Of a stretch of 64,000 bases of DNA, positions 1 to 64,000 are shown one piece after another (the stretch's first letter is position 1; every line of letters starts with the position of its first letter). Below the pieces are notes generated by a model. It searched no databases, was not told the DNA's origin, and was given only the letters and a program-made list of their open reading frames with translations. The translations under genes were made by a program, and so were the position numbers. The DNA comes from Desulfuribacillus stibiiarsenatis (GTDB lineage Bacteria > Bacillota > Bacilli > Desulfuribacillales > Desulfuribacillaceae), in assembly GCF_001742305.1 (NCBI RefSeq), contig NZ_MJAT01000035.1, positions 1 to 64,000 of the forward strand, written 5' to 3'.

Positions 1-49
1 ATAGTGATATGTTAAGCGGACAGATACTAATCGGTCGAGGGCTTAACCA
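1..49 (+). rRNA. 23S ribosomal RNA, 3' end only
   Basis: The first bases carry the conserved 3' terminal segment of bacterial 23S rRNA (the ACAGATACTAATCGGTCGAG block followed by GGCTTAACC). The gene enters from outside the window, so only the last few dozen bases are present. The exact mature end is estimated. A short inverted GGTTAACC-type stem follows, typical of the processing region before 5S rRNA. Confidence 0.9.
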
Positions 50-131
50 AAAGGGTTAACCCAAAAACGCACACAGAGTAAGACAAAAAATGTTTCGATG
101 TCGATAGTAGGTTTTAGCGTGTAGTTGAATG

Positions 132-248
132 TCTGGTGGCGATAGCGGAGGGGACACACCCGTTCCCATACCGAACACGATCGTTAAGCCCTCCAGCGCC
201 AATGGTACTTAGGACGTAGGTCCTTGGGAGAGTAGGACGTTGCCAGGC
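132..248 (+). rRNA. rrf: 5S ribosomal RNA, copy 1
   Basis: A 117-base sequence with the Bacilli 5S pattern: it starts TCTGGTGGCGATAGCGGAGG, has the CCGAACACGATCGTTAAGCC core, and ends GACGTTGCCAGGC, whose ends pair. It lies about 80 bases after the 23S end and directly before the tRNA cluster, as in a normal rrn operon. It differs from the second copy at 1219 by one base (A instead of C in the GACGTAGGTCC block). Confidence 0.96.
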
Positions 249-261
249 AATCATGCAGTAT

Positions 262-336
262 TCCTTCGTAGCTCAACGGTGGAGCAACCGGCTGTTAACC
301 GGTAGGTTGTAGGTTCGAGTCCTACCGAAGGAGCCA
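262..336 (+). tRNA. tRNA-Asn (GTT)
   Basis: Full cloverleaf with a seven-base acceptor stem, TTCGAGTCC T-arm and genomically encoded CCA. The anticodon loop CTGTTAA gives GTT. It is the first tRNA after 5S, the usual Bacillales order. Confidence 0.96.
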
Positions 337-337
337 T

Positions 338-413
338 GCTCGTATAGCTCAGTCGGTAGAGCGCATCCATGGTAAGGATGAGGTCATCGGTTCAATCCCG
401 GTTACGAGCTCCA
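338..413 (+). tRNA. tRNA-Thr (GGT)
   Basis: Full cloverleaf with encoded CCA. The anticodon loop ATGGTAA gives GGT. It follows tRNA-Asn by one base, so both are surely on one transcript. Confidence 0.95.
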
Positions 414-428
414 GAAGGCTGCTAAATT

Positions 429-503
429 GGCCCGTTGGTCAAGCGGTTAAGACACCGCCCTTTCACGGCGGTAACAGGGGTTCGATTCCCCTACGGGTCA
501 CCA
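429..503 (+). tRNA. tRNA-Glu (TTC)
   Basis: Full cloverleaf with acceptor GGCCCGT paired to ACGGGTC and encoded CCA. The anticodon loop CTTTCAC gives TTC. Confidence 0.96.
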
Positions 504-517
504 TTAATATTATATGT

Positions 518-593
518 GGACGGTTAGCTCAGCTGGGAGAGCACCTGCCTTACAAGCAGGGGGTCGGCGGTTCGATCCCGTCACCGTCCACCA
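518..593 (+). tRNA. tRNA-Val (TAC)
   Basis: Full cloverleaf with encoded CCA. The anticodon loop CTTACAA gives TAC. Confidence 0.96.
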
Positions 594-598
594 TCCGT

Positions 599-674
<76 letters not shown>

Positions 675-679
675 AAATT

Positions 680-765
680 GGATAGATGCCCGAGTCGGCC
701 AAAGGGAGCAGACTGTAAATCTGCCGGCACTGCCTTCGTAGGTTCGAATCCTACTCTATCCACCA
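680..765 (+). tRNA. tRNA-Tyr (GTA)
   Basis: A class II tRNA with a long variable arm of 86 bases in total, as bacterial tRNA-Tyr has, and encoded CCA. The anticodon loop CTGTAAA gives GTA. Confidence 0.96.
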
Positions 766-801
766 TATTTATGGATTGTGAACATGAAAGTGTTCCAATA
801 T

Positions 802-876
802 TGGGAAGTCGCCAAGCGGTAAGGCACCAGACTTTGACTCTGGCATTCGTAGGTTCGATCCCTGCCTTCCCAGCCA
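802..876 (+). tRNA. tRNA-Gln (TTG)
   Basis: Full cloverleaf with acceptor TGGGAAG paired to CTTCCCA, discriminator G and encoded CCA. The anticodon loop CTTTGAC gives TTG. Confidence 0.95.
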
Positions 877-880
877 TGAT

Positions 881-956
881 GAGCCATTAGCTCAGTCGGT
901 AGAGCACCTGACTTTTAATCAGGGTGTCGCTGGTTCGAGTCCAGCATGGCTCACCA
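881..956 (+). tRNA. tRNA-Lys (TTT)
   Basis: Full cloverleaf with acceptor GAGCCAT paired to ATGGCTC and encoded CCA. The anticodon loop CTTTTAA gives TTT. Confidence 0.96.
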
Positions 957-978
957 TTTTAATTTTATTAGTAAACCT

Positions 979-1061
979 GCGGGTGTGGCGGAATTGGCAG
1001 ACGCACTAGACTTAGGATCTAGCGGGCAACCGTGGGGGTTCAAGTCCCTCCACCCGCACCA
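979..1061 (+). tRNA. tRNA-Leu (TAG)
   Basis: A class II tRNA with a long variable arm, acceptor GCGGGTG paired to CACCCGC and encoded CCA. The anticodon loop CTTAGGA gives TAG. Confidence 0.96.
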
Positions 1062-1139
1062 CTAATAAATCCTATTGCATTAGACAAGCAATAGCAGTAA
1101 AATAGAAGAAGTGAAATTTAATAGTAACACATAACATTT

Positions 1140-1214
1140 GCGGAAGTGGCTCAGTGGTAGAGTATCGCCTTGCCAAGGCGAGGGTCGCGGGTTCGAATCC
1201 CGTCTTCCGCTCCA
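1140..1214 (+). tRNA. tRNA-Gly (GCC)
   Basis: Full cloverleaf with acceptor GCGGAAG paired to CTTCCGC and encoded CCA. The anticodon loop TTGCCAA gives GCC. It lies four bases before the second 5S copy. Confidence 0.96.
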
Positions 1215-1218
1215 AATG

Positions 1219-1335
1219 TCTGGTGGCGATAGCGGAGGGGACACACCCGTTCCCATACCGAACACGATCGTTAAGCCCTCCAGCGCCAATGGTACTTAGG
1301 ACGTCGGTCCTTGGGAGAGTAGGACGTTGCCAGGC
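1219..1335 (+). rRNA. rrf: 5S ribosomal RNA, copy 2, inside the tRNA cluster
   Basis: Same 117-base sequence as the copy at 132 except for one base. It is embedded between tRNA-Gly and tRNA-Arg with only a few bases on either side and has no 16S or 23S gene next to it. The near identity suggests concerted evolution with the other rrn copies, and the position suggests fusion of two rrn/tRNA clusters or a duplication. Confidence 0.95.
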
Positions 1336-1339
1336 ATAT

Positions 1340-1416
1340 GTGCCCTTAGCTCAGCTGGATAGAGCGTTTGACTACGAATCAAAAGGTCGGGAGTTCGAAT
1401 CTCTCAGGGCACGCCA
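1340..1416 (+). tRNA. tRNA-Arg (ACG)
   Basis: Full cloverleaf with acceptor GTGCCCT paired to AGGGCAC, discriminator G and encoded CCA. The anticodon loop CTACGAA gives ACG, whose A34 is normally edited to inosine. Confidence 0.95.
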
Positions 1417-1517
1417 TTTTCTTCTATTAACTATTCTTCGATATAAGATTCGAAGGAAAACACACTAACTAACGGTTCTGTGAGGCGAATAAAGATCTCT
1501 TGTGGGACCGATTTAAC

Positions 1518-1594
1518 CGGGGTATAGCTCAGTTTGGTAGAGTGCTTGGCTTGGGACCAAGAGGCCGGGGGTTCAAATCCCTCTGCCCCGACCA
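1518..1594 (+). tRNA. tRNA-Pro (TGG)
   Basis: Full cloverleaf with acceptor CGGGGTA paired to TGCCCCG and encoded CCA. The anticodon loop CTTGGGA gives TGG. About 100 bases without a recognisable gene separate it from tRNA-Arg. Confidence 0.95.
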
Positions 1595-1608
1595 TGTAAG
1601 TTTATTAT

Positions 1609-1682
1609 GCGGGTGTAGTTCAATGGTAGAACACTAGCCTTCCAAGCTAGATGCGTGGGTTCGATTCCCATCACCCGCTCCA
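1609..1682 (+). tRNA. tRNA-Gly (TCC)
   Basis: Full cloverleaf with acceptor GCGGGTG paired to CACCCGC and encoded CCA. The anticodon loop CTTCCAA gives TCC. Confidence 0.95.
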
Positions 1683-1685
1683 TAT

Positions 1686-1761
1686 GGGGCTATAGCTCAG
1701 CTGGGAGAGCGCCTGCCTTGCACGCAGGAGGTCAGCGGTTCGATCCCGCTTGGCTCCACCA
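1686..1761 (+). tRNA. tRNA-Ala (TGC)
   Basis: Full cloverleaf with encoded CCA. The anticodon loop CTTGCAC gives TGC. It is the last gene of the rRNA/tRNA cluster and is followed directly by a terminator. Confidence 0.96.
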
Positions 1762-1763
1762 CA

Positions 1764-1793
1764 AAAACCTTGTACTAAGTACAAGGTTTTTTA
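1764..1793 (+). terminator. Rho-independent terminator of the rRNA/tRNA cluster
   Basis: A 12-base perfect stem (AAAACCTTGTAC / GTACAAGGTTTT) with a TAA loop runs into a T-rich tail two bases after tRNA-Ala. Confidence 0.92.
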
Positions 1794-2262
1794 TATTAAT
1801 TATGCTATCAATTTTAACTTGTCTTTTGTCAATAGTTGGGTGGGCATTCACGAATACATGCTCTCTGTTATGTTAATCAATACTGTATTAGGGGCTTTAG
1901 AATTATAGATCCATTTAGGAATGTAGTAAGCTCTATACTAACAATTGAACTTATAATGCATCTTTGAAGTTATACTTTATGTCCAGAGTAAGGTGGATAG
2001 CATAAATAGGAATGATTTTACATACATAAGATTGCTTATAAATAAGACTTCTTACCCAATATCGCCAGCAGGAATTTAATAGACAACCGTAGAAATTATA
2101 TAGGATTATTATATTATAGAGAAGCTAATAGAGAAGGTATAAGTAAAGGTATAAGTAAAGGTATAAGTAAAGGTATAAGTTCTTCAGAACTATTACTAAA
2201 ATATTGTGTAAGTCATAATCTATAGATAGTTTGTACATAAACCGTTTTATCTGGGGGTATAG
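1794..2262. other. Intergenic stretch without a recognised gene
   Basis: AT-rich sequence between the tRNA terminator and the regulator at 2263. I see no gene with a credible start and ribosome binding site. The only structured element is the 12-bp tandem repeat at 2136-2180. The promoter of the 2263 gene must lie here, but no clear -35/-10 pair stands out. Confidence 0.6.
2136..2180. repeat. 12-bp tandem repeat (GGTATAAGTAAA), about 3.75 copies
   Basis: Three exact copies of GGTATAAGTAAA in a row plus a fourth of nine bases, about 85 bases upstream of the 2263 gene. Such arrays can change length by slippage, but no function is evident. Confidence 0.9.
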
Positions 2263-3804
2263 ATGATGCAGGAGCAAAGCACGAATGAAAATGTTGTGCC
2301 ATATAGTTTTTTTCAATCTGTGATAGATATACTACCGATTGCTGTAGATATTATAACGCATAACCGTGAATCTGTTTTAACGAATGGGATGTTCCACGAA
2401 TACTTTTCATGGCTTAAAGAGTATCCTTTTCAAGAACAAGTGGACTATACCTTTCAAAACAAGACACCGTATGAGCTTGAAAACTATGAAATACAGTCAA
2501 TTTCTGGTGATTTACGCGCCTTTCATTTGCTAGTAGAGCCAATCTTAGAAGGTAATGAGGTACTCGGGGCAATCGTTATTGTCCAGGATGTTACAATGCT
2601 CGCTAAGTTTAATCAAGAGAATGAAAAGCTGCAAGCAATGCTGGAGACCACGAAAGCAGAATTAAGAGAATTGAAAATTAAGAAGGCCTCTAATGCAATA
2701 AGTGATCAAAGTGTTTCACAACCTACATACTCTGTAAATGAAACTCAAAAAACTAGACATAGCGATTTGAGCGAAGAGGCTGAAGCGAATGTAACCAAGC
2801 AAAGGCTAATAGAAACGAATGTACCGTCACTAGACCCTTCTACGGAAAAGGATGAAGGCCTATATTTATCTACTCGGGATAATAATACATGGATTGCCGT
2901 ACGTGATCTAAAAAAATATCTAAAAGCCTCCGAAAATGCGTATATATATGGAGAGCCAGGTGTTGGAGTTAAAGAGTTACTATATCTGTTATTGACCAAA
3001 AGTGTACATAAAAAGCCTATCTGGCATAAAGTAAGTAGTGGAACGGATTTAGATAAAATTCCCTCAAGCCAATTAAATAATGAATATCATTGCATTGAAA
3101 TTACGAATCTTGACGTATTACAAATCGTAATAAATTTTATTAATGAGAGAAAACAGAAACATGCCCAAAAGCATTGGTTGATTTTCGGTAGCCAGCCGTT
3201 AACCAGTGAATACAATGAACGCAATGAACAGATCGCACATATAGATATTCCATCAATCAGACAAAGAAAAGTTGATATTATGCCAATTGTCGATCAATAT
3301 ATCCCTGAAGGCTTTAAGCTTGACGAACAAGTCAAAAGAAAGTTTATCCAGTATAACTGGCCGCAAAATCTACGGGAGATACGTAGTGTAATCCGATATG
3401 CCGTTGGTATGTGTGAATATGGGCAAAGAACAATAGAGCTTGAGCACATTCAGCCAATTATCGGTGAACAAGCATCAATACAAATCATTCCTGCAGATCA
3501 CACGCAAGAGCATCAGATTGGTATAAACAAAAACATTCAAACGGATCACCCAAAGGGAGAAAGTCACGGAAACTCTGAAACGCAGGAATTTACGATGAAT
3601 TCGACAATAATTAGAATGCTAGAACTATTAGATAAGTCGGATGAGAACATGACTGATATTTTTGAAACGATTGAAAAACAATATATAGAGAAGATGTTAG
3701 ATAAAGAGCACTTTAATATTTCCCGCACTGCCAATAAGCTTGGAATCAAACGTCAAGCATTGCAATATAAAATGAAGAAATACAACTTGGCATCCGAGGA
3801 GTAG
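2263..3804 (+). CDS. PAS / degenerate AAA+ / Fis-HTH transcriptional regulator
   Basis: The 513-residue protein has the layout of a sigma-54 enhancer-binding protein (RocR/NtrC type): an N-terminal PAS-like sensor (about 15-115), a short coiled linker, an AAA+-like middle (about 215-410) and a Fis-type helix-turn-helix at the C terminus (about 480-510, NISRTANKLGIKRQALQYKM). The AAA+ part is degraded. The P-loop reads GEPGVGVKE near residue 229 without the usual GKT/GKE lysine order, Walker B lacks the acidic pair, and no GAFTGA loop is visible. It is therefore unlikely to remodel sigma-54 polymerase and may act as a simple DNA-binding sensor. GGGGGT precedes the ATG. The HD gene starts five bases after its stop, so the two form an operon. 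Confidence 0.8.
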   Translation: MMQEQSTNENVVPYSFFQSVIDILPIAVDIITHNRESVLTNGMFHEYFSWLKEYPFQEQVDYTFQNKTPYELENYEIQSISGDLRAFHLLVEPILEGNEVLGAIVIVQDVTMLAKFNQENEKLQAMLETTKAELRELKIKKASNAISDQSVSQPTYSVNETQKTRHSDLSEEAEANVTKQRLIETNVPSLDPSTEKDEGLYLSTRDNNTWIAVRDLKKYLKASENAYIYGEPGVGVKELLYLLLTKSVHKKPIWHKVSSGTDLDKIPSSQLNNEYHCIEITNLDVLQIVINFINERKQKHAQKHWLIFGSQPLTSEYNERNEQIAHIDIPSIRQRKVDIMPIVDQYIPEGFKLDEQVKRKFIQYNWPQNLREIRSVIRYAVGMCEYGQRTIELEHIQPIIGEQASIQIIPADHTQEHQIGINKNIQTDHPKGESHGNSETQEFTMNSTIIRMLELLDKSDENMTDIFETIEKQYIEKMLDKEHFNISRTANKLGIKRQALQYKMKKYNLASEE

Positions 3805-3809
3805 ACCCC

Positions 3810-4478
3810 ATGGAATTCACTGAGCAATTAATATGTGAGATGAAGTCCTATGTAAAGGAACGGATATTCAATACCTATGCCCAATCGCCAGAGTTAACCG
3901 AATGGCAGTCTTTGGGCTATATTGGACAGCCAGATTATCGCTGGCGCCATACCTTGCAAGTAGCGGAGTTTGCACGTGTGATTGCAGAAGATATGAAAGC
4001 GAACGGACCCGTATTGGAGGCTGCTAGCATTTTTCATGATGTTTGTCGTTTCTCAAGTACAGAAGAAAATCATGCAGAGGACGGAGCCCGAATTGCGATA
4101 GAATTTTTAAGGGGCAGGGGGTTTTCCTCAGAATTCTATCATCATGTGGCAGAAGTGATACGTGATCATACGGGTCGAGGCGGAATCGATCATATCAATA
4201 AAGCATCTATAGAATCTAAGATTTTGGTAGAAGCGGATGTACTCGAGAAACTTGGGGCAAAAGGTGTATTTATGCATTTTACGATAGCTGGCAATAAGTT
4301 TCAGACACTGGACGAGATGCTGGAGAGTTATGACCATTGGGTGACTAAACGGGCAGTACATGCCGCTAGTTTTTTTTGGACATCGAAAGGAAAAGAACTA
4401 TTAATTGAGAAGCAACGGTTTCAAGAACAATTTTTACAACAATTTGTTCAGGAATTCTCATGGAATGAACAATCATAA
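3810..4478 (+). CDS. HD-domain phosphohydrolase
   Basis: The 222-residue protein carries an HD metal site: H47 in YRWRHTLQVAEFA, H76-D77 in IFHDVCRF, H88, H120 in IRDHTGRGG and D143 in VEADVLEKLGA. This pattern fits an HD-family metal-dependent phosphohydrolase acting on a nucleotide or another phosphorylated small molecule. The substrate cannot be read from sequence. It is translated from an ATG with GAGGAG upstream, five bases after the degenerate regulator, and a terminator follows at 4520, so the two genes are probably a bicistronic unit. Confidence 0.82.
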   Translation: MEFTEQLICEMKSYVKERIFNTYAQSPELTEWQSLGYIGQPDYRWRHTLQVAEFARVIAEDMKANGPVLEAASIFHDVCRFSSTEENHAEDGARIAIEFLRGRGFSSEFYHHVAEVIRDHTGRGGIDHINKASIESKILVEADVLEKLGAKGVFMHFTIAGNKFQTLDEMLESYDHWVTKRAVHAASFFWTSKGKELLIEKQRFQEQFLQQFVQEFSWNEQS

Positions 4479-4519
4479 TCATAATCAATTGAGAAATAAC
4501 GATATATGCGTGAAACTAT

Positions 4520-4545
4520 AATGTGGAGAAATCCACATTTTTTTT
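4520..4545 (+). terminator. Rho-independent terminator after the HD gene
   Basis: Stem AATGTGGA / TCCACATT with a GAAA loop, followed by a run of eight T. Confidence 0.9.
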
Positions 4546-4699
4546 CGTACATCAGATTTATAAATTTTATCTGATATACATAGCTTTGCATTAGCAACAC
4601 ATCAATAATAAATTATTGTGTTTTTGCGTCAGTGCAACTAAGGCATTCTATTCACCTGAGGTTTGGCGAATGCCAAGTTTTCTTTATTTGTTTTTTTGC
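4546..4699. other. Intergenic stretch upstream of the sulfate-reduction operon
   Basis: Together with flanking signals this is part of a roughly 400-base gap. It holds no gene that I can support. A small hairpin TTGGC-GAAT-GCCAA followed by a T-rich stretch lies at 4663-4682 and may be a back-up terminator. I see no SAM-riboswitch or T-box core. Confidence 0.5.
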
Positions 4700-4728
4700 T
4701 TGACGAATCGACAAAAACATAGTACATT
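4700..4728 (+). promoter_or_regulatory. Candidate sigma-A promoter of the sulfate-reduction operon
   Basis: TTGACG at 4700-4705 and TACATT at 4723-4728 are separated by 17 bases. This is the best promoter match in the gap and leaves a 5' leader of about 150 bases before the ATG at 4883. Confidence 0.55.
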
Positions 4729-4882
4729 TAAATACATTAAATCATATAAGAATACTATGAATTAAAGTTGAGGCATGAAAATCCGCAACTTAATAAAAAG
4801 AACATCAAGCCGAATAACACTTGTAATTTACGGAGATATCTTTTGTAATAGAATCAATATAGAGAATATTGGGGGTAGAGCT

Positions 4883-6067
4883 ATGTTAAAACAACAACGT
4901 TTTGTACCAACGGTTGAGGAACTGTTCGGTAAGGCCGTAAAAGAAGAGAACAAATTTCATTGCTGGAGCTGTTCTGGTGAAATTCTTCAAGATTATCTGT
5001 ATTGCCCTGGTTGTGGTCAAGAAGCACGTTTCTGCCGCACATGTAAGAATCATGTGGCAGAACATGAAAGTTCTTGTTCACGCTGTACGGATGGTTTTAA
5101 TTGGTCAATTGAAAAGCGGAAACAGATTACGAAAGATACATTTAAAGATTACGTGGAATTTCGTCTGGGTGGAAAATCTGGTTTTTATGACCGTTACCCA
5201 GTGCAGGAAGAAAGACGCGACTTATTTAGAGACTATGTCAAGGAACGCGAAGGGAACTTGTGGACAGTCCGTACCCGTGTAGAGCAAGGGAATGTAACAA
5301 TCGAACAGATGCGCAAAGTTGTCGACCTAGCCGCTCAATATCAGCTTGGTGACTTACACTGGACCGACCGACAGGGCTTACAATTAACCCATGTCGATGG
5401 CCGCGTTTTATTTGAAGTAACGCGCCAGTTAGCAGCAGTCGATTTACACTTATCCCCGCGTGGTGGAACGGTTAGAAACACAGTGGCTTGTCCTGCGTTA
5501 CCGGAGTGCCGAAATGGGTTAATCTATGCTACTGATTTAGCAAAGCGCCTCAATGAACGATACAAAGACGTTACTGGATTACCACATAAGTTTAAGCTAT
5601 CCGTAGCAGGATGCCCTAATAGCTGTACACGTGCACAAGCCCACGATATTGGGGTTATGGGTACTCAAGTGATCAAGATTAATAAAGACACTTGTACCGG
5701 TTGTGGTCATTGCGCCAATGCATGTAAAGAGGATGCCATTCACATCAGCAATGGCAAAGCCAGTATTGACTACTCTAAATGTGTGGATTGCGGCATGTGT
5801 AATCGCGCTTGTCCAACAGGTAGCGCAGAAATTGTGAAAGCTGGCGTTAGTGTGTATATCGGAGGGTGTGGAGGACGTCATCCGCAAAACGGAAAACGTC
5901 TCCTAAGAAATGCGGATATTGACGAAATCTTTCCTTGGATTGATGCTGTAATTGTAGAGTGGAAAACTTTCGGGGAGAAGCGCTGGCGCTTAGGACGATG
6001 GATTGAGTACGTAGGTTGGGAGCAATTTAAGCAAAAAGTAAACGAGCGCGTACAGGCACAAAAATAG
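4883..6067 (+). CDS. Siroheme [4Fe-4S] sulfite reductase with N-terminal zinc-ribbon cysteines and C-terminal ferredoxin domain
   Basis: The 394-residue protein reduces sulfite (or nitrite) to sulfide with siroheme. The siroheme/[4Fe-4S] ligands are present as CX5C (C203, C209) and CX3C (C244, C248), followed by two ferredoxin clusters (C271, C274, C277, C281 and C300, C303, C306, C310), as in AsrC/Dsr-like enzymes. Residues 27-68 hold four CXXC pairs resembling two zinc ribbons, which is unusual for this family. I chose the ATG at 4883, which has GGGGGTAG eight bases upstream. An in-frame ATG at 4775 would add 36 residues without a ribosome binding site or family similarity. It heads an operon with AprA-like, AprB-like and Sat proteins, so sulfite is the likely substrate. 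Confidence 0.88.
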   Translation: MLKQQRFVPTVEELFGKAVKEENKFHCWSCSGEILQDYLYCPGCGQEARFCRTCKNHVAEHESSCSRCTDGFNWSIEKRKQITKDTFKDYVEFRLGGKSGFYDRYPVQEERRDLFRDYVKEREGNLWTVRTRVEQGNVTIEQMRKVVDLAAQYQLGDLHWTDRQGLQLTHVDGRVLFEVTRQLAAVDLHLSPRGGTVRNTVACPALPECRNGLIYATDLAKRLNERYKDVTGLPHKFKLSVAGCPNSCTRAQAHDIGVMGTQVIKINKDTCTGCGHCANACKEDAIHISNGKASIDYSKCVDCGMCNRACPTGSAEIVKAGVSVYIGGCGGRHPQNGKRLLRNADIDEIFPWIDAVIVEWKTFGEKRWRLGRWIEYVGWEQFKQKVNERVQAQK

Positions 6068-6120
6068 GCGAAATTAGTATATATAGTAACGACGATATAG
6101 GCGGAGAGGAGTCGCTAAAG

Positions 6121-7857
6121 TTGAAACATAGCGTACAACATATTAGCACGGATTTATTGATCATTGGCGGAGGCACCGCAGGATGTTTAGCAGCGATCGA
6201 AGCAAAGGAACTAAACCCTGACGTGAAAGTTACTATTTTAGAAAAAGCCAACATTGAACGTAGTGGCTGTCTAGCAGCTGGAATGAATGCAATTAACGCG
6301 TATTTGAACCCTGGCGAAACGGCAGAAAGTTTTACGAAATATGTGCGGTATGATGCTTGTGGATTGTTACGTGAAGATCTCGTATTATCGCAGGCGAGGG
6401 AGTTCGAATATGTAGTGAAAAAGGTAGAATCTTGGGGTCTACCAATTCTAAAAGATGATAAAGGCAATTATCAGCCACGTGGTCGCTGGAACATTAAGAT
6501 CAACGGAGAGAAACTAAAACCAATTATTGCGAAAAAAGCATTAGATATGGGCGTAGAAGTTATCAATCGTGCGTTTGCAACGAATTATATTACGGAAAAT
6601 GGAGTTGTAAAAGGTGCGTTCGCAGCAAGTACGAAGAAAGAAGAGTTCTATGTCATTCAAGCGAAAAAGACAATCATAGCAACAGGTGGAGCAGCAGGCA
6701 TTTACAAGCCGAACAACACAGCAGACTCGCGTCATAAAATTTGGTATTCACCATTTAATGCAGGTGCGGGCTACGCAATGGGAATCCGTGCTGGTGCGGA
6801 GATGACATCATTTGAGCATCGCTTTATCGCGCTCCGCACCAAGGATATTATTTCACCAACGGGAACACTGGCGTTAGGTTTTGGTGCTCCACAAGTCAAT
6901 GCCAATAAAGAGAAGTTCATGCAGACGAAGTTCGCACATGTTGGTGGAGAAGGCGCACCTACACCGTATCGAGTATATGGACCGACTAAGGAAATGAAAG
7001 AGGGCCGCGGCCCTTGTTATATGGACACGACACATTTATCGAAAGAGCAGGCGTATGAGCTGAAGAAGTCATTCTTAGATATGTATCCTGATATTGTTCT
7101 GTATTGGGCTGCAAACGGCATAGAGCCTGATCAAGAGCCGATTGAATTACAAGGTACGGAGCCATATATTATGGGTGGACATAACCAAGCTGGGTATTGG
7201 ATTGATCCAGATCGCAAGACTACGCTTGAAGGGCTTTTTGCAGCAGGTGATGTAGCGGGAGGAGCGCCATTCAAGTTCGTCAGTGGATGTTTTGCAGAAG
7301 GGGTAATTGCGGCCCGTAAAGCAATCACCGAACTTGGGGAAGTTGAAGCTAATAGCGCCTCTGAAAATCTGGACGTCGATGCGTTAGCAGAGCAAGAAAT
7401 AGACAGAGTCTTTGGTCCTCTAGAACGCTATGTAGAAGGTCAAACAGGCGTAACTTATGAGGAAATGGAAGGTCGTCTACAAAAGATCATGGATGAGTAC
7501 GCAGGCGGTGTTAGCAGCTACTATGAAATGTCAGAGCCACGCTTGAAAATTGCCGAAAAACGTCTCAAGCAACTTAGAAGTCAAATCCCGTTTTTAGTAG
7601 CAAAAGACACATTTGAACTGATGAATGTGCATGAAGTTATCGACCGCTTAGATGTGGCAGAAGTCCTTGTGCAACACTTACTGCATCGCAAAGAAACAAG
7701 ATGGCCAGCATACCAGTCACGTACGGATTACCCAGAGAGAAACGATATGCAGTGGTTGAAGTTCGTGAATTCATATCGCAACCAAGAAGGTGAAATACAA
7801 ATGGTAGAGCGTCCGTACGAACAAATCGTACCTGGCAATCGTTATTTACCAAGGTAG
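6121..7857 (+). CDS. aprA: AprA-like flavoprotein (adenylylsulfate reductase alpha subunit)
   Basis: The 578-residue protein belongs to the fumarate reductase/AprA flavoprotein family. An FAD dinucleotide-binding motif (IIGGGTAGCLAAIEA) starts near residue 14, and a second FAD contact (GLFAAGDVAGGAPFKFVSGC) lies in the second half. The EHRFIALRTKD region and the partner genes point to APS reductase rather than fumarate reductase: a two-cluster ferredoxin and ATP sulfurylase follow. It is shorter than AprA of dissimilatory sulfate reducers (usually more than 600 residues). Expected reaction: APS to sulfite plus AMP in the cytoplasm. The start is TTG with GGAGAGGAG upstream. APS reductase activity is inferred from context and family resemblance. 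Confidence 0.83.
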   Translation: MKHSVQHISTDLLIIGGGTAGCLAAIEAKELNPDVKVTILEKANIERSGCLAAGMNAINAYLNPGETAESFTKYVRYDACGLLREDLVLSQAREFEYVVKKVESWGLPILKDDKGNYQPRGRWNIKINGEKLKPIIAKKALDMGVEVINRAFATNYITENGVVKGAFAASTKKEEFYVIQAKKTIIATGGAAGIYKPNNTADSRHKIWYSPFNAGAGYAMGIRAGAEMTSFEHRFIALRTKDIISPTGTLALGFGAPQVNANKEKFMQTKFAHVGGEGAPTPYRVYGPTKEMKEGRGPCYMDTTHLSKEQAYELKKSFLDMYPDIVLYWAANGIEPDQEPIELQGTEPYIMGGHNQAGYWIDPDRKTTLEGLFAAGDVAGGAPFKFVSGCFAEGVIAARKAITELGEVEANSASENLDVDALAEQEIDRVFGPLERYVEGQTGVTYEEMEGRLQKIMDEYAGGVSSYYEMSEPRLKIAEKRLKQLRSQIPFLVAKDTFELMNVHEVIDRLDVAEVLVQHLLHRKETRWPAYQSRTDYPERNDMQWLKFVNSYRNQEGEIQMVERPYEQIVPGNRYLPR

Positions 7858-7867
7858 GAGGATTTGT

Positions 7868-8188
7868 ATGTCAGTAGTAGTCAATCTTCACCGTTGTAAT
7901 GGGTGTAATAAAGCAGTAGAAAGTCGCTGTGAGACCGTTTGTCCTGGAAACCTAATGACACGAAATCAAGAAAATAAAGCATATATCCGCAGTAAACAAG
8001 ACTGTTGGGACTGCATGGCATGTGTCAAAGCATGTCCACAACAAGCAATCGAGACGAAGCTACCTTATGAGCTTGCAGGTTATGGGGCGAAGCTTACGCC
8101 AAAAACTGAGAAGAATCAGATTGTCTGGAACTTAGAATATCCAGATGGTCGTAAAGATATATTTGTGATTCCTACGGAATCTATCTAA
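7868..8188 (+). CDS. aprB: AprB-like ferredoxin (adenylylsulfate reductase beta subunit)
   Basis: A 106-residue iron-sulfur protein with two [4Fe-4S] motifs: one irregular ([16 protein letters not shown], near the N terminus) and one classical ([12 protein letters not shown], about 41-52). This matches the AprB pattern of a long first motif followed by a standard one, but the C-terminal tail is short. It should pass electrons to the AprA-like flavoprotein, whose stop lies ten bases upstream with AGGAGG between them. The AprB call rests on the neighbours, since ferredoxins of this size are common. Confidence 0.82.
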
Positions 8189-8202
8189 AGGAGACGAACG
8201 CA

Positions 8203-9357
8203 ATGACAGAACAAATCCTGCCTCATGGTGGCATATTAATCAATAGAATCGCAGAAGATAAAGATGCATTACTTGCGCAGACGGCTCAAGCATTATCAAT
8301 CCCAATCGATAGTTGGACATTGTCTGATATCGAAATGATTGCAATTGGTGCCTTTAGCCCACTCACTGGATTCATGGGTTCCGTGGACTATCAAAATGTG
8401 CTAGCAAGCATGAGACTGGCAAACGGTCTTCCTTGGAGTATTCCAGTAACATTCGCAGTCGATGAGGCTACAGCGAGCCAAATCAATGTTGGCGATGCAG
8501 TACGTCTAGTAAACAAAGAAACAAGTGAGATATATGCCATAATGACAGTAGAAGAAGCATATAATTACGATAAGCAAAAAGAGGCAGAACGCGTATATCT
8601 AACGACTGATGAGGCGCATCCAGGGGTAAAAAGACTATATGATCGCGGAGAAATCTATCTAGCAGGACCAATTACACTATTGCAATCAAGAGACGATCGA
8701 CCATTCTCAGATTATTATTTTACACCAGAACAAACGAGAAAAGAATTTGCTGCGCGTGGATGGAAGACGATCGTAGGTTTCCAGACGCGCAATCCAGTTC
8801 ATAGAGCGCATGAATATATTCAAAAGAGTGCGTTAGAAATCGTTGACGGATTATTCTTAAATCCATTAGTTGGGGATACGAAAGAAGACGATGTTCCTGC
8901 TGATATACGAATGGAAAGCTATGAAGTCCTACTGAAAAATTATTATCCATTACATCGTACATTTTTAGGTATCTATCCTGCTGCTATGCGTTATGCAGGT
9001 CCGAGGGAAGCTATTTTCCATGCGATCGTGCGCAAAAACTATGGCTGTACACATTTTATTGTCGGCCGTGACCATGCAGGGGTAGGAGACTATTATGGTA
9101 CCTATGATGCACAATATATATTCTCTCACTACGATAAGGATGAGTTAGAGATCACGCCATTGTTTTTTGAGCATAGCTTCTATTGCAAAAAATGTGAAGG
9201 TATGGCGTCGTTCAAAACTTGTCCGCATACGGCAGAAGATCGCTTAACATTAAGCGGGACAAAAGTAAGAGAATTATTAAGAAATGGGCAAAGACCACCA
9301 CAACAATTCACGCGACCAGAGGTTGCCGATGTGTTAATAAAAGGTCTATCCTCGTAA
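8203..9357 (+). CDS. sat: Sulfate adenylyltransferase (ATP sulfurylase)
   Basis: A 384-residue enzyme that activates sulfate with ATP to APS and pyrophosphate. The nucleotide-binding motif [10 protein letters not shown] is at 194-203 and the second conserved block [12 protein letters not shown] near 289. The C-terminal CKKC...C..H cluster matches the zinc site of the homomeric bacterial and archaeal Sat family. Length is typical. It is the last gene of the operon, 14 bases after aprB with AAGGAG upstream of the ATG. With the AprAB-like proteins and sulfite reductase the operon encodes a full route from sulfate to sulfide without PAPS. Confidence 0.95.
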
Positions 9358-9500
9358 TTTTTCACTATATTCGATAGCTTTTCAGAAATCATTCGTATGC
9401 ATTGGAAGGATTTTATAATTATTTTGTTGAAATATATTATGAAATCTTCCGTTTTGTGATAGGATTGAAATAAGGATTTATCTGGAAAGCAGGTTGAATT

Positions 9501-10316
9501 ATGGGTGAATACGAAGTGACAGGGATGTTCAATGACTTTAAAGACCTGATCGATATATTTTTGGTCAGTTTTGTCTTATATAAATTAATAGTTCTCATTC
9601 GAGGAACAAGGGCCGTTCAGCTACTGCAAGGGGTAATTGTCATTATTTTGGCAACTGCCCTCAGTAGCTATTTTGAGTTTCGGGCATTAAATTGGTTATT
9701 AGATAAGACATTGACAACCTTCTTTTTCGCGATTCCGGTGGTATTTCAGCCAGAGCTACGTCGTGCGCTAGAACAGCTTGGTCGCGGTAGCTTTTTTCGC
9801 AGTTCGAATCAAGATGAAGGCTTGCTAGCGGAGACAATTAAAGAAATTGTCACATCGTCTACGTCGTTATCCAAGAATAAAATTGGCGGTCTTATTGTAA
9901 TTGAGGGAGAATCAGGCCTCAATGATTTTACAGAGACGGGTACTGGATTAGGAGCAGAAGTGAGCTCTCAGTTACTGATCAACATATTCATTCCGAATAC
10001 ACCATTACATGACGGCGCTGTTATTATTCGCAAAGATAAGATTCTTGCGGCTGCATGTTACTTGCCACTGAGTGAAAACCCATTCATCAGCAAAGCCTTA
10101 GGCACTCGCCATCGTGCTGCGATTGGAATTAGCGAGCAATCAGATGCCCTTTCGATTATCGTTTCAGAGGAAACGGGACAGATTTCAATTGCATTAAATG
10201 GTCAATTATATCGTGATTTAGATGAGAAGTCTCTGCAAGAGAGATTAATGAAACACATGGTAACGCCAAAGACGAAGGCACCTTTCTGGTTAAGGAGGAT
10301 GTCTAAGAATGGATAA
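9501..10316 (+). CDS. cdaA: Diadenylate cyclase CdaA (c-di-AMP synthase)
   Basis: A 271-residue membrane protein with hydrophobic helices in the first 85 residues and a DAC catalytic domain carrying the DGA motif (PLHDGAVIIR) and the RHR motif (GTRHRAAIG). It condenses two ATP to c-di-AMP, which controls potassium and osmolyte transport and cell wall homeostasis in Firmicutes. It overlaps the YbbR/CdaR gene by eight bases, and glmM follows two genes later, the conserved cdaA-cdaR-glmM arrangement of Bacilli. Confidence 0.95.
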   Translation: MGEYEVTGMFNDFKDLIDIFLVSFVLYKLIVLIRGTRAVQLLQGVIVIILATALSSYFEFRALNWLLDKTLTTFFFAIPVVFQPELRRALEQLGRGSFFRSSNQDEGLLAETIKEIVTSSTSLSKNKIGGLIVIEGESGLNDFTETGTGLGAEVSSQLLINIFIPNTPLHDGAVIIRKDKILAAACYLPLSENPFISKALGTRHRAAIGISEQSDALSIIVSEETGQISIALNGQLYRDLDEKSLQERLMKHMVTPKTKAPFWLRRMSKNG

Positions 10317-11502
10317 ATGGCTACAGAGTAATATGTTTGCGAAGATTTTTGCCGTTATGCTAGCTGTTCTCTTATGGCTAGTCGTCAACGCCGATGACGG
10401 AACGGTCCAGCCAAGTGTGACTGAGCATGAGTATAAGGTACCGATTACATATCTCTATGATGATACGCAGTTCGCGATCATGGTAGAAACAGAAAACGTA
10501 GATATTTTGCTACGGGGACACCCTTTAGACATCCGTAGAGTCTTTCCAGGTTCGCTGAAAGTTGTAGCCGATGCCATGGAATTAGAGCAAGGGACTCATA
10601 CTCTGCAATTACAGTTAGAAGGAATTCCGACAGGTGTGCAAGCATCAATTCATCCAGCAGAGGTGACGATAGCTCTTGATCGTAAGACAACAGTAGAGAT
10701 GCCGGTCCAGATTGTTCTACAAGGGGTTGTTGCACCTGGGTTTACCGTTGGTCAACCGATCATCTCTCCGAGCAGAATCTTTGTCACGGGGACAGAGGAG
10801 AACTTAGAGAGAATCCAATCGATTACTGCCCAGATTGTAATTCAGGATGCAAGGGCGGCCATAGAACAAACAGTAAGAGTTCGTGCGTTTGATGCACAAG
10901 GCAATGAAGTACAAGTAGACATTAACCCAGCGGTGGTCGATGTAACGGTACCAGTCTCAAGTCCATTTAAAGAACTGCCACTGAATTTGCATTACGAAGG
11001 TTACCCTGCGCAAGGGTTTAGCGTGAGTCGTGTCTTGCCATCACTCGAAGCGGTTACCATTTTTGGGCCACAGGAAGAAATCGATCGTTATGAGTACTTC
11101 CCTGTACCAATAATTTCAATTGAAGGATTATCACAAACGTCAACAGTTGACAAGCAATTGCCGGTCTTAGAAGGAGTCACACAGATTCAGCCGGAATCGA
11201 TTTCTTTTACTGTGGAAGTCGTCGCGTCAGAAACTAGAAGACTAGAGAACATCCCGATATTGATGAACGGCTTAGGGGATAATATAAACGTCAAAATGGA
11301 ATTGCAGAATCTTGATGTCTCATTTGAAGCGGCACCAGAGCGTTTGAAAAACCTCAAAAAAGAAGATATTCAAGTCTTCATCGACGTAAGCAATAAGACC
11401 TTGGGAGAACATGTGATTCCAATTCAAATTGTTACCCCTAGATTTGTAAAACCATTTGACTTACAGACCAATGAAGTAAAAGTAACGATTGAACGGAGAT
11501 AG
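10309..11502 (+). CDS. cdaR: YbbR-domain protein, CdaA regulator
   Basis: A 397-residue protein with one N-terminal membrane helix (about 8-27, FAKIFAVMLAVLLWLVVNAD) and an extracellular part made of repeated YbbR domains. In Bacilli this protein binds CdaA and modulates its activity. The ATG lies inside the end of cdaA (8-base overlap) with AAGGAGG upstream, which indicates translational coupling. Confidence 0.93.
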   Translation: MDKWLQSNMFAKIFAVMLAVLLWLVVNADDGTVQPSVTEHEYKVPITYLYDDTQFAIMVETENVDILLRGHPLDIRRVFPGSLKVVADAMELEQGTHTLQLQLEGIPTGVQASIHPAEVTIALDRKTTVEMPVQIVLQGVVAPGFTVGQPIISPSRIFVTGTEENLERIQSITAQIVIQDARAAIEQTVRVRAFDAQGNEVQVDINPAVVDVTVPVSSPFKELPLNLHYEGYPAQGFSVSRVLPSLEAVTIFGPQEEIDRYEYFPVPIISIEGLSQTSTVDKQLPVLEGVTQIQPESISFTVEVVASETRRLENIPILMNGLGDNINVKMELQNLDVSFEAAPERLKNLKKEDIQVFIDVSNKTLGEHVIPIQIVTPRFVKPFDLQTNEVKVTIERR

Positions 11503-11513
11503 GTGATTGTAGT

Positions 11514-13154
11514 ATGTTGAAAATATCAAATATAAAACTTCCAATAGGGCATGATTCACATGCCCTTCTTCATGCCATCATAAAGGAGTTGAAAGTCAAT
11601 AAAGAACAAATTCAGCAGTATCAAATATTGAAACGATCACTCGATGCGCGTAAGAAAGATCAATTGCATTTTGTATACCAAGTCGTAGTTACTTGTCAGG
11701 ATGAACGAAAAATTCTTCAGAACAAACGGTTGAAAAACATAGAACCATATCAAGAAACAACACCGATTTCACTTAATATCGGGGATAAGCCTATGCAACA
11801 TCGTCCAGTAATAGTTGGGAGCGGCCCAGCGGGACTCATGGCCGGGATTATCCTAGCAGAATACGGATATCGCCCAATCATCCTCGAACGAGGAAAAGAT
11901 GTAGACCGCCGCGCTAAAGATATTGATGAGTTTTGGCAGACAGGAAAGCTCAATCCAGAGTCGAATATTCAATTCGGTGAAGGTGGCGCGGGGACCTTTT
12001 CTGATGGAAAGCTTACGACTAGAATTCGTGACACAAGAATTGATCATGTGTATGATTACTTAATAAAAGCAGGTGCCCCAGAGGAAATTAGTTATATCAA
12101 TAAACCGCACATCGGAACAGACATCCTTCGTAACGTAGTAAAGAGCCTACGGGATATGGTATTGAATGCCGGAGGGGAAATTCGCTTTGAACATAAAGTA
12201 GTAGATATCGAACTTGAGAATCAAAAAGTAGTAGGAGTACATGTACATGCCTCTGACAAGCATGAAACGACATATATAGAGACGAATCACGTGATACTAG
12301 CGATTGGTCATAGCGCGAGGGATACATTCCATATGCTGAATGAGAAGAATGTAGCGATGGACCCGAAAAGTCTCGCCATAGGTGTTCGGATTGAACATCC
12401 TCAGACAATGGTGAACCAATCGCAGTATGGTGAATATTATGATCATAAAGATCTAGGCGCAGCAGAATACCAGCTCGTCCGTAAGAAAGATGAATCACTA
12501 GACCGAACTGTCTACTCTTTTTGCATGTGCCCAGGAGGAATCGTGGTTGCGGCGGCATCAGAGGATGGCGGTGTTGTCACCAACGGTATGAGCTACCATG
12601 CGCGGGATCTACAAAACGCCAATTCTGCATTAGTGGTCAACATTGACCCTGAAGACTATGGGTTTCAGCCAGGAAAATCCCCTTTACTTGGGTTAGAATA
12701 TTTGAGAAAATGGGAAAGGCAAGCCTATGAAGTTGGGGGTCGTAACTTCTTTGCACCGGCCCAGCTTGTTCGTGATTTTTTGGAGGGGCAGCCGACCACA
12801 GACTTATCGCAATCAAGCGTAATACCCTCGTATAAACCGGGTGTCACACCCGCTGACCTGCGGGAATGTCTACCTGAGTTCGTAATCGACGCCTTGAAAC
12901 AAGCAATCCGTGATTTTGGTAAACGAATGCCTGGTTTCGATTTTGGCGATGCAATATTGACGGGGATAGAAACTCGAACGTCTTCGCCATTGCGTATTCA
13001 CCGTAAGGAATCGGGAGAGTCAATCAATACTGCGGGATTGTACCCCACAGGGGAAGGTGCTGGATACGCTGGTGGAATCATAAGTGCGGCCGTAGACGGT
13101 TTGAAAATAGCAGAATCAATGATCCAGTCTTACTCGAACCAATCGTTTCAATAA
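11514..13154 (+). CDS. NAD(P)/FAD-dependent oxidoreductase (uncharacterised dehydrogenase family)
   Basis: A 546-residue flavoprotein. About 90 residues of a mixed N-terminal domain precede an FAD Rossmann motif (VIVGSGPAGLMAGIILAEYG, from about residue 99). A second FAD-contact region lies near the C terminus (GLYPTGEGAGYAGGIISAAVDG). It matches the family often annotated as NAD(FAD)-utilising dehydrogenase; the substrate is unknown. It lies between cdaR and glmM, an arrangement that is not part of the conserved cda-glmM set, so it may be an insertion or share the operon. Confidence 0.85.
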   Translation: MLKISNIKLPIGHDSHALLHAIIKELKVNKEQIQQYQILKRSLDARKKDQLHFVYQVVVTCQDERKILQNKRLKNIEPYQETTPISLNIGDKPMQHRPVIVGSGPAGLMAGIILAEYGYRPIILERGKDVDRRAKDIDEFWQTGKLNPESNIQFGEGGAGTFSDGKLTTRIRDTRIDHVYDYLIKAGAPEEISYINKPHIGTDILRNVVKSLRDMVLNAGGEIRFEHKVVDIELENQKVVGVHVHASDKHETTYIETNHVILAIGHSARDTFHMLNEKNVAMDPKSLAIGVRIEHPQTMVNQSQYGEYYDHKDLGAAEYQLVRKKDESLDRTVYSFCMCPGGIVVAAASEDGGVVTNGMSYHARDLQNANSALVVNIDPEDYGFQPGKSPLLGLEYLRKWERQAYEVGGRNFFAPAQLVRDFLEGQPTTDLSQSSVIPSYKPGVTPADLRECLPEFVIDALKQAIRDFGKRMPGFDFGDAILTGIETRTSSPLRIHRKESGESINTAGLYPTGEGAGYAGGIISAAVDGLKIAESMIQSYSNQSFQ

Positions 13155-13367
13155 TGGAACCCAAATAGTCAAGATGGATAATGGGACTTCGGCAACACTA
13201 GGGAAATAAAGAACGTTAGATACATGTATTGGTGTAGAGCAATAAATGCAAAATATAATTCTCGGAAAATGTAGGATAGTGTTCGGATAAGTAGGATGGG
13301 ATTCGGTGAAATGTAAGGTATAATTTGGAATAAGTAGGTTAGATTTTAGAAAGTAGTAGGTGACAAT
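13155..13367. other. Gap before glmM with a candidate -10 element
   Basis: A 213-base gap that contains GTAGGAT/AGTAGG-type near repeats and a TATAAT at 13319-13324 without a convincing -35. glmM may have its own promoter here. Nothing codes. Confidence 0.45.
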
Positions 13368-14714
13368 ATGGGAGTATTTTTTGGAACAGATGGAATCCGC
13401 GGCGTTGCGAATCAAGAACTGACACCTGAGCTAGCATTTCGTTTGGGAAAAGCTGCAGGTCATGTATTATGCAAAGAAGCTAAAGGGTGTAGCATCATTA
13501 TCGGCAAAGATTCTAGGCTTTCAAGTGATATGTTGGAAAATGCATTAGCATCAGGACTGATGTCTGTAGGTGTTAACATATTAAAGCTGGGACTTGTACC
13601 TACACCCGCAGTATCATTTTTAGTGCAACATTATCAGGCATTGGCTGGGGCGATGATTAGTGCATCACATAACCCGTATCCAGACAATGGCATTAAGCTG
13701 TTTAATCACTTAGGACTTAAACTCTCAGAAGCGCTAGAGGAATCCATCGAACAATACTTAATCGACGATGCATTGTATCAACAGATTCCGCGTCAGACCC
13801 ATGATAAGATTGGCAAATGCAGATACATCCACGATGGAGTAGACATCTACGCTAACCATCTAAAGTCGACAGTTAGTAGCTCGTTTGCAGGTATGAAAAT
13901 TGTCTTAGATTGCGCCAATGGATCTGCCAGTGAGCTAGCACCGAAGATATTTGCTGCACTCGGTGCAGAGATTATCTGTCTATTTAATCAACCGACTGGC
14001 ATTAACATTAACGCAGATTGTGGGTCTACCCATATTCAAGAATTGAAGAACAGTGTGTTTGAAGTACAAGCTGACATAGGATTCGCGTTTGATGGGGATG
14101 CTGATCGCTTAATCGCGGTCGATTCTTTAGGGAATATAGTGGATGGCGACTATATCTTAGCGATTTGCGGCAAAGATATGAAGGAACGCGGAAAGCTTGT
14201 AGATAACACAGTAGTTACTACAGTAATGGCGAACATGGGCTTGTTCGTGGCAGTAGAGGAGCTACAAATCCGTACTGACCAAACCAAAGTCGGTGACAAA
14301 TATGTGCTAGAAGCAATGATACAACATGGATATACTTTAGGTGGAGAACAGTCAGGGCATATTATATTCCTTGAATATGGTAAAACAGGCGATGGGATTT
14401 TAACGGCATTACAGATTGCTGATTTAGTCGTACGTAAGAAGAAGCCGTTACATGAGTTGTGCCAAGTTATGCGCAAGTACCCGCAATTGTTAGTGAACAT
14501 TCGTGTCAATGATAAGGATGCATTACACACCAACCCTGCAATTAAAGAAGCGATTGTTAAGAATGAGCAAAAGCTAGGGAATAGCGGACGCGTGTTAGTC
14601 CGTCCGTCGGGTACAGAACCTTTAGTAAGGGTTATGGCGGAAGGTCCAGATGAAGAACAGTTGCTATTGATTGTCAATGAAATTGTAGATGTAATTAAGA
14701 AAGAATTAGTATAG
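13368..14714 (+). CDS. glmM: Phosphoglucosamine mutase GlmM
   Basis: A 448-residue enzyme converting glucosamine-6-phosphate to glucosamine-1-phosphate for peptidoglycan precursor synthesis. The phosphoserine loop ISASHNP places the catalytic serine at S100, the metal-binding loop is DGDADR, and the sugar loop GGEQSGHI and the C-terminal phosphate loop RPSGTEP are all present. Length is normal. In Firmicutes GlmM binds CdaA and links c-di-AMP to wall synthesis. A decayed copy of parts of its 3' half lies at 16282. Confidence 0.97.
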   Translation: MGVFFGTDGIRGVANQELTPELAFRLGKAAGHVLCKEAKGCSIIIGKDSRLSSDMLENALASGLMSVGVNILKLGLVPTPAVSFLVQHYQALAGAMISASHNPYPDNGIKLFNHLGLKLSEALEESIEQYLIDDALYQQIPRQTHDKIGKCRYIHDGVDIYANHLKSTVSSSFAGMKIVLDCANGSASELAPKIFAALGAEIICLFNQPTGININADCGSTHIQELKNSVFEVQADIGFAFDGDADRLIAVDSLGNIVDGDYILAICGKDMKERGKLVDNTVVTTVMANMGLFVAVEELQIRTDQTKVGDKYVLEAMIQHGYTLGGEQSGHIIFLEYGKTGDGILTALQIADLVVRKKKPLHELCQVMRKYPQLLVNIRVNDKDALHTNPAIKEAIVKNEQKLGNSGRVLVRPSGTEPLVRVMAEGPDEEQLLLIVNEIVDVIKKELV

Positions 14715-14792
14715 GGCGAAATAAGAGCAACTAGAGTTCAGGTGTAGTAAAAGCTCTGTCTGAACTAAGTTTCTTTAGAATATGTGATAAGA

Positions 14793-14840
14793 AAACCAGG
14801 TTATTATGGTGCAAGATACGCCATTGATACCCGGTTTTTT
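14793..14840 (+). terminator. Terminator after glmM
   Basis: An imperfect long hairpin (arms CCAGGTT...GGTG and CGCC...ACCCGG) is flanked by an A-run before and a six-T run after. It ends the cdaA-glmM unit. Confidence 0.75.
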
Positions 14841-15009
14841 GCATTTCATACATTGATTTCTACCATTCGGACAATTTTTATCACAAAGTGCGGGAATTAT
14901 CGTATTGTTATAATACAGAAACAAAATAATATTAAGTGTTCCAATGAAAAATTAAAAATATAAGGGTACAAACAAATAAATATAGCACATTTTAGAAGGA
15001 GACAACACG

Positions 15010-16278
15010 ATGAAAACGAATAAAAATAGATGGCTCATCGCATTTTCAGCTATCTCAATTCACCTCTCTATTGGCGCAGCATACGCATACAGTGTATATA
15101 AGATTCCTATCCATGATAGTTTGGGCTGGAGTATGACTGAAATTACCCTTGCTTTTACGCTTATGATGGCACTTGCTGGATTATCTGCTGCTTTTTTTGG
15201 TAGTTTTGTAGAAAATATGGGCCCACGGAAGTCGACTATTACAGCTGCCGTGCTATTTAGCATTGGACAAGCAGGTGCTGGAGTCTCAATTGCAGTGGAT
15301 TCACTGGCACTTTTTATCCTCACTTATGGTCTACTCAGTGGCCTTGGTTTAGGGATTGGCTATATTGCTCCTGTATCTACGCTAGTGAAATGGTTTCCAG
15401 ATCGTAGAGGATTTGCGACGGGAATGGCAGTTTTAGGATTTGGGGCTGGGGCACTTTTAACAGCACCAGTAGCTGCAAAGTTGATATTGGCAGTGGGTAT
15501 CTCGAATACATTTTACATTCTTGGTGCTAGTTATTTTGTAATTATGATCTTGGGTGCTTCTTACATAGCACCTCCACCAGAAGGGTGGATGCCGAAGGGA
15601 ATGCAGGACGCTATCGCATCTGGAAGAAGAGCAAAAATAGCAGATTTAGCACAATTAACGCAAAGAGAAGCAGTTCGAACCAAACGTTTTTGGATGTTAT
15701 GGGCTATGATGCTTGTTAACACCTCTGCCGGGATTATGATGATTTCTGTAGCTTCCCCAATGGCTCAAGAAGTTGTTGGATTATCTGCTGTAGCAGCAGG
15801 AACAATGGTTGGATTTATGGGCCTCTTTAATGGGGGAGGTAGACTCCTGTGGGCGACCATCTCTGACTATATTGGACGACGTCACATATACATGATATTC
15901 TTTGTGTTACAAATTTTAGCGTTTATCACGCTTACGATGACAACAAATGCGATTTTGTTCCAGCTGCTTATATTGATTGTTGTGAGCTGTTATGGTGGCG
16001 GGTTTTCCAACCTACCTGCTTTTATTGCAGATATGTTTGGCGTAAAAAGGCTAGGTGCTATTCATGGCTATCTGCTAACAACATGGTCTATGGGAGGAAT
16101 TCTAGGACCGCTATTAGTGTCAATTATTAAGGAGCAAACGGGTAGTTACCTTCCTGTATTCTATCTTTTTACCGCCTTGATGTGTGTGTCACTCATGATT
16201 TCTATCTTTCTTAAAGCCGACATTAAGAAACTGGAAGCAGCAAATAAAGAAAAGCAATTGCTTGCAAATGCTGCCTAG
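15010..16278 (+). CDS. MFS transporter, oxalate/formate antiporter (OFA) family
   Basis: A 422-residue membrane protein with about twelve hydrophobic helices. The pattern GLGLGIGYIAPVSTLVKWFP followed by DRRGFATGMAVLGFGAGA is characteristic of OFA-type carboxylate antiporters, and the second half has a matching domain (NLPAFIADMFGVKRLGAIHG). The substrate is probably a small organic anion, but this cannot be settled here. It stands alone, preceded by AGAAGGAG, between glmM and a decayed glmM fragment, which suggests that it entered between two copies of glmM. Confidence 0.88.
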   Translation: MKTNKNRWLIAFSAISIHLSIGAAYAYSVYKIPIHDSLGWSMTEITLAFTLMMALAGLSAAFFGSFVENMGPRKSTITAAVLFSIGQAGAGVSIAVDSLALFILTYGLLSGLGLGIGYIAPVSTLVKWFPDRRGFATGMAVLGFGAGALLTAPVAAKLILAVGISNTFYILGASYFVIMILGASYIAPPPEGWMPKGMQDAIASGRRAKIADLAQLTQREAVRTKRFWMLWAMMLVNTSAGIMMISVASPMAQEVVGLSAVAAGTMVGFMGLFNGGGRLLWATISDYIGRRHIYMIFFVLQILAFITLTMTTNAILFQLLILIVVSCYGGGFSNLPAFIADMFGVKRLGAIHGYLLTTWSMGGILGPLLVSIIKEQTGSYLPVFYLFTALMCVSLMISIFLKADIKKLEAANKEKQLLANAA

Positions 16279-16281
16279 AAA

Positions 16282-16380
16282 AGGCGACTGGATTTTAAAG
16301 GCGTTACAAATCGCAGATAATTTTAATTTATCCATAATTATCGTCAATGAAATTGTCGATGTAGTGAATTAGAAATTAGC
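16282..16380 (+). pseudogene. Decayed glmM remnant (two 3'-half segments fused by deletion)
   Basis: Two short blocks resemble the real glmM. 16284-16322 resembles 14388-14426 (the ILTALQIAD region). 16337-16372 resembles 14665-14702 (the IVNEIVDV region just before the stop). The order is kept and the intervening coding sequence is missing. The reading stays open from ILKALQIAD to IIIVNEIVDVVN and then stops. There is no start, and the fragment is too small to work. A terminator follows at 16423, where a glmM terminator would be expected. Confidence 0.75.
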
Positions 16381-16422
16381 GAAGCATAATAGTAATATGA
16401 AATACAAATCATAAGACAAGCT

Positions 16423-16457
16423 AAAGCAGCGAATTAGATTATCTTGCTGCTTTTTTT
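16423..16457 (+). terminator. Rho-independent terminator
   Basis: Stem AAAGCAGC / GCTGCTTT with a 15-base loop, followed by a T-run. It ends the transporter transcript and may originally have belonged to the lost glmM copy. Confidence 0.85.
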
Positions 16458-16596
16458 AATTCTGAAAAATAAACGTATAGTTAAATTTCTTGCTTGTAAT
16501 ATTTTGACACTCAATAAACTTAGTAATACTATGTATTTACAGGGATTTTTAAAGCAATATAAATGCATATGAATAATTGTTAAGGAGGATTTGAAA

Positions 16597-17850
16597 ATGA
16601 ATAAACAATGGAAGAAAACGAATGTTTTAGCTAAGATGTGTATTGTTGGGTTACTTGTCAGTTTGCTATTTGTAGGCTGTGCTCCAAGACATAATACGGA
16701 CCATCAACCAGACCCAGAATCAGTATTCTCAGAAGAAACAATGTACATAGCAACTAAGAACACATCTAGAATTGTGGGTTCCAGTGCTGAAGAAATATCG
16801 ATCTCTACGTCAAGAATGATATGGCCTTCTACGAATACAGGAACAAGACCGAATGTTGTACTGGTAGCCCCAGTGGAGAGTTGGCAGGCACAACTGATAG
16901 CTTTGAACTTGGTTCATCATCCAAGTGATGGTCCGCTTCTAGTCACGAGTCAGTCAGATATATCGGATTCAATTATGAATGAGCTAATGAGACTCAATCC
17001 ATTAGGAGCCGAAGATGGCACACAAGTAATTGCGGTAGGCATGGAAGACACTGCAGTTGAACTACTTGCTGGACATTTTCAGGTGTACACAATAAATGCT
17101 GATAATATTTTTGGACTTGCTAGAGAAATTGATACATATTACGCTGAGATAAGCGGAGAGTTACCGCTGTCCGTAATCATATCGACGGCAGAAAATGCAG
17201 CGTACGCATTGCCGGCAGGAGCTTGGATATCCCACATGCCAGAACCACTATTATATGTGACGCAAGCAGACGTCCCAGGGGAAACGCGTGAAGCGTTAGA
17301 AAAACGCCAAGGGAAAGCAAACATATATCTATTAGGTCCTGAAGATGCAATCAACCCTACTGTAGAGGATGTTCTTCGACAATACGGAAGTGTTGTTAGG
17401 ATAGCAGGGGATAATCCAATCACCAATTCTATAAAATTCGCACAATACTATGACCAACAAACAGGTTTTGGCTGGAATATATCGAAACCAGGACATGGTA
17501 TAATCTTAGCAAATAGTCAATTTTCACAAGAATCAATTGCTGCATCAGCACTCGCTCATCGTGGAAAACATGCTCCGATGCTGCTGACGGAAGCTGGTCA
17601 GGCACCTAAACAATTGTCAGCGTATCTAGGAGAATTGAAACCTTTGTTTCAACAGACACCAACAGAAGGACCGTATAACCACCTTTACATTGTGGGATTG
17701 ACAAATTGGATTAGCTGGGAGCAACAAGGCGACTTAGATCATCTCGTTGAAATAGAATCAGCTGATGGGGAAGGCCATGGAGCCCATGGTAATAGAGAAA
17801 ATCAAAACACAAATCAGCATCCGATGAATAATGGAACAATGAATCATTAA
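16597..17850 (+). CDS. Lipoprotein with cell-wall-binding-repeat-2-like domain
   Basis: A 417-residue exported lipoprotein. The signal peptide has a KKTN-type charged start and a hydrophobic stretch ending in the lipobox LFVGC, so C28 would be lipidated. The body shows repeated segments of the type VVLVAP...SWQAQLIALNLVHHPSDGPLLVT and IYLLGPEDAINPTVEDVL, reminiscent of cell-wall-binding repeat 2 proteins. The C-terminal tail is rich in His, Asn and Gly. I chose the ATG at 16597, eight bases after AAGGAGG, over a TTG six bases upstream that is too close to that site. Function is unknown. Confidence 0.78.
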   Translation: MNKQWKKTNVLAKMCIVGLLVSLLFVGCAPRHNTDHQPDPESVFSEETMYIATKNTSRIVGSSAEEISISTSRMIWPSTNTGTRPNVVLVAPVESWQAQLIALNLVHHPSDGPLLVTSQSDISDSIMNELMRLNPLGAEDGTQVIAVGMEDTAVELLAGHFQVYTINADNIFGLAREIDTYYAEISGELPLSVIISTAENAAYALPAGAWISHMPEPLLYVTQADVPGETREALEKRQGKANIYLLGPEDAINPTVEDVLRQYGSVVRIAGDNPITNSIKFAQYYDQQTGFGWNISKPGHGIILANSQFSQESIAASALAHRGKHAPMLLTEAGQAPKQLSAYLGELKPLFQQTPTEGPYNHLYIVGLTNWISWEQQGDLDHLVEIESADGEGHGAHGNRENQNTNQHPMNNGTMNH

Positions 17851-17888
17851 TGACCAGAAATAGTACTATTGCACAAAAAGCAAAAATG

Positions 17889-17914
17889 CGGCATACTGTA
17901 ATGTATGCCGTTTT
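17889..17914 (+). terminator. Terminator after the lipoprotein gene
   Basis: Perfect eight-base stem CGGCATAC / GTATGCCG with a TGTAAT loop and TTTTAT tail. Confidence 0.88.
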
Positions 17915-17939
17915 ATATTGCTAGTAGATTTTTATGTAT

Positions 17940-18110
17940 GTCAATAGCGCCAGGACTGAATATTCAGTTGACGAGGTGAAGGTGATCGAACAATTCGGCG
18001 GATGCCTTCCAGTATTAGCCTATGCTGCAAGAGATGAACGAAAAACATTGGGCGACCAGTGGATACAAGGGACTCTCAAGGCTAAGTCTAACTAAGCTCA
18101 CAACGGCAAA
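17940..18110 (+). ncRNA. glmS ribozyme-riboswitch
   Basis: The leader of glmS carries the conserved core of the glmS ribozyme: AGCGCCAGGACTG at the 5' end, then CAGTTGACGAGG, then ATCGAACAATTCGGCGGATGCC. Self-cleavage is expected just before G17947 and is activated by glucosamine-6-phosphate, which destabilises the glmS mRNA when the product is abundant. The 3' boundary is approximate. Its presence also argues against an upstream start of glmS at 18022, which would lie inside the ribozyme. Confidence 0.93.
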
Positions 18111-18135
18111 ATCTGCTTTGAGAGGAGCTTTTTTT

Positions 18136-19965
18136 ATGTGTGGTATTGTAGGGTACATCGGGCATCAACAAGCCCAAGAAATTTTAGTCAATGGTTTAAA
18201 GAAATTAGAATACAGAGGATATGACTCAGCTGGTGTGGCAATTGACGTCGGTGATTGTATCGTTGTAACGAAATCTGTTGGGCGCCTGAAGAACCTTGAA
18301 TCAAAGGTTAGCGAGAACAAATTAATCGGATGTCGCGGTGTAGGTCACACTCGTTGGGCAACCCATGGTCGTCCGTCGGATGAAAACAGCCATCCACACT
18401 TTGATTGCACTGGTAAAATAGCAGTTGTGCACAATGGTATTATTGAGAACTATGCAGAACTTCGCGCAGAATTAAAGGCGCTTGGTCATGAGTTTAAATC
18501 CGAAACAGATACAGAAGTAATCGCGCATCTGATGGAAGAGCTTTTTAATGGCGATATACTTGAGACTTTTCGCTTAGCCCTTTCTCGCCTAGAAGGATCT
18601 TATGCGACAGCAGTTATTTCTGAATACGAGAAAGATAAGATTATTGTAGCGCGTAAAGACAGCCCACTAGTGATCGGGCTTGGAATTAATGAGAATTTTA
18701 TTGCTTCGGATATTCCAGCTATATTGGAGTATACCAGAAATGCTTATATATTAGATGATCATGAGATTGCTGTTTTGACAGCAGATCATGTACAAATTTA
18801 TGATGAATCAGGCATCCCGATAGTGAAAGAAGTATTTGAAGTAAAATGGGATGCAGTTGCCGCGGAAAAAGGTGGCTATGACCACTTCATGCTCAAAGAA
18901 ATCGATGAGCAACCAAAGGCCCTTAGAGATACATTAAGAGGCCGCATTGATGAAAGCCAAAGAAAAGTTCGTCTAGATGAAGTGAAATTAACAGCGAAAG
19001 AACTTCAAGATATCCAAAAAATTCATATCGTAGCATGTGGAACAGCCTACCATGCAGGACTTGTAGGGAAATACGCGATTGAAAAATTAGTTCGTATCCC
19101 TGTGGAAGTGGAAGTTGCATCAGAGTTCCGTTATCGTGATCCGATTATTAATGATAAGACATTAGTATTAGTCATTAGCCAATCAGGAGAAACAGCGGAT
19201 ACCTTAGCAGCGCTAAGACTAGGCAAATCTTCTGGAGCAAGAGTAGCGGCTATTACGAATGTTGTAGGTAGTTCTGTAGCTCGTGAAGCAAATGACGTCA
19301 TCTACACTTGGGCGGGTCCAGAAATCGCTGTAGCATCAACAAAGGCATATACTACACAGCTATTAGCAATATATTTACTAGCAGTTTTCATGGCTGAGAA
19401 ACGTAATACTATTTCTGTGCAAGATCGTGTGGAAATCCTGCAAGCACTGCAAATGATCCCAGAGCAAGCAGCACAGCTTGTTGCTGCTAAGGACCGTGCG
19501 AAAGAAGTGGCAAAAGGTGTTGTTGATTGGAATAGCGCATTCTTTATTGGCCGTGGCATGGATTACACCGTTGCATTAGAAGGTGCACTAAAGCTAAAGG
19601 AAATCTCCTATATCCACGCAGAAGCATATGCTGCTGGTGAGTTAAAACATGGAACAATTGCTTTAATAGAAGATGGGATTCCAGTCATTAGCTTACTGAC
19701 ACAACCGGATGTATATGAGAAGACAATGAGTAACGTCATAGAAGTGAAAGCCCGTGACGCGAAGATTATAGCAGTGGTCAATGAAGGTGATATGAAAGCA
19801 GCGGATGTAGCGGACGAAATGATTACGATTCCGAAAACGCACCCGCTTCTAACACCAATCTTATCTGTTATCCCATTACAGCTGCTTGCCTATTATGCAT
19901 CAATACTACGCGGGAATGACGTAGATAAGCCAAGAAACCTAGCGAAATCAGTAACAGTAGAATAA
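18136..19965 (+). CDS. glmS: Glutamine-fructose-6-phosphate aminotransferase GlmS
   Basis: A 609-residue enzyme making glucosamine-6-phosphate from fructose-6-phosphate and glutamine. The N-terminal glutaminase domain begins with MCGIVGYIG, so after removal of Met the cysteine is the catalytic nucleophile. Two SIS sugar-isomerase domains follow, with SQSGETADTLAA and the C-terminal KPRNLAKSVTVE typical of GlmS. The start at 18136 has AGAGGAGC upstream and gives the family's exact N terminus. Expression is controlled by the ribozyme at 17940. Confidence 0.98.
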   Translation: MCGIVGYIGHQQAQEILVNGLKKLEYRGYDSAGVAIDVGDCIVVTKSVGRLKNLESKVSENKLIGCRGVGHTRWATHGRPSDENSHPHFDCTGKIAVVHNGIIENYAELRAELKALGHEFKSETDTEVIAHLMEELFNGDILETFRLALSRLEGSYATAVISEYEKDKIIVARKDSPLVIGLGINENFIASDIPAILEYTRNAYILDDHEIAVLTADHVQIYDESGIPIVKEVFEVKWDAVAAEKGGYDHFMLKEIDEQPKALRDTLRGRIDESQRKVRLDEVKLTAKELQDIQKIHIVACGTAYHAGLVGKYAIEKLVRIPVEVEVASEFRYRDPIINDKTLVLVISQSGETADTLAALRLGKSSGARVAAITNVVGSSVAREANDVIYTWAGPEIAVASTKAYTTQLLAIYLLAVFMAEKRNTISVQDRVEILQALQMIPEQAAQLVAAKDRAKEVAKGVVDWNSAFFIGRGMDYTVALEGALKLKEISYIHAEAYAAGELKHGTIALIEDGIPVISLLTQPDVYEKTMSNVIEVKARDAKIIAVVNEGDMKAADVADEMITIPKTHPLLTPILSVIPLQLLAYYASILRGNDVDKPRNLAKSVTVE

Positions 19966-20020
19966 ATACGGATCTCTATAGAATTAAATTGTTGTTCCTT
20001 TGCCAATAAGTTCCTACCCG

Positions 20021-20059
20021 TGTAATTCAGTCGGTATCTGATGTAATTCAGTTGGTATC
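20021..20059. repeat. Direct repeat resembling tRNA D-arm fragments
   Basis: TGTAATTCAGTCGGTATC (20021-20038) and TGTAATTCAGTTGGTATC (20042-20059) differ in one base. Both resemble the 5' part of a tRNA (TAGTTCAGTTGGTAG), but there is no anticodon arm or T-arm. Confidence 0.7.
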
Positions 20060-20080
20060 AAGGCACCATAAGAACACCAC

Positions 20081-20130
20081 AAGAACCAGTGTAGCGTATC
20101 TCTAAATACGCCCCGCTGGTTCTTTTTCTT
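20081..20130 (+). terminator. Terminator after glmS
   Basis: AAGAACCAG pairs with CTGGTTCTT across a 26-base loop, followed by a T-rich tail. It sits between the convergent glmS and ArsR-type genes. Confidence 0.82.
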
Positions 20131-20132
20131 AT

Positions 20133-20486
20133 TTACTCCTCATTTTGTGTTGGGAGATCAATTTGGTCAGAGAATTTGTCTAACAAATTAATCGTATCAA
20201 CTAAATGATTATTAAAAATTTGACGTGCAACAGAGAGGAGGTCAACAATCATAGGGTCACGTAAGGAATAAATCACACGGTTCCCTTCTTTCGTTCCTGT
20301 AACAATATTTTTTCCTCTGAGAATCGTTAATTGTTGTGAAACCGCGGAGCCTTCGCTACCTGCAAGATTCTGAAGTTCATTTACGCTTTTATCTCCTTCA
20401 GCCAATAACTCAAGAATTTTTATCCTAAGTGGATGGGCAAGTGCTTTGAAAAATTCTGCTTTAAATTGTTGCATCTCCAGGTTCAT
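20133..20486 (-). CDS. ArsR-family winged-helix regulator without cysteines
   Basis: A 117-residue winged-helix DNA-binding protein of the ArsR/SmtB type (KALAHPLRIKILELLAEGDKSVNELQNLAG, recognition helix SAVSQQLTILR, wing GTKEGNRVIYSL). It has no cysteine at all, so the ELCVCDL-type thiolate sensor of arsenic and cadmium regulators is absent and the effector must be something else. It is the second gene of a minus-strand pair, starting 22 bases after the SulP permease stop. An inverted repeat upstream of the permease could be its operator. Confidence 0.88.
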   Translation of the reverse strand: MNLEMQQFKAEFFKALAHPLRIKILELLAEGDKSVNELQNLAGSEGSAVSQQLTILRGKNIVTGTKEGNRVIYSLRDPMIVDLLSVARQIFNNHLVDTINLLDKFSDQIDLPTQNEE

Positions 20487-20508
20487 AGAATTCCCTCCCG
20501 TATTATGT

Positions 20509-22266
20509 TCAATAGGATCTTATTTGTTCTTCTGTCGTTTTACTAGCATCAGATAAAACTTCACATTCCCTAAAAGTAAAATGCTTACAACCAAGGCATT
20601 TATCTTTGTCTAAGTGTAATAATGCATAATTAATGGCATCTCCAGTATGATCAAAAAAGCGATCTTCACCAATCAATTGAGATAGACCGGTTTTGGTTAA
20701 TACTTTTTTTGGCTGGGTACTTAATTCGGATATTAAAACAATTCCGTGTTTTGAAAAGTTACGTACAATACTTGATAAATTCGATTCTCCGGTTGCATCT
20801 ATAAAAGGAACTTTTCCCATCCTTAATAAAAGGACTTTAGGTCTGTAATTAATGGTATTCATGATACTATGTTCAAAAGTTTGAGCTGCACCAAAAAATA
20901 ATGGCCCCTCCACATCATAAATACTTATTTGTGGACAATCATGAGAATCTGTCACAATCTGGGGTTCTACTTTACCCTGTTTGTTTTCAGGATTAGGTAA
21001 AACCTTAGTGGTTACCATTATATCACTCATTCTTTTCGTGAAGATGATGACTGCTAAGACTAGGCCTACTTCAACTGCCAAAGTAAGATTGAAAAATACT
21101 GTGAATAAGAACGTAACGACTAAAACAAGCGAATCCTCTGTTTTAGTTTTCAATAAATGCAAAAATACATGATGTTCACTCATATTCCATGCAACAATCA
21201 TTAATATCGGTGCCATACTCGCCAAAGGGATTCTTGAAGCATAGGGAGCAAAAAGTACAAGAATAATAAGAACTACGATCCCATGAATCACTCCTGATAT
21301 TGGAGAAATAGCCCCATTTTTAATATTCGTAGCAGTTCTTGCGATAGCGCCCGTTGCAGGAATACCACCGAAAAAGGGTGTTATCATATTAGCGAGCCCT
21401 TGACCAATCAATTCTCTGTTACTGTTATGTTTGGTACTTGTCATGCCATCAGCAACCACGGCAGATAAAAGTGATTCAATGGAACCAAGCATTGCAATAA
21501 CAAATGCAGGACCAATAAGTTTTTGAATTTGCTCCAATGAAAAATCAGGTATTTTAAAATTCGGGAGATTACTAGGAATATCACCAAAAGTTGAACCGAT
21601 GGTTGCTACATGACTTGGATATAAAAAACTGGCAACTAGAGTTGATAAAATAAGCCCGATAAGTGGCCCTGGTATCTTTGGAAAAAACTTAGGCGTATAA
21701 ATTACAGTTATTAAACAAACGACAGCAGTGAAAAAACTATATAGGTTTATGCTACTGATACTTGCAATTATTTCATTAAGATTTTTAATGAAATATTCAT
21801 GTTTTTCAACACCGGTAAGTCCTAAGAAATTTGGAATTTGACCCACAAAAATAATAACTGCTATCCCTGACGTAAAACCAATTGTAACTGGCTTAGGAAT
21901 AAACTTAATGAGGGAACCTAATTTAAATAGACCCATCAGAAACAAAATAATCCCGGCCATAAAACCCGCAATCAATAAGTTTTCATATCCGTATGTCATA
22001 ACAATACCAAATAATATAGGAATGAAGGCGCCGGTTGGTCCACCAATTTGATATTTTGATCCTCCAAACAATGAAATTAAAATTCCGGCAATTATGGTTG
22101 TGTAGATCCCGTATTCTGGTTTAACCCCCGATGCAATTGCAAAAGCCATCCCTAGAGGTATGGCAATAATCCCAACTACAATCCCAGAGATAACATCCCG
22201 TTGGAGTGAATGAATGGAGTAATCCTTGTATCTACCTTTGAAATTTAATTTATACTGCATATACAC
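20509..22266 (-). CDS. SulP family anion permease with STAS domain
   Basis: A 585-residue inner-membrane transporter with the SulP core (GIVVGIIAIPLGMAFAIASG near the N terminus, about 10-14 helices) and a cytoplasmic STAS domain near residues 430-550. The last 30 residues contain a cysteine-rich segment, CLGCKHFTFREC, not usual for SulP proteins, which may bind a metal. SulP proteins carry sulfate, bicarbonate or other anions. The sulfate pathway at 4883-9357 makes sulfate attractive, but the gene is not in that operon. It is cotranscribed with the ArsR-type regulator downstream. Confidence 0.9.
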   Translation of the reverse strand: MYMQYKLNFKGRYKDYSIHSLQRDVISGIVVGIIAIPLGMAFAIASGVKPEYGIYTTIIAGILISLFGGSKYQIGGPTGAFIPILFGIVMTYGYENLLIAGFMAGIILFLMGLFKLGSLIKFIPKPVTIGFTSGIAVIIFVGQIPNFLGLTGVEKHEYFIKNLNEIIASISSINLYSFFTAVVCLITVIYTPKFFPKIPGPLIGLILSTLVASFLYPSHVATIGSTFGDIPSNLPNFKIPDFSLEQIQKLIGPAFVIAMLGSIESLLSAVVADGMTSTKHNSNRELIGQGLANMITPFFGGIPATGAIARTATNIKNGAISPISGVIHGIVVLIILVLFAPYASRIPLASMAPILMIVAWNMSEHHVFLHLLKTKTEDSLVLVVTFLFTVFFNLTLAVEVGLVLAVIIFTKRMSDIMVTTKVLPNPENKQGKVEPQIVTDSHDCPQISIYDVEGPLFFGAAQTFEHSIMNTINYRPKVLLLRMGKVPFIDATGESNLSSIVRNFSKHGIVLISELSTQPKKVLTKTGLSQLIGEDRFFDHTGDAINYALLHLDKDKCLGCKHFTFRECEVLSDASKTTEEQIRSY

Positions 22267-22279
22267 CCTTCTTTAATTA

Positions 22280-22309
22280 TATATTCGTATATCTGATTAT
22301 TTGAATATA
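22280..22309 (-). promoter_or_regulatory. Candidate operator: inverted repeat upstream of the SulP gene
   Basis: TATATTC (22280-22286) and GAATATA (22303-22309) form a perfect inverted repeat 14-43 bases upstream of the permease start. ArsR-family regulators often bind AT-rich imperfect palindromes at such positions. Assignment to the downstream regulator is inferred. Confidence 0.5.
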
Positions 22310-22505
22310 CCATACTACGAATTTACTCCGATTTGTTAACGTTGTCAAAACAATTTTAGAGGGAGTTGGGGAGATCAAGTAATTTTAGAAGGTGAAATAA
22401 ATTACAGCCAAATTGTATTAGTAGTAAAATAAGCTGTAGGTTGCCTTCCTTGCAATCATTGGCAAAAGAGTATAATCTGAATATATCTGGCCAAAGGAGG
22501 AAGAT

Positions 22506-24359
22506 ATGTCTAGTATCCATGATTATCGCAAAGCTATTCACACTTACAGAGACCAAGAGGTAATTTATAAGAAGCAATTAGACACGGTAAGTCATATTCG
22601 ATTAGGAATATTTCTAGTGGGAGCGGCTATCGTTGGCTACTTTTCGTGGATGAACGAGAATGTAATTGCATTATTATTGCTTGGTATATTTACTATGGCC
22701 TTTCTATGGGCAGTGATTCGCCACAACCTAGCGAAGAAGCAGTTAAACAGAATCCGTTGCAAAATTACAATCAATAATCAATACATCGATCGAACTAATG
22801 GCAATTGGATTACTTTTAAAGATGCCGGTAACGATTTTGTGCAACCGAGTCATCCCTACACTAGTGATTTAGATATCTTTGGGCAGAAATCTTTGTTCCA
22901 ATGGATGAACGTAGCGAGTACCTTTGTTGGAAGGACTATATTACGCAATTACTTACTGAATTCAGAGAAAGATGCTCAAGCTATCACTGAACGCCATAGT
23001 GCCGTGCAAGAACTTGCTGAATCATTCGAATTCGCACAGGAACTACAATGTGAGGGCATGCTCGGGGAAAACATAAATGACAATCCAGAACCCTTATTGT
23101 CCTACATAGAAAATCCGAAAACTATGTTTCCTAACGAAAATTGGAGGTTCTTATTTTATGCATTACCTGTCGCAACAATCGTATCGATTGTACTAACGGT
23201 TTTGCGAGTTCCTTATTTCGAATATATCGCTCTGGCGATGCTTGTGGTTCAAGTAGCATTAACGGCAATTGGTTTCGCGCGAGTCTCTGAAGTACTCAGC
23301 ACAATCTATGACTGCAAAAGCAGCATTGAAGCATACAGTAACATTATTCATTTAATTGAGAAGGAAAAGTTCCAATCTGCACATCTCAATAAGATACAGT
23401 CGAATGTGCGTAGTGGGAAGCAAACAGCGTCATCGCAGATTATCCAATTATCGAAGTTAGTCGATAGGATCGACATGAGACATAGTGCTTTTTTGTATTT
23501 TATTCTTAATACGCTGTTCTTATGGGATTACCATTGTGTATTCGCATTAGAAAATTGGAAACGCGAGAATAGGCATCAAATCAGAAAATGGCTAGAGACG
23601 ATTGGCGCCATAGAAGCCCTTTCAAGCCTCGCAGTCATTAAGAGAATTCAACCAAACTGGAGTTATCCAAAAATTTATGAATCAAACGATGCAACGAACG
23701 GGAATAACCGACAGGCAACGAAGGATATAAGAATCATAGCGGGGGAAATGGGTCACCCACTGATTGTAGAAGAAAATAGAGTTTGTAATGATTTCTCCAT
23801 TCAAAATCATCTAGGCATAGTCACTGGCTCTAACATGTCTGGGAAGACAACTCTGCTACGAACGATTGGGATTAATCTTGTACTAGCGTATGCCGGCGCG
23901 CCCGTATGTGCGAAGAAGTTCGAATGCTCCATGATGGATATCTTCACTTCCATGCGCATTACTGATGATTTAAACAGCGGTATTTCATCCTTTTACGCGG
24001 AACTCCTACGAATTAAGACAATCATCGAGTACGTGAATGAAGAGAAACCGATGCTTTTCCTAATTGACGAGATATTCCGAGGTACGAATTCCCAAGATAG
24101 AATCATCGGAGCGAAAAATGTTCTGGTGAATCTTTCGAAAGATTGGGTGATTGGTTTAATTTCCACCCATGACTTTGAATTATGTGATTTAGAGCATGAC
24201 AAGAAAGTTAAGATTGAGAACTATCATTTCACAGAACACTATATCAATAATGAAATCAAATTTGATTACAAGCTTAGAAAAGGACGTTGTCGAACAACGA
24301 ACGCCAAGTATCTTATGAAAATGGTTGGGATACAGTTCCTAGACGAGCGTCAACTCTAA
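22506..24359 (+). CDS. Membrane-anchored MutS-like ATPase
   Basis: A 617-residue protein with two hydrophobic helices at about 30-75 (IFLVGAAIVGYFSW and ALLLLGIFTMAFLWAVI) and probably another pair near 215-255. A MutS-type core follows, with an ABC-like ATPase: P-loop GSNMSGKTT near 441-449 and Walker B MLFLIDEIFRGTN. The mismatch-recognition domain of MutS is absent, so this belongs to the short MutS-related proteins of unknown role rather than to repair MutS. It is monocistronic, with AAAGGAGG before the ATG and a terminator at 24390. Confidence 0.85.
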   Translation: MSSIHDYRKAIHTYRDQEVIYKKQLDTVSHIRLGIFLVGAAIVGYFSWMNENVIALLLLGIFTMAFLWAVIRHNLAKKQLNRIRCKITINNQYIDRTNGNWITFKDAGNDFVQPSHPYTSDLDIFGQKSLFQWMNVASTFVGRTILRNYLLNSEKDAQAITERHSAVQELAESFEFAQELQCEGMLGENINDNPEPLLSYIENPKTMFPNENWRFLFYALPVATIVSIVLTVLRVPYFEYIALAMLVVQVALTAIGFARVSEVLSTIYDCKSSIEAYSNIIHLIEKEKFQSAHLNKIQSNVRSGKQTASSQIIQLSKLVDRIDMRHSAFLYFILNTLFLWDYHCVFALENWKRENRHQIRKWLETIGAIEALSSLAVIKRIQPNWSYPKIYESNDATNGNNRQATKDIRIIAGEMGHPLIVEENRVCNDFSIQNHLGIVTGSNMSGKTTLLRTIGINLVLAYAGAPVCAKKFECSMMDIFTSMRITDDLNSGISSFYAELLRIKTIIEYVNEEKPMLFLIDEIFRGTNSQDRIIGAKNVLVNLSKDWVIGLISTHDFELCDLEHDKKVKIENYHFTEHYINNEIKFDYKLRKGRCRTTNAKYLMKMVGIQFLDERQL

Positions 24360-24389
24360 CAATGGATACATACACTTGACCTAAGCATA

Positions 24390-24413
24390 AAGGCCCAACA
24401 AGGGTCTTTTTTT
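24390..24413 (+). terminator. Terminator after the MutS-like gene
   Basis: Stem AGGCCC / GGGTCT with loop AACAA, followed by seven T. Confidence 0.88.
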
Positions 24414-24449
24414 GTGCGCGAAATTTGTCGAAATATGACGAAATCGTGA

Positions 24450-24479
24450 TTGACAAACTATATACTAGTAAAATATAAT
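24450..24479 (+). promoter_or_regulatory. Strong sigma-A promoter of the tetR-chemosensory operon
   Basis: TTGACA at 24450-24455 and TATAAT at 24474-24479 both match the consensus exactly, with 18 bases between. The TetR operator palindrome begins 13 bases after the -10 box. Confidence 0.88.
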
Positions 24480-24492
24480 GACCGTATAAAGA

Positions 24493-24514
24493 GGTGAGTA
24501 AGAACTTACTCACC
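24493..24514. promoter_or_regulatory. TetR-type operator palindrome
   Basis: GGTGAGTAAG (24493-24502) and CTTACTCACC (24505-24514) form a perfect 10-bp inverted repeat with a two-base centre, placed over the expected start of transcription. The core TGAGTAA..TTACTCA is a frequent TetR-family site. It lies 33 bases before the TetR gene, so autorepression of the whole operon is the simplest reading. Confidence 0.82.
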
Positions 24515-24546
24515 CTGCGAAATTCACTAGGATAGGGGGATGTCAG

Positions 24547-25140
24547 ATGGTCAACTCAGTACTACATAGAAGAGAAACGCTACTCTTTACAACGATTGAT
24601 GTAATTAACGAATATGGCATCCAAAATGTTTCTACGAAGGAAATTGCTCGTAGGCAGAAAGTCTCAGAAGCAACTGTGTTTAAACATTTCAAGACTAAGC
24701 ATGATTTGCTAAACGCAGTGCTAGATTACTACGTGCAATATGATGCGGATTTAATAGAATCGACGAAAGATAGAATGGATAACCCTTTAGATGCGTTACG
24801 GTTTTACATATCCGCTTACAGTATCTACTACGAGAACTATCCAGCAATTACAGCAATCAACCAGTCCTACGATATTATGACATGCGACGAAGAGCTAGGG
24901 AAACGAATTAAAGCTATCTACAATCAGCGCTTGAACATGATTGAGCAAATCTTTATTGCAGCAAAAGCGGCCAAGCAAATCGATGAAAATGTCAATACAG
25001 AAATGTTAGCTGACATTACATGGGGGACTTGCCAGACGATTAACCTGAAATGGAGACTTAATGATTACGGTTTTTCATTAAACAAGTACACGATAGAATC
25101 GTTAGAAATGATTATACAAGCCTTTGTGGCAAAAAATTAA
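24547..25140 (+). CDS. TetR family transcriptional regulator
   Basis: A 197-residue regulator with an N-terminal TetR helix-turn-helix (about 8-55, VSTKEIARRQKVSEATVFKHFKTK) and an all-helical ligand/dimer domain. The ATG follows GATAGGGGGA. It is the first gene behind the promoter and palindrome at 24450-24514. Only about 20 bases separate it from the CheY gene, so it probably represses its own operon and with it the chemosensory genes. The ligand is unknown. Confidence 0.9.
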   Translation: MVNSVLHRRETLLFTTIDVINEYGIQNVSTKEIARRQKVSEATVFKHFKTKHDLLNAVLDYYVQYDADLIESTKDRMDNPLDALRFYISAYSIYYENYPAITAINQSYDIMTCDEELGKRIKAIYNQRLNMIEQIFIAAKAAKQIDENVNTEMLADITWGTCQTINLKWRLNDYGFSLNKYTIESLEMIIQAFVAKN

Positions 25141-25160
25141 AGAGGAAGAGAGTGGTAGTA

Positions 25161-25523
25161 ATGGCGAGAGTTTTAGTAGTGGATGACGCAGCATTTATGA
25201 GAATGTCGATTCGCACAATGTTAGAGAGAAATGGCTATGAAGTAGTGGGAGAAGCGGAGAACGGAGCGGTTGGGGTGAAGAAATATCAAGAACTGCAACC
25301 GGACATTGTAACCATGGATATTACAATGCCAGAAATGACGGGACTTGAAGCGTTAATTGAGATTCGAAAAATTGACCCACAAGCTAAGGTCGTCATGGTA
25401 TCTGCTATGGGACAACAAACGATGGTGAAAGATGCGATAATTAACGGCGCTAAGTCCTTCATAGTGAAACCATTCCAAGAAGAACATGTGGTACAAACAT
25501 TTCAATCGATTTTAGGTAAATAA
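25161..25523 (+). CDS. cheY: CheY chemotaxis response regulator
   Basis: A single-domain receiver of about 120 residues. The acid pocket is D8-D9, the phosphorylation site D53 (IVTMDITMPEM), the switch serine S81 and the lysine K103 (IVKPF). It would carry the signal from CheA to the output (flagellar switch or another target). A GTG at 25152 could also start it. I prefer the ATG at 25161, which gives the usual MARVLVVDDA N terminus, but the AGAGGAAGAG site is nearer to the GTG. Second gene of the operon after tetR. Confidence 0.92.
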   Translation: MARVLVVDDAAFMRMSIRTMLERNGYEVVGEAENGAVGVKKYQELQPDIVTMDITMPEMTGLEALIEIRKIDPQAKVVMVSAMGQQTMVKDAIINGAKSFIVKPFQEEHVVQTFQSILGK

Positions 25524-25551
25524 AAGCCAATGAATTAAAGGAGGTGACGTA

Positions 25552-27675
25552 ATGTCAGAGCAATTCAGTAACGACTCCATGCTCGATATGTACCTATCGG
25601 AAACGACACAGAACATTGATCAACTAGAGAATTGTATCTTATCGAGTGAGAAGGCTAGCTGTTATTCCGACGAAGCGATTAACGAGATTTTCCGTAACAT
25701 GCACTCGATTAAAGGCTCATCGGCCATGATGCTTTTCGATAATATAGCAAATCTTGCCCATTCTGTAGAGGATGTAGTCTTTTACTTAAGAGAGAAGAAA
25801 CCGGAAAATCTTGATTATTCTACTCTATCGGATTTAGTACTAGAAAGCGTAGATTTCATGAAAGTAGAACTGCAAAAGGTCAAGAATAGCGATCCAGTGG
25901 ATGGCGACCCATCGATACTCATCGGAAATATTAAAGACTTTCTTGAAGTACTCAAGCAACTCAATCCTTCTTCACATGAACCCGAGAAACCGGCCTCTAC
26001 TAGGAAACAGAACTATTATATACCACAAGCTGCTCCAGTATCTCCAGCACTGAATTCATTAGGCGGTAAAACATATCATGCCACTATTCATTTTACAGAA
26101 GGCTGTGAGATGGAGAATATACGGGCGTACTCAATCGTTCACAACCTTAAGGATATTACACAGGACATAATTTACCATCCTGAGGATATTATAGAGAATT
26201 TCGACACGATACAGATGATTCGTGAGCAAGGTTTCTCCATCTGGTTTAAGACAGATAAGTCTTACGAAGAAATGAAAGAGCTATTAAACCAGACAATCTT
26301 CTTACGGGAATTGCATTTCGAAGAAGTAGTCGATTTCGATTTTTCCACATCAGAAGAAACCAATTCGATGGCAGATATAGAAGCCGATGATATTTTGAAA
26401 GCGCCATTGATTACACAGAAAGTGAAAGTTAGTACAACAAAGCAAGAAGCAACGAATCTCAACCATGGTGCAGGCAATACAGCTGGCAATACAAGTATTA
26501 TAAGTGTCAATGTCTTAAAACTGGATAAGCTAATGGATTTAGTAGGTGAAATGGTCATTGCAGAAGCTATGGTTACGCAAAACCCTGACCTCAAAGGCCT
26601 CCAATTAGACAACTTCTATAAAGCATCCCGTCAATTAGGAAAAATCATCAACGAAGTACAAGATACTGTCATGTCTATACGAATGGTTCCCCTGTCTATG
26701 ACGTTCCAAAAAATGCACCGCATTGTACGCGACATGAGTAAGAAATTAGATAAAGAAATCAAGCTCAAGCTGATTGGTGAAGAAACGGAAGTCGATAAGA
26801 ATATTATCGAACAAATATCAGACCCTCTCATGCATCTTGTACGTAACTCTATCGACCACGGGATTGAGAGCAAGAACGACCGTGTGAAAAATGGGAAATC
26901 CCAAGCCGGTACCATTACCCTTGAGGCTAAAAACGCTGGCAGCGATGTAGTTGTACTCGTGAAAGATGATGGAAAAGGGTTGAGTAAAGAGAAGATTCTT
27001 AAAAAAGCAAGAGAAAATGGAATTTTATCAAAACCTGAACATGAAATGACAGATAAAGAAATCTACAACTTAATCTTCCTTGCCGGTTTTTCTACTAAAG
27101 AGAAAATCGACGAGTTCTCTGGGAGAGGGGTTGGGATGGATGTTGTCGTGAAGAATCTAGAGGCCGTCGGTGGTTCGGTTTCCGTCGATAGCACTCCCGG
27201 AAAAGGATCCGTTATCACGCTCAAGATTCCATTAACTCTAGCAATTATCGATGGCATGAATATCCGTGTTGGTAGTTCTTCTTATACGATACCAACGACA
27301 ACTATCAAAGAATCCTTTAGATCTCGCGAAGAGGATATCATTAAAGACCCTGATGAAAATGAAATGATAATGGTGCGCGGCGAATGTTACCCAGTCCTTC
27401 GATTGCATGAACACTATCAGGTGAGGACGGAAATTACTAGCTTCACTGAGGGAATTTTAGTGATGGTAGAGCAAGACAACCGAACACTGTGTATCTTTGC
27501 AGATCAGTTACTAGGACAGCAGCAAGTAGTAGTAAAAGCCCTACCGAACTACATCAAGAATACAAAGAAGATTCGCGGGCTCGCTGGTTGCACAGTACTC
27601 GGAGATGGAAGCATTAGCTTAATATTAGATATTGGCGAATTAACGAACGCAAGAAACTTGCAACAAAATGGTTGA
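25552..27675 (+). CDS. cheA: Chemotaxis histidine kinase CheA
   Basis: A 707-residue kinase with the full CheA layout: HPt domain with phospho-accepting H51 (NMHSIKGSSAM), a CheY-binding P2-like domain (about 165-250), a dimerisation domain, an HATPase with N box (LVRNSIDHG near 428), G1 (DDGKGL) and G2 (GRGVGMDVV near 524), and a C-terminal CheW-like domain from about 563. It autophosphorylates under receptor control and passes phosphate to CheY and CheB. AAAGGAGGTGA precedes the ATG. The stop overlaps the region just before cheW. Confidence 0.96.
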   Translation: MSEQFSNDSMLDMYLSETTQNIDQLENCILSSEKASCYSDEAINEIFRNMHSIKGSSAMMLFDNIANLAHSVEDVVFYLREKKPENLDYSTLSDLVLESVDFMKVELQKVKNSDPVDGDPSILIGNIKDFLEVLKQLNPSSHEPEKPASTRKQNYYIPQAAPVSPALNSLGGKTYHATIHFTEGCEMENIRAYSIVHNLKDITQDIIYHPEDIIENFDTIQMIREQGFSIWFKTDKSYEEMKELLNQTIFLRELHFEEVVDFDFSTSEETNSMADIEADDILKAPLITQKVKVSTTKQEATNLNHGAGNTAGNTSIISVNVLKLDKLMDLVGEMVIAEAMVTQNPDLKGLQLDNFYKASRQLGKIINEVQDTVMSIRMVPLSMTFQKMHRIVRDMSKKLDKEIKLKLIGEETEVDKNIIEQISDPLMHLVRNSIDHGIESKNDRVKNGKSQAGTITLEAKNAGSDVVVLVKDDGKGLSKEKILKKARENGILSKPEHEMTDKEIYNLIFLAGFSTKEKIDEFSGRGVGMDVVVKNLEAVGGSVSVDSTPGKGSVITLKIPLTLAIIDGMNIRVGSSSYTIPTTTIKESFRSREEDIIKDPDENEMIMVRGECYPVLRLHEHYQVRTEITSFTEGILVMVEQDNRTLCIFADQLLGQQQVVVKALPNYIKNTKKIRGLAGCTVLGDGSISLILDIGELTNARNLQQNG

Positions 27676-27695
27676 TTGAAAAAGGGGGAGAGAAA

Positions 27696-28190
27696 ATGAA
27701 GGAAGTCTTAGAGCATGACATGTTGGAAGAGGAAGAGGATACCCAGAAAGATAAATTTTTGACCTTTATCTTAGGCAAGGAATCCTACGGATTAGAGATA
27801 AAGCACGTTACGGAAATTATCGGAATTCAAGCAATTACGGATGTACCAGAGTTACCGGAATACATTCGCGGGATTATCAATTTACGAGGGAAGATTATCC
27901 CTGTAATGGACGTGAGACTACGTTTCAAGAAACCATTCCTTGAATATAACGATCGCACCTGCATTGTTGTTATCGATATCCATGACATTTCCATCGGACT
28001 AATCGTAGATGGCGTATCAGAAGTTATCAACATTCCTAGCACAGAAATCGTTGCCCCACCAGATGTGAGTAAAGGTAGTAATAAATACATTAAAGGTATA
28101 GGCAAGGTTGGCAGTGAAGTGAAACTAATTCTTGATTGTGAAAAACTATTAAATGAGAACGATGCAGAAAATCTATCAAATATTCGATAA
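27696..28190 (+). CDS. cheW: Chemotaxis coupling protein CheW
   Basis: A 164-residue CheW-domain protein (FILGKESYGLEIKHVTEII, PEYIRGIINLRGKIIPVMDVR) that links receptors to CheA at the membrane. An acidic N-terminal tail of about 18 residues precedes the fold. I chose the ATG at 27696, which has GGGGGAG just upstream. An upstream TTG at 27672 overlaps the cheA stop and lacks a site. Confidence 0.94.
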   Translation: MKEVLEHDMLEEEEDTQKDKFLTFILGKESYGLEIKHVTEIIGIQAITDVPELPEYIRGIINLRGKIIPVMDVRLRFKKPFLEYNDRTCIVVIDIHDISIGLIVDGVSEVINIPSTEIVAPPDVSKGSNKYIKGIGKVGSEVKLILDCEKLLNENDAENLSNIR

Positions 28191-28204
28191 CGGAGGAATG
28201 AAAA

Positions 28205-29926
28205 ATGACCTGGTTTAAAAATCTAAACATTCGTACGAAACTTATATCGTGCTTTATCGTATTGGCAATATTAACAGGAATCGTTGGTTTTATTGGGATT
28301 TACGACATGGGGAATATCAATGACCGTGGCGATGAGATGTACTATAATAACTTCTTGCCGGCACAAAGATTAGCGGAAATGAATGCTGGTACACAGACAA
28401 TTAGAGCCGATATGCTGTTAATGCTTTATGAAAGAGATATGACTAAATTCCAGTACCGTGTGGATGAAATTAATAATATTGTTGCACGCAATAATGAAAT
28501 ATTAGACGAGTATGAAAAGACGATCATAACAGAGAAAGAAAGAGATTTATACGACGATTTGCGTGCGGACTTGTTAGAATACCGACAGATTCGAAATGCT
28601 CATATCAATTTACTACAGAATGGACAATTTGATAGAGTAATTGCTGAACTTCCACAGCAATCCAAGGCGCGTGACGAGGTCCAAGCGGCGATTGATGAGC
28701 TAATTCAGTATAACCAAAGTTCTGCGAGAGAAAAATTGAACTTAAATTCACAAAATTATCAAAGGCAATCAATGGTGTTAATTGCAATCATTATTGCAGG
28801 TATCATCATCTCTTTAGCCCTTGGGTTCTATGTATCAAACCTAATCAGTAAGCCATTAACAGAAATAGTAGGGGCAGCGAATAAAATTGCTGATGGAAAT
28901 CTAGATGTAACAATTGAAGTAAGCTCAAAGGATGAAATTGGCGTCCTTTCCGAAGCATTTAGAAAGATGACAGAGAACATCAACGATGTAATGACGAATA
29001 TTAACTCCGCTTCTGAACAAGTAGCTTCGGGTTCTAAGCAAGTATCTGAATCTAGTATGGCACTCTCTCAAGGGGCTACAGAACAAGCAAGCTCTGTGGA
29101 GCAATTAACATCATCGTTAGAAGAAATATCTGCCCAAACGAAACAAAACGCTGAAAATGCCAATGAAGCGAATTCTTTAGCGGAAGTTGCAAAGAGTAAT
29201 GCCGTACAAGGAAATACCCAAATGAGGGAAATGCTAAAGGCAATGGATGATATTAACGAATCTTCAAGTAACATTTATAAGATTATTAAGGTTATTGATG
29301 AAATTGCATTCCAGACGAATATCCTAGCATTAAACGCTGCGGTTGAAGCGGCAAGAGCTGGCCAGCATGGAAAAGGATTTGCAGTGGTTGCTGAAGAAGT
29401 AAGAAACCTAGCAGCAAGATCAGCCAATGCAGCGAAAGAAACAACGGATATGATTGAAGGCTCCATTAAGAAAGTAGAAGGCGGCACGAAGATTGCGAAT
29501 CATACGGCGGAAGCTTTAAATGAAATTGTTGATCGTATTTCCAAGGTAGCAAATCTAGTGGGAGAAATTGCCGTAGCATCGAATGAACAAGCAGCAGGAA
29601 TTGCCCAAATCAACCAAGGCATAATGCAAGTATCTGAAGTTGTTCAGACGAACTCTGCTACATCGGAAGAAAGCGCAGCAGCGAGTGAAGAGCTTGCAAG
29701 CCAAGCTGAGTTATTAAAGGAGCAAGTTGCTAGGTTTAGCTTGAAGAAGCAGCAAAGAGGGAATTCGTACCGTTCAATGGATGAGATCAACCCAGAAGTA
29801 CTACGCATGTTAGATAACTTGAGTGGGAAGCAACAACCATTACGTAGTATTGATCTTTACACCGAGCCTGCAGCAACAAGCGCGAAGAAAATCGCTCTTA
29901 GCGATAAGGAATTTGGTAAGTACTAA
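28205..29926 (+). CDS. Methyl-accepting chemotaxis protein
   Basis: A 573-residue receptor with membrane helices at about 12-33 and 190-213, a four-helix-bundle type extracellular sensor between them, a HAMP domain (about 214-268) and a cytoplasmic signalling helix bundle with the conserved tip [18 protein letters not shown]. It is the only classical receptor in the operon and thus the likely input of this CheA/CheW set. The ligand cannot be predicted. GGAGGA precedes the ATG. Confidence 0.95.
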
Positions 29927-29974
29927 AAAATAGTTTTGATATTACAACAACGCTATTACAACACTAATCTATGC

Positions 29975-29995
29975 GGGGAGAGCTTTGGCTCTCCC
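29975..29995 (+). other. Intercistronic hairpin between the MCP gene and cheR
   Basis: GGGAGAGC / GCTCTCCC form a perfect eight-base stem with a TTTG loop in the 93-base gap. No T-run follows, so it is more likely an mRNA processing or stability hairpin than a terminator. Confidence 0.6.
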
Positions 29996-30019
29996 TACAT
30001 AATAGGTAGGTGAGAGTCT

Positions 30020-30835
30020 ATGGTTGCCATTACTGATAAAGAATTTAAGCAATTAACCGAATATATAAAAGTAAATTATGGAATTCACTTAAAAGAAGAA
30101 AAGCTAATGTTATTGACAGGAAGGCTGCAGAAAGTTCTACAACAAGAGGGTTTTAATAATTTTACAGATTATTATCACCATATTTTAAACGATCAAACTG
30201 GTCAAGCAGTTGTTACATTGGTCGACAAGATCACAACGAATCACACGTTTTTCATGAGGGAAGCGGATCATTTTTATTTTTTCCGTGACCGTGTATTACC
30301 GTTTTTAGCCAACACAGTGCAAGATAAAGACTTGCGCATTTGGTGTGCGGCAAGTTCTACGGGAGAAGAACCATACACATTGGCGATGGTCATCGACGAG
30401 TTTTTTGGGAAAGACAAGGTTTTCTGGGATACGAAGTTACTCGCAACAGATATATCCTCACAAGTGCTAGATATTGCGAAGAAGGGGATTTACAGCAACG
30501 AGAAGATTGCACCACTACCAAAGCATTGGAAGACAAATTACTTTAAGAAACATGACAATGAAAATTCTGTCCTAATTGATAAAATTAGGAATGAGGTCAT
30601 ATATAGAAAATTTAATTTAATGGATACGACTTTACCGTTTAAAAAGAAATTTTATACCATATTTTGCCGTAATGTCATGATATACTTTGACTATAAGACG
30701 AAGATAGAATTAGTCAACCGACTCTATCACCACATGGAGTATGGCGGGTATTTATTTATCGGACACTCGGAATCATTAACCAAGGAATTTACGAAATTTA
30801 AATATATCATGCCAGCGATCTATAGGAAAGAATAG
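30020..30835 (+). CDS. cheR: Chemotaxis protein methyltransferase CheR
   Basis: A 271-residue protein with the CheR N-terminal helical domain and a SAM-dependent methyltransferase domain (IWCAASSTGEEPYTLAM, then YTIFCRNVMIYFD). It methylates receptor glutamates for adaptation, paired with CheB encoded next. GTAGGTGAG precedes the ATG. Confidence 0.95.
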   Translation: MVAITDKEFKQLTEYIKVNYGIHLKEEKLMLLTGRLQKVLQQEGFNNFTDYYHHILNDQTGQAVVTLVDKITTNHTFFMREADHFYFFRDRVLPFLANTVQDKDLRIWCAASSTGEEPYTLAMVIDEFFGKDKVFWDTKLLATDISSQVLDIAKKGIYSNEKIAPLPKHWKTNYFKKHDNENSVLIDKIRNEVIYRKFNLMDTTLPFKKKFYTIFCRNVMIYFDYKTKIELVNRLYHHMEYGGYLFIGHSESLTKEFTKFKYIMPAIYRKE

Positions 30836-30845
30836 AGGTGTGCCG

Positions 30846-31913
30846 ATGGGGATTCATAAGAAAATCCGCGTGCTAATCGTGGACGACTCCCTGATTTTTA
30901 GAGAAGTATTAGCGAGAGGAATCGCGTCAGACCCGGACATTGAAGTCGTTGGCAAAGCTATCGATCCATTTGATGCTAGGGATAAAATTCTTGCATTACA
31001 ACCAGATGTAATGACTTGTGATGTTGAAATGCCGAAAATGAATGGGATAGAATTTATTAGGAGATTGTTGCCGCAATATCCATTACCAGTCATAGTAGTT
31101 AGCGCCATCAGTAATGCGGTATTTGATGCCATGAATGCTGGGGCAGTCGACTTCGTAACGAAGCCAGACGTGCAATCGCCGAAGGGTGTAGAAGGATTTA
31201 TTGTTGAATTAATCGCCAAGATAAAAGTAGTAGCCAATGCTAAGGTTGGGCAAACAGTAAATAAGCCAGCCAACTACGAGCCGCAATTACAAACGTCAGA
31301 ACATAAGAAAACGACAGTCGATTCCGTGCAAACATCGAGATTTGACCCGAACAAAGTGATTGCTATTGGTGCATCCACAGGAGGAACAGAGGCCCTATTT
31401 AGTATTTTGAAACACTTACCACCTTCAGTTCCTGGAATTGTCATAGTCCAGCATATCCCACCAGTATTCTCCACAATGTTCGCTGAGCGTTTGAACAATC
31501 AGACGAGGTTACGAGTGAAGGAGGCCGAGACTGGCGATTATGTGGAGCCAGGACTTGTTCTAATTGCACCGGGAGATCAGCATATGCGCGTGAAGAAGGT
31601 CGCCGATAAATATAAGGTTGAGGTTTTCCACGGGGAAAAGGTTAGTGGCCATTGCCCTTCCGTGGATGTTCTGTTTGATTCTGTGGCGAAAGAAGTCGGG
31701 AATCAGGCAATTGGTATTATTCTTACGGGGATGGGGTACGATGGTGCGAAAGGGCTCCTTGCCATGAAGCGGAAAGGGGCACGTACAATTGGGCAAGATG
31801 AGCAATCCAGTATAGTCTATGGAATGCCAAAGGTTTCTTATGAAATCGGTGCTGTCGAACGACAAATGCCACTGCAAACAATACCACAAATGCTACTTGC
31901 AATGACAAGGTAG
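30846..31913 (+). CDS. cheB: Chemotaxis response regulator protein-glutamate methylesterase CheB
   Basis: A 355-residue protein with a receiver domain (phospho-acceptor D59 in VMTCDVEMP), a linker of about 50 residues and a methylesterase domain with the catalytic Ser (GASTGG), His (QHIPP) and Asp (GMGYDGAKG). It removes methyl groups from receptors. The ATG at 30846 with GAGGTG five bases upstream is preferred to the GTG at 30840, which is part of that site. Confidence 0.95.
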   Translation: MGIHKKIRVLIVDDSLIFREVLARGIASDPDIEVVGKAIDPFDARDKILALQPDVMTCDVEMPKMNGIEFIRRLLPQYPLPVIVVSAISNAVFDAMNAGAVDFVTKPDVQSPKGVEGFIVELIAKIKVVANAKVGQTVNKPANYEPQLQTSEHKKTTVDSVQTSRFDPNKVIAIGASTGGTEALFSILKHLPPSVPGIVIVQHIPPVFSTMFAERLNNQTRLRVKEAETGDYVEPGLVLIAPGDQHMRVKKVADKYKVEVFHGEKVSGHCPSVDVLFDSVAKEVGNQAIGIILTGMGYDGAKGLLAMKRKGARTIGQDEQSSIVYGMPKVSYEIGAVERQMPLQTIPQMLLAMTR

Positions 31914-32004
31914 GGAATAAGAGCTAAGAGTTTTGGCTAGAAGTGTTTACAGGGGAAGGTAGTAGTGACAACGAGCCGATTAATGTCTAAGTAGGTGAGA
32001 GAAA

Positions 32005-35000
32005 TTGTGCAAAGGAAGACATTTAAATACTGAATTTTCATCTCTAAGCCATGAAGTAACGATAGGAAATGATCGAATTGCAATGATTCTATCGTCTATC
32101 GGTGACGGGGTAATCTCTATAGATATTGATTCGAACATTGAATACATGAATCAGGCAGCACAGGAGATTTTGGGTTTGGAGGCGCCGGAAGCTATTGGAA
32201 AGCCGATATCAGAGGTATTTAAGCTGTTTGACTCCATAACTGGTGAGCAATACTCTTCGCCGACAGAGGAAGCGCTGCGAACGAAAGATAAAGTAGGGCT
32301 CAAGAACAATACAATCTTGCTAAGTTCCGATGGTTTATATAAATTCGTATCAGCTAGTTGTACACCTGCGCTTGATGTCAAAAGGGAAGTCAGCGGCGCA
32401 GTTATCGTATTTCGAGATATCACAAGATTGAAAGGCATGGAAGATCAGCTACATATAGAGAGGAATAATCTACAAAGAATCATCGATGCAGCACCAGTAG
32501 GCATGATGATTCTAGATCATAAATTGGCCATCCAACAGGTCAACAATAACTTCATAACCATGATGAATTACAACCCAGAAACTATAGTCGGGAAGGTGTT
32601 TGGAGATGAAGTGCGGTGTCTGAATAGCTTTGACAAAGGGTGCGGCAGTGGCTTTAGATGCAGTTTCTGTACTCTGCGACAAAATATCAATAAGATACTG
32701 CAATCAAGCCCGAAGGATACTCTTACGTCAGTAGATGATTTTCCGTTAGAGGATGGCACGGGCAAAACAATCTGGTTCAAGATCAATGCTGTTCCACTGA
32801 TGATTCAAGGTGGCATTCATGTGCTAATAACCTTTACCGATATTTCTGACCAGAAGCAGCGGGAACTCCATCTAATGCAGGCGAAAGATTTCTTCTTGAG
32901 GATTATGGATAACTTTCCGGCGATGGTATGGACGGCAGCTCCTAACTTGAACATAGATTACTTAAATAAACCCTGGTTTGAATTTACAGGATTAACGATA
33001 GAAACCGCTACATCTGAGACTTTATTGTCGACCATTCATCCTAAAGACCGAGAACAATGTACGAATATATTAATTAATAGCACGGAGGCACATCAGCCTT
33101 TTGAGATGGAGCATCGAATGAAGAACCGTGAGGGTGAATATCACTGGGTTGTAACAGTAGGTAAACCGCACTTCAACACAGATGGACAATTTTCTGGGTA
33201 TATAGGCGCTGTGTATGATATCACTGATCGCAAGAAAATAGAAAAAGCCGTACAGCAGAGTGAACAGAAGTTCAAAAACCTATTCCATAAAGCAGATGAT
33301 GCGATATATCTACATGAGTTAACAGATGATGGAGATGAGCTAAGCAACATTGTTGAGATTAATGATACGGCTTGTAAGCGTTTGGAATACGAACGTGAAG
33401 AAATATTGGGGAAATCTCCGCTCAAGTTGTATACATCGGAATACCATACAGTGAAACGGACCCTCTTAGCAAAGATTATGATTCAAGGTTCTATCATTTA
33501 TGAAGCAATGCACATAACGAAGTCAGGCAAAGCAGTCCCTGTAGAAGTTCGGTCACATTATTTTGAGATGGACAATAAGCGTTTCGTCTTATCGGTAGCT
33601 CGGGATATGACGGAGAGAAAGCGCGTAGAAGCACAACTGCTCGAAGCAAAAGAGCAAGCAGAAACAGCGAACAAATCGAAGAGTGAATTTCTGGCGAATA
33701 TGAGTCATGAAATTAGAACACCATTAAACGGTATCGTGGGTATGGTAGATTTAACATTAGCTACTAACTTAAACGAGGACCAGAGAGAAAACCTTGACAC
33801 AGCGAAAGCTTGCGCGAAAAGCCTAATGAAAATCATCAATGACATTCTCGACTTCTCGAAAATGGAAGCTGGAAAACTCTCGATGGAAGCTATAGATTTC
33901 AATGTCAGGGGAGAATTAGAAGAGATTTTGAAAGCCCATTCGTTCCATGCCGCGTCTAAGCAAATGGCCATCCGCTCTGATGTTGCAGAAGAAGTTCCTG
34001 AGTATCTCCAAGGGGATCCCTATCGCCTGAAACAGATTTTGAATAATCTTATCAATAATGCGATAAAGTTTACGAATTCTGGGTGTATTACAGTAGCAAT
34101 CAATCAGGTCAAGAAAGCCGAAGATCGACATGTGTTACAATTCTCAATCACAGATACAGGGATTGGTATTTCTGTGGAAGATCAGAATAAACTATTTAAA
34201 AGCTTCAGTCAGGTAGATAGTACGTTTACAAAGAAATTTGGTGGTACGGGACTAGGTTTAGTCATTTCGAAACAGTTGGCAGAAATGATGGGTGGTACGA
34301 TGTGGGTTGAAAGCACACAAGGCGAAGGTAGCACATTTTTCTTTACCATTGAATGTAGAGTTGGAAAAAAACCAGTCGAAAGTAGACCCCTAGACATCGA
34401 TGTTATCCAGCCACGGAAGATACGTAAGGTCTTAATTGCCGAAGACTATCAGGTAAACCAAATGGTATTGAAAAAAATACTGATACAAATTGGCTATGAG
34501 CCAGACATTGCCAGTAACGGATATGAGGCCATACAAATGCATGAAGAAAACACCTATGACGCGATATTAATGGATGTCCAAATGCCGATAATGGATGGAG
34601 TAGAAGCAACGAAACAGATACGAGCGATGCAAGGACCGAAAAAGGATATTCCAATTATTGCAGTTACAGCATTTGCCCTAGATGGTGATCTTGACAAGTT
34701 TATTCATGAGGGTATGGATTATTATATTTCAAAGCCTGTAATGGCGGGTGACCTAACGAAAATACTAGCGAATATTCAATCAAAAAACCAGCAAACGATT
34801 AAGGGGTTTACTGAAAGAGTGAAAATTGATGAAAATGGTGAATTGATGTTTGTCAATGAGAGTGAATTTTCTCGACATGAAGACTACGAAGATGTTATCC
34901 ATAAGATTGCAGAACACATGTCGCTAGTGTATCAAGGAATCACGGATGGAAAGTTAATAGAAATTGAACATCAGGCGGATGAGATTAAAAAGCTATCGGA

Positions 35001-35154
35001 ACAAATTGAAGCGGACGAATTCAAACGCCTATCATTTAAGATTCAGTTAGCAGCAAGGCGAGGGAATTTACAGGATATTGTTGAATATGCGACACGTTTG
35101 GGGTTAGAAATTGAGAAAAGCAAAAAGAGATTTATAGGAGGGGATTTTAATTGA
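32005..35154 (+). CDS. Multi-PAS hybrid sensor histidine kinase
   Basis: A 1049-residue cytoplasmic kinase without membrane segments. Four PAS-type domains fill residues 20-545. Next come HisKA (MSHEIRTPLNG, phospho-His at 568), HATPase (N box NNLINNAIKF), a receiver domain (phospho-Asp at 857 in ILMDVQMPIMDG) and about 130 further residues of helical character. The second PAS contains a cysteine cluster (CLNSFDKGCGSGFRCSFC), possibly a metal or redox site. The start is TTG with TAGGTGAG upstream. It overlaps the next receiver gene by four bases and probably feeds it by phosphorelay. It extends the chemosensory operon. Confidence 0.9.
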   Translation: MCKGRHLNTEFSSLSHEVTIGNDRIAMILSSIGDGVISIDIDSNIEYMNQAAQEILGLEAPEAIGKPISEVFKLFDSITGEQYSSPTEEALRTKDKVGLKNNTILLSSDGLYKFVSASCTPALDVKREVSGAVIVFRDITRLKGMEDQLHIERNNLQRIIDAAPVGMMILDHKLAIQQVNNNFITMMNYNPETIVGKVFGDEVRCLNSFDKGCGSGFRCSFCTLRQNINKILQSSPKDTLTSVDDFPLEDGTGKTIWFKINAVPLMIQGGIHVLITFTDISDQKQRELHLMQAKDFFLRIMDNFPAMVWTAAPNLNIDYLNKPWFEFTGLTIETATSETLLSTIHPKDREQCTNILINSTEAHQPFEMEHRMKNREGEYHWVVTVGKPHFNTDGQFSGYIGAVYDITDRKKIEKAVQQSEQKFKNLFHKADDAIYLHELTDDGDELSNIVEINDTACKRLEYEREEILGKSPLKLYTSEYHTVKRTLLAKIMIQGSIIYEAMHITKSGKAVPVEVRSHYFEMDNKRFVLSVARDMTERKRVEAQLLEAKEQAETANKSKSEFLANMSHEIRTPLNGIVGMVDLTLATNLNEDQRENLDTAKACAKSLMKIINDILDFSKMEAGKLSMEAIDFNVRGELEEILKAHSFHAASKQMAIRSDVAEEVPEYLQGDPYRLKQILNNLINNAIKFTNSGCITVAINQVKKAEDRHVLQFSITDTGIGISVEDQNKLFKSFSQVDSTFTKKFGGTGLGLVISKQLAEMMGGTMWVESTQGEGSTFFFTIECRVGKKPVESRPLDIDVIQPRKIRKVLIAEDYQVNQMVLKKILIQIGYEPDIASNGYEAIQMHEENTYDAILMDVQMPIMDGVEATKQIRAMQGPKKDIPIIAVTAFALDGDLDKFIHEGMDYYISKPVMAGDLTKILANIQSKNQQTIKGFTERVKIDENGELMFVNESEFSRHEDYEDVIHKIAEHMSLVYQGITDGKLIEIEHQADEIKKLSEQIEADEFKRLSFKIQLAARRGNLQDIVEYATRLGLEIEKSKKRFIGGDFN

Positions 35155-35564
35155 GAATATTAATTGCCGAAGATGACATGGTCAGTCGCAAGTTTTTGAA
35201 CAAATTCCTTTCTCAGTACGGCGAATGCGACATGGTTGTAGATGGACTGGAGGCTATTGATGCGTATATGATGGCTATGAAAGAAGAGTCCTCTTATGAC
35301 TTAATTTGCCTAGACATTATGATGCCTAAGGTCGATGGTGTGAAAGCTTTAAAAGCGATTCGCGATTTAGAAGCACAGAAGAACGTTCCTGTAGAAAATA
35401 GGGCGAAGATTATAATGACTACAGCTCTTTCGGAAGCAAAGTTTGTGCAAAAGGCTTTTGAATATGGCTGCGAGGCCTATGCGTCAAAGCCGATCGACAC
35501 GGCAAAGCTAACAGAAGTATTAGAGAAGTTAGGGTTAATCACTAACAAAAAGCATCAAAACTAA
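35151..35564 (+). CDS. Single-domain response regulator
   Basis: A 137-residue receiver domain with acid pocket (AEDD), phospho-acceptor D55 (LICLDIMMPKVDG) and conserved T/K switch residues (TTALSEA, SKPID). It has no output domain and may act as a CheY-like messenger or phosphorelay shuttle. TTG start, overlapping the hybrid kinase stop (TTGA) with AGGAGGGG upstream, so it is translationally coupled to its likely kinase. Last gene of the operon. Confidence 0.92.
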   Translation: MRILIAEDDMVSRKFLNKFLSQYGECDMVVDGLEAIDAYMMAMKEESSYDLICLDIMMPKVDGVKALKAIRDLEAQKNVPVENRAKIIMTTALSEAKFVQKAFEYGCEAYASKPIDTAKLTEVLEKLGLITNKKHQN

Positions 35565-35613
35565 GGCGTTCACCTGTGTCATAATGACTTTGTGTAAGCT
35601 ATGTTTTGTCATT

Positions 35614-35649
35614 GAAGAATGGATGTCGGGCGCCATTCTTCTTTTTTTA
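35614..35649 (+). terminator. Terminator of the chemosensory operon
   Basis: GAAGAATGG pairs with CCATTCTTC across a ten-base loop, followed by a run of T. Confidence 0.9.
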
Positions 35650-35759
35650 TGATTGCGTCAGGTTATTCTTATTTTTTTATGAGCGGATAAACAGAGTCGA
35701 ACAACAAATACTAAACTAAGTACAATTGCTTTATACCATGACTACAAAGGAGAATCCAC

Positions 35760-36440
35760 ATGTTTAAGCACGATAAACAATTACTTAGAGAAGTACGAGT
35801 AGAGCGTCCAAATCCTACCTATGCAGCAATGTTGCAAGAGCAATTAGGCGGACCGCAAGGGGAATTGAAGGCTGCCATGCAGTATTTATCGCAAAGCTTC
35901 CGCATCAAGAACCCGAAGATTAAAGACATTTTCTTAGACATTGCAGCAGAGGAACTTAGTCATATGGAAATGGTAGCCCAAACCATCAATCTTCTCAATG
36001 GTCATGAGCCAAACGCAGTGAATGCTGCCGTAGGGAATATTGAAGCGCACGTTCTATCAGGTTTAAATCCTATGTTGACAAATGCATCCGGTGAATTATG
36101 GACAGCCGCTTATGTGAATGTAACAGGGGATTTAGTGGCTGATTTACTGTCAAATATTGCAGCTGAACAACGTGCCAAGGTTGTATACGAGTACTTACAT
36201 AGACAGATTGATGACAAATATGTACGTGAAACCATCGATTTCTTATTAAATCGTGAAGAAGCACATAGTGTATTATTCAGAGAGTGTTTTAAGGAAATTG
36301 AAGATATAGGTTCTAATCGCGACTGGGGAATTGATCAAGACAATCGTCTGTACTTCAACTTATCTACACCGGGGAACTTTGTAGGCAATTCAATTCCGAA
36401 TCAGCAGCCCCCAAGTTTTAACCCTCCCCAAAGTCACTAA
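35760..36440 (+). CDS. Manganese catalase, CotJC type (spore coat)
   Basis: A 226-residue di-manganese catalase-family protein. Expected metal ligands are visible as E35 (GPQGELKAAMQY), E65 and H68 (AAEELSHME), and a second pair in the second half (AAEQRAKVVYEYL and NREEAHSVLF). The short length and sequence type match CotJC-like proteins incorporated in endospore coats, which supports a spore-forming host. The asparagine/proline-rich tail is typical. AAAGGAG precedes the ATG. The gene is monocistronic. Confidence 0.88.
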   Translation: MFKHDKQLLREVRVERPNPTYAAMLQEQLGGPQGELKAAMQYLSQSFRIKNPKIKDIFLDIAAEELSHMEMVAQTINLLNGHEPNAVNAAVGNIEAHVLSGLNPMLTNASGELWTAAYVNVTGDLVADLLSNIAAEQRAKVVYEYLHRQIDDKYVRETIDFLLNREEAHSVLFRECFKEIEDIGSNRDWGIDQDNRLYFNLSTPGNFVGNSIPNQQPPSFNPPQSH

Positions 36441-36461
36441 AGCTCGAAATGTATAAACAAA

Positions 36462-36498
36462 GGCAAACTTTTCGTTTCTAAAAAAGTTTGTCTTTTTT
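36462..36498 (+). terminator. Terminator after the manganese catalase gene
   Basis: GGCAAACTTTT pairs with AAAAAGTTTGTC, followed by six T. Confidence 0.85.
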
Positions 36499-36510
36499 GT
36501 GACAAAAATA

Positions 36511-36540
36511 TTGACATAAAGAATCATTATCGGGTATATT
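36511..36540 (+). promoter_or_regulatory. Candidate promoter of the cytochrome gene
   Basis: TTGACA (36511-36516) and TATATT (36535-36540) with an 18-base spacer. The spacer contains ATCATTATC, a Fur-box half-site, so iron control is possible. Confidence 0.65.
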
Positions 36541-36576
36541 TATAGCAATGATATTCAGTATCAAGAAATCGAATCT

Positions 36577-36613
36577 GCAACTTGTTACGTCAATAGTAAC
36601 AAGCTGCATTTTT
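36577..36613 (+). terminator. Hairpin with T-run in the 5' leader of the cytochrome gene (possible attenuator)
   Basis: GCAACTTGTTAC and GTAACAAGCTGC pair in 11 of 12 positions around a seven-base loop, followed by ATTTTTC. It lies after the promoter at 36511 and before the gene at 36673, so it could terminate transcription early. Confidence 0.6.
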
Positions 36614-36626
36614 CTCGGAAAGTAAT

Positions 36627-36641
36627 TGATAATGATTACAG
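36627..36641. promoter_or_regulatory. Fur-box-like sequence
   Basis: TGATAATGATTACAG matches the 7-1-7 Fur pattern TGATAATNATTATCA in its first half and most of the centre. It lies about 30 bases upstream of the cytochrome start. A second half-site is in the promoter spacer. A heme-protein gene under iron control would be plausible. Confidence 0.4.
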
Positions 36642-36672
36642 CTTGTAGAAAGAATGGGAGGAAATATTTAAG

Positions 36673-38223
36673 ATGATGAAGAAGAAAGCAATCGCATCTA
36701 CAGTAGTGGCTTGTTCTTTGCTGGTAGGTGGTGCAGTAGTAGCATCCAATAATGGATTTTTTGAAGGTTTCAGAATTGCAAATGTATTAGTAAACGGGAA
36801 AGCAGTCCAAAGTGACGTTCCTGCTATTATCATGAAGGACCGAACATTAATTCCTTTACGTGCCGTCAGTGAAGCATTGAATGCAAACGTAAGCTGGGAC
36901 GATAAGACGAAGACAGCTAGCGTTTCAACTGTAAAAGCATTACCTGCACATATTGACAACCCAATTGAAGTTTCTGTTCGTTCTACATATGACGACAAGA
37001 ACGTAGCAATTCAATTCCAATGGAAAACAAATAAAGATTACTTTGGTATTTTCCATGATGTTCGTGCTTATGATTCTAGTAAAATGACTTGGGATAAACC
37101 AGGGACTGTGGATGAAGACCGAGTTTCTTTTATTCTTGAGAACCCTGCAGATCCGATCGTAGGCTTTGATAAAATCGGTTGCTACGCTGTATGTCACGAA
37201 GATATGGACAAAATGCCGAAAAACTCTGGCAAATCAACTTCTCACTATATCGACAACTCAAAACCTGGGCAAGGTACGATGCTAGACATGTGGCATTGGC
37301 GTGGTGGTCGTGCAGGTGCAATGGGTTATGCGGAAGACACTTGGATTAAAGCTGGCAAGCTTTACTCTGACGTAGAAGGCCGTCAACGTGATGCAGTAGC
37401 AGGTTCTACTACGAAAACACTTCGCGAAGCGGGAGACCGTTTCCGTGAAGACCAGGCCTATGGCGTAGAGTGGAAATACAATGGCAAAGACTTCAAGCTT
37501 CCTGAGTATGTATTTGACCCAGCGAAGAATAGTGGTTTCTACTTCTTCAACGATGGTAAGAACTTAATACTAGGAGCAGATTATAAGAAGATTTTCACAA
37601 CAGGCTCGATTGAAGCAGCTCAAAGCGGCAAGCTACAACAAAGCTTAATCGCATCAGGTGCGAATAAGAATGCTCTATTCGTGAAAGACCTTCCAGCTTC
37701 AGAAAAAGATAAGATTGCGGCTCAAATCGTGGATGGTGCAATGGTACCTCGTCCAGTAATATTCGATTATCCTTCAGACCAACATGATATCCAAACTGTG
37801 CGTTCCTTCGACGCTGCAACCAAGATTGCAACAGTTACAATGTACCGCAAATTAGATACTGGATCTAAAAACGACGTTAGCTTAGCTGGGTTAGCTACAG
37901 GCACAACATATAACATGGGCTTTGCCGTTCATGATAGTAACGGCGGGCAACAATCTCACCAAATTTCACTTCCAGTAAAGTGGGGAAAGCAAGGAAGTGG
38001 AGCAGATATTCAAGCTATGAAAGTTACAGATGTTAAGAACACAGACTGGTCTTCTGTACCAGCGATTAAGAAACAGACATTCAAGCCAGGAACAAAATCA
38101 CTGCAACATTTAAGTGATGCAACAAAACATACTGGAGGTCCAGTAATTGAGCAAGTATCGTGCAAAACTTGCCACGGCGGAACACTTCCAGTAGAACAGT
38201 ACACAATCCCTGTAGTAAAATAA
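36673..38223 (+). CDS. Exported c-type cytochrome: copper-amine-oxidase stalk domain plus ethylbenzene-dehydrogenase-like heme domain
   Basis: A 516-residue exported protein. A signal peptide (about 1-25) precedes a copper amine oxidase N-terminal-like domain (about 33-90, LVNGKAVQSDVPAIIMKDRTLIPLRAVSEAL), common in Firmicute surface proteins. The rest resembles the heme-binding domain of ethylbenzene-dehydrogenase-type cytochromes. It has a CX3CH motif (C170-H175, CYAVCH) and a canonical CXXCH near the C terminus (C497-H501, CKTCHGG), so one or two covalently bound hemes are likely. It probably acts outside the membrane in anaerobic electron transfer; partner and substrate are unknown. It is monocistronic with its own promoter, leader hairpin and terminator. 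Confidence 0.82.
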   Translation: MMKKKAIASTVVACSLLVGGAVVASNNGFFEGFRIANVLVNGKAVQSDVPAIIMKDRTLIPLRAVSEALNANVSWDDKTKTASVSTVKALPAHIDNPIEVSVRSTYDDKNVAIQFQWKTNKDYFGIFHDVRAYDSSKMTWDKPGTVDEDRVSFILENPADPIVGFDKIGCYAVCHEDMDKMPKNSGKSTSHYIDNSKPGQGTMLDMWHWRGGRAGAMGYAEDTWIKAGKLYSDVEGRQRDAVAGSTTKTLREAGDRFREDQAYGVEWKYNGKDFKLPEYVFDPAKNSGFYFFNDGKNLILGADYKKIFTTGSIEAAQSGKLQQSLIASGANKNALFVKDLPASEKDKIAAQIVDGAMVPRPVIFDYPSDQHDIQTVRSFDAATKIATVTMYRKLDTGSKNDVSLAGLATGTTYNMGFAVHDSNGGQQSHQISLPVKWGKQGSGADIQAMKVTDVKNTDWSSVPAIKKQTFKPGTKSLQHLSDATKHTGGPVIEQVSCKTCHGGTLPVEQYTIPVVK

Positions 38224-38252
38224 TAGACATTTGGCCCCCTCCATATGAATAG

Positions 38253-38310
38253 AGAAAAGTTATTCGGCATTCTGATAGTACGATGATCAGAGTGCTTGGA
38301 TAACTTTTTT
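38253..38310 (+). terminator. Long terminator hairpin after the cytochrome gene
   Basis: GAAAAGTTATTCGGCATTCTGAT pairs almost fully with ATCAGAGTGCTTGGATAACTTTTT around a short loop, and the 3' arm ends in a T-run. Confidence 0.88.
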
Positions 38311-38464
38311 CATGCATTTGCAACTTTTTACTTGGCAAAATCAATAAATTATAAGAAAATCTATAAGGATAGAAATATTGGCAAACAATAGAACTATACA
38401 ATATTGGAAAAGTGAATCGATATTTGGAACAGAGAACAATAGAATGAAGATATGAGGTGTAGGA

Positions 38465-39517
38465 ATGTATCCAAGAGAATTAGGTTATAGAATGCCAGGC
38501 GAATGGGAAACCCATGAAAAGACATTTTTGTCTTGGCCAATACAAAGTTCCATGTGTTTTCCAGATGACTATGAAAACGTATGTAAGTTATATTATGTGG
38601 AACTCGTGAAAGCAATCGCAGAGTTTGAGCCAATAACGGTGATTATAAACCCGGAGGATATTGAGAGTGTCCAAGAACAATTAGAAGATGTAATTGCCCA
38701 TAGTACATACCCAGTAGATTTACTTGCAATTGCTCATAATGACGCATGGCTAAGAGATAATGGACCAACGTTCATCGTTAGAGAAGACGATCGACAAATC
38801 GCAGGTATCAATTGGAGATTTAATGCATGGGGTGGCAAGTATGCACCGTGGGACTTAGACGATGCTCTTGCAGGCAAAATTCTCGACCATTATGATATCC
38901 GACGCTTTGACGCTGCCTTCATTCTAGAAGGTGGTTCAATCCATTCCGATGGTGAAGGGACACTACTCACCACAGAAGAATGCTTGTTAAATGAAAATCG
39001 AAACACATTGAAAAAAGAACATATTGAAGGGTTACTAAAAGAATATTTGAATATTAAAAAGATTATATGGCTGAAGAACGGATTAGATGGTGATGAGACG
39101 GATGGTCATATCGATAATATCGCTTGTTTTGCAGCACCTGGAAAGGTGATTTTACAAGTATGCGATGATCCTAAAGATCCGAACTATAAGATTACACAAG
39201 AAGCCTTAGCGGTATTAGAAAATACCATCGACGCGAAGGCAAGAAAGCTTGAAATCATTAAAATTAAACAACCCCCAAAACGCGATTTCGATGGCGAGCG
39301 TCTGACGTTAAGCTATTTGAATTTCTATTTCGTCAATGGTGGCATTATATTACCTGTGTTTGGCGGAGATGCGGAAGAGACAGATCGATTGGCGGGAGAA
39401 ACGTTACAAGCAGCTTTTCCGAAGCATAAAATTCGAAAGGTAGATGGAATGGCAATCATCAAAGAAGGTGGCAATGTTCATTGCACAACACAACAAATGC
39501 CAGCAGGGAAGTACTAA
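38465..39517 (+). CDS. aguA: Agmatine deiminase AguA
   Basis: A 350-residue enzyme of the peptidyl-arginine deiminase fold that hydrolyses agmatine to N-carbamoylputrescine and ammonia. Conserved blocks include MPGEWETHEKTFLSWP at the start, NDAWLRDNGPTF, LEGGSIHSDGEGT, DETDGHIDN and the C-terminal GGNVHCTTQQMP with catalytic C340. Length is normal. It is followed by aguB, completing the agmatine-to-putrescine route. Confidence 0.96.
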   Translation: MYPRELGYRMPGEWETHEKTFLSWPIQSSMCFPDDYENVCKLYYVELVKAIAEFEPITVIINPEDIESVQEQLEDVIAHSTYPVDLLAIAHNDAWLRDNGPTFIVREDDRQIAGINWRFNAWGGKYAPWDLDDALAGKILDHYDIRRFDAAFILEGGSIHSDGEGTLLTTEECLLNENRNTLKKEHIEGLLKEYLNIKKIIWLKNGLDGDETDGHIDNIACFAAPGKVILQVCDDPKDPNYKITQEALAVLENTIDAKARKLEIIKIKQPPKRDFDGERLTLSYLNFYFVNGGIILPVFGGDAEETDRLAGETLQAAFPKHKIRKVDGMAIIKEGGNVHCTTQQMPAGKY

Positions 39518-39608
39518 ATAGTAAGATTTATCAGGATATTAGAATAGTGTAATATTTTTGTAGAAGCTATATTCCCTAACATATAAACTGGAAACGGAGG
39601 GGTTCGAA

Positions 39609-40487
39609 ATGACGAAAAAAGTGAAAGTTGCAGCAACACAAATGAGTTGCTCTAACAATATAGAGGAGAACATTGAAAAAGCGGACAAGCTTGTTCAAGA
39701 AGCAGCTGCCAATGGGGCGAAGATTATTCTTTTACAGGAGTTGTTCGAAACACCATACTTCTGCCAGAAGGAAAACCCAGAATACTATTCGTATGCTACG
39801 GAACTAGAGGAGAATAATGCAATCCAGCACTTCAAGAAAGTAGCAAAGGAGCTAGAAATCGTACTTCCTATCAGCTTTTATGAGAAGAAGAACAATGCAA
39901 GGTATAACTCCTTAGCGGTGATTGATGCGAACGGTGAAATCTTAGGCAGATACCGTAAAAGTCATATTCCTGATGGGCCTGGCTATGAGGAGAAGTTTTA
40001 CTTTAACCCGGGAGATACAGGCTTTAAAGTTTGGAAGACCAAATACGCGAAGATTGGTATAGGCGTTTGTTGGGATCAATGGTATCCAGAAGCAGCACGA
40101 TGCATGGCGTTACAAGGGGCGGAGATTCTTTTCTACCCAACTGCCATCGGTTCTGAGCCAGAAGATTCCACAGTAGACTCTAAGGATCATTGGCAGACTT
40201 GCATGTTAGGGCATGCAGCAGCGAACTTAGTACCAGTCGTAGCATCGAACCGCGTAGGTATTGAACAACAAGCAGGGTCTGAGATTACATTCTATGGTTC
40301 GTCTTTCATCGCAGGAGCGCAAGGACAGAAGATAGTTGAAGCCAATCGTACCGATGAAACGGTAATCTATGCAGAGCTTGACCTTGATCAACTGGAACGC
40401 CAACGCGCTGAGTGGGGTATCTACCGTGACCGCCGCCCAGATTTGTATAAAATCATCACTTCCTACGATGGGGAGAATTTGGTGTAA
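39609..40487 (+). CDS. aguB: N-carbamoylputrescine amidase AguB
   Basis: A 292-residue nitrilase-superfamily amidase. The Glu-Lys-Cys triad is E44 (LLQELFETPYF), K117 (YRKSHIPDGPGY) and C154 (IGVCWDQWYPE). It converts N-carbamoylputrescine to putrescine, CO2 and ammonia, following AguA. Its GGAGGGG site lies in a 91-base gap after aguA, so the two probably share a transcript. Confidence 0.96.
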   Translation: MTKKVKVAATQMSCSNNIEENIEKADKLVQEAAANGAKIILLQELFETPYFCQKENPEYYSYATELEENNAIQHFKKVAKELEIVLPISFYEKKNNARYNSLAVIDANGEILGRYRKSHIPDGPGYEEKFYFNPGDTGFKVWKTKYAKIGIGVCWDQWYPEAARCMALQGAEILFYPTAIGSEPEDSTVDSKDHWQTCMLGHAAANLVPVVASNRVGIEQQAGSEITFYGSSFIAGAQGQKIVEANRTDETVIYAELDLDQLERQRAEWGIYRDRRPDLYKIITSYDGENLV

Positions 40488-40602
40488 AAGAGAACAAACT
40501 GCTATATTACTTTGGCAATTTGTGTTTTCTAGTTAGATTATAAAGAAGGAAATATACATAGTGTCGTGGAATTTGTTCTTAAGACCTACGGGGGGCGATA
40601 AT

Positions 40603-40866
40603 ATGTATGTTATAATTACATACGATGTCGGAGAAAAAAGGGTACATAAAGTATGTAAAAAGCTAAGAGAGTATTTAACCTGGACACAAAACTCCGTATT
40701 TGAAGGAGTAATAACGAAAGGTAAGTTAACAGAATGTTTGTCAGAAGTTGAGAAGATTATTAAGAAAAAAGAAGATTCAGTATACCTCTACACAATTGAT
40801 AACCCCAAAAATATTACGAAAAAAGTGTATGGACAATCGAAAAACTTTGATGACATGTTTTTGTAA
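40603..40866 (+). CDS. cas2: CRISPR-associated protein Cas2
   Basis: An 87-residue Cas2 (MYVIITYDV start with the conserved D8, then TWTQNSVFEG). It forms the spacer integration complex with Cas1. The ATG at 40603 has GGGGGCG upstream and gives the family N terminus; an in-frame GTG at 40561 is not supported. In most type I-B loci cas2 directly follows cas1. Here it is alone at the opposite end of the locus, about 7.2 kb from cas1, and is followed by a mini-CRISPR element. Confidence 0.95.
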   Translation: MYVIITYDVGEKRVHKVCKKLREYLTWTQNSVFEGVITKGKLTECLSEVEKIIKKKEDSVYLYTIDNPKNITKKVYGQSKNFDDMFL

Positions 40867-40895
40867 ATGACAGGTGCTTCAGTAAGGTTCAATAG

Positions 40896-40901
40896 TATAA
40901 T
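40896..40901 (+). promoter_or_regulatory. Candidate -10 box of the mini-CRISPR RNA
   Basis: A perfect TATAAT ends ten bases before the first degenerate repeat at 40911, so transcription would start almost exactly at that repeat. No good -35 box is visible 16-18 bases upstream. Confidence 0.5.
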
Positions 40902-40907
40902 CAAATA

Positions 40908-41027
40908 CTGGTAACATTTGAACATAGTGGGATATAAAATTTCTTATTTTTATTGTATTACTTTAATACTATATTTGAACGGCGTGGGATTCGGCGAAGG
41001 ATAGGTCAATATTGGCCTATTTTTTTA
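40908..41027 (+). ncRNA. Candidate Cas-regulating RNA (CreR/CreA-like mini-CRISPR) upstream of cas6
   Basis: Two degenerate copies of the array repeat flank a 28-base spacer. 40911-40939 matches the repeat in 23 of 29 positions, with the 3' half nearly intact. 40968-40996 matches in 18 of 29. The spacer is 40940-40967, and a terminator follows at 41001-41027. Spacer bases 1-20 are identical to the minus strand of 41166-41185 in the cas6 leader, with CCA in the type I PAM position. Known CreR and CreA RNAs have this design: Cas6 makes a crRNA-like guide, and partial matching lets Cascade bind and repress without destroying DNA. An antisense effect on the cas6 leader mRNA is the alternative. 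Transcription is inferred. Confidence 0.8.
41001..41027 (+). terminator. Terminator of the mini-CRISPR RNA
   Basis: ATAGGTCAA / TTGGCCTAT hairpin followed by seven T, four bases after the second degenerate repeat. Confidence 0.85.
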
Positions 41028-41129
41028 TGTATAAACATGTGTTCATTCTGTTGGCATGCTATAATCTCTTTAAAATAAGGAATATATTTGAATATAATAG
41101 AAGATTTTAGAAAATAAATGCAATCAATA

Positions 41130-41158
41130 TTGACATAAATGGATAAAAATGATAATTT
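41130..41158 (+). promoter_or_regulatory. Candidate promoter of the cas6-cas1 operon
   Basis: TTGACA (41130-41135) and TAATTT (41153-41158) with a 17-base spacer. Transcription would start near 41165, immediately before the site matched by the mini-CRISPR spacer. A second possible promoter with extended -10 (TGCTATAAT) is at 41057-41065. Confidence 0.6.
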
Positions 41159-41165
41159 ACAGTAA

Positions 41166-41185
41166 AATACAATAAAAATAAGAAA
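41166..41185 (-). promoter_or_regulatory. Self-target of the mini-CRISPR spacer in the cas6 leader
   Basis: On the minus strand this 20-base segment is identical to the start of the mini-CRISPR spacer (40940-40959). It is preceded by CCA (complement of 41186-41188), which fits CCN-type PAMs known for several type I-B systems. It lies between the candidate promoter and the cas6 ribosome binding site. Confidence 0.82.
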
Positions 41186-41198
41186 TGGAGTGGTTTTA

Positions 41199-41921
41199 TT
41201 GAGGTTCTCAATTACGTACCAAGTGTCTGAAATGCCTACGCATTATCGTATGAAGATTTATTCTCTAATCAAAGAAGCAGTCAAACGCGGTGCCCCTGAC
41301 TATTATCTGAAGATTTTTGAAGAACAACGAAAAGAAATTAAGCCCCTATGTTTCGGAACCTACCTCAAAGAATTCAAAATCGAAGATAAAAAAATCCATC
41401 TTAAAGAAATCACTATCACAATAAGCTCAACTATGGAATTTGCAATCCATGCATTTAATGGATTTCGGGAACTGCATTCATATGAAATAGAAGGAGTAGA
41501 ATTAAAACAAACCAAGATCCAACTATTAAAAGAAGCAGATATAGTTAGTGGAGAAGTTTACTTCACAACAATTTCCCCGATTTTAATTGAAAACAGAATG
41601 GGTAAGCCATTATCGCCTGCCCATCCAGAATACGAAAATGAATTAAATTATTATGCGAATTTACAGCTGAAGCAGATGGCGGGGCGTGAATTGTACAAGC
41701 CTATCCGTTTTACACCAATCAAAATGAAGAAGACTGTCATTAAGGAAAGTAATCAATTATTTCGCCAAACTCACAATGAAGAATCATTATTTTACACTGC
41801 TTATAGGGGAGATTTTAAACTACAAGGTCATCCAGAGGATCTAAAGATACTCTATCAGTTCGGTTTAGGTAAGAGAACTGCATATTTTGGCTTACTAGAA
41901 TATAGAAGAGAGGGGGCGTAA
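41199..41921 (+). CDS. cas6: CRISPR-associated endoribonuclease Cas6
   Basis: A 240-residue Cas6 of the RAMP superfamily, which cuts pre-crRNA within repeats to leave an eight-base 5' handle. The glycine-rich loop near the C terminus (FGLGKRTAYFGLLE) and the N-terminal MRFSITYQV are typical. I chose the TTG at 41199, which has GGAG eight bases upstream; a GTG at 41190 overlaps that site. First gene of a tight operon, with cas8b starting three bases after its stop. Confidence 0.93.
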   Translation: MRFSITYQVSEMPTHYRMKIYSLIKEAVKRGAPDYYLKIFEEQRKEIKPLCFGTYLKEFKIEDKKIHLKEITITISSTMEFAIHAFNGFRELHSYEIEGVELKQTKIQLLKEADIVSGEVYFTTISPILIENRMGKPLSPAHPEYENELNYYANLQLKQMAGRELYKPIRFTPIKMKKTVIKESNQLFRQTHNEESLFYTAYRGDFKLQGHPEDLKILYQFGLGKRTAYFGLLEYRREGA

Positions 41922-41923
41922 GA

Positions 41924-43720
41924 ATGGGTGTACAGGTTGATGCCGAAGAGTGGCCAATTATAGCAGGGTTAATAGGTCTCATCCGTGTAGTAGGAAAAGA
42001 AGAAATTGCTATTAATAGAAATGGTATTGCCATTTCAAAAGAAAACTTAGAGGATTTAGCAAGCAAGATGGTTTACAAGTTAATCGAAACATTTAATGTT
42101 GTGGAACGAGATGTTGAGAAAATGCGTTGGTATTCAACTAACCTAGTTAAGAATCCTGATAAGTTAAAACTATATGCGACAGAAGTAAAGAAGATAATTG
42201 CAGAGCAACTTAAGAAAATAGAAAAGTATTTCGGGGATACTGATGAGTGCCAGCAAGTAAGAGACTTGGTAGAAAAACTGAAAGAAATAAATGATACACA
42301 AAGCAATCTAATCTTAGAAGATGTAATTGATCAATATAAAAAAATAGCATCAACCTCATTCATTAAAGAAAAGCTAACGTTAAATTATGTGAAATCTGTA
42401 ATTTTAAGTCCGTTTTTTGGACAAACAAGTATTTTGCAACCAGTGTTTAGCTCGAGGAACACAGAAGAGCATATTATTCAGATTGATAAAGACTTTGTTA
42501 TGCCGGCATTAATAGAATTGGAGCTTCATAATCTACTTAAGAGTGAAGAGAATATTGATGGAGTGGTTAAATATTTGGACCAAACCAAAGATGGATATCA
42601 ACCGTTTCGAGAGTGGTATCGTGAGATTAAGAAAATGAAAGATCCAGTTCAACTTAAACAGTATCTTTCTAAGCAAGTGTTAAAGTGTTCGTTTATTGAT
42701 AGTTTACTAGCAACACAGACGTATGAAGAAATGATGTTTTCACCGCTAGCGTTCTCTAATAATAATGCTGTAAACTTCAATTGGGATTTCGAGAAGAAGC
42801 AACCAATACCAATGAGTGCAGTAGCAAGACTAATTCTCTTTTTGTCCCCTTTAGGAATGACATTCTATAATCGTAAAAGGGGTTCCCAACAATCTACTGA
42901 GAATTTACGTTTTGCGGGGTTAATCATGACGGAAGAATCATTTGAGGATGTATTGTCATATAACAACACATATCGTATGCTACGATCAAAAAATAGTAGT
43001 TTTGAAGAGGCTATTGTAGGTGTATTAGAAGAATCTGTAGATAAGGCGGAACGCATATATAGAGCGTTTCAATTTTTAGAGGTTCACTCTGAATCAAAGA
43101 AGACTCTATTAGACTACTACCATATGCCAATGTATCTAGTGCACTATCTTAAGAAATACGGCAAGTCACTGAGGCTAATACAAAATCGGGAAATTAGGGA
43201 TGAATACCTTAGAACTTTATTAAAAGGGATAGATCCGAAAAAGGCGATATTTGAATTATTAAGAGAATCAATTTCTAATAGTTTTTATGGAGAAGGGGCT
43301 TATATAGCCACACGGGAACGACTAAGAGTATTAAATGCCAAAAAAGGAGTGAAAGAAATGACGAAAGACGACAAGTTGATTACCGCTATATACTTCCACG
43401 GCGTAGAGTTGCGCGAGGCTTTATTCCAAGATAAAGGATCTAATGAGGAAGGGGTATATAGGGCGAGTGGCCGTAAAAAGATGGAAGGGATTGCATACCG
43501 TCTCATCAATGCAATCAAGGCTGGAAACAAACAGGCATTTATGGATACGATATTCAGATTATATATTGGAGCAAAAGATTTAAGAGTTCCCAGTTTTTTT
43601 GTGAACGCATTTAAGGAAGACGGCTTAGAATTTGAAACGATAGGGTCAGCCTTCGTTGCAGGTATGTTAGGGCAAGAAATATCAAGAAAAGAGAAAGAAG
43701 GGGCGGTTAACAATGGCTAA
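41924..43720 (+). CDS. cas8b: Type I-B Cascade large subunit Cas8b (Cst1-like)
   Basis: A 598-residue protein whose position between cas6 and cas7 and overall character fit the Cas8b/Cst1 large subunit, which recognises the PAM and anchors the crRNA 5' end. Sequence conservation in this family is weak, so the call rests mostly on context. The helical C-terminal 120 residues (from M479) look like a Cas11 small subunit and have their own ribosome binding site and ATG. ATG start with AGGGGG seven bases upstream; overlaps cas7 by eight bases. Confidence 0.87.
   Translation: MGVQVDAEEWPIIAGLIGLIRVVGKEEIAINRNGIAISKENLEDLASKMVYKLIETFNVVERDVEKMRWYSTNLVKNPDKLKLYATEVKKIIAEQLKKIEKYFGDTDECQQVRDLVEKLKEINDTQSNLILEDVIDQYKKIASTSFIKEKLTLNYVKSVILSPFFGQTSILQPVFSSRNTEEHIIQIDKDFVMPALIELELHNLLKSEENIDGVVKYLDQTKDGYQPFREWYREIKKMKDPVQLKQYLSKQVLKCSFIDSLLATQTYEEMMFSPLAFSNNNAVNFNWDFEKKQPIPMSAVARLILFLSPLGMTFYNRKRGSQQSTENLRFAGLIMTEESFEDVLSYNNTYRMLRSKNSSFEEAIVGVLEESVDKAERIYRAFQFLEVHSESKKTLLDYYHMPMYLVHYLKKYGKSLRLIQNREIRDEYLRTLLKGIDPKKAIFELLRESISNSFYGEGAYIATRERLRVLNAKKGVKEMTKDDKLITAIYFHGVELREALFQDKGSNEEGVYRASGRKKMEGIAYRLINAIKAGNKQAFMDTIFRLYIGAKDLRVPSFFVNAFKEDGLEFETIGSAFVAGMLGQEISRKEKEGAVNNG
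43358..43720 (+). CDS. cas11: Internal Cas11b small subunit translated from within cas8b
   Basis: Inside cas8b and in the same frame, AAAAAAGGAG lies eight bases before an ATG (residue 479 of Cas8b). Translation from it gives a 120-residue, mostly helical protein that ends at the cas8b stop. In type I-B, I-C and I-D systems the small subunit Cas11 is known to be made in this way from the 3' end of the large-subunit gene. The size and the strong site fit that model. The separate product is inferred. Confidence 0.72.
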   Translation: MTKDDKLITAIYFHGVELREALFQDKGSNEEGVYRASGRKKMEGIAYRLINAIKAGNKQAFMDTIFRLYIGAKDLRVPSFFVNAFKEDGLEFETIGSAFVAGMLGQEISRKEKEGAVNNG

Positions 43721-44606
43721 AGCACTGTCGATGACAATAATATTTAAGGCGAATTCATTAAATTATGGAGAGGGAATTGCAAATATATCGGAATTGAAGA
43801 AAATTCATCGTGGTAATGGGGATGTGCTAACATTTGCCTCCCGTCAAAGTATTCGGTACGATATTGTGCGGCTAGGGAACGAGTGGTTCGAGTGGAATCT
43901 AAATACTGTAGATAAAACGAAAGGTACTCTACAATTTAGAGAGGATATATCAATTGCAGATTCAGTTGAAATGGACTTCTTTGGTTACTTGAAGACAGGG
44001 AAGAAATCACTAAAGAGACCAGCAGTAGCAAGATTATCGCATGCAGTATCCCTAGAACCATATAAGAGTGACCTAGAGTTCTTGAACAACATGGGTTTAG
44101 CAGAAAGAATTGATGAAACCCCAAACCTCGCAAACATTGAACAGCACGAGAGTCTATATTCTTATACGATTACAATTGATTTAGACAAAGTTGGTATTGA
44201 TGGGGAGGTTAAGCTAGATACGAATGAAAGGGCCCAAAGAGTGAATCAGCTCTTAGAGATAATCAAGTTACTCAATAGAAACATACGCGGTCGTCAGGAA
44301 AGTTTAGCGCCTATGTTCGTAATTGGAGGGGTATACTCAGTTGCGAATCCGTTTTTCTTAGGTAGGATTAATCTTGTACCTATGAAGAAGAGCTGGGATA
44401 TAAATATAAGTACATTACAATCTGTAACCGAGAGAACGTTTGCTGGGAATACAGTAGGCTCACAAACCTTTGTTGGATTTGATGCTGGAATTTTTGGTAA
44501 CGAAGCGAATTTTAGTGAAATAAATGTAATTGGCGTGAGCTCAGTAGAAAGCTTTTTCCAGAAGATAAAAGAGCAGGTTGGAAACTACTATGGAGTACGT
44601 GTGTAA
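43713..44606 (+). CDS. cas7: Cascade backbone protein Cas7 (Cst2/DevR type)
   Basis: A 297-residue RAMP protein of the Cst2/DevR family, six or so copies of which coat the crRNA in Cascade. Recognisable parts are the N-terminal strand region with ANSLNYGEGIANISELKKIHR and the segment LTFASRQSIRYDIVR. The ATG lies eight bases inside cas8b with GGGGCGG upstream. It overlaps the next gene by one base (TAATG). Confidence 0.92.
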   Translation: MAKALSMTIIFKANSLNYGEGIANISELKKIHRGNGDVLTFASRQSIRYDIVRLGNEWFEWNLNTVDKTKGTLQFREDISIADSVEMDFFGYLKTGKKSLKRPAVARLSHAVSLEPYKSDLEFLNNMGLAERIDETPNLANIEQHESLYSYTITIDLDKVGIDGEVKLDTNERAQRVNQLLEIIKLLNRNIRGRQESLAPMFVIGGVYSVANPFFLGRINLVPMKKSWDINISTLQSVTERTFAGNTVGSQTFVGFDAGIFGNEANFSEINVIGVSSVESFFQKIKEQVGNYYGVRV

Positions 44607-45304
44607 TGAAGGCTTTGCGGTTAAAAATATATCAGCAGACTGCCTGTTATAAGAAACCATTTGCGTTCAAGGTGTCAGAGACATATCCGCTTCCGCCGTA
44701 TTCAACCGTAAAAGGTATGGTTCACTCTATATTAGGTGCGGATTCACTTATCCCTATGAAAATAAGCATCCAAGGAATATATGACACGATAGTTACTGAT
44801 TATCAAACACATTATTTCTTTAAACGTGATAAAACAGAGGAATTTGCATTAACAGCTGATGGACTAGGGATAAGTAGGGAATTTAATGATATCACAACAA
44901 TGCCAATTTACATGCACATGTTATACGATGTCAATTTAGTACTACATATACAGGCAGCAGATGAAATTCTAGAACAACTTGAAAGTGCAATTAACTCACG
45001 GAATATCCATTTTAGTTTGGGCAGATGGGAAGACTTAGTTCGTGTAGATGAATGTGAGATTATACATTTGCAAGATTGTGGAGAGCCCCGACCATTACAC
45101 CATAACGCATTTGTTCCAATCGAATATTTATCTGATGTGGCGCATTTTCCTTATAAATTGAATTGGACATATGAAGTAATAAATAATGTTCGAGTGTGGA
45201 ATAAAATCCAAGTGGGTTACGTTCAAAAAGGCTTGTGGATTGAGCAACATGAACAATTGAAAATTGACCCCTATGGTGACCTTGTATTTTTCCATATTGA
45301 TTAA
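44606..45304 (+). CDS. cas5: Cascade protein Cas5 (type I-B, Cas5t)
   Basis: A 232-residue RAMP protein with the Cas5 N-terminal pattern (LRLKIYQQTACYKKPFAFKVSETYPLPPYSTVKGMVHSILG), which holds the crRNA 5' handle. The start codon overlaps the cas7 stop by one base, indicating coupling. The C-terminal part is divergent, as usual. A perfect hairpin follows before cas3. Confidence 0.92.
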   Translation: MKALRLKIYQQTACYKKPFAFKVSETYPLPPYSTVKGMVHSILGADSLIPMKISIQGIYDTIVTDYQTHYFFKRDKTEEFALTADGLGISREFNDITTMPIYMHMLYDVNLVLHIQAADEILEQLESAINSRNIHFSLGRWEDLVRVDECEIIHLQDCGEPRPLHHNAFVPIEYLSDVAHFPYKLNWTYEVINNVRVWNKIQVGYVQKGLWIEQHEQLKIDPYGDLVFFHID

Positions 45305-45329
45305 AGGGGGAGCCTTGGGCTCTCCTTTT
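45303..45329 (+). other. Intercistronic hairpin between cas5 and cas3
   Basis: AAAGGGGGAGCC and GGCTCTCCTTTT pair over all 12 positions (two G-T) around a TTG triloop. The stem starts at the cas5 stop codon and ends in TTTTA, so it could be a weak terminator or an mRNA processing site that lowers cas3-cas4-cas1 expression relative to Cascade. Confidence 0.65.
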
Positions 45330-45347
45330 ACATAGAGGGGGATTTTC

Positions 45348-47579
45348 ATGATTTACTATGCTAAGTCAGTGCCCATAGAAACAATTTCACAGCATACAGA
45401 TGAATTACTTTTAAGATTAGAAGAATACAAACGGGTAAACTATGAATCATTGCCGTTGCTTAACCAACGGGATTGGGAACTGTTAGAGATAGCTGTCAGA
45501 TATCATGATGTCGGGAAAACTGATCTTGTGTTCCAAAATAAAATTCGCTCGGTTATAAACGAGGAACTACTGAAGACTAACTATGATTCTGACGTACCGC
45601 ATAGTTTTTTATCGGTAATGGCAATCCCATATGACCTTCTAAAGATTGATAAAGAAGAAAGAAAAATACTGTCCCAAATTATTGGGTTTCATCATGAACG
45701 AGATGTTGCAGTAGAACATGAGCAAGATGAAATAATCGACACATACAAGCGCAATATTTTGCCATTCAAAGATGAGATTGAGAAACAGTTAGGAACAGTG
45801 ATTGATAAGTCTAGTTATGGTACTAAATTGAATGTTCTTCATACTAAAAAGAGATTAACGCCTAGTGACGACGGGTATCTAAAATATGTATTACTAAAAG
45901 GGATTCTGCACCGATTGGATCATGCTGCATCTGCGCACGTGCCTATAGAACTTGCTTCTGAAATGAATGTGGGACATTATGTAAATAGGTATTTTACGGA
46001 TAAGATTAAAGTAGAGAAAAGGCCGTTACAACGATTTGTAGAAGAACAACAAGAATCGCATTTAGTAATAGTTGCACAAACGGGAATGGGAAAAACAGAG
46101 GCTGGACTACTATGGATTGGGGATAAAAAAGGTTTCTTGACTTTACCGCTCAGGGTCAGCATTAATTCAATGTATAGCAGAATTACGAATATGGAAAATA
46201 TAGGCTTCAGCAAAGTTGGTGAAGACGGCATTGAAGAAGCGACAGGGCTTTTGCATTCTACTAGTTATGAGTATTTATCAACTCTAGAAATATTGGACGA
46301 GCGATTATTATCCCAAATGCATAATCAGTCTAAAGAGTTCGCCAACAAATTAATTATATCTACCATAGATCAGATTCTTAAATTCCCTTTCTATTATCTA
46401 GGTTTTGAAAAAGAATATGCTACGATGAGTACTTCAAAAGTTATTATCGATGAATTACAAGCGTATGACCCGAAGATTGCCGCGCTACTAATTCGGGCGA
46501 TGGTGCTAATTGACCAAATCGGGGGATCGTTTATGATTATGACAGCGACCTTGCCTGACTACTATTTCAAAACACTGCTTAAAAAAATGAAAAATCCTCG
46601 GCGTCCTATTATGTTTCAAGAATTTATAGACGATACAGTAAGAAGGCACCATTTGAAACTTAGTAATCAATCTATTGCAGACGACGAAGTTATTCAAGAG
46701 ATGTATGAAAAAGGGATATCGAAGAAAGTTCTTGTAATATGTAATACCGTTAATAGAGCAGTAGAAATCTTTGATAAATTAAAACATCTAGGAGCGAAAG
46801 TAAGGCTATTACACTCACGATTTATTAAAAGGGATCGTGAACGATTAGAAAAAGAAATACTAGAATTTGCCCATAATAATGAGACAGGTATTTGGGTAAC
46901 CACTCAATTGGTGGAGGCAAGTTTAGATATTGATTTTGACATTCTTTTTACTGAGATGTCAACGTTAGATAGTCAATTTCAAAGATATGGGAGATGTAAT
47001 AGAAAAGGCATAAAGTCATTTGAAGAAGCTAACGTCTATGTATTTACTAACAATGTATCTGGTATTATGAATAAGAAAGGCTCAGTTTACCATTATGAGA
47101 TTTATCAAAGAAGCTTAGAGATATTAAATATTTACATTGATGAAATACCATTGTTAGAATCAACAAAAGCAAACATGATAAAGGAATTATATGATGAAAA
47201 TGGGTTAGAAGGTACTAAGTTTAAAGATGAGTTTGACAGAACCCTCGCACAATTTGAGGATAGACCGCACTATGATCTAAAAAAACAAGAGGCCCAGAAC
47301 CTACTTAGGGATATTCAGCAAACTCAAGTATTGCCTATCCAGTTTTTAATGAATGAAGAGTACACAGATGCTTTATATTTGTATGAGTCGAGTCAGACAA
47401 AATTAGATAGAAAGAAATATAGAAAAGTACTAGAATCTTTTACTTTATCAGTTAATAAGTGGAGGGCAAAAGATAAAATAACATCAGAAATAAATGGTCT
47501 TCAAGGAATCTTTGTAATTGACTGTATGTATTCTCACGAAAAAGGCTTGTTATTAGAGGAAGTAGAACTTTTTGTATAG
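45348..47579 (+). CDS. cas3: CRISPR-associated helicase/nuclease Cas3
   Basis: A 743-residue effector with an N-terminal HD nuclease domain (H16, H53-D54 in RYHDVGK, HH near 114) and a superfamily 2 helicase: P-loop AQTGMGKTEAG near 243, DEXH-type box DELQ at 368-371, motif III MTATLP, and motif VI QRYGRCNRKG. It degrades target DNA after Cascade binding. AGAGGGGG precedes the ATG. Confidence 0.95.
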   Translation: MIYYAKSVPIETISQHTDELLLRLEEYKRVNYESLPLLNQRDWELLEIAVRYHDVGKTDLVFQNKIRSVINEELLKTNYDSDVPHSFLSVMAIPYDLLKIDKEERKILSQIIGFHHERDVAVEHEQDEIIDTYKRNILPFKDEIEKQLGTVIDKSSYGTKLNVLHTKKRLTPSDDGYLKYVLLKGILHRLDHAASAHVPIELASEMNVGHYVNRYFTDKIKVEKRPLQRFVEEQQESHLVIVAQTGMGKTEAGLLWIGDKKGFLTLPLRVSINSMYSRITNMENIGFSKVGEDGIEEATGLLHSTSYEYLSTLEILDERLLSQMHNQSKEFANKLIISTIDQILKFPFYYLGFEKEYATMSTSKVIIDELQAYDPKIAALLIRAMVLIDQIGGSFMIMTATLPDYYFKTLLKKMKNPRRPIMFQEFIDDTVRRHHLKLSNQSIADDEVIQEMYEKGISKKVLVICNTVNRAVEIFDKLKHLGAKVRLLHSRFIKRDRERLEKEILEFAHNNETGIWVTTQLVEASLDIDFDILFTEMSTLDSQFQRYGRCNRKGIKSFEEANVYVFTNNVSGIMNKKGSVYHYEIYQRSLEILNIYIDEIPLLESTKANMIKELYDENGLEGTKFKDEFDRTLAQFEDRPHYDLKKQEAQNLLRDIQQTQVLPIQFLMNEEYTDALYLYESSQTKLDRKKYRKVLESFTLSVNKWRAKDKITSEINGLQGIFVIDCMYSHEKGLLLEEVELFV

Positions 47580-47592
47580 GTGGTGAATGTAT

Positions 47593-48099
47593 ATGCATGA
47601 CCAATCTATAGGTGGAATCGATCTACAATATTATGAGTTATGTAAACGGAAGTTATGGCTATATAGGAAAGGCATCAATATGGAGGAAGAATCTGATTAT
47701 GTTTTACAAGGAAAAGTATTACATGAAAGGTCGTATCCAAGACTACTTGATAAAGAACGGTTGATTGATGATGCATTTGCTATCGATGCAATAGACGGGG
47801 AATATGTAAGAGAGGTTAAGCTATCAAGCAAAATGTCGAATGCAGATAAGATGCAGATGTTATTTTATCTTTATCAGCTTTCTTTGCGGGGGATTTATAA
47901 AAAAGGTCTTATAAGTTATACGAAGGAAAGGCGAACAGAGGAAATCGAATTAACGGAAAGCAATCAAAAACAAATCATCTCGGCAATTGGCGGGGTCTAT
48001 GAAATAATAAATCTGCCAACGGCTCCTCCTGTAAAGAAATTCCCTTATTGTAAATCGTGTGCTTATTATGAGTTTTGCTATTCTAGGGAGGATGATTAG
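47593..48099 (+). CDS. cas4: CRISPR-associated exonuclease Cas4
   Basis: About 168 residues of the Cas4/RecB nuclease family with an iron-sulfur cysteine set (one Cys in YYELCKRKLWLY, three in the C-terminal CKSCAYYEFC) and nuclease motifs (GKVLHE, FAIDAIDG, REVKLSS). It trims prespacers and selects their PAM end for Cas1-Cas2. The ATG at 47593 lies nine bases after AGGTGG; another ATG at 47587 is only three bases away from that site. Confidence 0.93.
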   Translation: MHDQSIGGIDLQYYELCKRKLWLYRKGINMEEESDYVLQGKVLHERSYPRLLDKERLIDDAFAIDAIDGEYVREVKLSSKMSNADKMQMLFYLYQLSLRGIYKKGLISYTKERRTEEIELTESNQKQIISAIGGVYEIINLPTAPPVKKFPYCKSCAYYEFCYSREDD

Positions 48100-48101
48100 A
48101 T

Positions 48102-49088
48102 ATGTTGCGTGATCACTATATTTTTTCTAATGGCAGGCTTAAGCGTAAGGACAACACAGTGTATTTCGAAAATGAACAAGGGCAGAAAAAAGCCCTCCCT
48201 ATTGAAGCGATTCAAACATTGCATTTGTTCGGCGAAATCGATTTAAACAGTAAATTTCTTACTTATATCAGTCAATACGGGATATCATTACAGTTCTATA
48301 ATTACTATGGATTTTATGCAGGTGCATATCATCCAAAGGAGAAAAAAGAGTCGGGTCTAGTAATTGTAAAACAAAGTGCTCACTACTTAGATAGGGATAA
48401 GAGACAATTTCTAGCATATCAATTCTTGCAAGGTGCAGTCCATCATATGTTACGAAACCTTAGAAGACATAAAGAAAGTGTACAAACCCATATTGACGAG
48501 ATAGAATTAATTGCACAGAAACTTCAATTTGCTAAAGATATTCAATCTCTTATGGGAATAGAAGGTCAGATTAGACATATTTATTATCAATCATTCAATC
48601 ATATATTAAAACAAGACTTCTTAATGGAAAAGCGCGAGAAACAACCACCTAGAGATCCACTTAATGCGCTAATATCGTTTGGTAATACATTGATGTACAC
48701 TGCAATACTAGGGGAAATATACAAGACCCCTCTAAATCCGACCATAAGCTACTTGCATGAACCGTCAGTGAGACGCTTCTCTTTATGCTTGGATATAGCA
48801 GAGATATTCAAACCACTAATTGTTGATTCGATTATATTTGCTTTAATAAACAAGAAAAGCATTACAAAAAAACATTTTGAATACTTAGAAAAAGAGATTT
48901 GTTACTTAAATGAAGAAGGGAAAAAACGCTTTATAACTGCATGGGAAGAGAAATTAGGTACATCAGTAAAACATAGAACATTAAATCGTAATACAACCTA
49001 TCGATACTTATTGCGATTAGAATGTTATAAATTAGTAAAGCACGTTATTGATGATCAAGTATACAAACCATTAAAAGCGTGGTGGTAG
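48102..49088 (+). CDS. cas1: CRISPR-associated integrase Cas1
   Basis: A 328-residue Cas1 with the metal ligands E154 (LMGIEGQIRH), H219 (YLHEPS) and the D231/E234 region (LDIAEIFKP). It inserts new spacers next to the leader together with Cas2. The ATG lies two bases after the cas4 stop with GGGAGGATG upstream. Last gene of the operon; the leader and array follow. Confidence 0.96.
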   Translation: MLRDHYIFSNGRLKRKDNTVYFENEQGQKKALPIEAIQTLHLFGEIDLNSKFLTYISQYGISLQFYNYYGFYAGAYHPKEKKESGLVIVKQSAHYLDRDKRQFLAYQFLQGAVHHMLRNLRRHKESVQTHIDEIELIAQKLQFAKDIQSLMGIEGQIRHIYYQSFNHILKQDFLMEKREKQPPRDPLNALISFGNTLMYTAILGEIYKTPLNPTISYLHEPSVRRFSLCLDIAEIFKPLIVDSIIFALINKKSITKKHFEYLEKEICYLNEEGKKRFITAWEEKLGTSVKHRTLNRNTTYRYLLRLECYKLVKHVIDDQVYKPLKAWW

Positions 49089-49334
49089 TGTTGTAAAATT
49101 TCATATAATCGATTACATTATATGGTATGATTGGCGTATATGATAAATTTTTTAATTACATTTTGCAGCAAATGTGAATAGTGACTTAGTTTTGTCTAAA
49201 GCCTGTGGAATAAGGGGTTCTGAACTTTTTTTTCATAAAATTAAAATCGCAACCCCCGATTTACTGCAAATGGTATAATTCTTGTCAGACAAGAATGCTG
49301 TTCTGTCAGGCTTTCTGATGCTTAACTTTTGAGG
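49089..49334 (+). other. CRISPR leader
   Basis: The 246 AT-rich bases between cas1 and the first repeat. It contains a perfect inverted repeat CATATAAT / ATTATATG (49102-49109, 49117-49124), an extended -10 element TGGTATAAT (49271-49279) and a second inverted repeat ATTCTTG / CAAGAAT (49278-49284, 49290-49296). Decay of the repeats at the far end of the array confirms that this side is the leader. Confidence 0.8.
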
Positions 49335-52300
49335 ATTTCATCTGAACGTAGTGGGATATAAAGACCTAAGAAAACGATTAAAACCGAGAAAATCGACCTA
49401 GATTTCATCTGAACGTAGTGGGATATAAAGGTAGATATCTGTATAAATTTCGAAATTAAAGATCCCGATTTCATCTGAACGTAGTGGGATATAAAGAAGA
49501 AAAAAAAGGAAAGCTATAATAAAGGCAATAAATTTCATCTGAACGTAGTGGGATATAAAGTGATATTCGGAGTCATTGACAATATCGACTGGTTTAATTT
49601 CATCTGAACGTAGTGGGATATAAAGTTACTATCAGTTTCATATTTAAGAAAATCATAATCATTTCATCTGAACGTAGTGGGATATAAAGTCGGTCTATCT
49701 CTTTGGGCTCTTGGCTTTGGTATCATTTCATCTGAACGTAGTGGGATATAAAGTTAGATCCTGATGTAAACGAGGTAGATTTAAAAGAATTTCATCTGAA
49801 CGTAGTGGGATATAAAGTCCTATCCCACACATCCCAAATTGCTCTGTAAGCGTATTTCATCTGAACGTAGTGGGATATAAAGGTATAAAAAAGAAGCCCC
49901 TAGATTGGGGCTTTCTCATTTCATCTGAACGTAGTGGGATATAAAGTCTAATGACACCGCAGTATTTCTATGGGGCAATCCATTTCATCTGAACGTAGTG
50001 GGATATAAAGATCAAGGAATATGGGGATACGGTTTACTTCTCTGACCATTTCATCTGAACGTAGTGGGATATAAAGTGCTATGAACTGTATGAGTATTGC
50101 AAATTAGTTTTAATTTCATCTGAACGTAGTGGGATATAAAGATTCGAGCAAGGGCTGCTGCTTACACTCTAGCAAACAATTTCATCTGAACGTAGTGGGA
50201 TATAAAGGTTAATAGGAGTGTTAGCAACTTTTTTCATAGCAGATTTCATCTGAACGTAGTGGGATATAAAGAACGAAGAAATGAGCCCATTCAACTTCAA
50301 AGAAATGATTTCATCTGAACGTAGTGGGATATAAAGATAGATGATTCAGTATTGTGTTTGTACAGGCAGGAGTATTTCATCTGAACGTAGTGGGATATAA
50401 AGGTCATATGAAATGTTTGGCGTTAATTTCTACAAGAATTTCATCTGAACGTAGTGGGATATAAAGTATATAAGTCCATTAACAGCACACGCTAACGGTA
50501 CGATTTCATCTGAACGTAGTGGGATATAAAGACCTTTGTAAAACTCACCTTCATATCTAGGTAAACATTTCATCTGAACGTAGTGGGATATAAAGACAGT
50601 TAAAGGCATTCGTATTGGTTATGTGAAAGAATTTCATCTGAACGTAGTGGGATATAAAGACCTCAGACATAAGAACAAGACAGTTTGAAACCTTATTTCA
50701 TCTGAACGTAGTGGGATATAAAGTTCGATGAAATGCTCGATACCATGAATGAAATGAAAGAATTTCATCTGAACGTAGTGGGATATAAAGTTCTTAAGGT
50801 CAATCCCTTGCCTAGCAAAAGATTCAATTTCATCTGAACGTAGTGGGATATAAAGAGTAGATTCTTTGAATTGATAGTGATATCTTTCTTCATTTCATCT
50901 GAACGTAGTGGGATATAAAGGTGCGACATCGGTATCTACGCTTTCAGGCGTTACCTCATTTCATCTGAACGTAGTGGGATATAAAGAGCGTACAAAAGCC
51001 CAAGCATAAAAGGCGAGTACCAATTTCATCTGAACGTAGTGGGATATAAAGACATCACCTACTTACTCTGGACCTTTATATCCTGATGATTTCATCTGAA
51101 CGTAGTGGGATATAAAGTGAAATAGCTTAGGTTCAATATTTTGTTCATGTATGATTTCATCTGAACGTAGTGGGATATAAAGTTTGTCTCTTAAATCGTT
51201 TATTGTATTTCCTAACTTGATTTCATCTGAACGTAGTGGGATATAAAGATGGATGAAAACACTATTGACGTAGTGCAGGAGAAATTTCATCTGAACGTAG
51301 TGGGATATAAAGATGTTTAAGACGTCCGACAACTTCGGATATTGCTGATTTCATCTGAACGTAGTGGGATATAAAGATCAATGAAATCATTAAACATAAT
51401 AAGGCTCATGCCATTTCATCTGAACGTAGTGGGATATAAAGACAAAGGCAGGATAAAGACATGACAGAGCAGGAACTTATTTCATCTGAACGTAGTGGGA
51501 TATAAAGTCCAAGCCACAAACCAGTAATAAACAAGCTAATATATTTCATCTGAACGTAGTGGGATATAAAGAGCATAATCAATATATCTTCCATCGGGAA
51601 AATGAGAATTTCATCTGAACGTAGTGGGATATAAAGGAAGGTGGATATGGCCATTTAGTTGTTGTGCAAGCCAATTTCATCTGAACGTAGTGGGATATAA
51701 AGTAAGCAGGCTTTTTACTAATTGATCTCCCGTCTTTGATTTCATCTGAACGTAGTGGGATATAAAGAGAGAAGTAAATTGCAAATTATGTTTAAAGGAA
51801 ATATTTCATCTGAACGTAGTGGGATATAAAGCAAACAGAGCAAAAGGAAGATTTAGCAGGCAACAAAATTTCATCTGAACGTAGTGGGATATAAAGGCTG
51901 ATTAATGCAACGTATCAGCGTAGACTTTCCTATTTCATCTGAACGTAGTGGGATATAAAGCCAGTAGGCGCGGTTGCTACTGCAATCGTTGGCACATAAT
52001 TTCATCTGAACGTAGTGGGATATAAAGTTGATTTTCGAACTCCAAAGACTACAGCGAAAACAGATTTCATCTGAACGTAGTGGGATATAAAGAAAACATT
52101 TGAAGGTGCGGATTTAGGTAGTCCTGAATTTCATCTGAACGTAGTGGGATATAAAGATTTAGCGGCTTTCAAAAGATTAAGTTGAAACTCAAATTTCATC
52201 TGAACGTAGTGGGATATAAAGAGGAGAGAACGTGTATTAATCATTACCGTATAAGTATTTCATCTGAACGTAGTGGGATATAAAGGCGGCTCTTGGAATC

Positions 52301-53060
52301 TTCTTAGCTGTTTGGGGTATCGATTTCATCTAAACGTAGTGGGATATAAAGAATCTAGTGAATTATGCAGTTGAAAGATTATACAAAATTTCATCTGAAC
52401 GTAGTGGGATATAAAGAAGCAAAACATGACCTACAGAGTGCTGCAACACATATTTCATCTGAACGTAGTGAGATATAAAGATTAAAGACATTTACGCAAA
52501 GTTAGTGCGTGATGGTATTTCATCTGAACGTAGTGGGATATAAAGGTAAGAAGATACCATTTAATGACAAAAGAATCATGATTTCATCTGAACGTAGTGG
52601 GATATAAAGAAAGGTCTTTGGTTAAAAGTCGATTTATCGAGCAAATATTTCATCTGAACGTAGTGGGATATAAAGATTTATGAAGTAGATGTAACAGATG
52701 CAGACGGTGAATTTCATCTGAACGTAGTGGGATATAAAGCGATACATGCGAATCATATAAGACATTTAGGCAATCATTACATCTGAACGTAGTGGGATAT
52801 AAAGGGTAAGAATACATGACGATTGGTAGGAACAAACTCATTTCATCTGAACGTAGTGGGATATAAAGTATGGAGGTACTTGGCAACAGTTCTCGATGTC
52901 TTATTTCATCTGAACGTAGTTGGGATATAAAGTGATGACTCTATCCTTTTCCATGCTATCCATTATCATTTCATCTGAACGTAGCGGGATATAAAGAACA
53001 TATCAACTAAAATTACGACTGCCATGATAAAGTTTCATCTGAACGTAGAGGCAGATAAAT
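49335..53060 (+). CRISPR. Type I-B CRISPR array: 58 repeats of 29 bp, 57 spacers
   Basis: The repeat consists of ATTTCATCTGAACGTAGTGG followed by GATATAAAG. Starts were read one by one from 49335 to 53032 at intervals of about 64-67 bases, so spacers are mostly 35-38 bases. The first 46 repeats are identical. Variants begin at 52323 (one change), then 52452, 52776, 52903 (one inserted T) and 52968, and the last, at 53032, is strongly altered in its 3' half. This marks the old end. I saw no duplicated spacers. The crRNA handle would be ATATAAAG. Confidence 0.98.
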
Positions 53061-53210
53061 TCAATTTTAAAGAATGTATTTTGAGTACATTAAGCGAAAA
53101 CACAAATGCATTAGTAAGCACTTTCTACAAATTAATCCGTAAACATTTTTCATTCCTCTCAAAGTATTGTACAATGTAATGATACACTACTATGTTGGGA
53201 GCTTTTGCGT

Positions 53211-56200
53211 TTGAGTAAGAAGATTTATATCACGGAAGATACGATTCGGAATCGCTGTGTAAAAGAAACCACGTTTGACCGCGGAAAGAACTATTACCAT
53301 TTAGGGAAAGTCGATTTCGTAAATGAAACAGATGTGGAAGGGAACTTTCAATCGGTCGTATCGGGAAGTGATCCATACAATATTTCCTTAGAATTTAATA
53401 AACATGGTGTACTGGAACGAGCAAAATGTGACTGTCCGGCGTTCTTTGATTCGCCTGGGCATTGCAAGCACATTGTTGCCTCGCTATTTTCTTTGAAAGA
53501 TCAGGTGGAGAACCCTGTTCTAAAGGGGAAAGAGAAAAATCAAGAGATTGAGCAGATTCTTGATTTCTTTCACCAATCTTCGAATGAAGAGAATCAGCAG
53601 CTTCTTGATGTGGAGTGGACATTCTCTTATGAAGTACCACTTTCCTATTATCGCAAAGAGAGTTCGTGTAGCCTTTCGATGAGAATTGGTGTGGAGAGAA
53701 TGTACAACGTAAGTCATATCGAGAAGTTCTTACACGCAATATGGAACAAGGAAGAATATAGCTTTAGTAAAAAGTTCTCCTATACTCCTTGGCTCCACCG
53801 TTTCTCTGAGCAAGATCAGCTAGTGATAGATCTGTTGTTGGAGATTTTCGAGCATGAGAAGATAGCCAATACGAGTAGTTTCGTTCAGCGCTCTATTTTC
53901 CAAGGGAAAAAGGTGCAATTATCTCGTCCTTATATCATCCGGTTATTTGATCTTTTCATCAATAAAGTGATACATATTGATATTAACCAAGAGCTTTTTC
54001 CAGATGTGCCAGTGATTCAACAAGATATTCCAATCACTTTTGAACTGACTCAAGTACAGAACGATTTACAACTGACGGTGCGAAGACTAGGGAAAATCGC
54101 CTCTTTTTTGAAGGAAGGGGGAGTATTCTTTTATCAGCATCGAGTGTATGTAACTAGCGAACAGCAGAGTAAAAAGCTGATTCCGTTATTGACTAGCTTT
54201 GAAAAGCTACGTTCCGATACGATGCGTATTCCAGAAACCTATAAACAGGATTTTGTCTCTGGAATGTTACAACATTTTAAGATCGATAGAGAGATTGAAG
54301 TCGATAAGAAAATTACGGAGCAAATTTTACAATTGCCTTTACATATTAAAGTGTTCTTAGATGCAAAAGACGGTACGATTCTATGTGATTTACAATACCA
54401 TTATGGCGAAACGGTAGTGAAACCATTCTCAGAGAACAATATGGAGACTGATTCGAGCACAGGAAAAATTCTAATCCGCGACCTAGTCAAAGAGCGGCAA
54501 GTGATGTGGGTATTCGAAGAATTAGAGTTTCAATATAATGGCCAGTTCATGTATTTAGAAGATGATGAACGGATTTATTCGTTCTTATTTGAGTCTTTAC
54601 AGAAGTTGCAGCCGTTAGCAGACATTTACTATAGTGACCATTTTAGAAGTATTCATCGTTCCCGAAAGCCGAAAGCTAAGGGGAAAGTCGTTTGGAACCA
54701 TGATATCAATATCCTGGAAGTATCCTTTGATATGGAAGGAATATTACTTGAGGAGCTACCTAGTGTCCTTGCAGCCATCCAAGAAAAAAAGCAATACCAT
54801 CGCTTAAAGGACGGATCGTTCTTAAGCTTACATGATGAAGATAGTTCCGAGCTCTTACATATGGCGAGATTACAAGAAGAATTACAGTTGAAAAAGACAG
54901 ATTGGGATAAGCCGTTTATTTCTCTACCACTACATCAGGCGATGTACTTAGAGCAGATGAATCAACAAGACGACCATTTCTTTGATACCGAACAAGATTT
55001 CAATGCCTTAGTACAACGGATTAAAGAACCTTCGGAAACGGAGTATGTGCTACCAGAACAGTTACAGCCGATTCTTCGTCCTTATCAGAAGGTAGGATTC
55101 CAGTGGCTACGCTCGCTGGCTGAGCTAGGTTTCGGTGGAATTTTGGCTGATGACATGGGTCTAGGGAAGACATTACAAGCAATTAGCTTTATCCTTTCAC
55201 TTCATCAGGAGCGGCAAAAAGAAGGGAAGGGTTTATCATCTCTCGTAATAGCGCCGACATCGCTCGTGTACAACTGGCAGAGCGAGTTCCAGCAGTTTGC
55301 ACCAGAATTGCAAGTAGTTGTCGTGTCGGGGAACCAAGTGGAGCGTCAAAGTCTCTTTGCTAGCGTGGCGGATGCGGACGTTGTCGTAACATCATATCCG
55401 CTAATACGACGGGATATTGAATTTTATAAGAAGATTGCATTTGCAACGTGTATTTTAGATGAAGCACAGTTTTTGAAAAATCACTTAACCTTGACAGCTC
55501 AATCCGTGAAATTGATTCGTGCCAAGAGCTTCTTCGCCCTTACGGGAACGCCTGTCGAGAATTCTATTAACGATTTATGGTCAATTTTTGACCTTGTATT
55601 ACCGAAATATCTTCCACCGATCCAATCGTTCCAAAGAATTTATGGGAATGAGCCAAAGAATTTAAGTAAGCGAGTAAAGCCGTTTATTTTACGAAGATTA
55701 AAGGCCGATGTGCTGAAAGAGCTACCGCCAAAGATTGAGAATAAGTTGGTTTCGATTTTAACAGATGAACAGAAGAAACTATATCTAGCATATCTGGAAC
55801 AAATTAAGGGGCAAATTTCAAGTATCATCCAAACCGATGGATTTAATAAAGGAAAACTTAAGATATTAGCAGCGCTTACTCGCTTGCGCCAAATATGCTG
55901 CCATCCAGGTCTGTTTATTGAAGATTATGCAGGGGAAAGTGGGAAACTTCAGCAGTTAAAAGAAATCTTAGGGGAAATGATTGCAGGTGGACACCGCATC
56001 CTAATCTTCTCACAATTCTCTAGTATGCTGAAAATCATCCGCGAGGTGATGGAGCAGGAAGAGTATCGATACTTCTATCTTGATGGTTCAACGCCAGCAC
56101 AAGAACGTATGGCAATGGCCCAGAAATTTAATGAAGGGGAACGAGATATATTCCTTATTTCATTAAAAGCGGGTGGTACAGGTTTGAACCTTACTGGGGC

Positions 56201-56453
56201 AGATACTGTTATCTTGTATGACTTATGGTGGAACCCTGCGGTAGAAGACCAAGCGGCAGATCGCGCGCATCGAATTGGGCAAGAAAAGGTTGTGCAGGTC
56301 ATTCGTATGGTTACGCAAGGTACAATAGAAGAGAAAATCTATGAACTACAACAGAAAAAGCGTGAAATGATTCAGCAAGTTGTACAATCAGGAGAAACCT
56401 TATTGACAAAACTTTCGGAACAAGAAATTCTTGACCTACTATCCCTAGAGTAA
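53211..56453 (+). CDS. SWIM zinc-finger SNF2-family helicase
   Basis: A protein of about 1080 residues. A SWIM zinc finger near the N terminus (CDCPAFFDSPGHCKH, about 73-87) is followed by a bacterial SNF2-associated middle region and a complete SNF2 ATPase: P-loop DDMGLGKT, DEAQ box, QICCHP region, and motif VI DRAHRIGQ. Such proteins are thought to remodel or translocate on DNA; the target is unknown. The start is a TTG: the one at 53211 is nine bases after GGGAG, another at 53205 only three. It is probably not part of the CRISPR system. Confidence 0.9.
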   Translation: MSKKIYITEDTIRNRCVKETTFDRGKNYYHLGKVDFVNETDVEGNFQSVVSGSDPYNISLEFNKHGVLERAKCDCPAFFDSPGHCKHIVASLFSLKDQVENPVLKGKEKNQEIEQILDFFHQSSNEENQQLLDVEWTFSYEVPLSYYRKESSCSLSMRIGVERMYNVSHIEKFLHAIWNKEEYSFSKKFSYTPWLHRFSEQDQLVIDLLLEIFEHEKIANTSSFVQRSIFQGKKVQLSRPYIIRLFDLFINKVIHIDINQELFPDVPVIQQDIPITFELTQVQNDLQLTVRRLGKIASFLKEGGVFFYQHRVYVTSEQQSKKLIPLLTSFEKLRSDTMRIPETYKQDFVSGMLQHFKIDREIEVDKKITEQILQLPLHIKVFLDAKDGTILCDLQYHYGETVVKPFSENNMETDSSTGKILIRDLVKERQVMWVFEELEFQYNGQFMYLEDDERIYSFLFESLQKLQPLADIYYSDHFRSIHRSRKPKAKGKVVWNHDINILEVSFDMEGILLEELPSVLAAIQEKKQYHRLKDGSFLSLHDEDSSELLHMARLQEELQLKKTDWDKPFISLPLHQAMYLEQMNQQDDHFFDTEQDFNALVQRIKEPSETEYVLPEQLQPILRPYQKVGFQWLRSLAELGFGGILADDMGLGKTLQAISFILSLHQERQKEGKGLSSLVIAPTSLVYNWQSEFQQFAPELQVVVVSGNQVERQSLFASVADADVVVTSYPLIRRDIEFYKKIAFATCILDEAQFLKNHLTLTAQSVKLIRAKSFFALTGTPVENSINDLWSIFDLVLPKYLPPIQSFQRIYGNEPKNLSKRVKPFILRRLKADVLKELPPKIENKLVSILTDEQKKLYLAYLEQIKGQISSIIQTDGFNKGKLKILAALTRLRQICCHPGLFIEDYAGESGKLQQLKEILGEMIAGGHRILIFSQFSSMLKIIREVMEQEEYRYFYLDGSTPAQERMAMAQKFNEGERDIFLISLKAGGTGLNLTGADTVILYDLWWNPAVEDQAADRAHRIGQEKVVQVIRMVTQGTIEEKIYELQQKKREMIQQVVQSGETLLTKLSEQEILDLLSLE

Positions 56454-56494
56454 TAGTATGAATTCATAACCTATAGAGAATTAGAGGAGAACAC

Positions 56495-58900
56495 ATGGGA
56501 GATAAGAAACGTCCTTGGGATTTCATAACGACAAAAATTAAATATAAAATGATGTTGTCGGCACTTGTTGGATTGTTTGTGATTAGTTTTTCTACGATTT
56601 GGGTGACGAAGTTTGCATCGGAACAATTCTTTTATCCTATGGTGGAGAAAAATTATTCGTTAAAGCTGGGTGCGCAGGCTGAATTGCTGGACAGCTTTAT
56701 TGCAGAACGGTTACATGATATTGATAGTTACATTAATCAAGTGAGTTGGAATCTTGAAAGTTTCACACACGGTGAGGAACTGTCCGACGATTGGCATGAA
56801 CAATTCCATCTGGAGTCTTCGCTAACTACCTATGTAGAGAATCAGGCAGGTGTTTATGAGCAGTTGTTCGTGATTATGCCAGATATGCGAATGATTTCAT
56901 CACTTGGGATGAAAGACTTAAAAGCAACAGAAAAGCAATATACTATGGCAGCGCAGCTCAATCGGGCACGCATATTATCGTCCAACATCTCCAACTTAAC
57001 GCAGGAACCGATTAGTGTGATTGCAGCACCTATACGATTTAAAAATGAGGTTATCGGTGTCATTGGCGGGACGATACATTTGAAGCATATTAATCAACTG
57101 TTTCTTAAGGAAACTGAGAAAGACAATATATATGCTGTGAATATGCTAGGGCAGTATGTCGTTCATTCCGATTTTGAGCAACTACTACAGAATATGGATG
57201 AACATCTTGCCCAAGAGGATTTTGTAGAAGATAACGGATGGATTATACGGGAAGGGCTTCATGGTGGGGATTCTACCCATATCTTCTATTCTAGAATAGA
57301 GGAAAATCCGAATTGGGTTTTAATTAGTGAAATTCCATCTAGCATTTTGTTTGCAGAAGTGAATACGTTTTTCTCAATTTTACTATATTTAATCCTAGCC
57401 GGTATTATCATAGGTTTGCTCACCACCTATTGGGCATCGGCATCTTTTTCGCACCCGATTGTCAGAATGCGGCAAGTATTTGAAAAGGCAGCGGCAGGAG
57501 ATTTGTTTGTCAGGGCTGAAGAAGATCGTTCGGACGAATTAGGGCAAGCAGCTAAAAGTTTCAATGTAATGATAGATAGGTTAAGGAATATGACATTCTA
57601 TGATCCTTTGACGGAGTTACCAAACCTAAAGTATTTCTCTTATTATTTGAACTCCGAGAAGTCAGTCAATAAACGTCATATAGCACCTTTTGGTGTAATC
57701 CTCCTATCGATTAACTCATTCAAGACTATTAATGAGACACACGGCTTTGAAGTGGGAGATAAGCTATTGATTGAAGTAGCAAAACGCTTAGAGCGCATGG
57801 CAATACATGCAGATAGCATAGAATTTGCCGCTCGTTTTGGCGGTGATGAATTTATTTTGCTGCTGAAGAACGTGCCGGACCTCCGACAGATGGAAGAAGA
57901 ACTAACCCTGCTGTTGCGTGTGTTGAATCGCCCATATGATATTTCCGAAGATAGCCTTATGCTACGGTTTATCCTAGGAACGGTGTATTATCCTGCTGGT
58001 TTTGATACAGATGTTCCGTCGATTATATCTACCATTAGTGTTGCTAGAACGCAAGCGAAGCTTTCTAAGAAGTCGTATATCATCATTACGAATGAAGACA
58101 ACAACGTGAAAGAAATTCATCAACGGTTCTTATTGACGAATGATTTAGCTAAAGCAATAGAGAACAATGAATTAGAGATTTACTATCAACCAATTTACGA
58201 CTTGCAAGATGAGAAAACTACTGGCTTGGAAGCATTGTTAAGATGGCACCACCCGCAAAACGGGATGATATCTCCTACGGTTTTCATACCGCTTGCCGTA
58301 GAGGCAGGAATGATAGATTCAATAGGCCAATGGGTGTTGAAACATGCTAGCATACAATTGCTAGAGTGGCATAAGATAGGGTTTGAAGGCTTGACAATGA
58401 GCGTGAATATATCTCCAGAACATTTCGCTCAGAACTCTTTCCCGTTTCAAGTCAAAAGGATTTTAGATGAAGTACAGCTCAATCCTAAATATCTACAAAT
58501 TGAAATCACAGAAGAAGTTGCCCTATATAATTTAGAGGATCAAGAAGAAAAGCTAAAAACGTTGAACAACTGGGGTATACGGATTTCAGTAGACGATTTC
58601 GGGACTGGGTATTCTTCGTTCCGCTACTTAGCACAGCTTAGCATCAATCAGGTGAAAATAGATAAGTCATTCATTAGCAATCTACCCAATCGACAAAAGG
58701 ATGCGGCGATTGTCAAGACGATTGTTTCTATGAGTCAGGCATTAGAAATGGATTGTGTGGCAGAAGGGGTAGAAACGGAGGAACAACGCGATTTCTTACG
58801 TTCCTTACATTGTAGGAAGATGCAGGGGTATCTCTTAACGTATCCGCTTCCGGCTACAGAAATGAAAACATGGCTAGAAAAACAAAAGTCCCTCGCTTAA
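56495..58900 (+). CDS. Membrane GGDEF-EAL protein (cyclic di-GMP turnover)
   Basis: An 801-residue protein with two membrane helices (about 20-42 and 292-316) around an extracytoplasmic Cache-like sensor, a HAMP domain, a GGDEF domain with intact RFGGDEF motif and an EAL domain with LEALLRW and DDFGTGYSS. Both catalytic signatures look intact, so it may make and degrade cyclic di-GMP depending on the signal. Its stop overlaps the stop of the convergent antiporter gene by four bases. Confidence 0.93.
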   Translation: MGDKKRPWDFITTKIKYKMMLSALVGLFVISFSTIWVTKFASEQFFYPMVEKNYSLKLGAQAELLDSFIAERLHDIDSYINQVSWNLESFTHGEELSDDWHEQFHLESSLTTYVENQAGVYEQLFVIMPDMRMISSLGMKDLKATEKQYTMAAQLNRARILSSNISNLTQEPISVIAAPIRFKNEVIGVIGGTIHLKHINQLFLKETEKDNIYAVNMLGQYVVHSDFEQLLQNMDEHLAQEDFVEDNGWIIREGLHGGDSTHIFYSRIEENPNWVLISEIPSSILFAEVNTFFSILLYLILAGIIIGLLTTYWASASFSHPIVRMRQVFEKAAAGDLFVRAEEDRSDELGQAAKSFNVMIDRLRNMTFYDPLTELPNLKYFSYYLNSEKSVNKRHIAPFGVILLSINSFKTINETHGFEVGDKLLIEVAKRLERMAIHADSIEFAARFGGDEFILLLKNVPDLRQMEEELTLLLRVLNRPYDISEDSLMLRFILGTVYYPAGFDTDVPSIISTISVARTQAKLSKKSYIIITNEDNNVKEIHQRFLLTNDLAKAIENNELEIYYQPIYDLQDEKTTGLEALLRWHHPQNGMISPTVFIPLAVEAGMIDSIGQWVLKHASIQLLEWHKIGFEGLTMSVNISPEHFAQNSFPFQVKRILDEVQLNPKYLQIEITEEVALYNLEDQEEKLKTLNNWGIRISVDDFGTGYSSFRYLAQLSINQVKIDKSFISNLPNRQKDAAIVKTIVSMSQALEMDCVAEGVETEEQRDFLRSLHCRKMQGYLLTYPLPATEMKTWLEKQKSLA

Positions 58901-60069
58901 TGAGGGACTTTGTATTTCATCTGTTTTGGCGTGGAAGGGTATATCATTTTAGTAATCTTTGGTGCGAATTGAAATAACAGAATACCAATTAAGGCTGACG
59001 CAAGTATGAAGAGACTACTAAATAGACGTATTGAATCTAACGCTAGACTTGCAATAATTACCGAGAACTCCCCACGTTGTGTAAGGGAAATGCCTGCACG
59101 TAATGAAACCTTCTTCGAAAGTCCATACATTCTCCCACCGATTACTCCTACTAAAATCTTCGCAACGATAGACCAGAGGATTAGAACTATAAGTAAGCCA
59201 GCCATAGGAATACCTGCACCAAAAGCTACTGTTGTTCCGAAGTAGACGAAGAACAATGGTAGAAACAGGTCTCGAACGGGTAGGATGACATGTTCGAGAT
59301 TCTGTGTGCGGCGTACCTCGGCTAAGATAATCCCAGCTAAGAATGCTCCTAACACTTCTGATAAGTCTAATAATAATGCGAGACCACCATAGGATAATGC
59401 GATTCCTACGATGAAGAGGATGAAAATATCTTCCGTTAAATACTTATCAACAAAATGCTCAAGCTTTCTAAATATCACCTGACCGATAAACACGGCGCCT
59501 AAGATTAATCCAATAATTTTCACAAAGATGATTGCGAAGTCAAAACCACTTAAGCTTGTACCTGCTGTGAGACCTACTAAGACGGCAACGGCAATCGGAG
59601 CCACGAGATCTTCAAATATGAGCAATCCTAACATGAATTCTGACTCTGTATTTGCCATTCGCTTGGAGCTTTCTAATAACTTAGCAGTGATAGAGGAGCT
59701 AGTCGCGTATACTACACTTCCGATTAAGAATGATGTCAACCAGTCGAGGCCAAAGAAATAACAAATGAGCATGGTAATACCGAGATTTAAAAATACGTCG
59801 AGAAAACCTGCAGGAGCCACACGTTTGGCTATACCAACAAGCCGTGATAATGGGAATTCCATTCCGAGCATAAAGAATAATAAGACTATGCCGATTTCAC
59901 CAGACACATACAATAATTTATTATCAGATAAGAAACCACCAAGAATAATTCCTAATATAATATATAGAATGACACCGGGGATGCGGATCTTCATGCCTAT
60001 ATAACCAACAAAGAATAATAAGAGCAGGATTAAACCAGCAGATAATAAAACAGGGAGGTTAACGTCCAA
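58897..60069 (-). CDS. khtU: K+/H+ antiporter subunit (KhtU-like, CPA2 family)
   Basis: A 390-residue membrane protein of the CPA2 (KefB-like) cation/proton antiporter family with about twelve helices and the conserved segments LLFFMLGMEF, ATSSSITAKLLESS and FEDLVAPIAVAVL. It lacks the C-terminal nucleotide-binding (TrkA-N) domain of KefB/KefC. The companion regulatory protein is encoded just upstream (three-base gap), the KhtT-KhtU arrangement of Bacilli. Expected role: potassium or ammonium efflux. Confidence 0.88.
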   Translation of the reverse strand: MDVNLPVLLSAGLILLLLFFVGYIGMKIRIPGVILYIILGIILGGFLSDNKLLYVSGEIGIVLLFFMLGMEFPLSRLVGIAKRVAPAGFLDVFLNLGITMLICYFFGLDWLTSFLIGSVVYATSSSITAKLLESSKRMANTESEFMLGLLIFEDLVAPIAVAVLVGLTAGTSLSGFDFAIIFVKIIGLILGAVFIGQVIFRKLEHFVDKYLTEDIFILFIVGIALSYGGLALLLDLSEVLGAFLAGIILAEVRRTQNLEHVILPVRDLFLPLFFVYFGTTVAFGAGIPMAGLLIVLILWSIVAKILVGVIGGRMYGLSKKVSLRAGISLTQRGEFSVIIASLALDSIRLFSSLFILASALIGILLFQFAPKITKMIYPSTPKQMKYKVPH

Positions 60070-60072
60070 TAG

Positions 60073-60567
60073 TTATTTCTCCTCTCCACTGCACAGTAAT
60101 TCAAATGCGGCCATTTGTTCTGTCTTACCTGCAGCCATCACTGTATCTCCTACAAACAGCATCTCAGTTGGGTCTGGACTGACAATCATTTGTTCTCCTC
60201 GTTGAATCGCAACAATTGACACACCTGTGAGGGTACGGATTCGAGAATCACAAATCGGTTTATTCACGATAGGCGATTTAGCTTTTAATGTAATCCATTC
60301 CATGATTAATTGCTTTTGGAATACTTTCATTTGGTCAATACAAACTGGCTGATAAGTAGCACCTAACAACTGTGCACCAAGCTCGCGCGTTTCATCGGCC
60401 GTTAAACTTACGCAATAATCTGCTTCGTCTTCATCTGCATCGTTGAAAAAGTATAATTCTCTTTTTCCTGTATGATGGATTATAATGGTAACCTTATTGC
60501 CTTCCACTGTTGAAATTGAAATTTTCTTGCCTATTCCAGGTAGGTCTGCCATTCTCACTTGCATCAA
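60073..60567 (-). CDS. khtT: Potassium efflux regulator (KhtT-like, TrkA-C domain)
   Basis: A 164-residue cytoplasmic protein. The N-terminal half (MADLPGIGKKISISTVEGNKV...HTGKRELYFF) and the C-terminal TrkA-C/RCK-C domain (about 75-158, ending GDTVMAAGKTEQMAAFE) match KhtT/YhaT-type regulators. In B. subtilis the homologous C-terminal domain binds c-di-AMP, which is attractive here because cdaA is nearby. AGGTGA precedes the ATG on the minus strand. First gene of the pair. Confidence 0.87.
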   Translation of the reverse strand: MMQVRMADLPGIGKKISISTVEGNKVTIIIHHTGKRELYFFNDADEDEADYCVSLTADETRELGAQLLGATYQPVCIDQMKVFQKQLIMEWITLKAKSPIVNKPICDSRIRTLTGVSIVAIQRGEQMIVSPDPTEMLFVGDTVMAAGKTEQMAAFELLCSGEEK

Positions 60568-60773
60568 ATCACCTCAACGTTTCTTGATATTCACATATGA
60601 TACCAATTATATCCTAGAAATTATTCCAGATGCAATCAACGTTGGAATTTCATGCAAGAATAAAGTTGGAAAATACTTTATTGTCGAAAAAAGAAGGAAT
60701 TGTCAGAATTGTGTTGAAATATTACATTTATAAAAGAATAGAATAACTATAAAGGGAAGGGGGCGCGATATAA

Positions 60774-61139
60774 ATGAATCTACAAGCATCGAATAGTATT
60801 ATGAGACCTATGGTCAAAATGCCAGATAAACCCTTCATGGAAATTAAAACTCCTAGGCAAGATCAGTTGGAAAAACAGCACAATGTTTCCAATGAGAGTG
60901 TGAAATCTGTGGTGAGAAAATCCACGGAAGAAGTATATAACAGCATGAAAAAGTTAGTAGAGAATACGGACTACTCTGTCAATTATAAAATAGACGAATA
61001 TTCTGGAATGAGCCAGGTATCGATTAATATGAAGAATTCAGGGAAAGAGGTAGCAAGTCTACCACCTGATATTGCAACAATCATCGCAGACCGTGCGACG
61101 AAGACGACAATCGGTGTCATGCTAGACTTCTACGCATAA
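60774..61139 (+). CDS. FlaG-like protein
   Basis: A 121-residue protein whose second half (about 66-118, YSVNYKIDEYSGMSQVSINMKNSGKEVASLPP) resembles FlaG proteins of flagellar systems: a beta-rich module followed by a helix. The N-terminal half is polar and likely flexible. FlaG proteins affect flagellar filament length, but no flagellin or filament-cap gene is in the window, so the role is tentative. GGGAAGGGGG precedes the ATG. Terminator at 61161. Confidence 0.62.
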   Translation: MNLQASNSIMRPMVKMPDKPFMEIKTPRQDQLEKQHNVSNESVKSVVRKSTEEVYNSMKKLVENTDYSVNYKIDEYSGMSQVSINMKNSGKEVASLPPDIATIIADRATKTTIGVMLDFYA

Positions 61140-61160
61140 CTCGAACAACACATACATAAG

Positions 61161-61193
61161 CCTTTTCTATGGATGATAGAGAAGGTTTTTTTA
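61161..61193 (+). terminator. Terminator after the FlaG-like gene
   Basis: CCTTTTCTAT pairs with ATAGAGAAGG around GGATG, followed by seven T. Confidence 0.9.
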
Positions 61194-61313
61194 TTATTTT
61201 TTAGTATTTTAAAGATTAATAACCATTGCTAGAAGATGGTAACGATGTTACAGTAAAGATATGTTGCATTTTAGAATTGTTTTAGAATTTTCATATAGAT
61301 GGGATGACGTGCA

Positions 61314-63143
61314 ATGCAATGGGTTAGAGAACGATGTATAGAAGTGATTGGTCAGATTGATCAGGTTGTGGAAGGAACCCAAGATATATATGGTTCTATC
61401 TATGACAAGCTTCCCATGCTCGAAGAAGAAATTCAATTGACTTCAAAAGAAGTTGATATATTACTCGATTTTTTTCTTCATTCCGATGCAGTAGATACCA
61501 ATCAAGCTAATGAAGATGCATTACATCTATCACAGGTGTTACATAAGGTCTTTGCAGAAGTGTCAATTGTAAGTGAACACATGGCTGATGAAACAGAATT
61601 TAAGCGGATTATGGAACGATTCCTTGCGAAGGAAGACAATTCACAAATTAGTGTTCGCGATTTAATGAAAATAATCCCTATTATAAAGAATAAAATTTCT
61701 GATATAGAATTAATCTCTATGAACGCGATTATCTATTCTTCTCGTCTCGGAGAAGAAGGTAGAGCGTTTGAAGTAATATCCGATCATATCATGGGGATAT
61801 CGAACAAGGTAGCAGAATACTATGACGATATGGAAATCTACGCCACTGATTTAGAGCAGTGGAATGACGATTTTACAAAAAGCTTAGATCAAATCATACA
61901 TTATCACCGTACTTTAACGTCTGAGCAATTACAGAACTTCCAATCGATGCATGAAAAAGTGTTCGAATCACTCAAGACTATCAGAGATTTGCTGCATAAT
62001 ATTATTATGAACCTTCAGAATTCCGTAGAGCCAGTGCAACATTTAATGGGGCAGATTCAAATTCAAGATATTATTCAGCAGAGTCTGGAAAACTTAAACA
62101 AAATCATCCGTGATGTATGTAATAAAATCGACGAGGATGCTGGTAAGGCGAATTTATCAAAAGAAGATGAGTTAAACATGCTAACGTTTAACTATCAAGG
62201 GCTGGCCCTAGCTGTACGTCTCATCATTGACATCGAAGGAAGACTCGTAGAATCACTAACGGATATTGAGAAAACAGTCATAGAATCAAAGACAAAAATC
62301 GACGAGCTTCTGGAGGAAGGTAGCTTGATGGTGGATTTGTTGAGTGGTGAACGTCAAGGGAACAAAAATGTCATTCAACTTATCTTTGAAGATGTCGATA
62401 AATTTTTGTTCGATTTTCAAGTAGAATTAACGAATATATGTAAAGAGACGGATGAGCTTGCAAGTGTGGAAATTTCCTTTATGAAACACATGCGAGGCAT
62501 CGAAAAGATGGTTATGAAGATAGAGAAGGCCATGAACCAACTCAGCAAGCTGAATTTATTTAGTCGTATTGAATTAGCACGCATCAACGCGCGAGACAGC
62601 TCTTCCTTTGTCAATGAAATTAACAATATTTCAGAAGCAGTGATTAAAGAAGTAAAGGACAATGAAGAGTTTGTTGCTCGTCTGCGTGTCCAATTGGAGC
62701 AGGATTTACAGACGTTCCAAGAAGTGTTGGGGAGTAACCGCACAAGTATTCAAGAGATGCTAGTGTTAGTGGATACATCCTTATCGCAAATGGATATCAT
62801 CCGTACTCTAGTAATGCAAGCAATTCAACCAATCGGATACTCTGGGAAAAACATGGCTACGGAAATCGGTAACATAGAACGAAAAATTAACCAGCGCTAT
62901 GCTCTCCATGAAATCATTGAGGAAATAAAAGTAAATTTGATGGAATTAGAGGGAGAAATCGAGACGAAATACCAAGCTGCTTTAGATAAACATCAAATCT
63001 CTCATTGGGAGAATCAAAGTCCAGAGTTGATGGAATTATTGAATCGTTTAACGACCCATTATGAGCGCACAGTTGCGAAACTCACATGGGAAGATACTTC
63101 CTTAGACATCGGTGAAGACGGTGGGGAGCTTACATTATTCTAA
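61314..63143 (+). CDS. Soluble coiled-coil protein with MCP-tip-like and CheZ-like motifs
   Basis: A 609-residue, almost wholly helical cytoplasmic protein without membrane segments. Two regions resemble the hairpin tip of chemoreceptors: about 130-160 (LISMNAIIYSSRLGEEGRAF) and about 411-440 (LNLFSRIELARINARDSSSF). Between them IQDIIQQSLENL has D252 and Q256 in the DxxxQ spacing of CheZ-type CheY phosphatases. This suggests a chemotaxis adaptor or phosphatase. No CheW, HAMP or methylation region is obvious, so the function is inferred. The STAS gene follows 19 bases after its stop. Confidence 0.6.
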   Translation: MQWVRERCIEVIGQIDQVVEGTQDIYGSIYDKLPMLEEEIQLTSKEVDILLDFFLHSDAVDTNQANEDALHLSQVLHKVFAEVSIVSEHMADETEFKRIMERFLAKEDNSQISVRDLMKIIPIIKNKISDIELISMNAIIYSSRLGEEGRAFEVISDHIMGISNKVAEYYDDMEIYATDLEQWNDDFTKSLDQIIHYHRTLTSEQLQNFQSMHEKVFESLKTIRDLLHNIIMNLQNSVEPVQHLMGQIQIQDIIQQSLENLNKIIRDVCNKIDEDAGKANLSKEDELNMLTFNYQGLALAVRLIIDIEGRLVESLTDIEKTVIESKTKIDELLEEGSLMVDLLSGERQGNKNVIQLIFEDVDKFLFDFQVELTNICKETDELASVEISFMKHMRGIEKMVMKIEKAMNQLSKLNLFSRIELARINARDSSSFVNEINNISEAVIKEVKDNEEFVARLRVQLEQDLQTFQEVLGSNRTSIQEMLVLVDTSLSQMDIIRTLVMQAIQPIGYSGKNMATEIGNIERKINQRYALHEIIEEIKVNLMELEGEIETKYQAALDKHQISHWENQSPELMELLNRLTTHYERTVAKLTWEDTSLDIGEDGGELTLF

Positions 63144-63162
63144 ATAGATAGGGGGAGTATGA

Positions 63163-63474
63163 ATGGAGATTAGTAGAATCGATCAAGATACTGTGATCGT
63201 AAGGCCGTTGGATCATGCGATTACACTGTATAATGCAGAAACTTTTAAAGACGCATTATTGCAAGTGATGGATGAAGGGACGCCATCAGTGATTATAGAT
63301 TTACAACACGTGACGAACATTGATAGCACGGGCCTAGGGAAAATACTAGTTTTTAACAAAAGGCTTAAGGAACAAGAGCGTAGCCTACGTCTGATTAATG
63401 TTAATCATGCACAAATTAAGACGCTATTTTCTGTGATTCGCTTATATGAGATTATAGAGATTGAAGGTATGTAG
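63163..63474 (+). CDS. STAS-domain protein (anti-sigma factor antagonist type)
   Basis: A 103-residue STAS protein of the SpoIIAA/RsbV type with the phosphorylatable serine S55 in TNIDSTGLGKIL. Such proteins bind partner-switching kinases. No kinase or sigma factor gene is adjacent; instead the receptor-like coiled-coil gene precedes it by 19 bases, so it may act in the same signalling unit. GGGGGAG precedes the ATG. Confidence 0.88.
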   Translation: MEISRIDQDTVIVRPLDHAITLYNAETFKDALLQVMDEGTPSVIIDLQHVTNIDSTGLGKILVFNKRLKEQERSLRLINVNHAQIKTLFSVIRLYEIIEIEGM

Positions 63475-63491
63475 ATATATTTGTAGAAGGT

Positions 63492-64000
63492 CTAATTTGT
63501 CACCTCAGATTTTTTATTAACGAATGAGTATCTCCCATTGAAGTGAACTAGTTGCAACGGTACTCGTAATAATGGGAGTTCTTTGCCTTGTGCGAGGATA
63601 TCGAGAATGTCGATTAACTTTTGGATGTACACTCGAATGTTCATAGGGAACTTTAGCTCATTGCCTTCACGGCAAGAGAATAGCACCCAGTTACGAATCG
63701 TTTCATAATGAAAGGGAGATTTCCAGTCATTCGCTTCTTCGTAGATTACAAGAATTTTAGCAGTCAGGGTTGTAAGGTCTTCGGGCTGCATGGACTTCAA
63801 ATGTATGACAGGCTGCACATCAGTGAAACCATTGTTTAGAGAGGAAGCAGTAATACGTAACCGCTGTGCTAATGGCTCATAGGTTGGGATACCGCGTTCA
63901 CTGTTTTGAAGCAGCTCGTTCGTACCTACAAGTAAGAACATGCAATTGTGGATTTCGCCAGAGATACAACTATCAAAAAGAAAACGTAGATTCTCATAGA
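63492..64000 (-). CDS. DUF2791/BrxD-like P-loop ATPase, C-terminal part only
   Basis: The minus-strand reading frame is open to the window edge, so the apparent ATG at 63941 is internal and the N-terminal part, including the P-loop, lies outside. The visible 169 residues begin YENLRFLFDSC and contain MFLLVGTNELLQNSERGIPTYEPLAQRL, the sensor-like segment of DUF2791 proteins (BREX ATP-binding protein BrxD and relatives). It may belong to a defence or DNA-processing module that continues beyond the window. The neighbouring STAS gene is convergent. Confidence 0.62.
   Translation of the reverse strand, partial: YENLRFLFDSCISGEIHNCMFLLVGTNELLQNSERGIPTYEPLAQRLRITASSLNNGFTDVQPVIHLKSMQPEDLTTLTAKILVIYEEANDWKSPFHYETIRNWVLFSCREGNELKFPMNIRVYIQKLIDILDILAQGKELPLLRVPLQLVHFNGRYSFVNKKSEVTN

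Follow-up and report, generated by a model that had tools for sequence, protein, structure and literature searches.

A mini-CRISPR upstream of cas6 in Desulfuribacillus stibiiarsenatis is a probable Cas-regulating RNA directed at its own type I-B cas operon

Our analysis of a 64,000-nucleotide stretch of Desulfuribacillus stibiiarsenatis DNA (contig NZ_MJAT01000035.1, positions 1 to 64,000; hereafter the window) identified, in the gap between cas2 and cas6, a mini-CRISPR with degenerate repeats that is linked to a type I-B cas locus; linkage of such a mini-CRISPR to a type I or V-A cas locus is characteristic of CreR. The CreR (Cas-regulating RNA) of Liu and colleagues reportedly originates in a modulatory mini-CRISPR. 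The element of the window is very probably a CreR, that is, a crRNA-like RNA that would guide Cascade to repress the cas6-cas1 operon. At the sequence level we observed its anatomy, the match to its target, the PAM, the co-variation of guide and target, and a periodicity in the mismatches. An earlier sequence-only reading had proposed a CreR-type interpretation, which is supported at this level by the co-variation, by compatible CCN PAMs, and by mismatches at guide positions 6 and 12. As summarized in the sources cited, CreR autorepression has been established for types I-B (the type of the window), I-E, and V-A (Liu et al., 2023, Cell Host Microbe, doi 10.1016/j.chom.2023.08.005; PMC13131331; reviewed in PMC12737573). 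This kind of RNA was already described in 2023 and the element reported here is a further case; what we add is comparative evidence, a sixth-base mismatch signature, and variants at the related loci L040 and L077 and perhaps of L043 acting on L042. The features of the locus are as follows.

40603..40866, plus strand: cas2, 87 aa (TIGR01573, PF09827, PADLOC Cas2b)
40896..40901, plus strand: putative -10 box TATAAT of the mini-CRISPR promoter (sequence and promoter scan; weak -35)
40911..40939, plus strand: degenerate repeat R1, 23/29 identities to the array repeat ATTTCATCTGAACGTAGTGGGATATAAAG
40932-40939, plus strand: crRNA 5' handle ATATAAAA, intact in R1 (handle ATATAAA in 6/6 aligned homologous R1s)
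40940..40967, plus strand: spacer, 28 nt, of which nt 1-20 (40940-40959) match the cas6 leader
40968..40996, plus strand: degenerate repeat R2, 18/29 identities to the array repeat, 5' half retained and 3' handle gone
40997..41024, plus strand: terminator-like hairpin of 12 pairs with a loop of 4, running into a T tract (RNA fold)
41130..41158, plus strand: inferred cas6 promoter, TTGACA, 17 nt, TAATTT with extended -10 TGA (sequence)
41166..41185, minus strand: target (protospacer) of spacer nt 1-20, 20/20
41186..41188, minus strand: PAM CCA of the target, whose complement TGG overlaps the cas6 Shine-Dalgarno GGAG (41187-41190)
41199..41921, plus strand: cas6, TTG start, first gene of the putatively repressed operon (TIGR01877, PF01881, PADLOC Cas6b)
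41924..49088, plus strand: cas8b, cas7, cas5, cas3, cas4, and cas1, type I-B (PADLOC for all six, NCBIfam for all but cas8b)
49335..53060, plus strand: canonical CRISPR array of 58 repeats separated by 57 spacers (34-38 nt)

Recomputing the two degenerate repeats around the 28-nt spacer gave the same figures as the sequence-only reading. The TATAAT box that it had placed ten bases upstream is present and ends nine bases 5' of R1, with a weak -35. Its "clean terminator" holds in substance, as a 12-pair hairpin into a T tract directly after R2, but a simple terminator scan called no terminator there, probably because the hairpin stem absorbs the T run. By eye, a similar hairpin and T tract lie immediately 3' of R2 in the related loci L028, L030, L032, L043, L078, and L083. 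Over six aligned loci the handle is 100% conserved in R1 vs 45% in R2; R1 of L032 carries the handle ATATAAA although the array of that locus uses ATGTAAAG, and L078, from a later sample, carries ATGTAAAT. Since R2 would be needed only to end the guide, this asymmetry between the two repeats fits a crRNA-like product.

Alignment of the spacer to the window confirmed that its nt 1-20 are identical to the minus strand at 41185-41166, beside CCA, and that the match ends at nt 21. The next-best 20-nt match of the spacer within the window is 16/20, and CCA plus the 20-mer, allowing up to three mismatches, is found at two places in the window (spacer and target) and at none in 100 dinucleotide shuffles of it. 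Across the 3.1-Mb genome, the seed 16-mer with at most one mismatch has two copies, which are the spacer and the target only. The match had been described as seed-type; it is indeed PAM-proximal, and at 20 nt it is unusually long, being the longest contiguous match of the homologous set.

Approximately 14 bp separate the target from the cas6 start codon downstream. The target had been located between the cas6 promoter and the ribosome binding site, and its position in the leader stands, with the emphasis corrected in that the PAM complement falls within the Shine-Dalgarno region TGGAG (41186-41190). TTGACA at 41130 and the extended -10 TGATAATTT (41150-41158) would place the initiation of cas6 transcription near 41165, and the target would then span about +1 to +20 of the transcript. 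We treat this promoter as putative because its -10 consensus is weak; the cas6 leaders of relatives display a similar -35/extended -10 pattern by eye.

Relatives were collected by Cas8b searches across the class, the order, and the phylum, which gave 31 distinct type I-B loci including that of the window (L085 is a duplicate of L028), in a first sample of 22 loci and a second of nine. A scan of genome contigs for relatives found one, a plasmid search gave no useful relative, and the family to which the window belongs comprises two genomes, the other of which lacks this cas8b. To be flagged by the scan for self-matching elements, a locus had to combine a match with a CC PAM and a sequence resembling the handle. 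In the first sample, pairs were selected on their total or contiguous match, with a threshold permissive enough that other patterns of mismatch could pass, and the scan of the second sample used no position weighting.

In nine of the 31 loci, a mini-CRISPR upstream of cas6 has a spacer that matches the cas6 leader of the same locus next to CCA or CCT. Seven belong to the first sample (the window, L028, L030, L032, L035, L040, and L043), in which the scan flagged no other cas6 leader; L040 was first spotted by eye and afterwards recovered by the scan. In the second sample, L078 and L083 match their own cas6 leaders and L077 matches its own promoter. The scan detected no self-matching element in the remaining 21 loci, one of which (L042) has a mini-CRISPR with no target in its own cas6 leader. 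In 591 control windows the scan gave eight matches, nearly all of them inside CRISPR arrays or at array margins, leaving about one such pair outside arrays.

The sequence-only reading had named independent drift of spacer and leader as evidence against regulation. Such drift was not seen; each of the nine spacers fits its own cas6 leader best, with a mean match over 16 nt of 14.7/16 to the own leader vs 8.8/16 to the other leaders. When leaders were swapped among the nine loci, the own-leader sum of 132 was reached by one of 362,880 permutations, the true pairing only, which shows locus specificity and not frequency, as the loci were chosen for having a self-match. Seven loci compared over 20 bases gave the same outcome (1/5,040 permutations). 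The spacer of the window matches the leader of L028 at 17/20, which suggests common descent, so the loci are not fully independent. The guide-target match thus appears to be maintained by selection while the sequences diverge between lineages. We also considered a chance match as an origin of the pair in the window; it is excluded by the genome-wide uniqueness of the seed, the count of 0/100 in shuffles, and the permutation test.

Type I Cascade flips out every sixth base of the guide, and an R-loop of limited length formed by this complex therefore predicts where mismatches should be tolerated. Over nt 1-15 of the ten pairs we counted 12 mismatches, ten of which are at positions 6 and 12 (10/20 cells at these positions vs 2/130 elsewhere; Fisher p = 9e-9). 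The three pairs found later behave alike when taken alone (4/6 cells vs 1/39; p = 5e-4). Past position 20, guide and target of the first seven pairs agree at a near-random rate (29%). These mismatches point to the footprint of a Cascade R-loop and away from antisense RNA.

Three relatives have other arrangements. The mini-CRISPR of L040 (genome G020; -240 to -40 relative to cas6) is on the strand opposite cas6, and its spacer matches the cas6 promoter across 17 nt, next to CCA. It targets the coding strand of the promoter, so antisense pairing to the mRNA is impossible there. In L077 (G822; -231 to -120 relative to cas6) the mini-CRISPR has no obvious terminator and its spacer matches its own promoter, including the TATAAT box (17/18, PAM CCT). 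The guide RNA of L077 would possibly repress its own synthesis, and perhaps that of cas6 as well by read-through. L042 and L043 belong to the same genome (G181), and the spacer of L043 matches the leader of L042 at 14/20 beside CCT, with mismatches that include positions 6 and 12; the CreR of L043 may serve two cas operons, its own and that of L042 in trans.

All ten homologous spacer-target pairs have a CCA or CCT PAM; in most loci its CC is partly a by-product of the Shine-Dalgarno sequence. Full-length perfect phage protospacers of relatives' arrays are beside CCN in 5/5 cases (three CCA, one CCT, one CCG), one from L029, whose Cas8b is 52% identical to that of the window, and four from L038 (37%); the scan found no CreR in either locus. 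Partial protospacer matches of relatives' arrays have mixed PAMs. For the window's own array, a phage search with the 57 spacers gave just one weak 29-base match, and six spacer patterns gave nothing in viral contigs. Partial matches of its spacers in related genomes include that of spacer 40, which aligns at 29/35 in two genomes and adjoins CCA in each; it counts little because this stretch resembles a conserved ABC-ATPase motif. An array PAM incompatible with CCA had been named as a possible refutation; the CCN of related arrays is compatible, and the array of the window itself yielded no usable protospacer.

A plain antisense small RNA, whose spacer would pair with the cas6 mRNA leader near the Shine-Dalgarno and block translation without Cascade, would fit the complementarity of the RNA to the leader adjoining the ribosome binding site in the window and most relatives. 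We nevertheless consider it highly improbable, as RNA duplexes do not explain the clustering of mismatches at positions 6 and 12, the Cas handle is retained, and the guides of L040 and L077 are directed at the other strand over the promoter and at the element's own promoter, respectively. CRISPR self-targets and array relics are common, and the degenerate repeats would suit a decayed array remnant that no longer has a function and whose self-match is accidental or dates from the past. Such a relic is scarcely credible here, given that seed and target stay matched across lineages of differing sequence, that the handle is fully retained while the rest decays, and that the control windows are, with about one exception, devoid of such pairs outside arrays.

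An addiction module resembling CreTA, in which the guide represses a toxin RNA and not the cas operon, has in its favor that CreA antitoxins, as described in PMC9458426 and PMC8501985, are likewise mini-CRISPRs of two degenerate repeats with a partial promoter match. The space of approximately 14 bp between target and cas6 start leaves no room for a toxin gene, and in nine loci the target is in the cas6 leader itself, making this explanation very doubtful indeed. Against the CreR reading, which we prefer, stand the weak -35 of the mini-CRISPR and the weak -10 of cas6, the 21 loci (L042 among them) in which the scan detected no self-matching element, the contribution of the Shine-Dalgarno to the CC of the PAM, and the length of the perfect match beside a PAM.

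For the proposed CreR, we infer transcription, processing, repression, absence of cleavage, and sensing. The mini-CRISPR would be transcribed from its own promoter and cut by Cas6 in R1, and R2 or the terminator would end the RNA, giving the handle ATATAAAA followed by a 28-nt guide. Cascade loaded with it would recognize CCA together with 20 bp where the cas6 transcription unit begins, and would stop there; with the distal guide unmatched, the R-loop would stay incomplete and Cas3 would not be licensed. Bound Cascade would thus block transcription of cas6-cas8b-cas7-cas5-cas3-cas4-cas1 rather than bring about destruction, so that free Cascade would limit its own synthesis, and withdrawal of Cascade by array crRNAs or anti-CRISPR proteins would relieve the repression. 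Repression, lack of cleavage, and relief by competition from crRNAs or anti-CRISPR proteins are transferred by analogy from the accounts of CreR given in PMC12737573 and PMC13131331.

The locus does not appear disarmed: its cas3 encodes a full-length protein (743 aa) that includes both an HD and a helicase domain. A perfect 20-nt match with a PAM and an apparently full-length cas3 might provoke self-targeting, and the non-cleaving step is assumed in our proposal. The short spacer and its unmatched distal part would likely explain why Cas3 would not be triggered. A more specific version, which we put forward tentatively and regard as rather unlikely, is that a long (20-nt) truncated R-loop, not a short seed, would let Cascade bind its own operon firmly without cleavage, and that this device was rewired in L040, in L077, and possibly in L043 acting on L042.

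Compared with CreR as summarized in citing papers, the element of the window matches its target over 20 contiguous bases of a spacer of 28 nt, and this target is at the putative transcript start with the PAM inside the Shine-Dalgarno. The title of Shmakov et al. (2023, Nucleic Acids Res, doi 10.1093/nar/gkad495) indicates that it surveys regulatory RNAs derived from CRISPRs within CRISPR-Cas loci. With CreA of CreTA, as described in PMC8501985 and PMC9458426, the element shares two degenerate repeats, a partial promoter match, and, as proposed, Cascade as the repressor; CreA represses a toxin RNA, whereas the element of the window targets the cas6 leader. In CreTA it is the first repeat that is described as more diverged (PMC9458426), whereas in the window the R1 handle is perfect and that of R2 is lost.

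The single-guide RNA of Workman and colleagues is reportedly of type II and derived from a tracrRNA, whereas the system of the window is type I-B and its guide derives from a mini-CRISPR. According to PMC10651486, a natural single-guide RNA lets Cas9 autoregulate (Workman et al., 2021, cited therein). The likeness to the CreR proposed here lies in a Cas effector that uses a dedicated RNA to repress its own expression.

The footprint drawn from the ten loci (sixth-base mismatches, PAM, and handle) could predict Cascade-guided regulation from sequence alone and separate it from antisense RNA. The same loci provide natural pairs that bear on how long a PAM-proximal match Cascade holds without triggering Cas3, and a repression tuned to free Cascade would bear on the balance between autoimmunity and readiness and on the response to anti-CRISPR proteins. 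Elements of two repeats can escape those array finders that require several good repeats, and brakes of this kind thus easily go unnoticed.

The cas2 gene of the window is upstream of the mini-CRISPR, with no cas2 after cas1 (49088-49335), whereas in relatives with a complete operon in the compared stretch cas2 comes soon after cas1. The adaptation genes are thus separated in the window, which would leave cas2 outside the proposed repression. At the other end of the locus, the last three array repeats (52903-53060) are degenerate, with 22, 28, and 24 of 29 positions identical in register, the first of them being aligned in register through a one-base insertion; degenerate final repeats are typical for the leader-distal end of an array.
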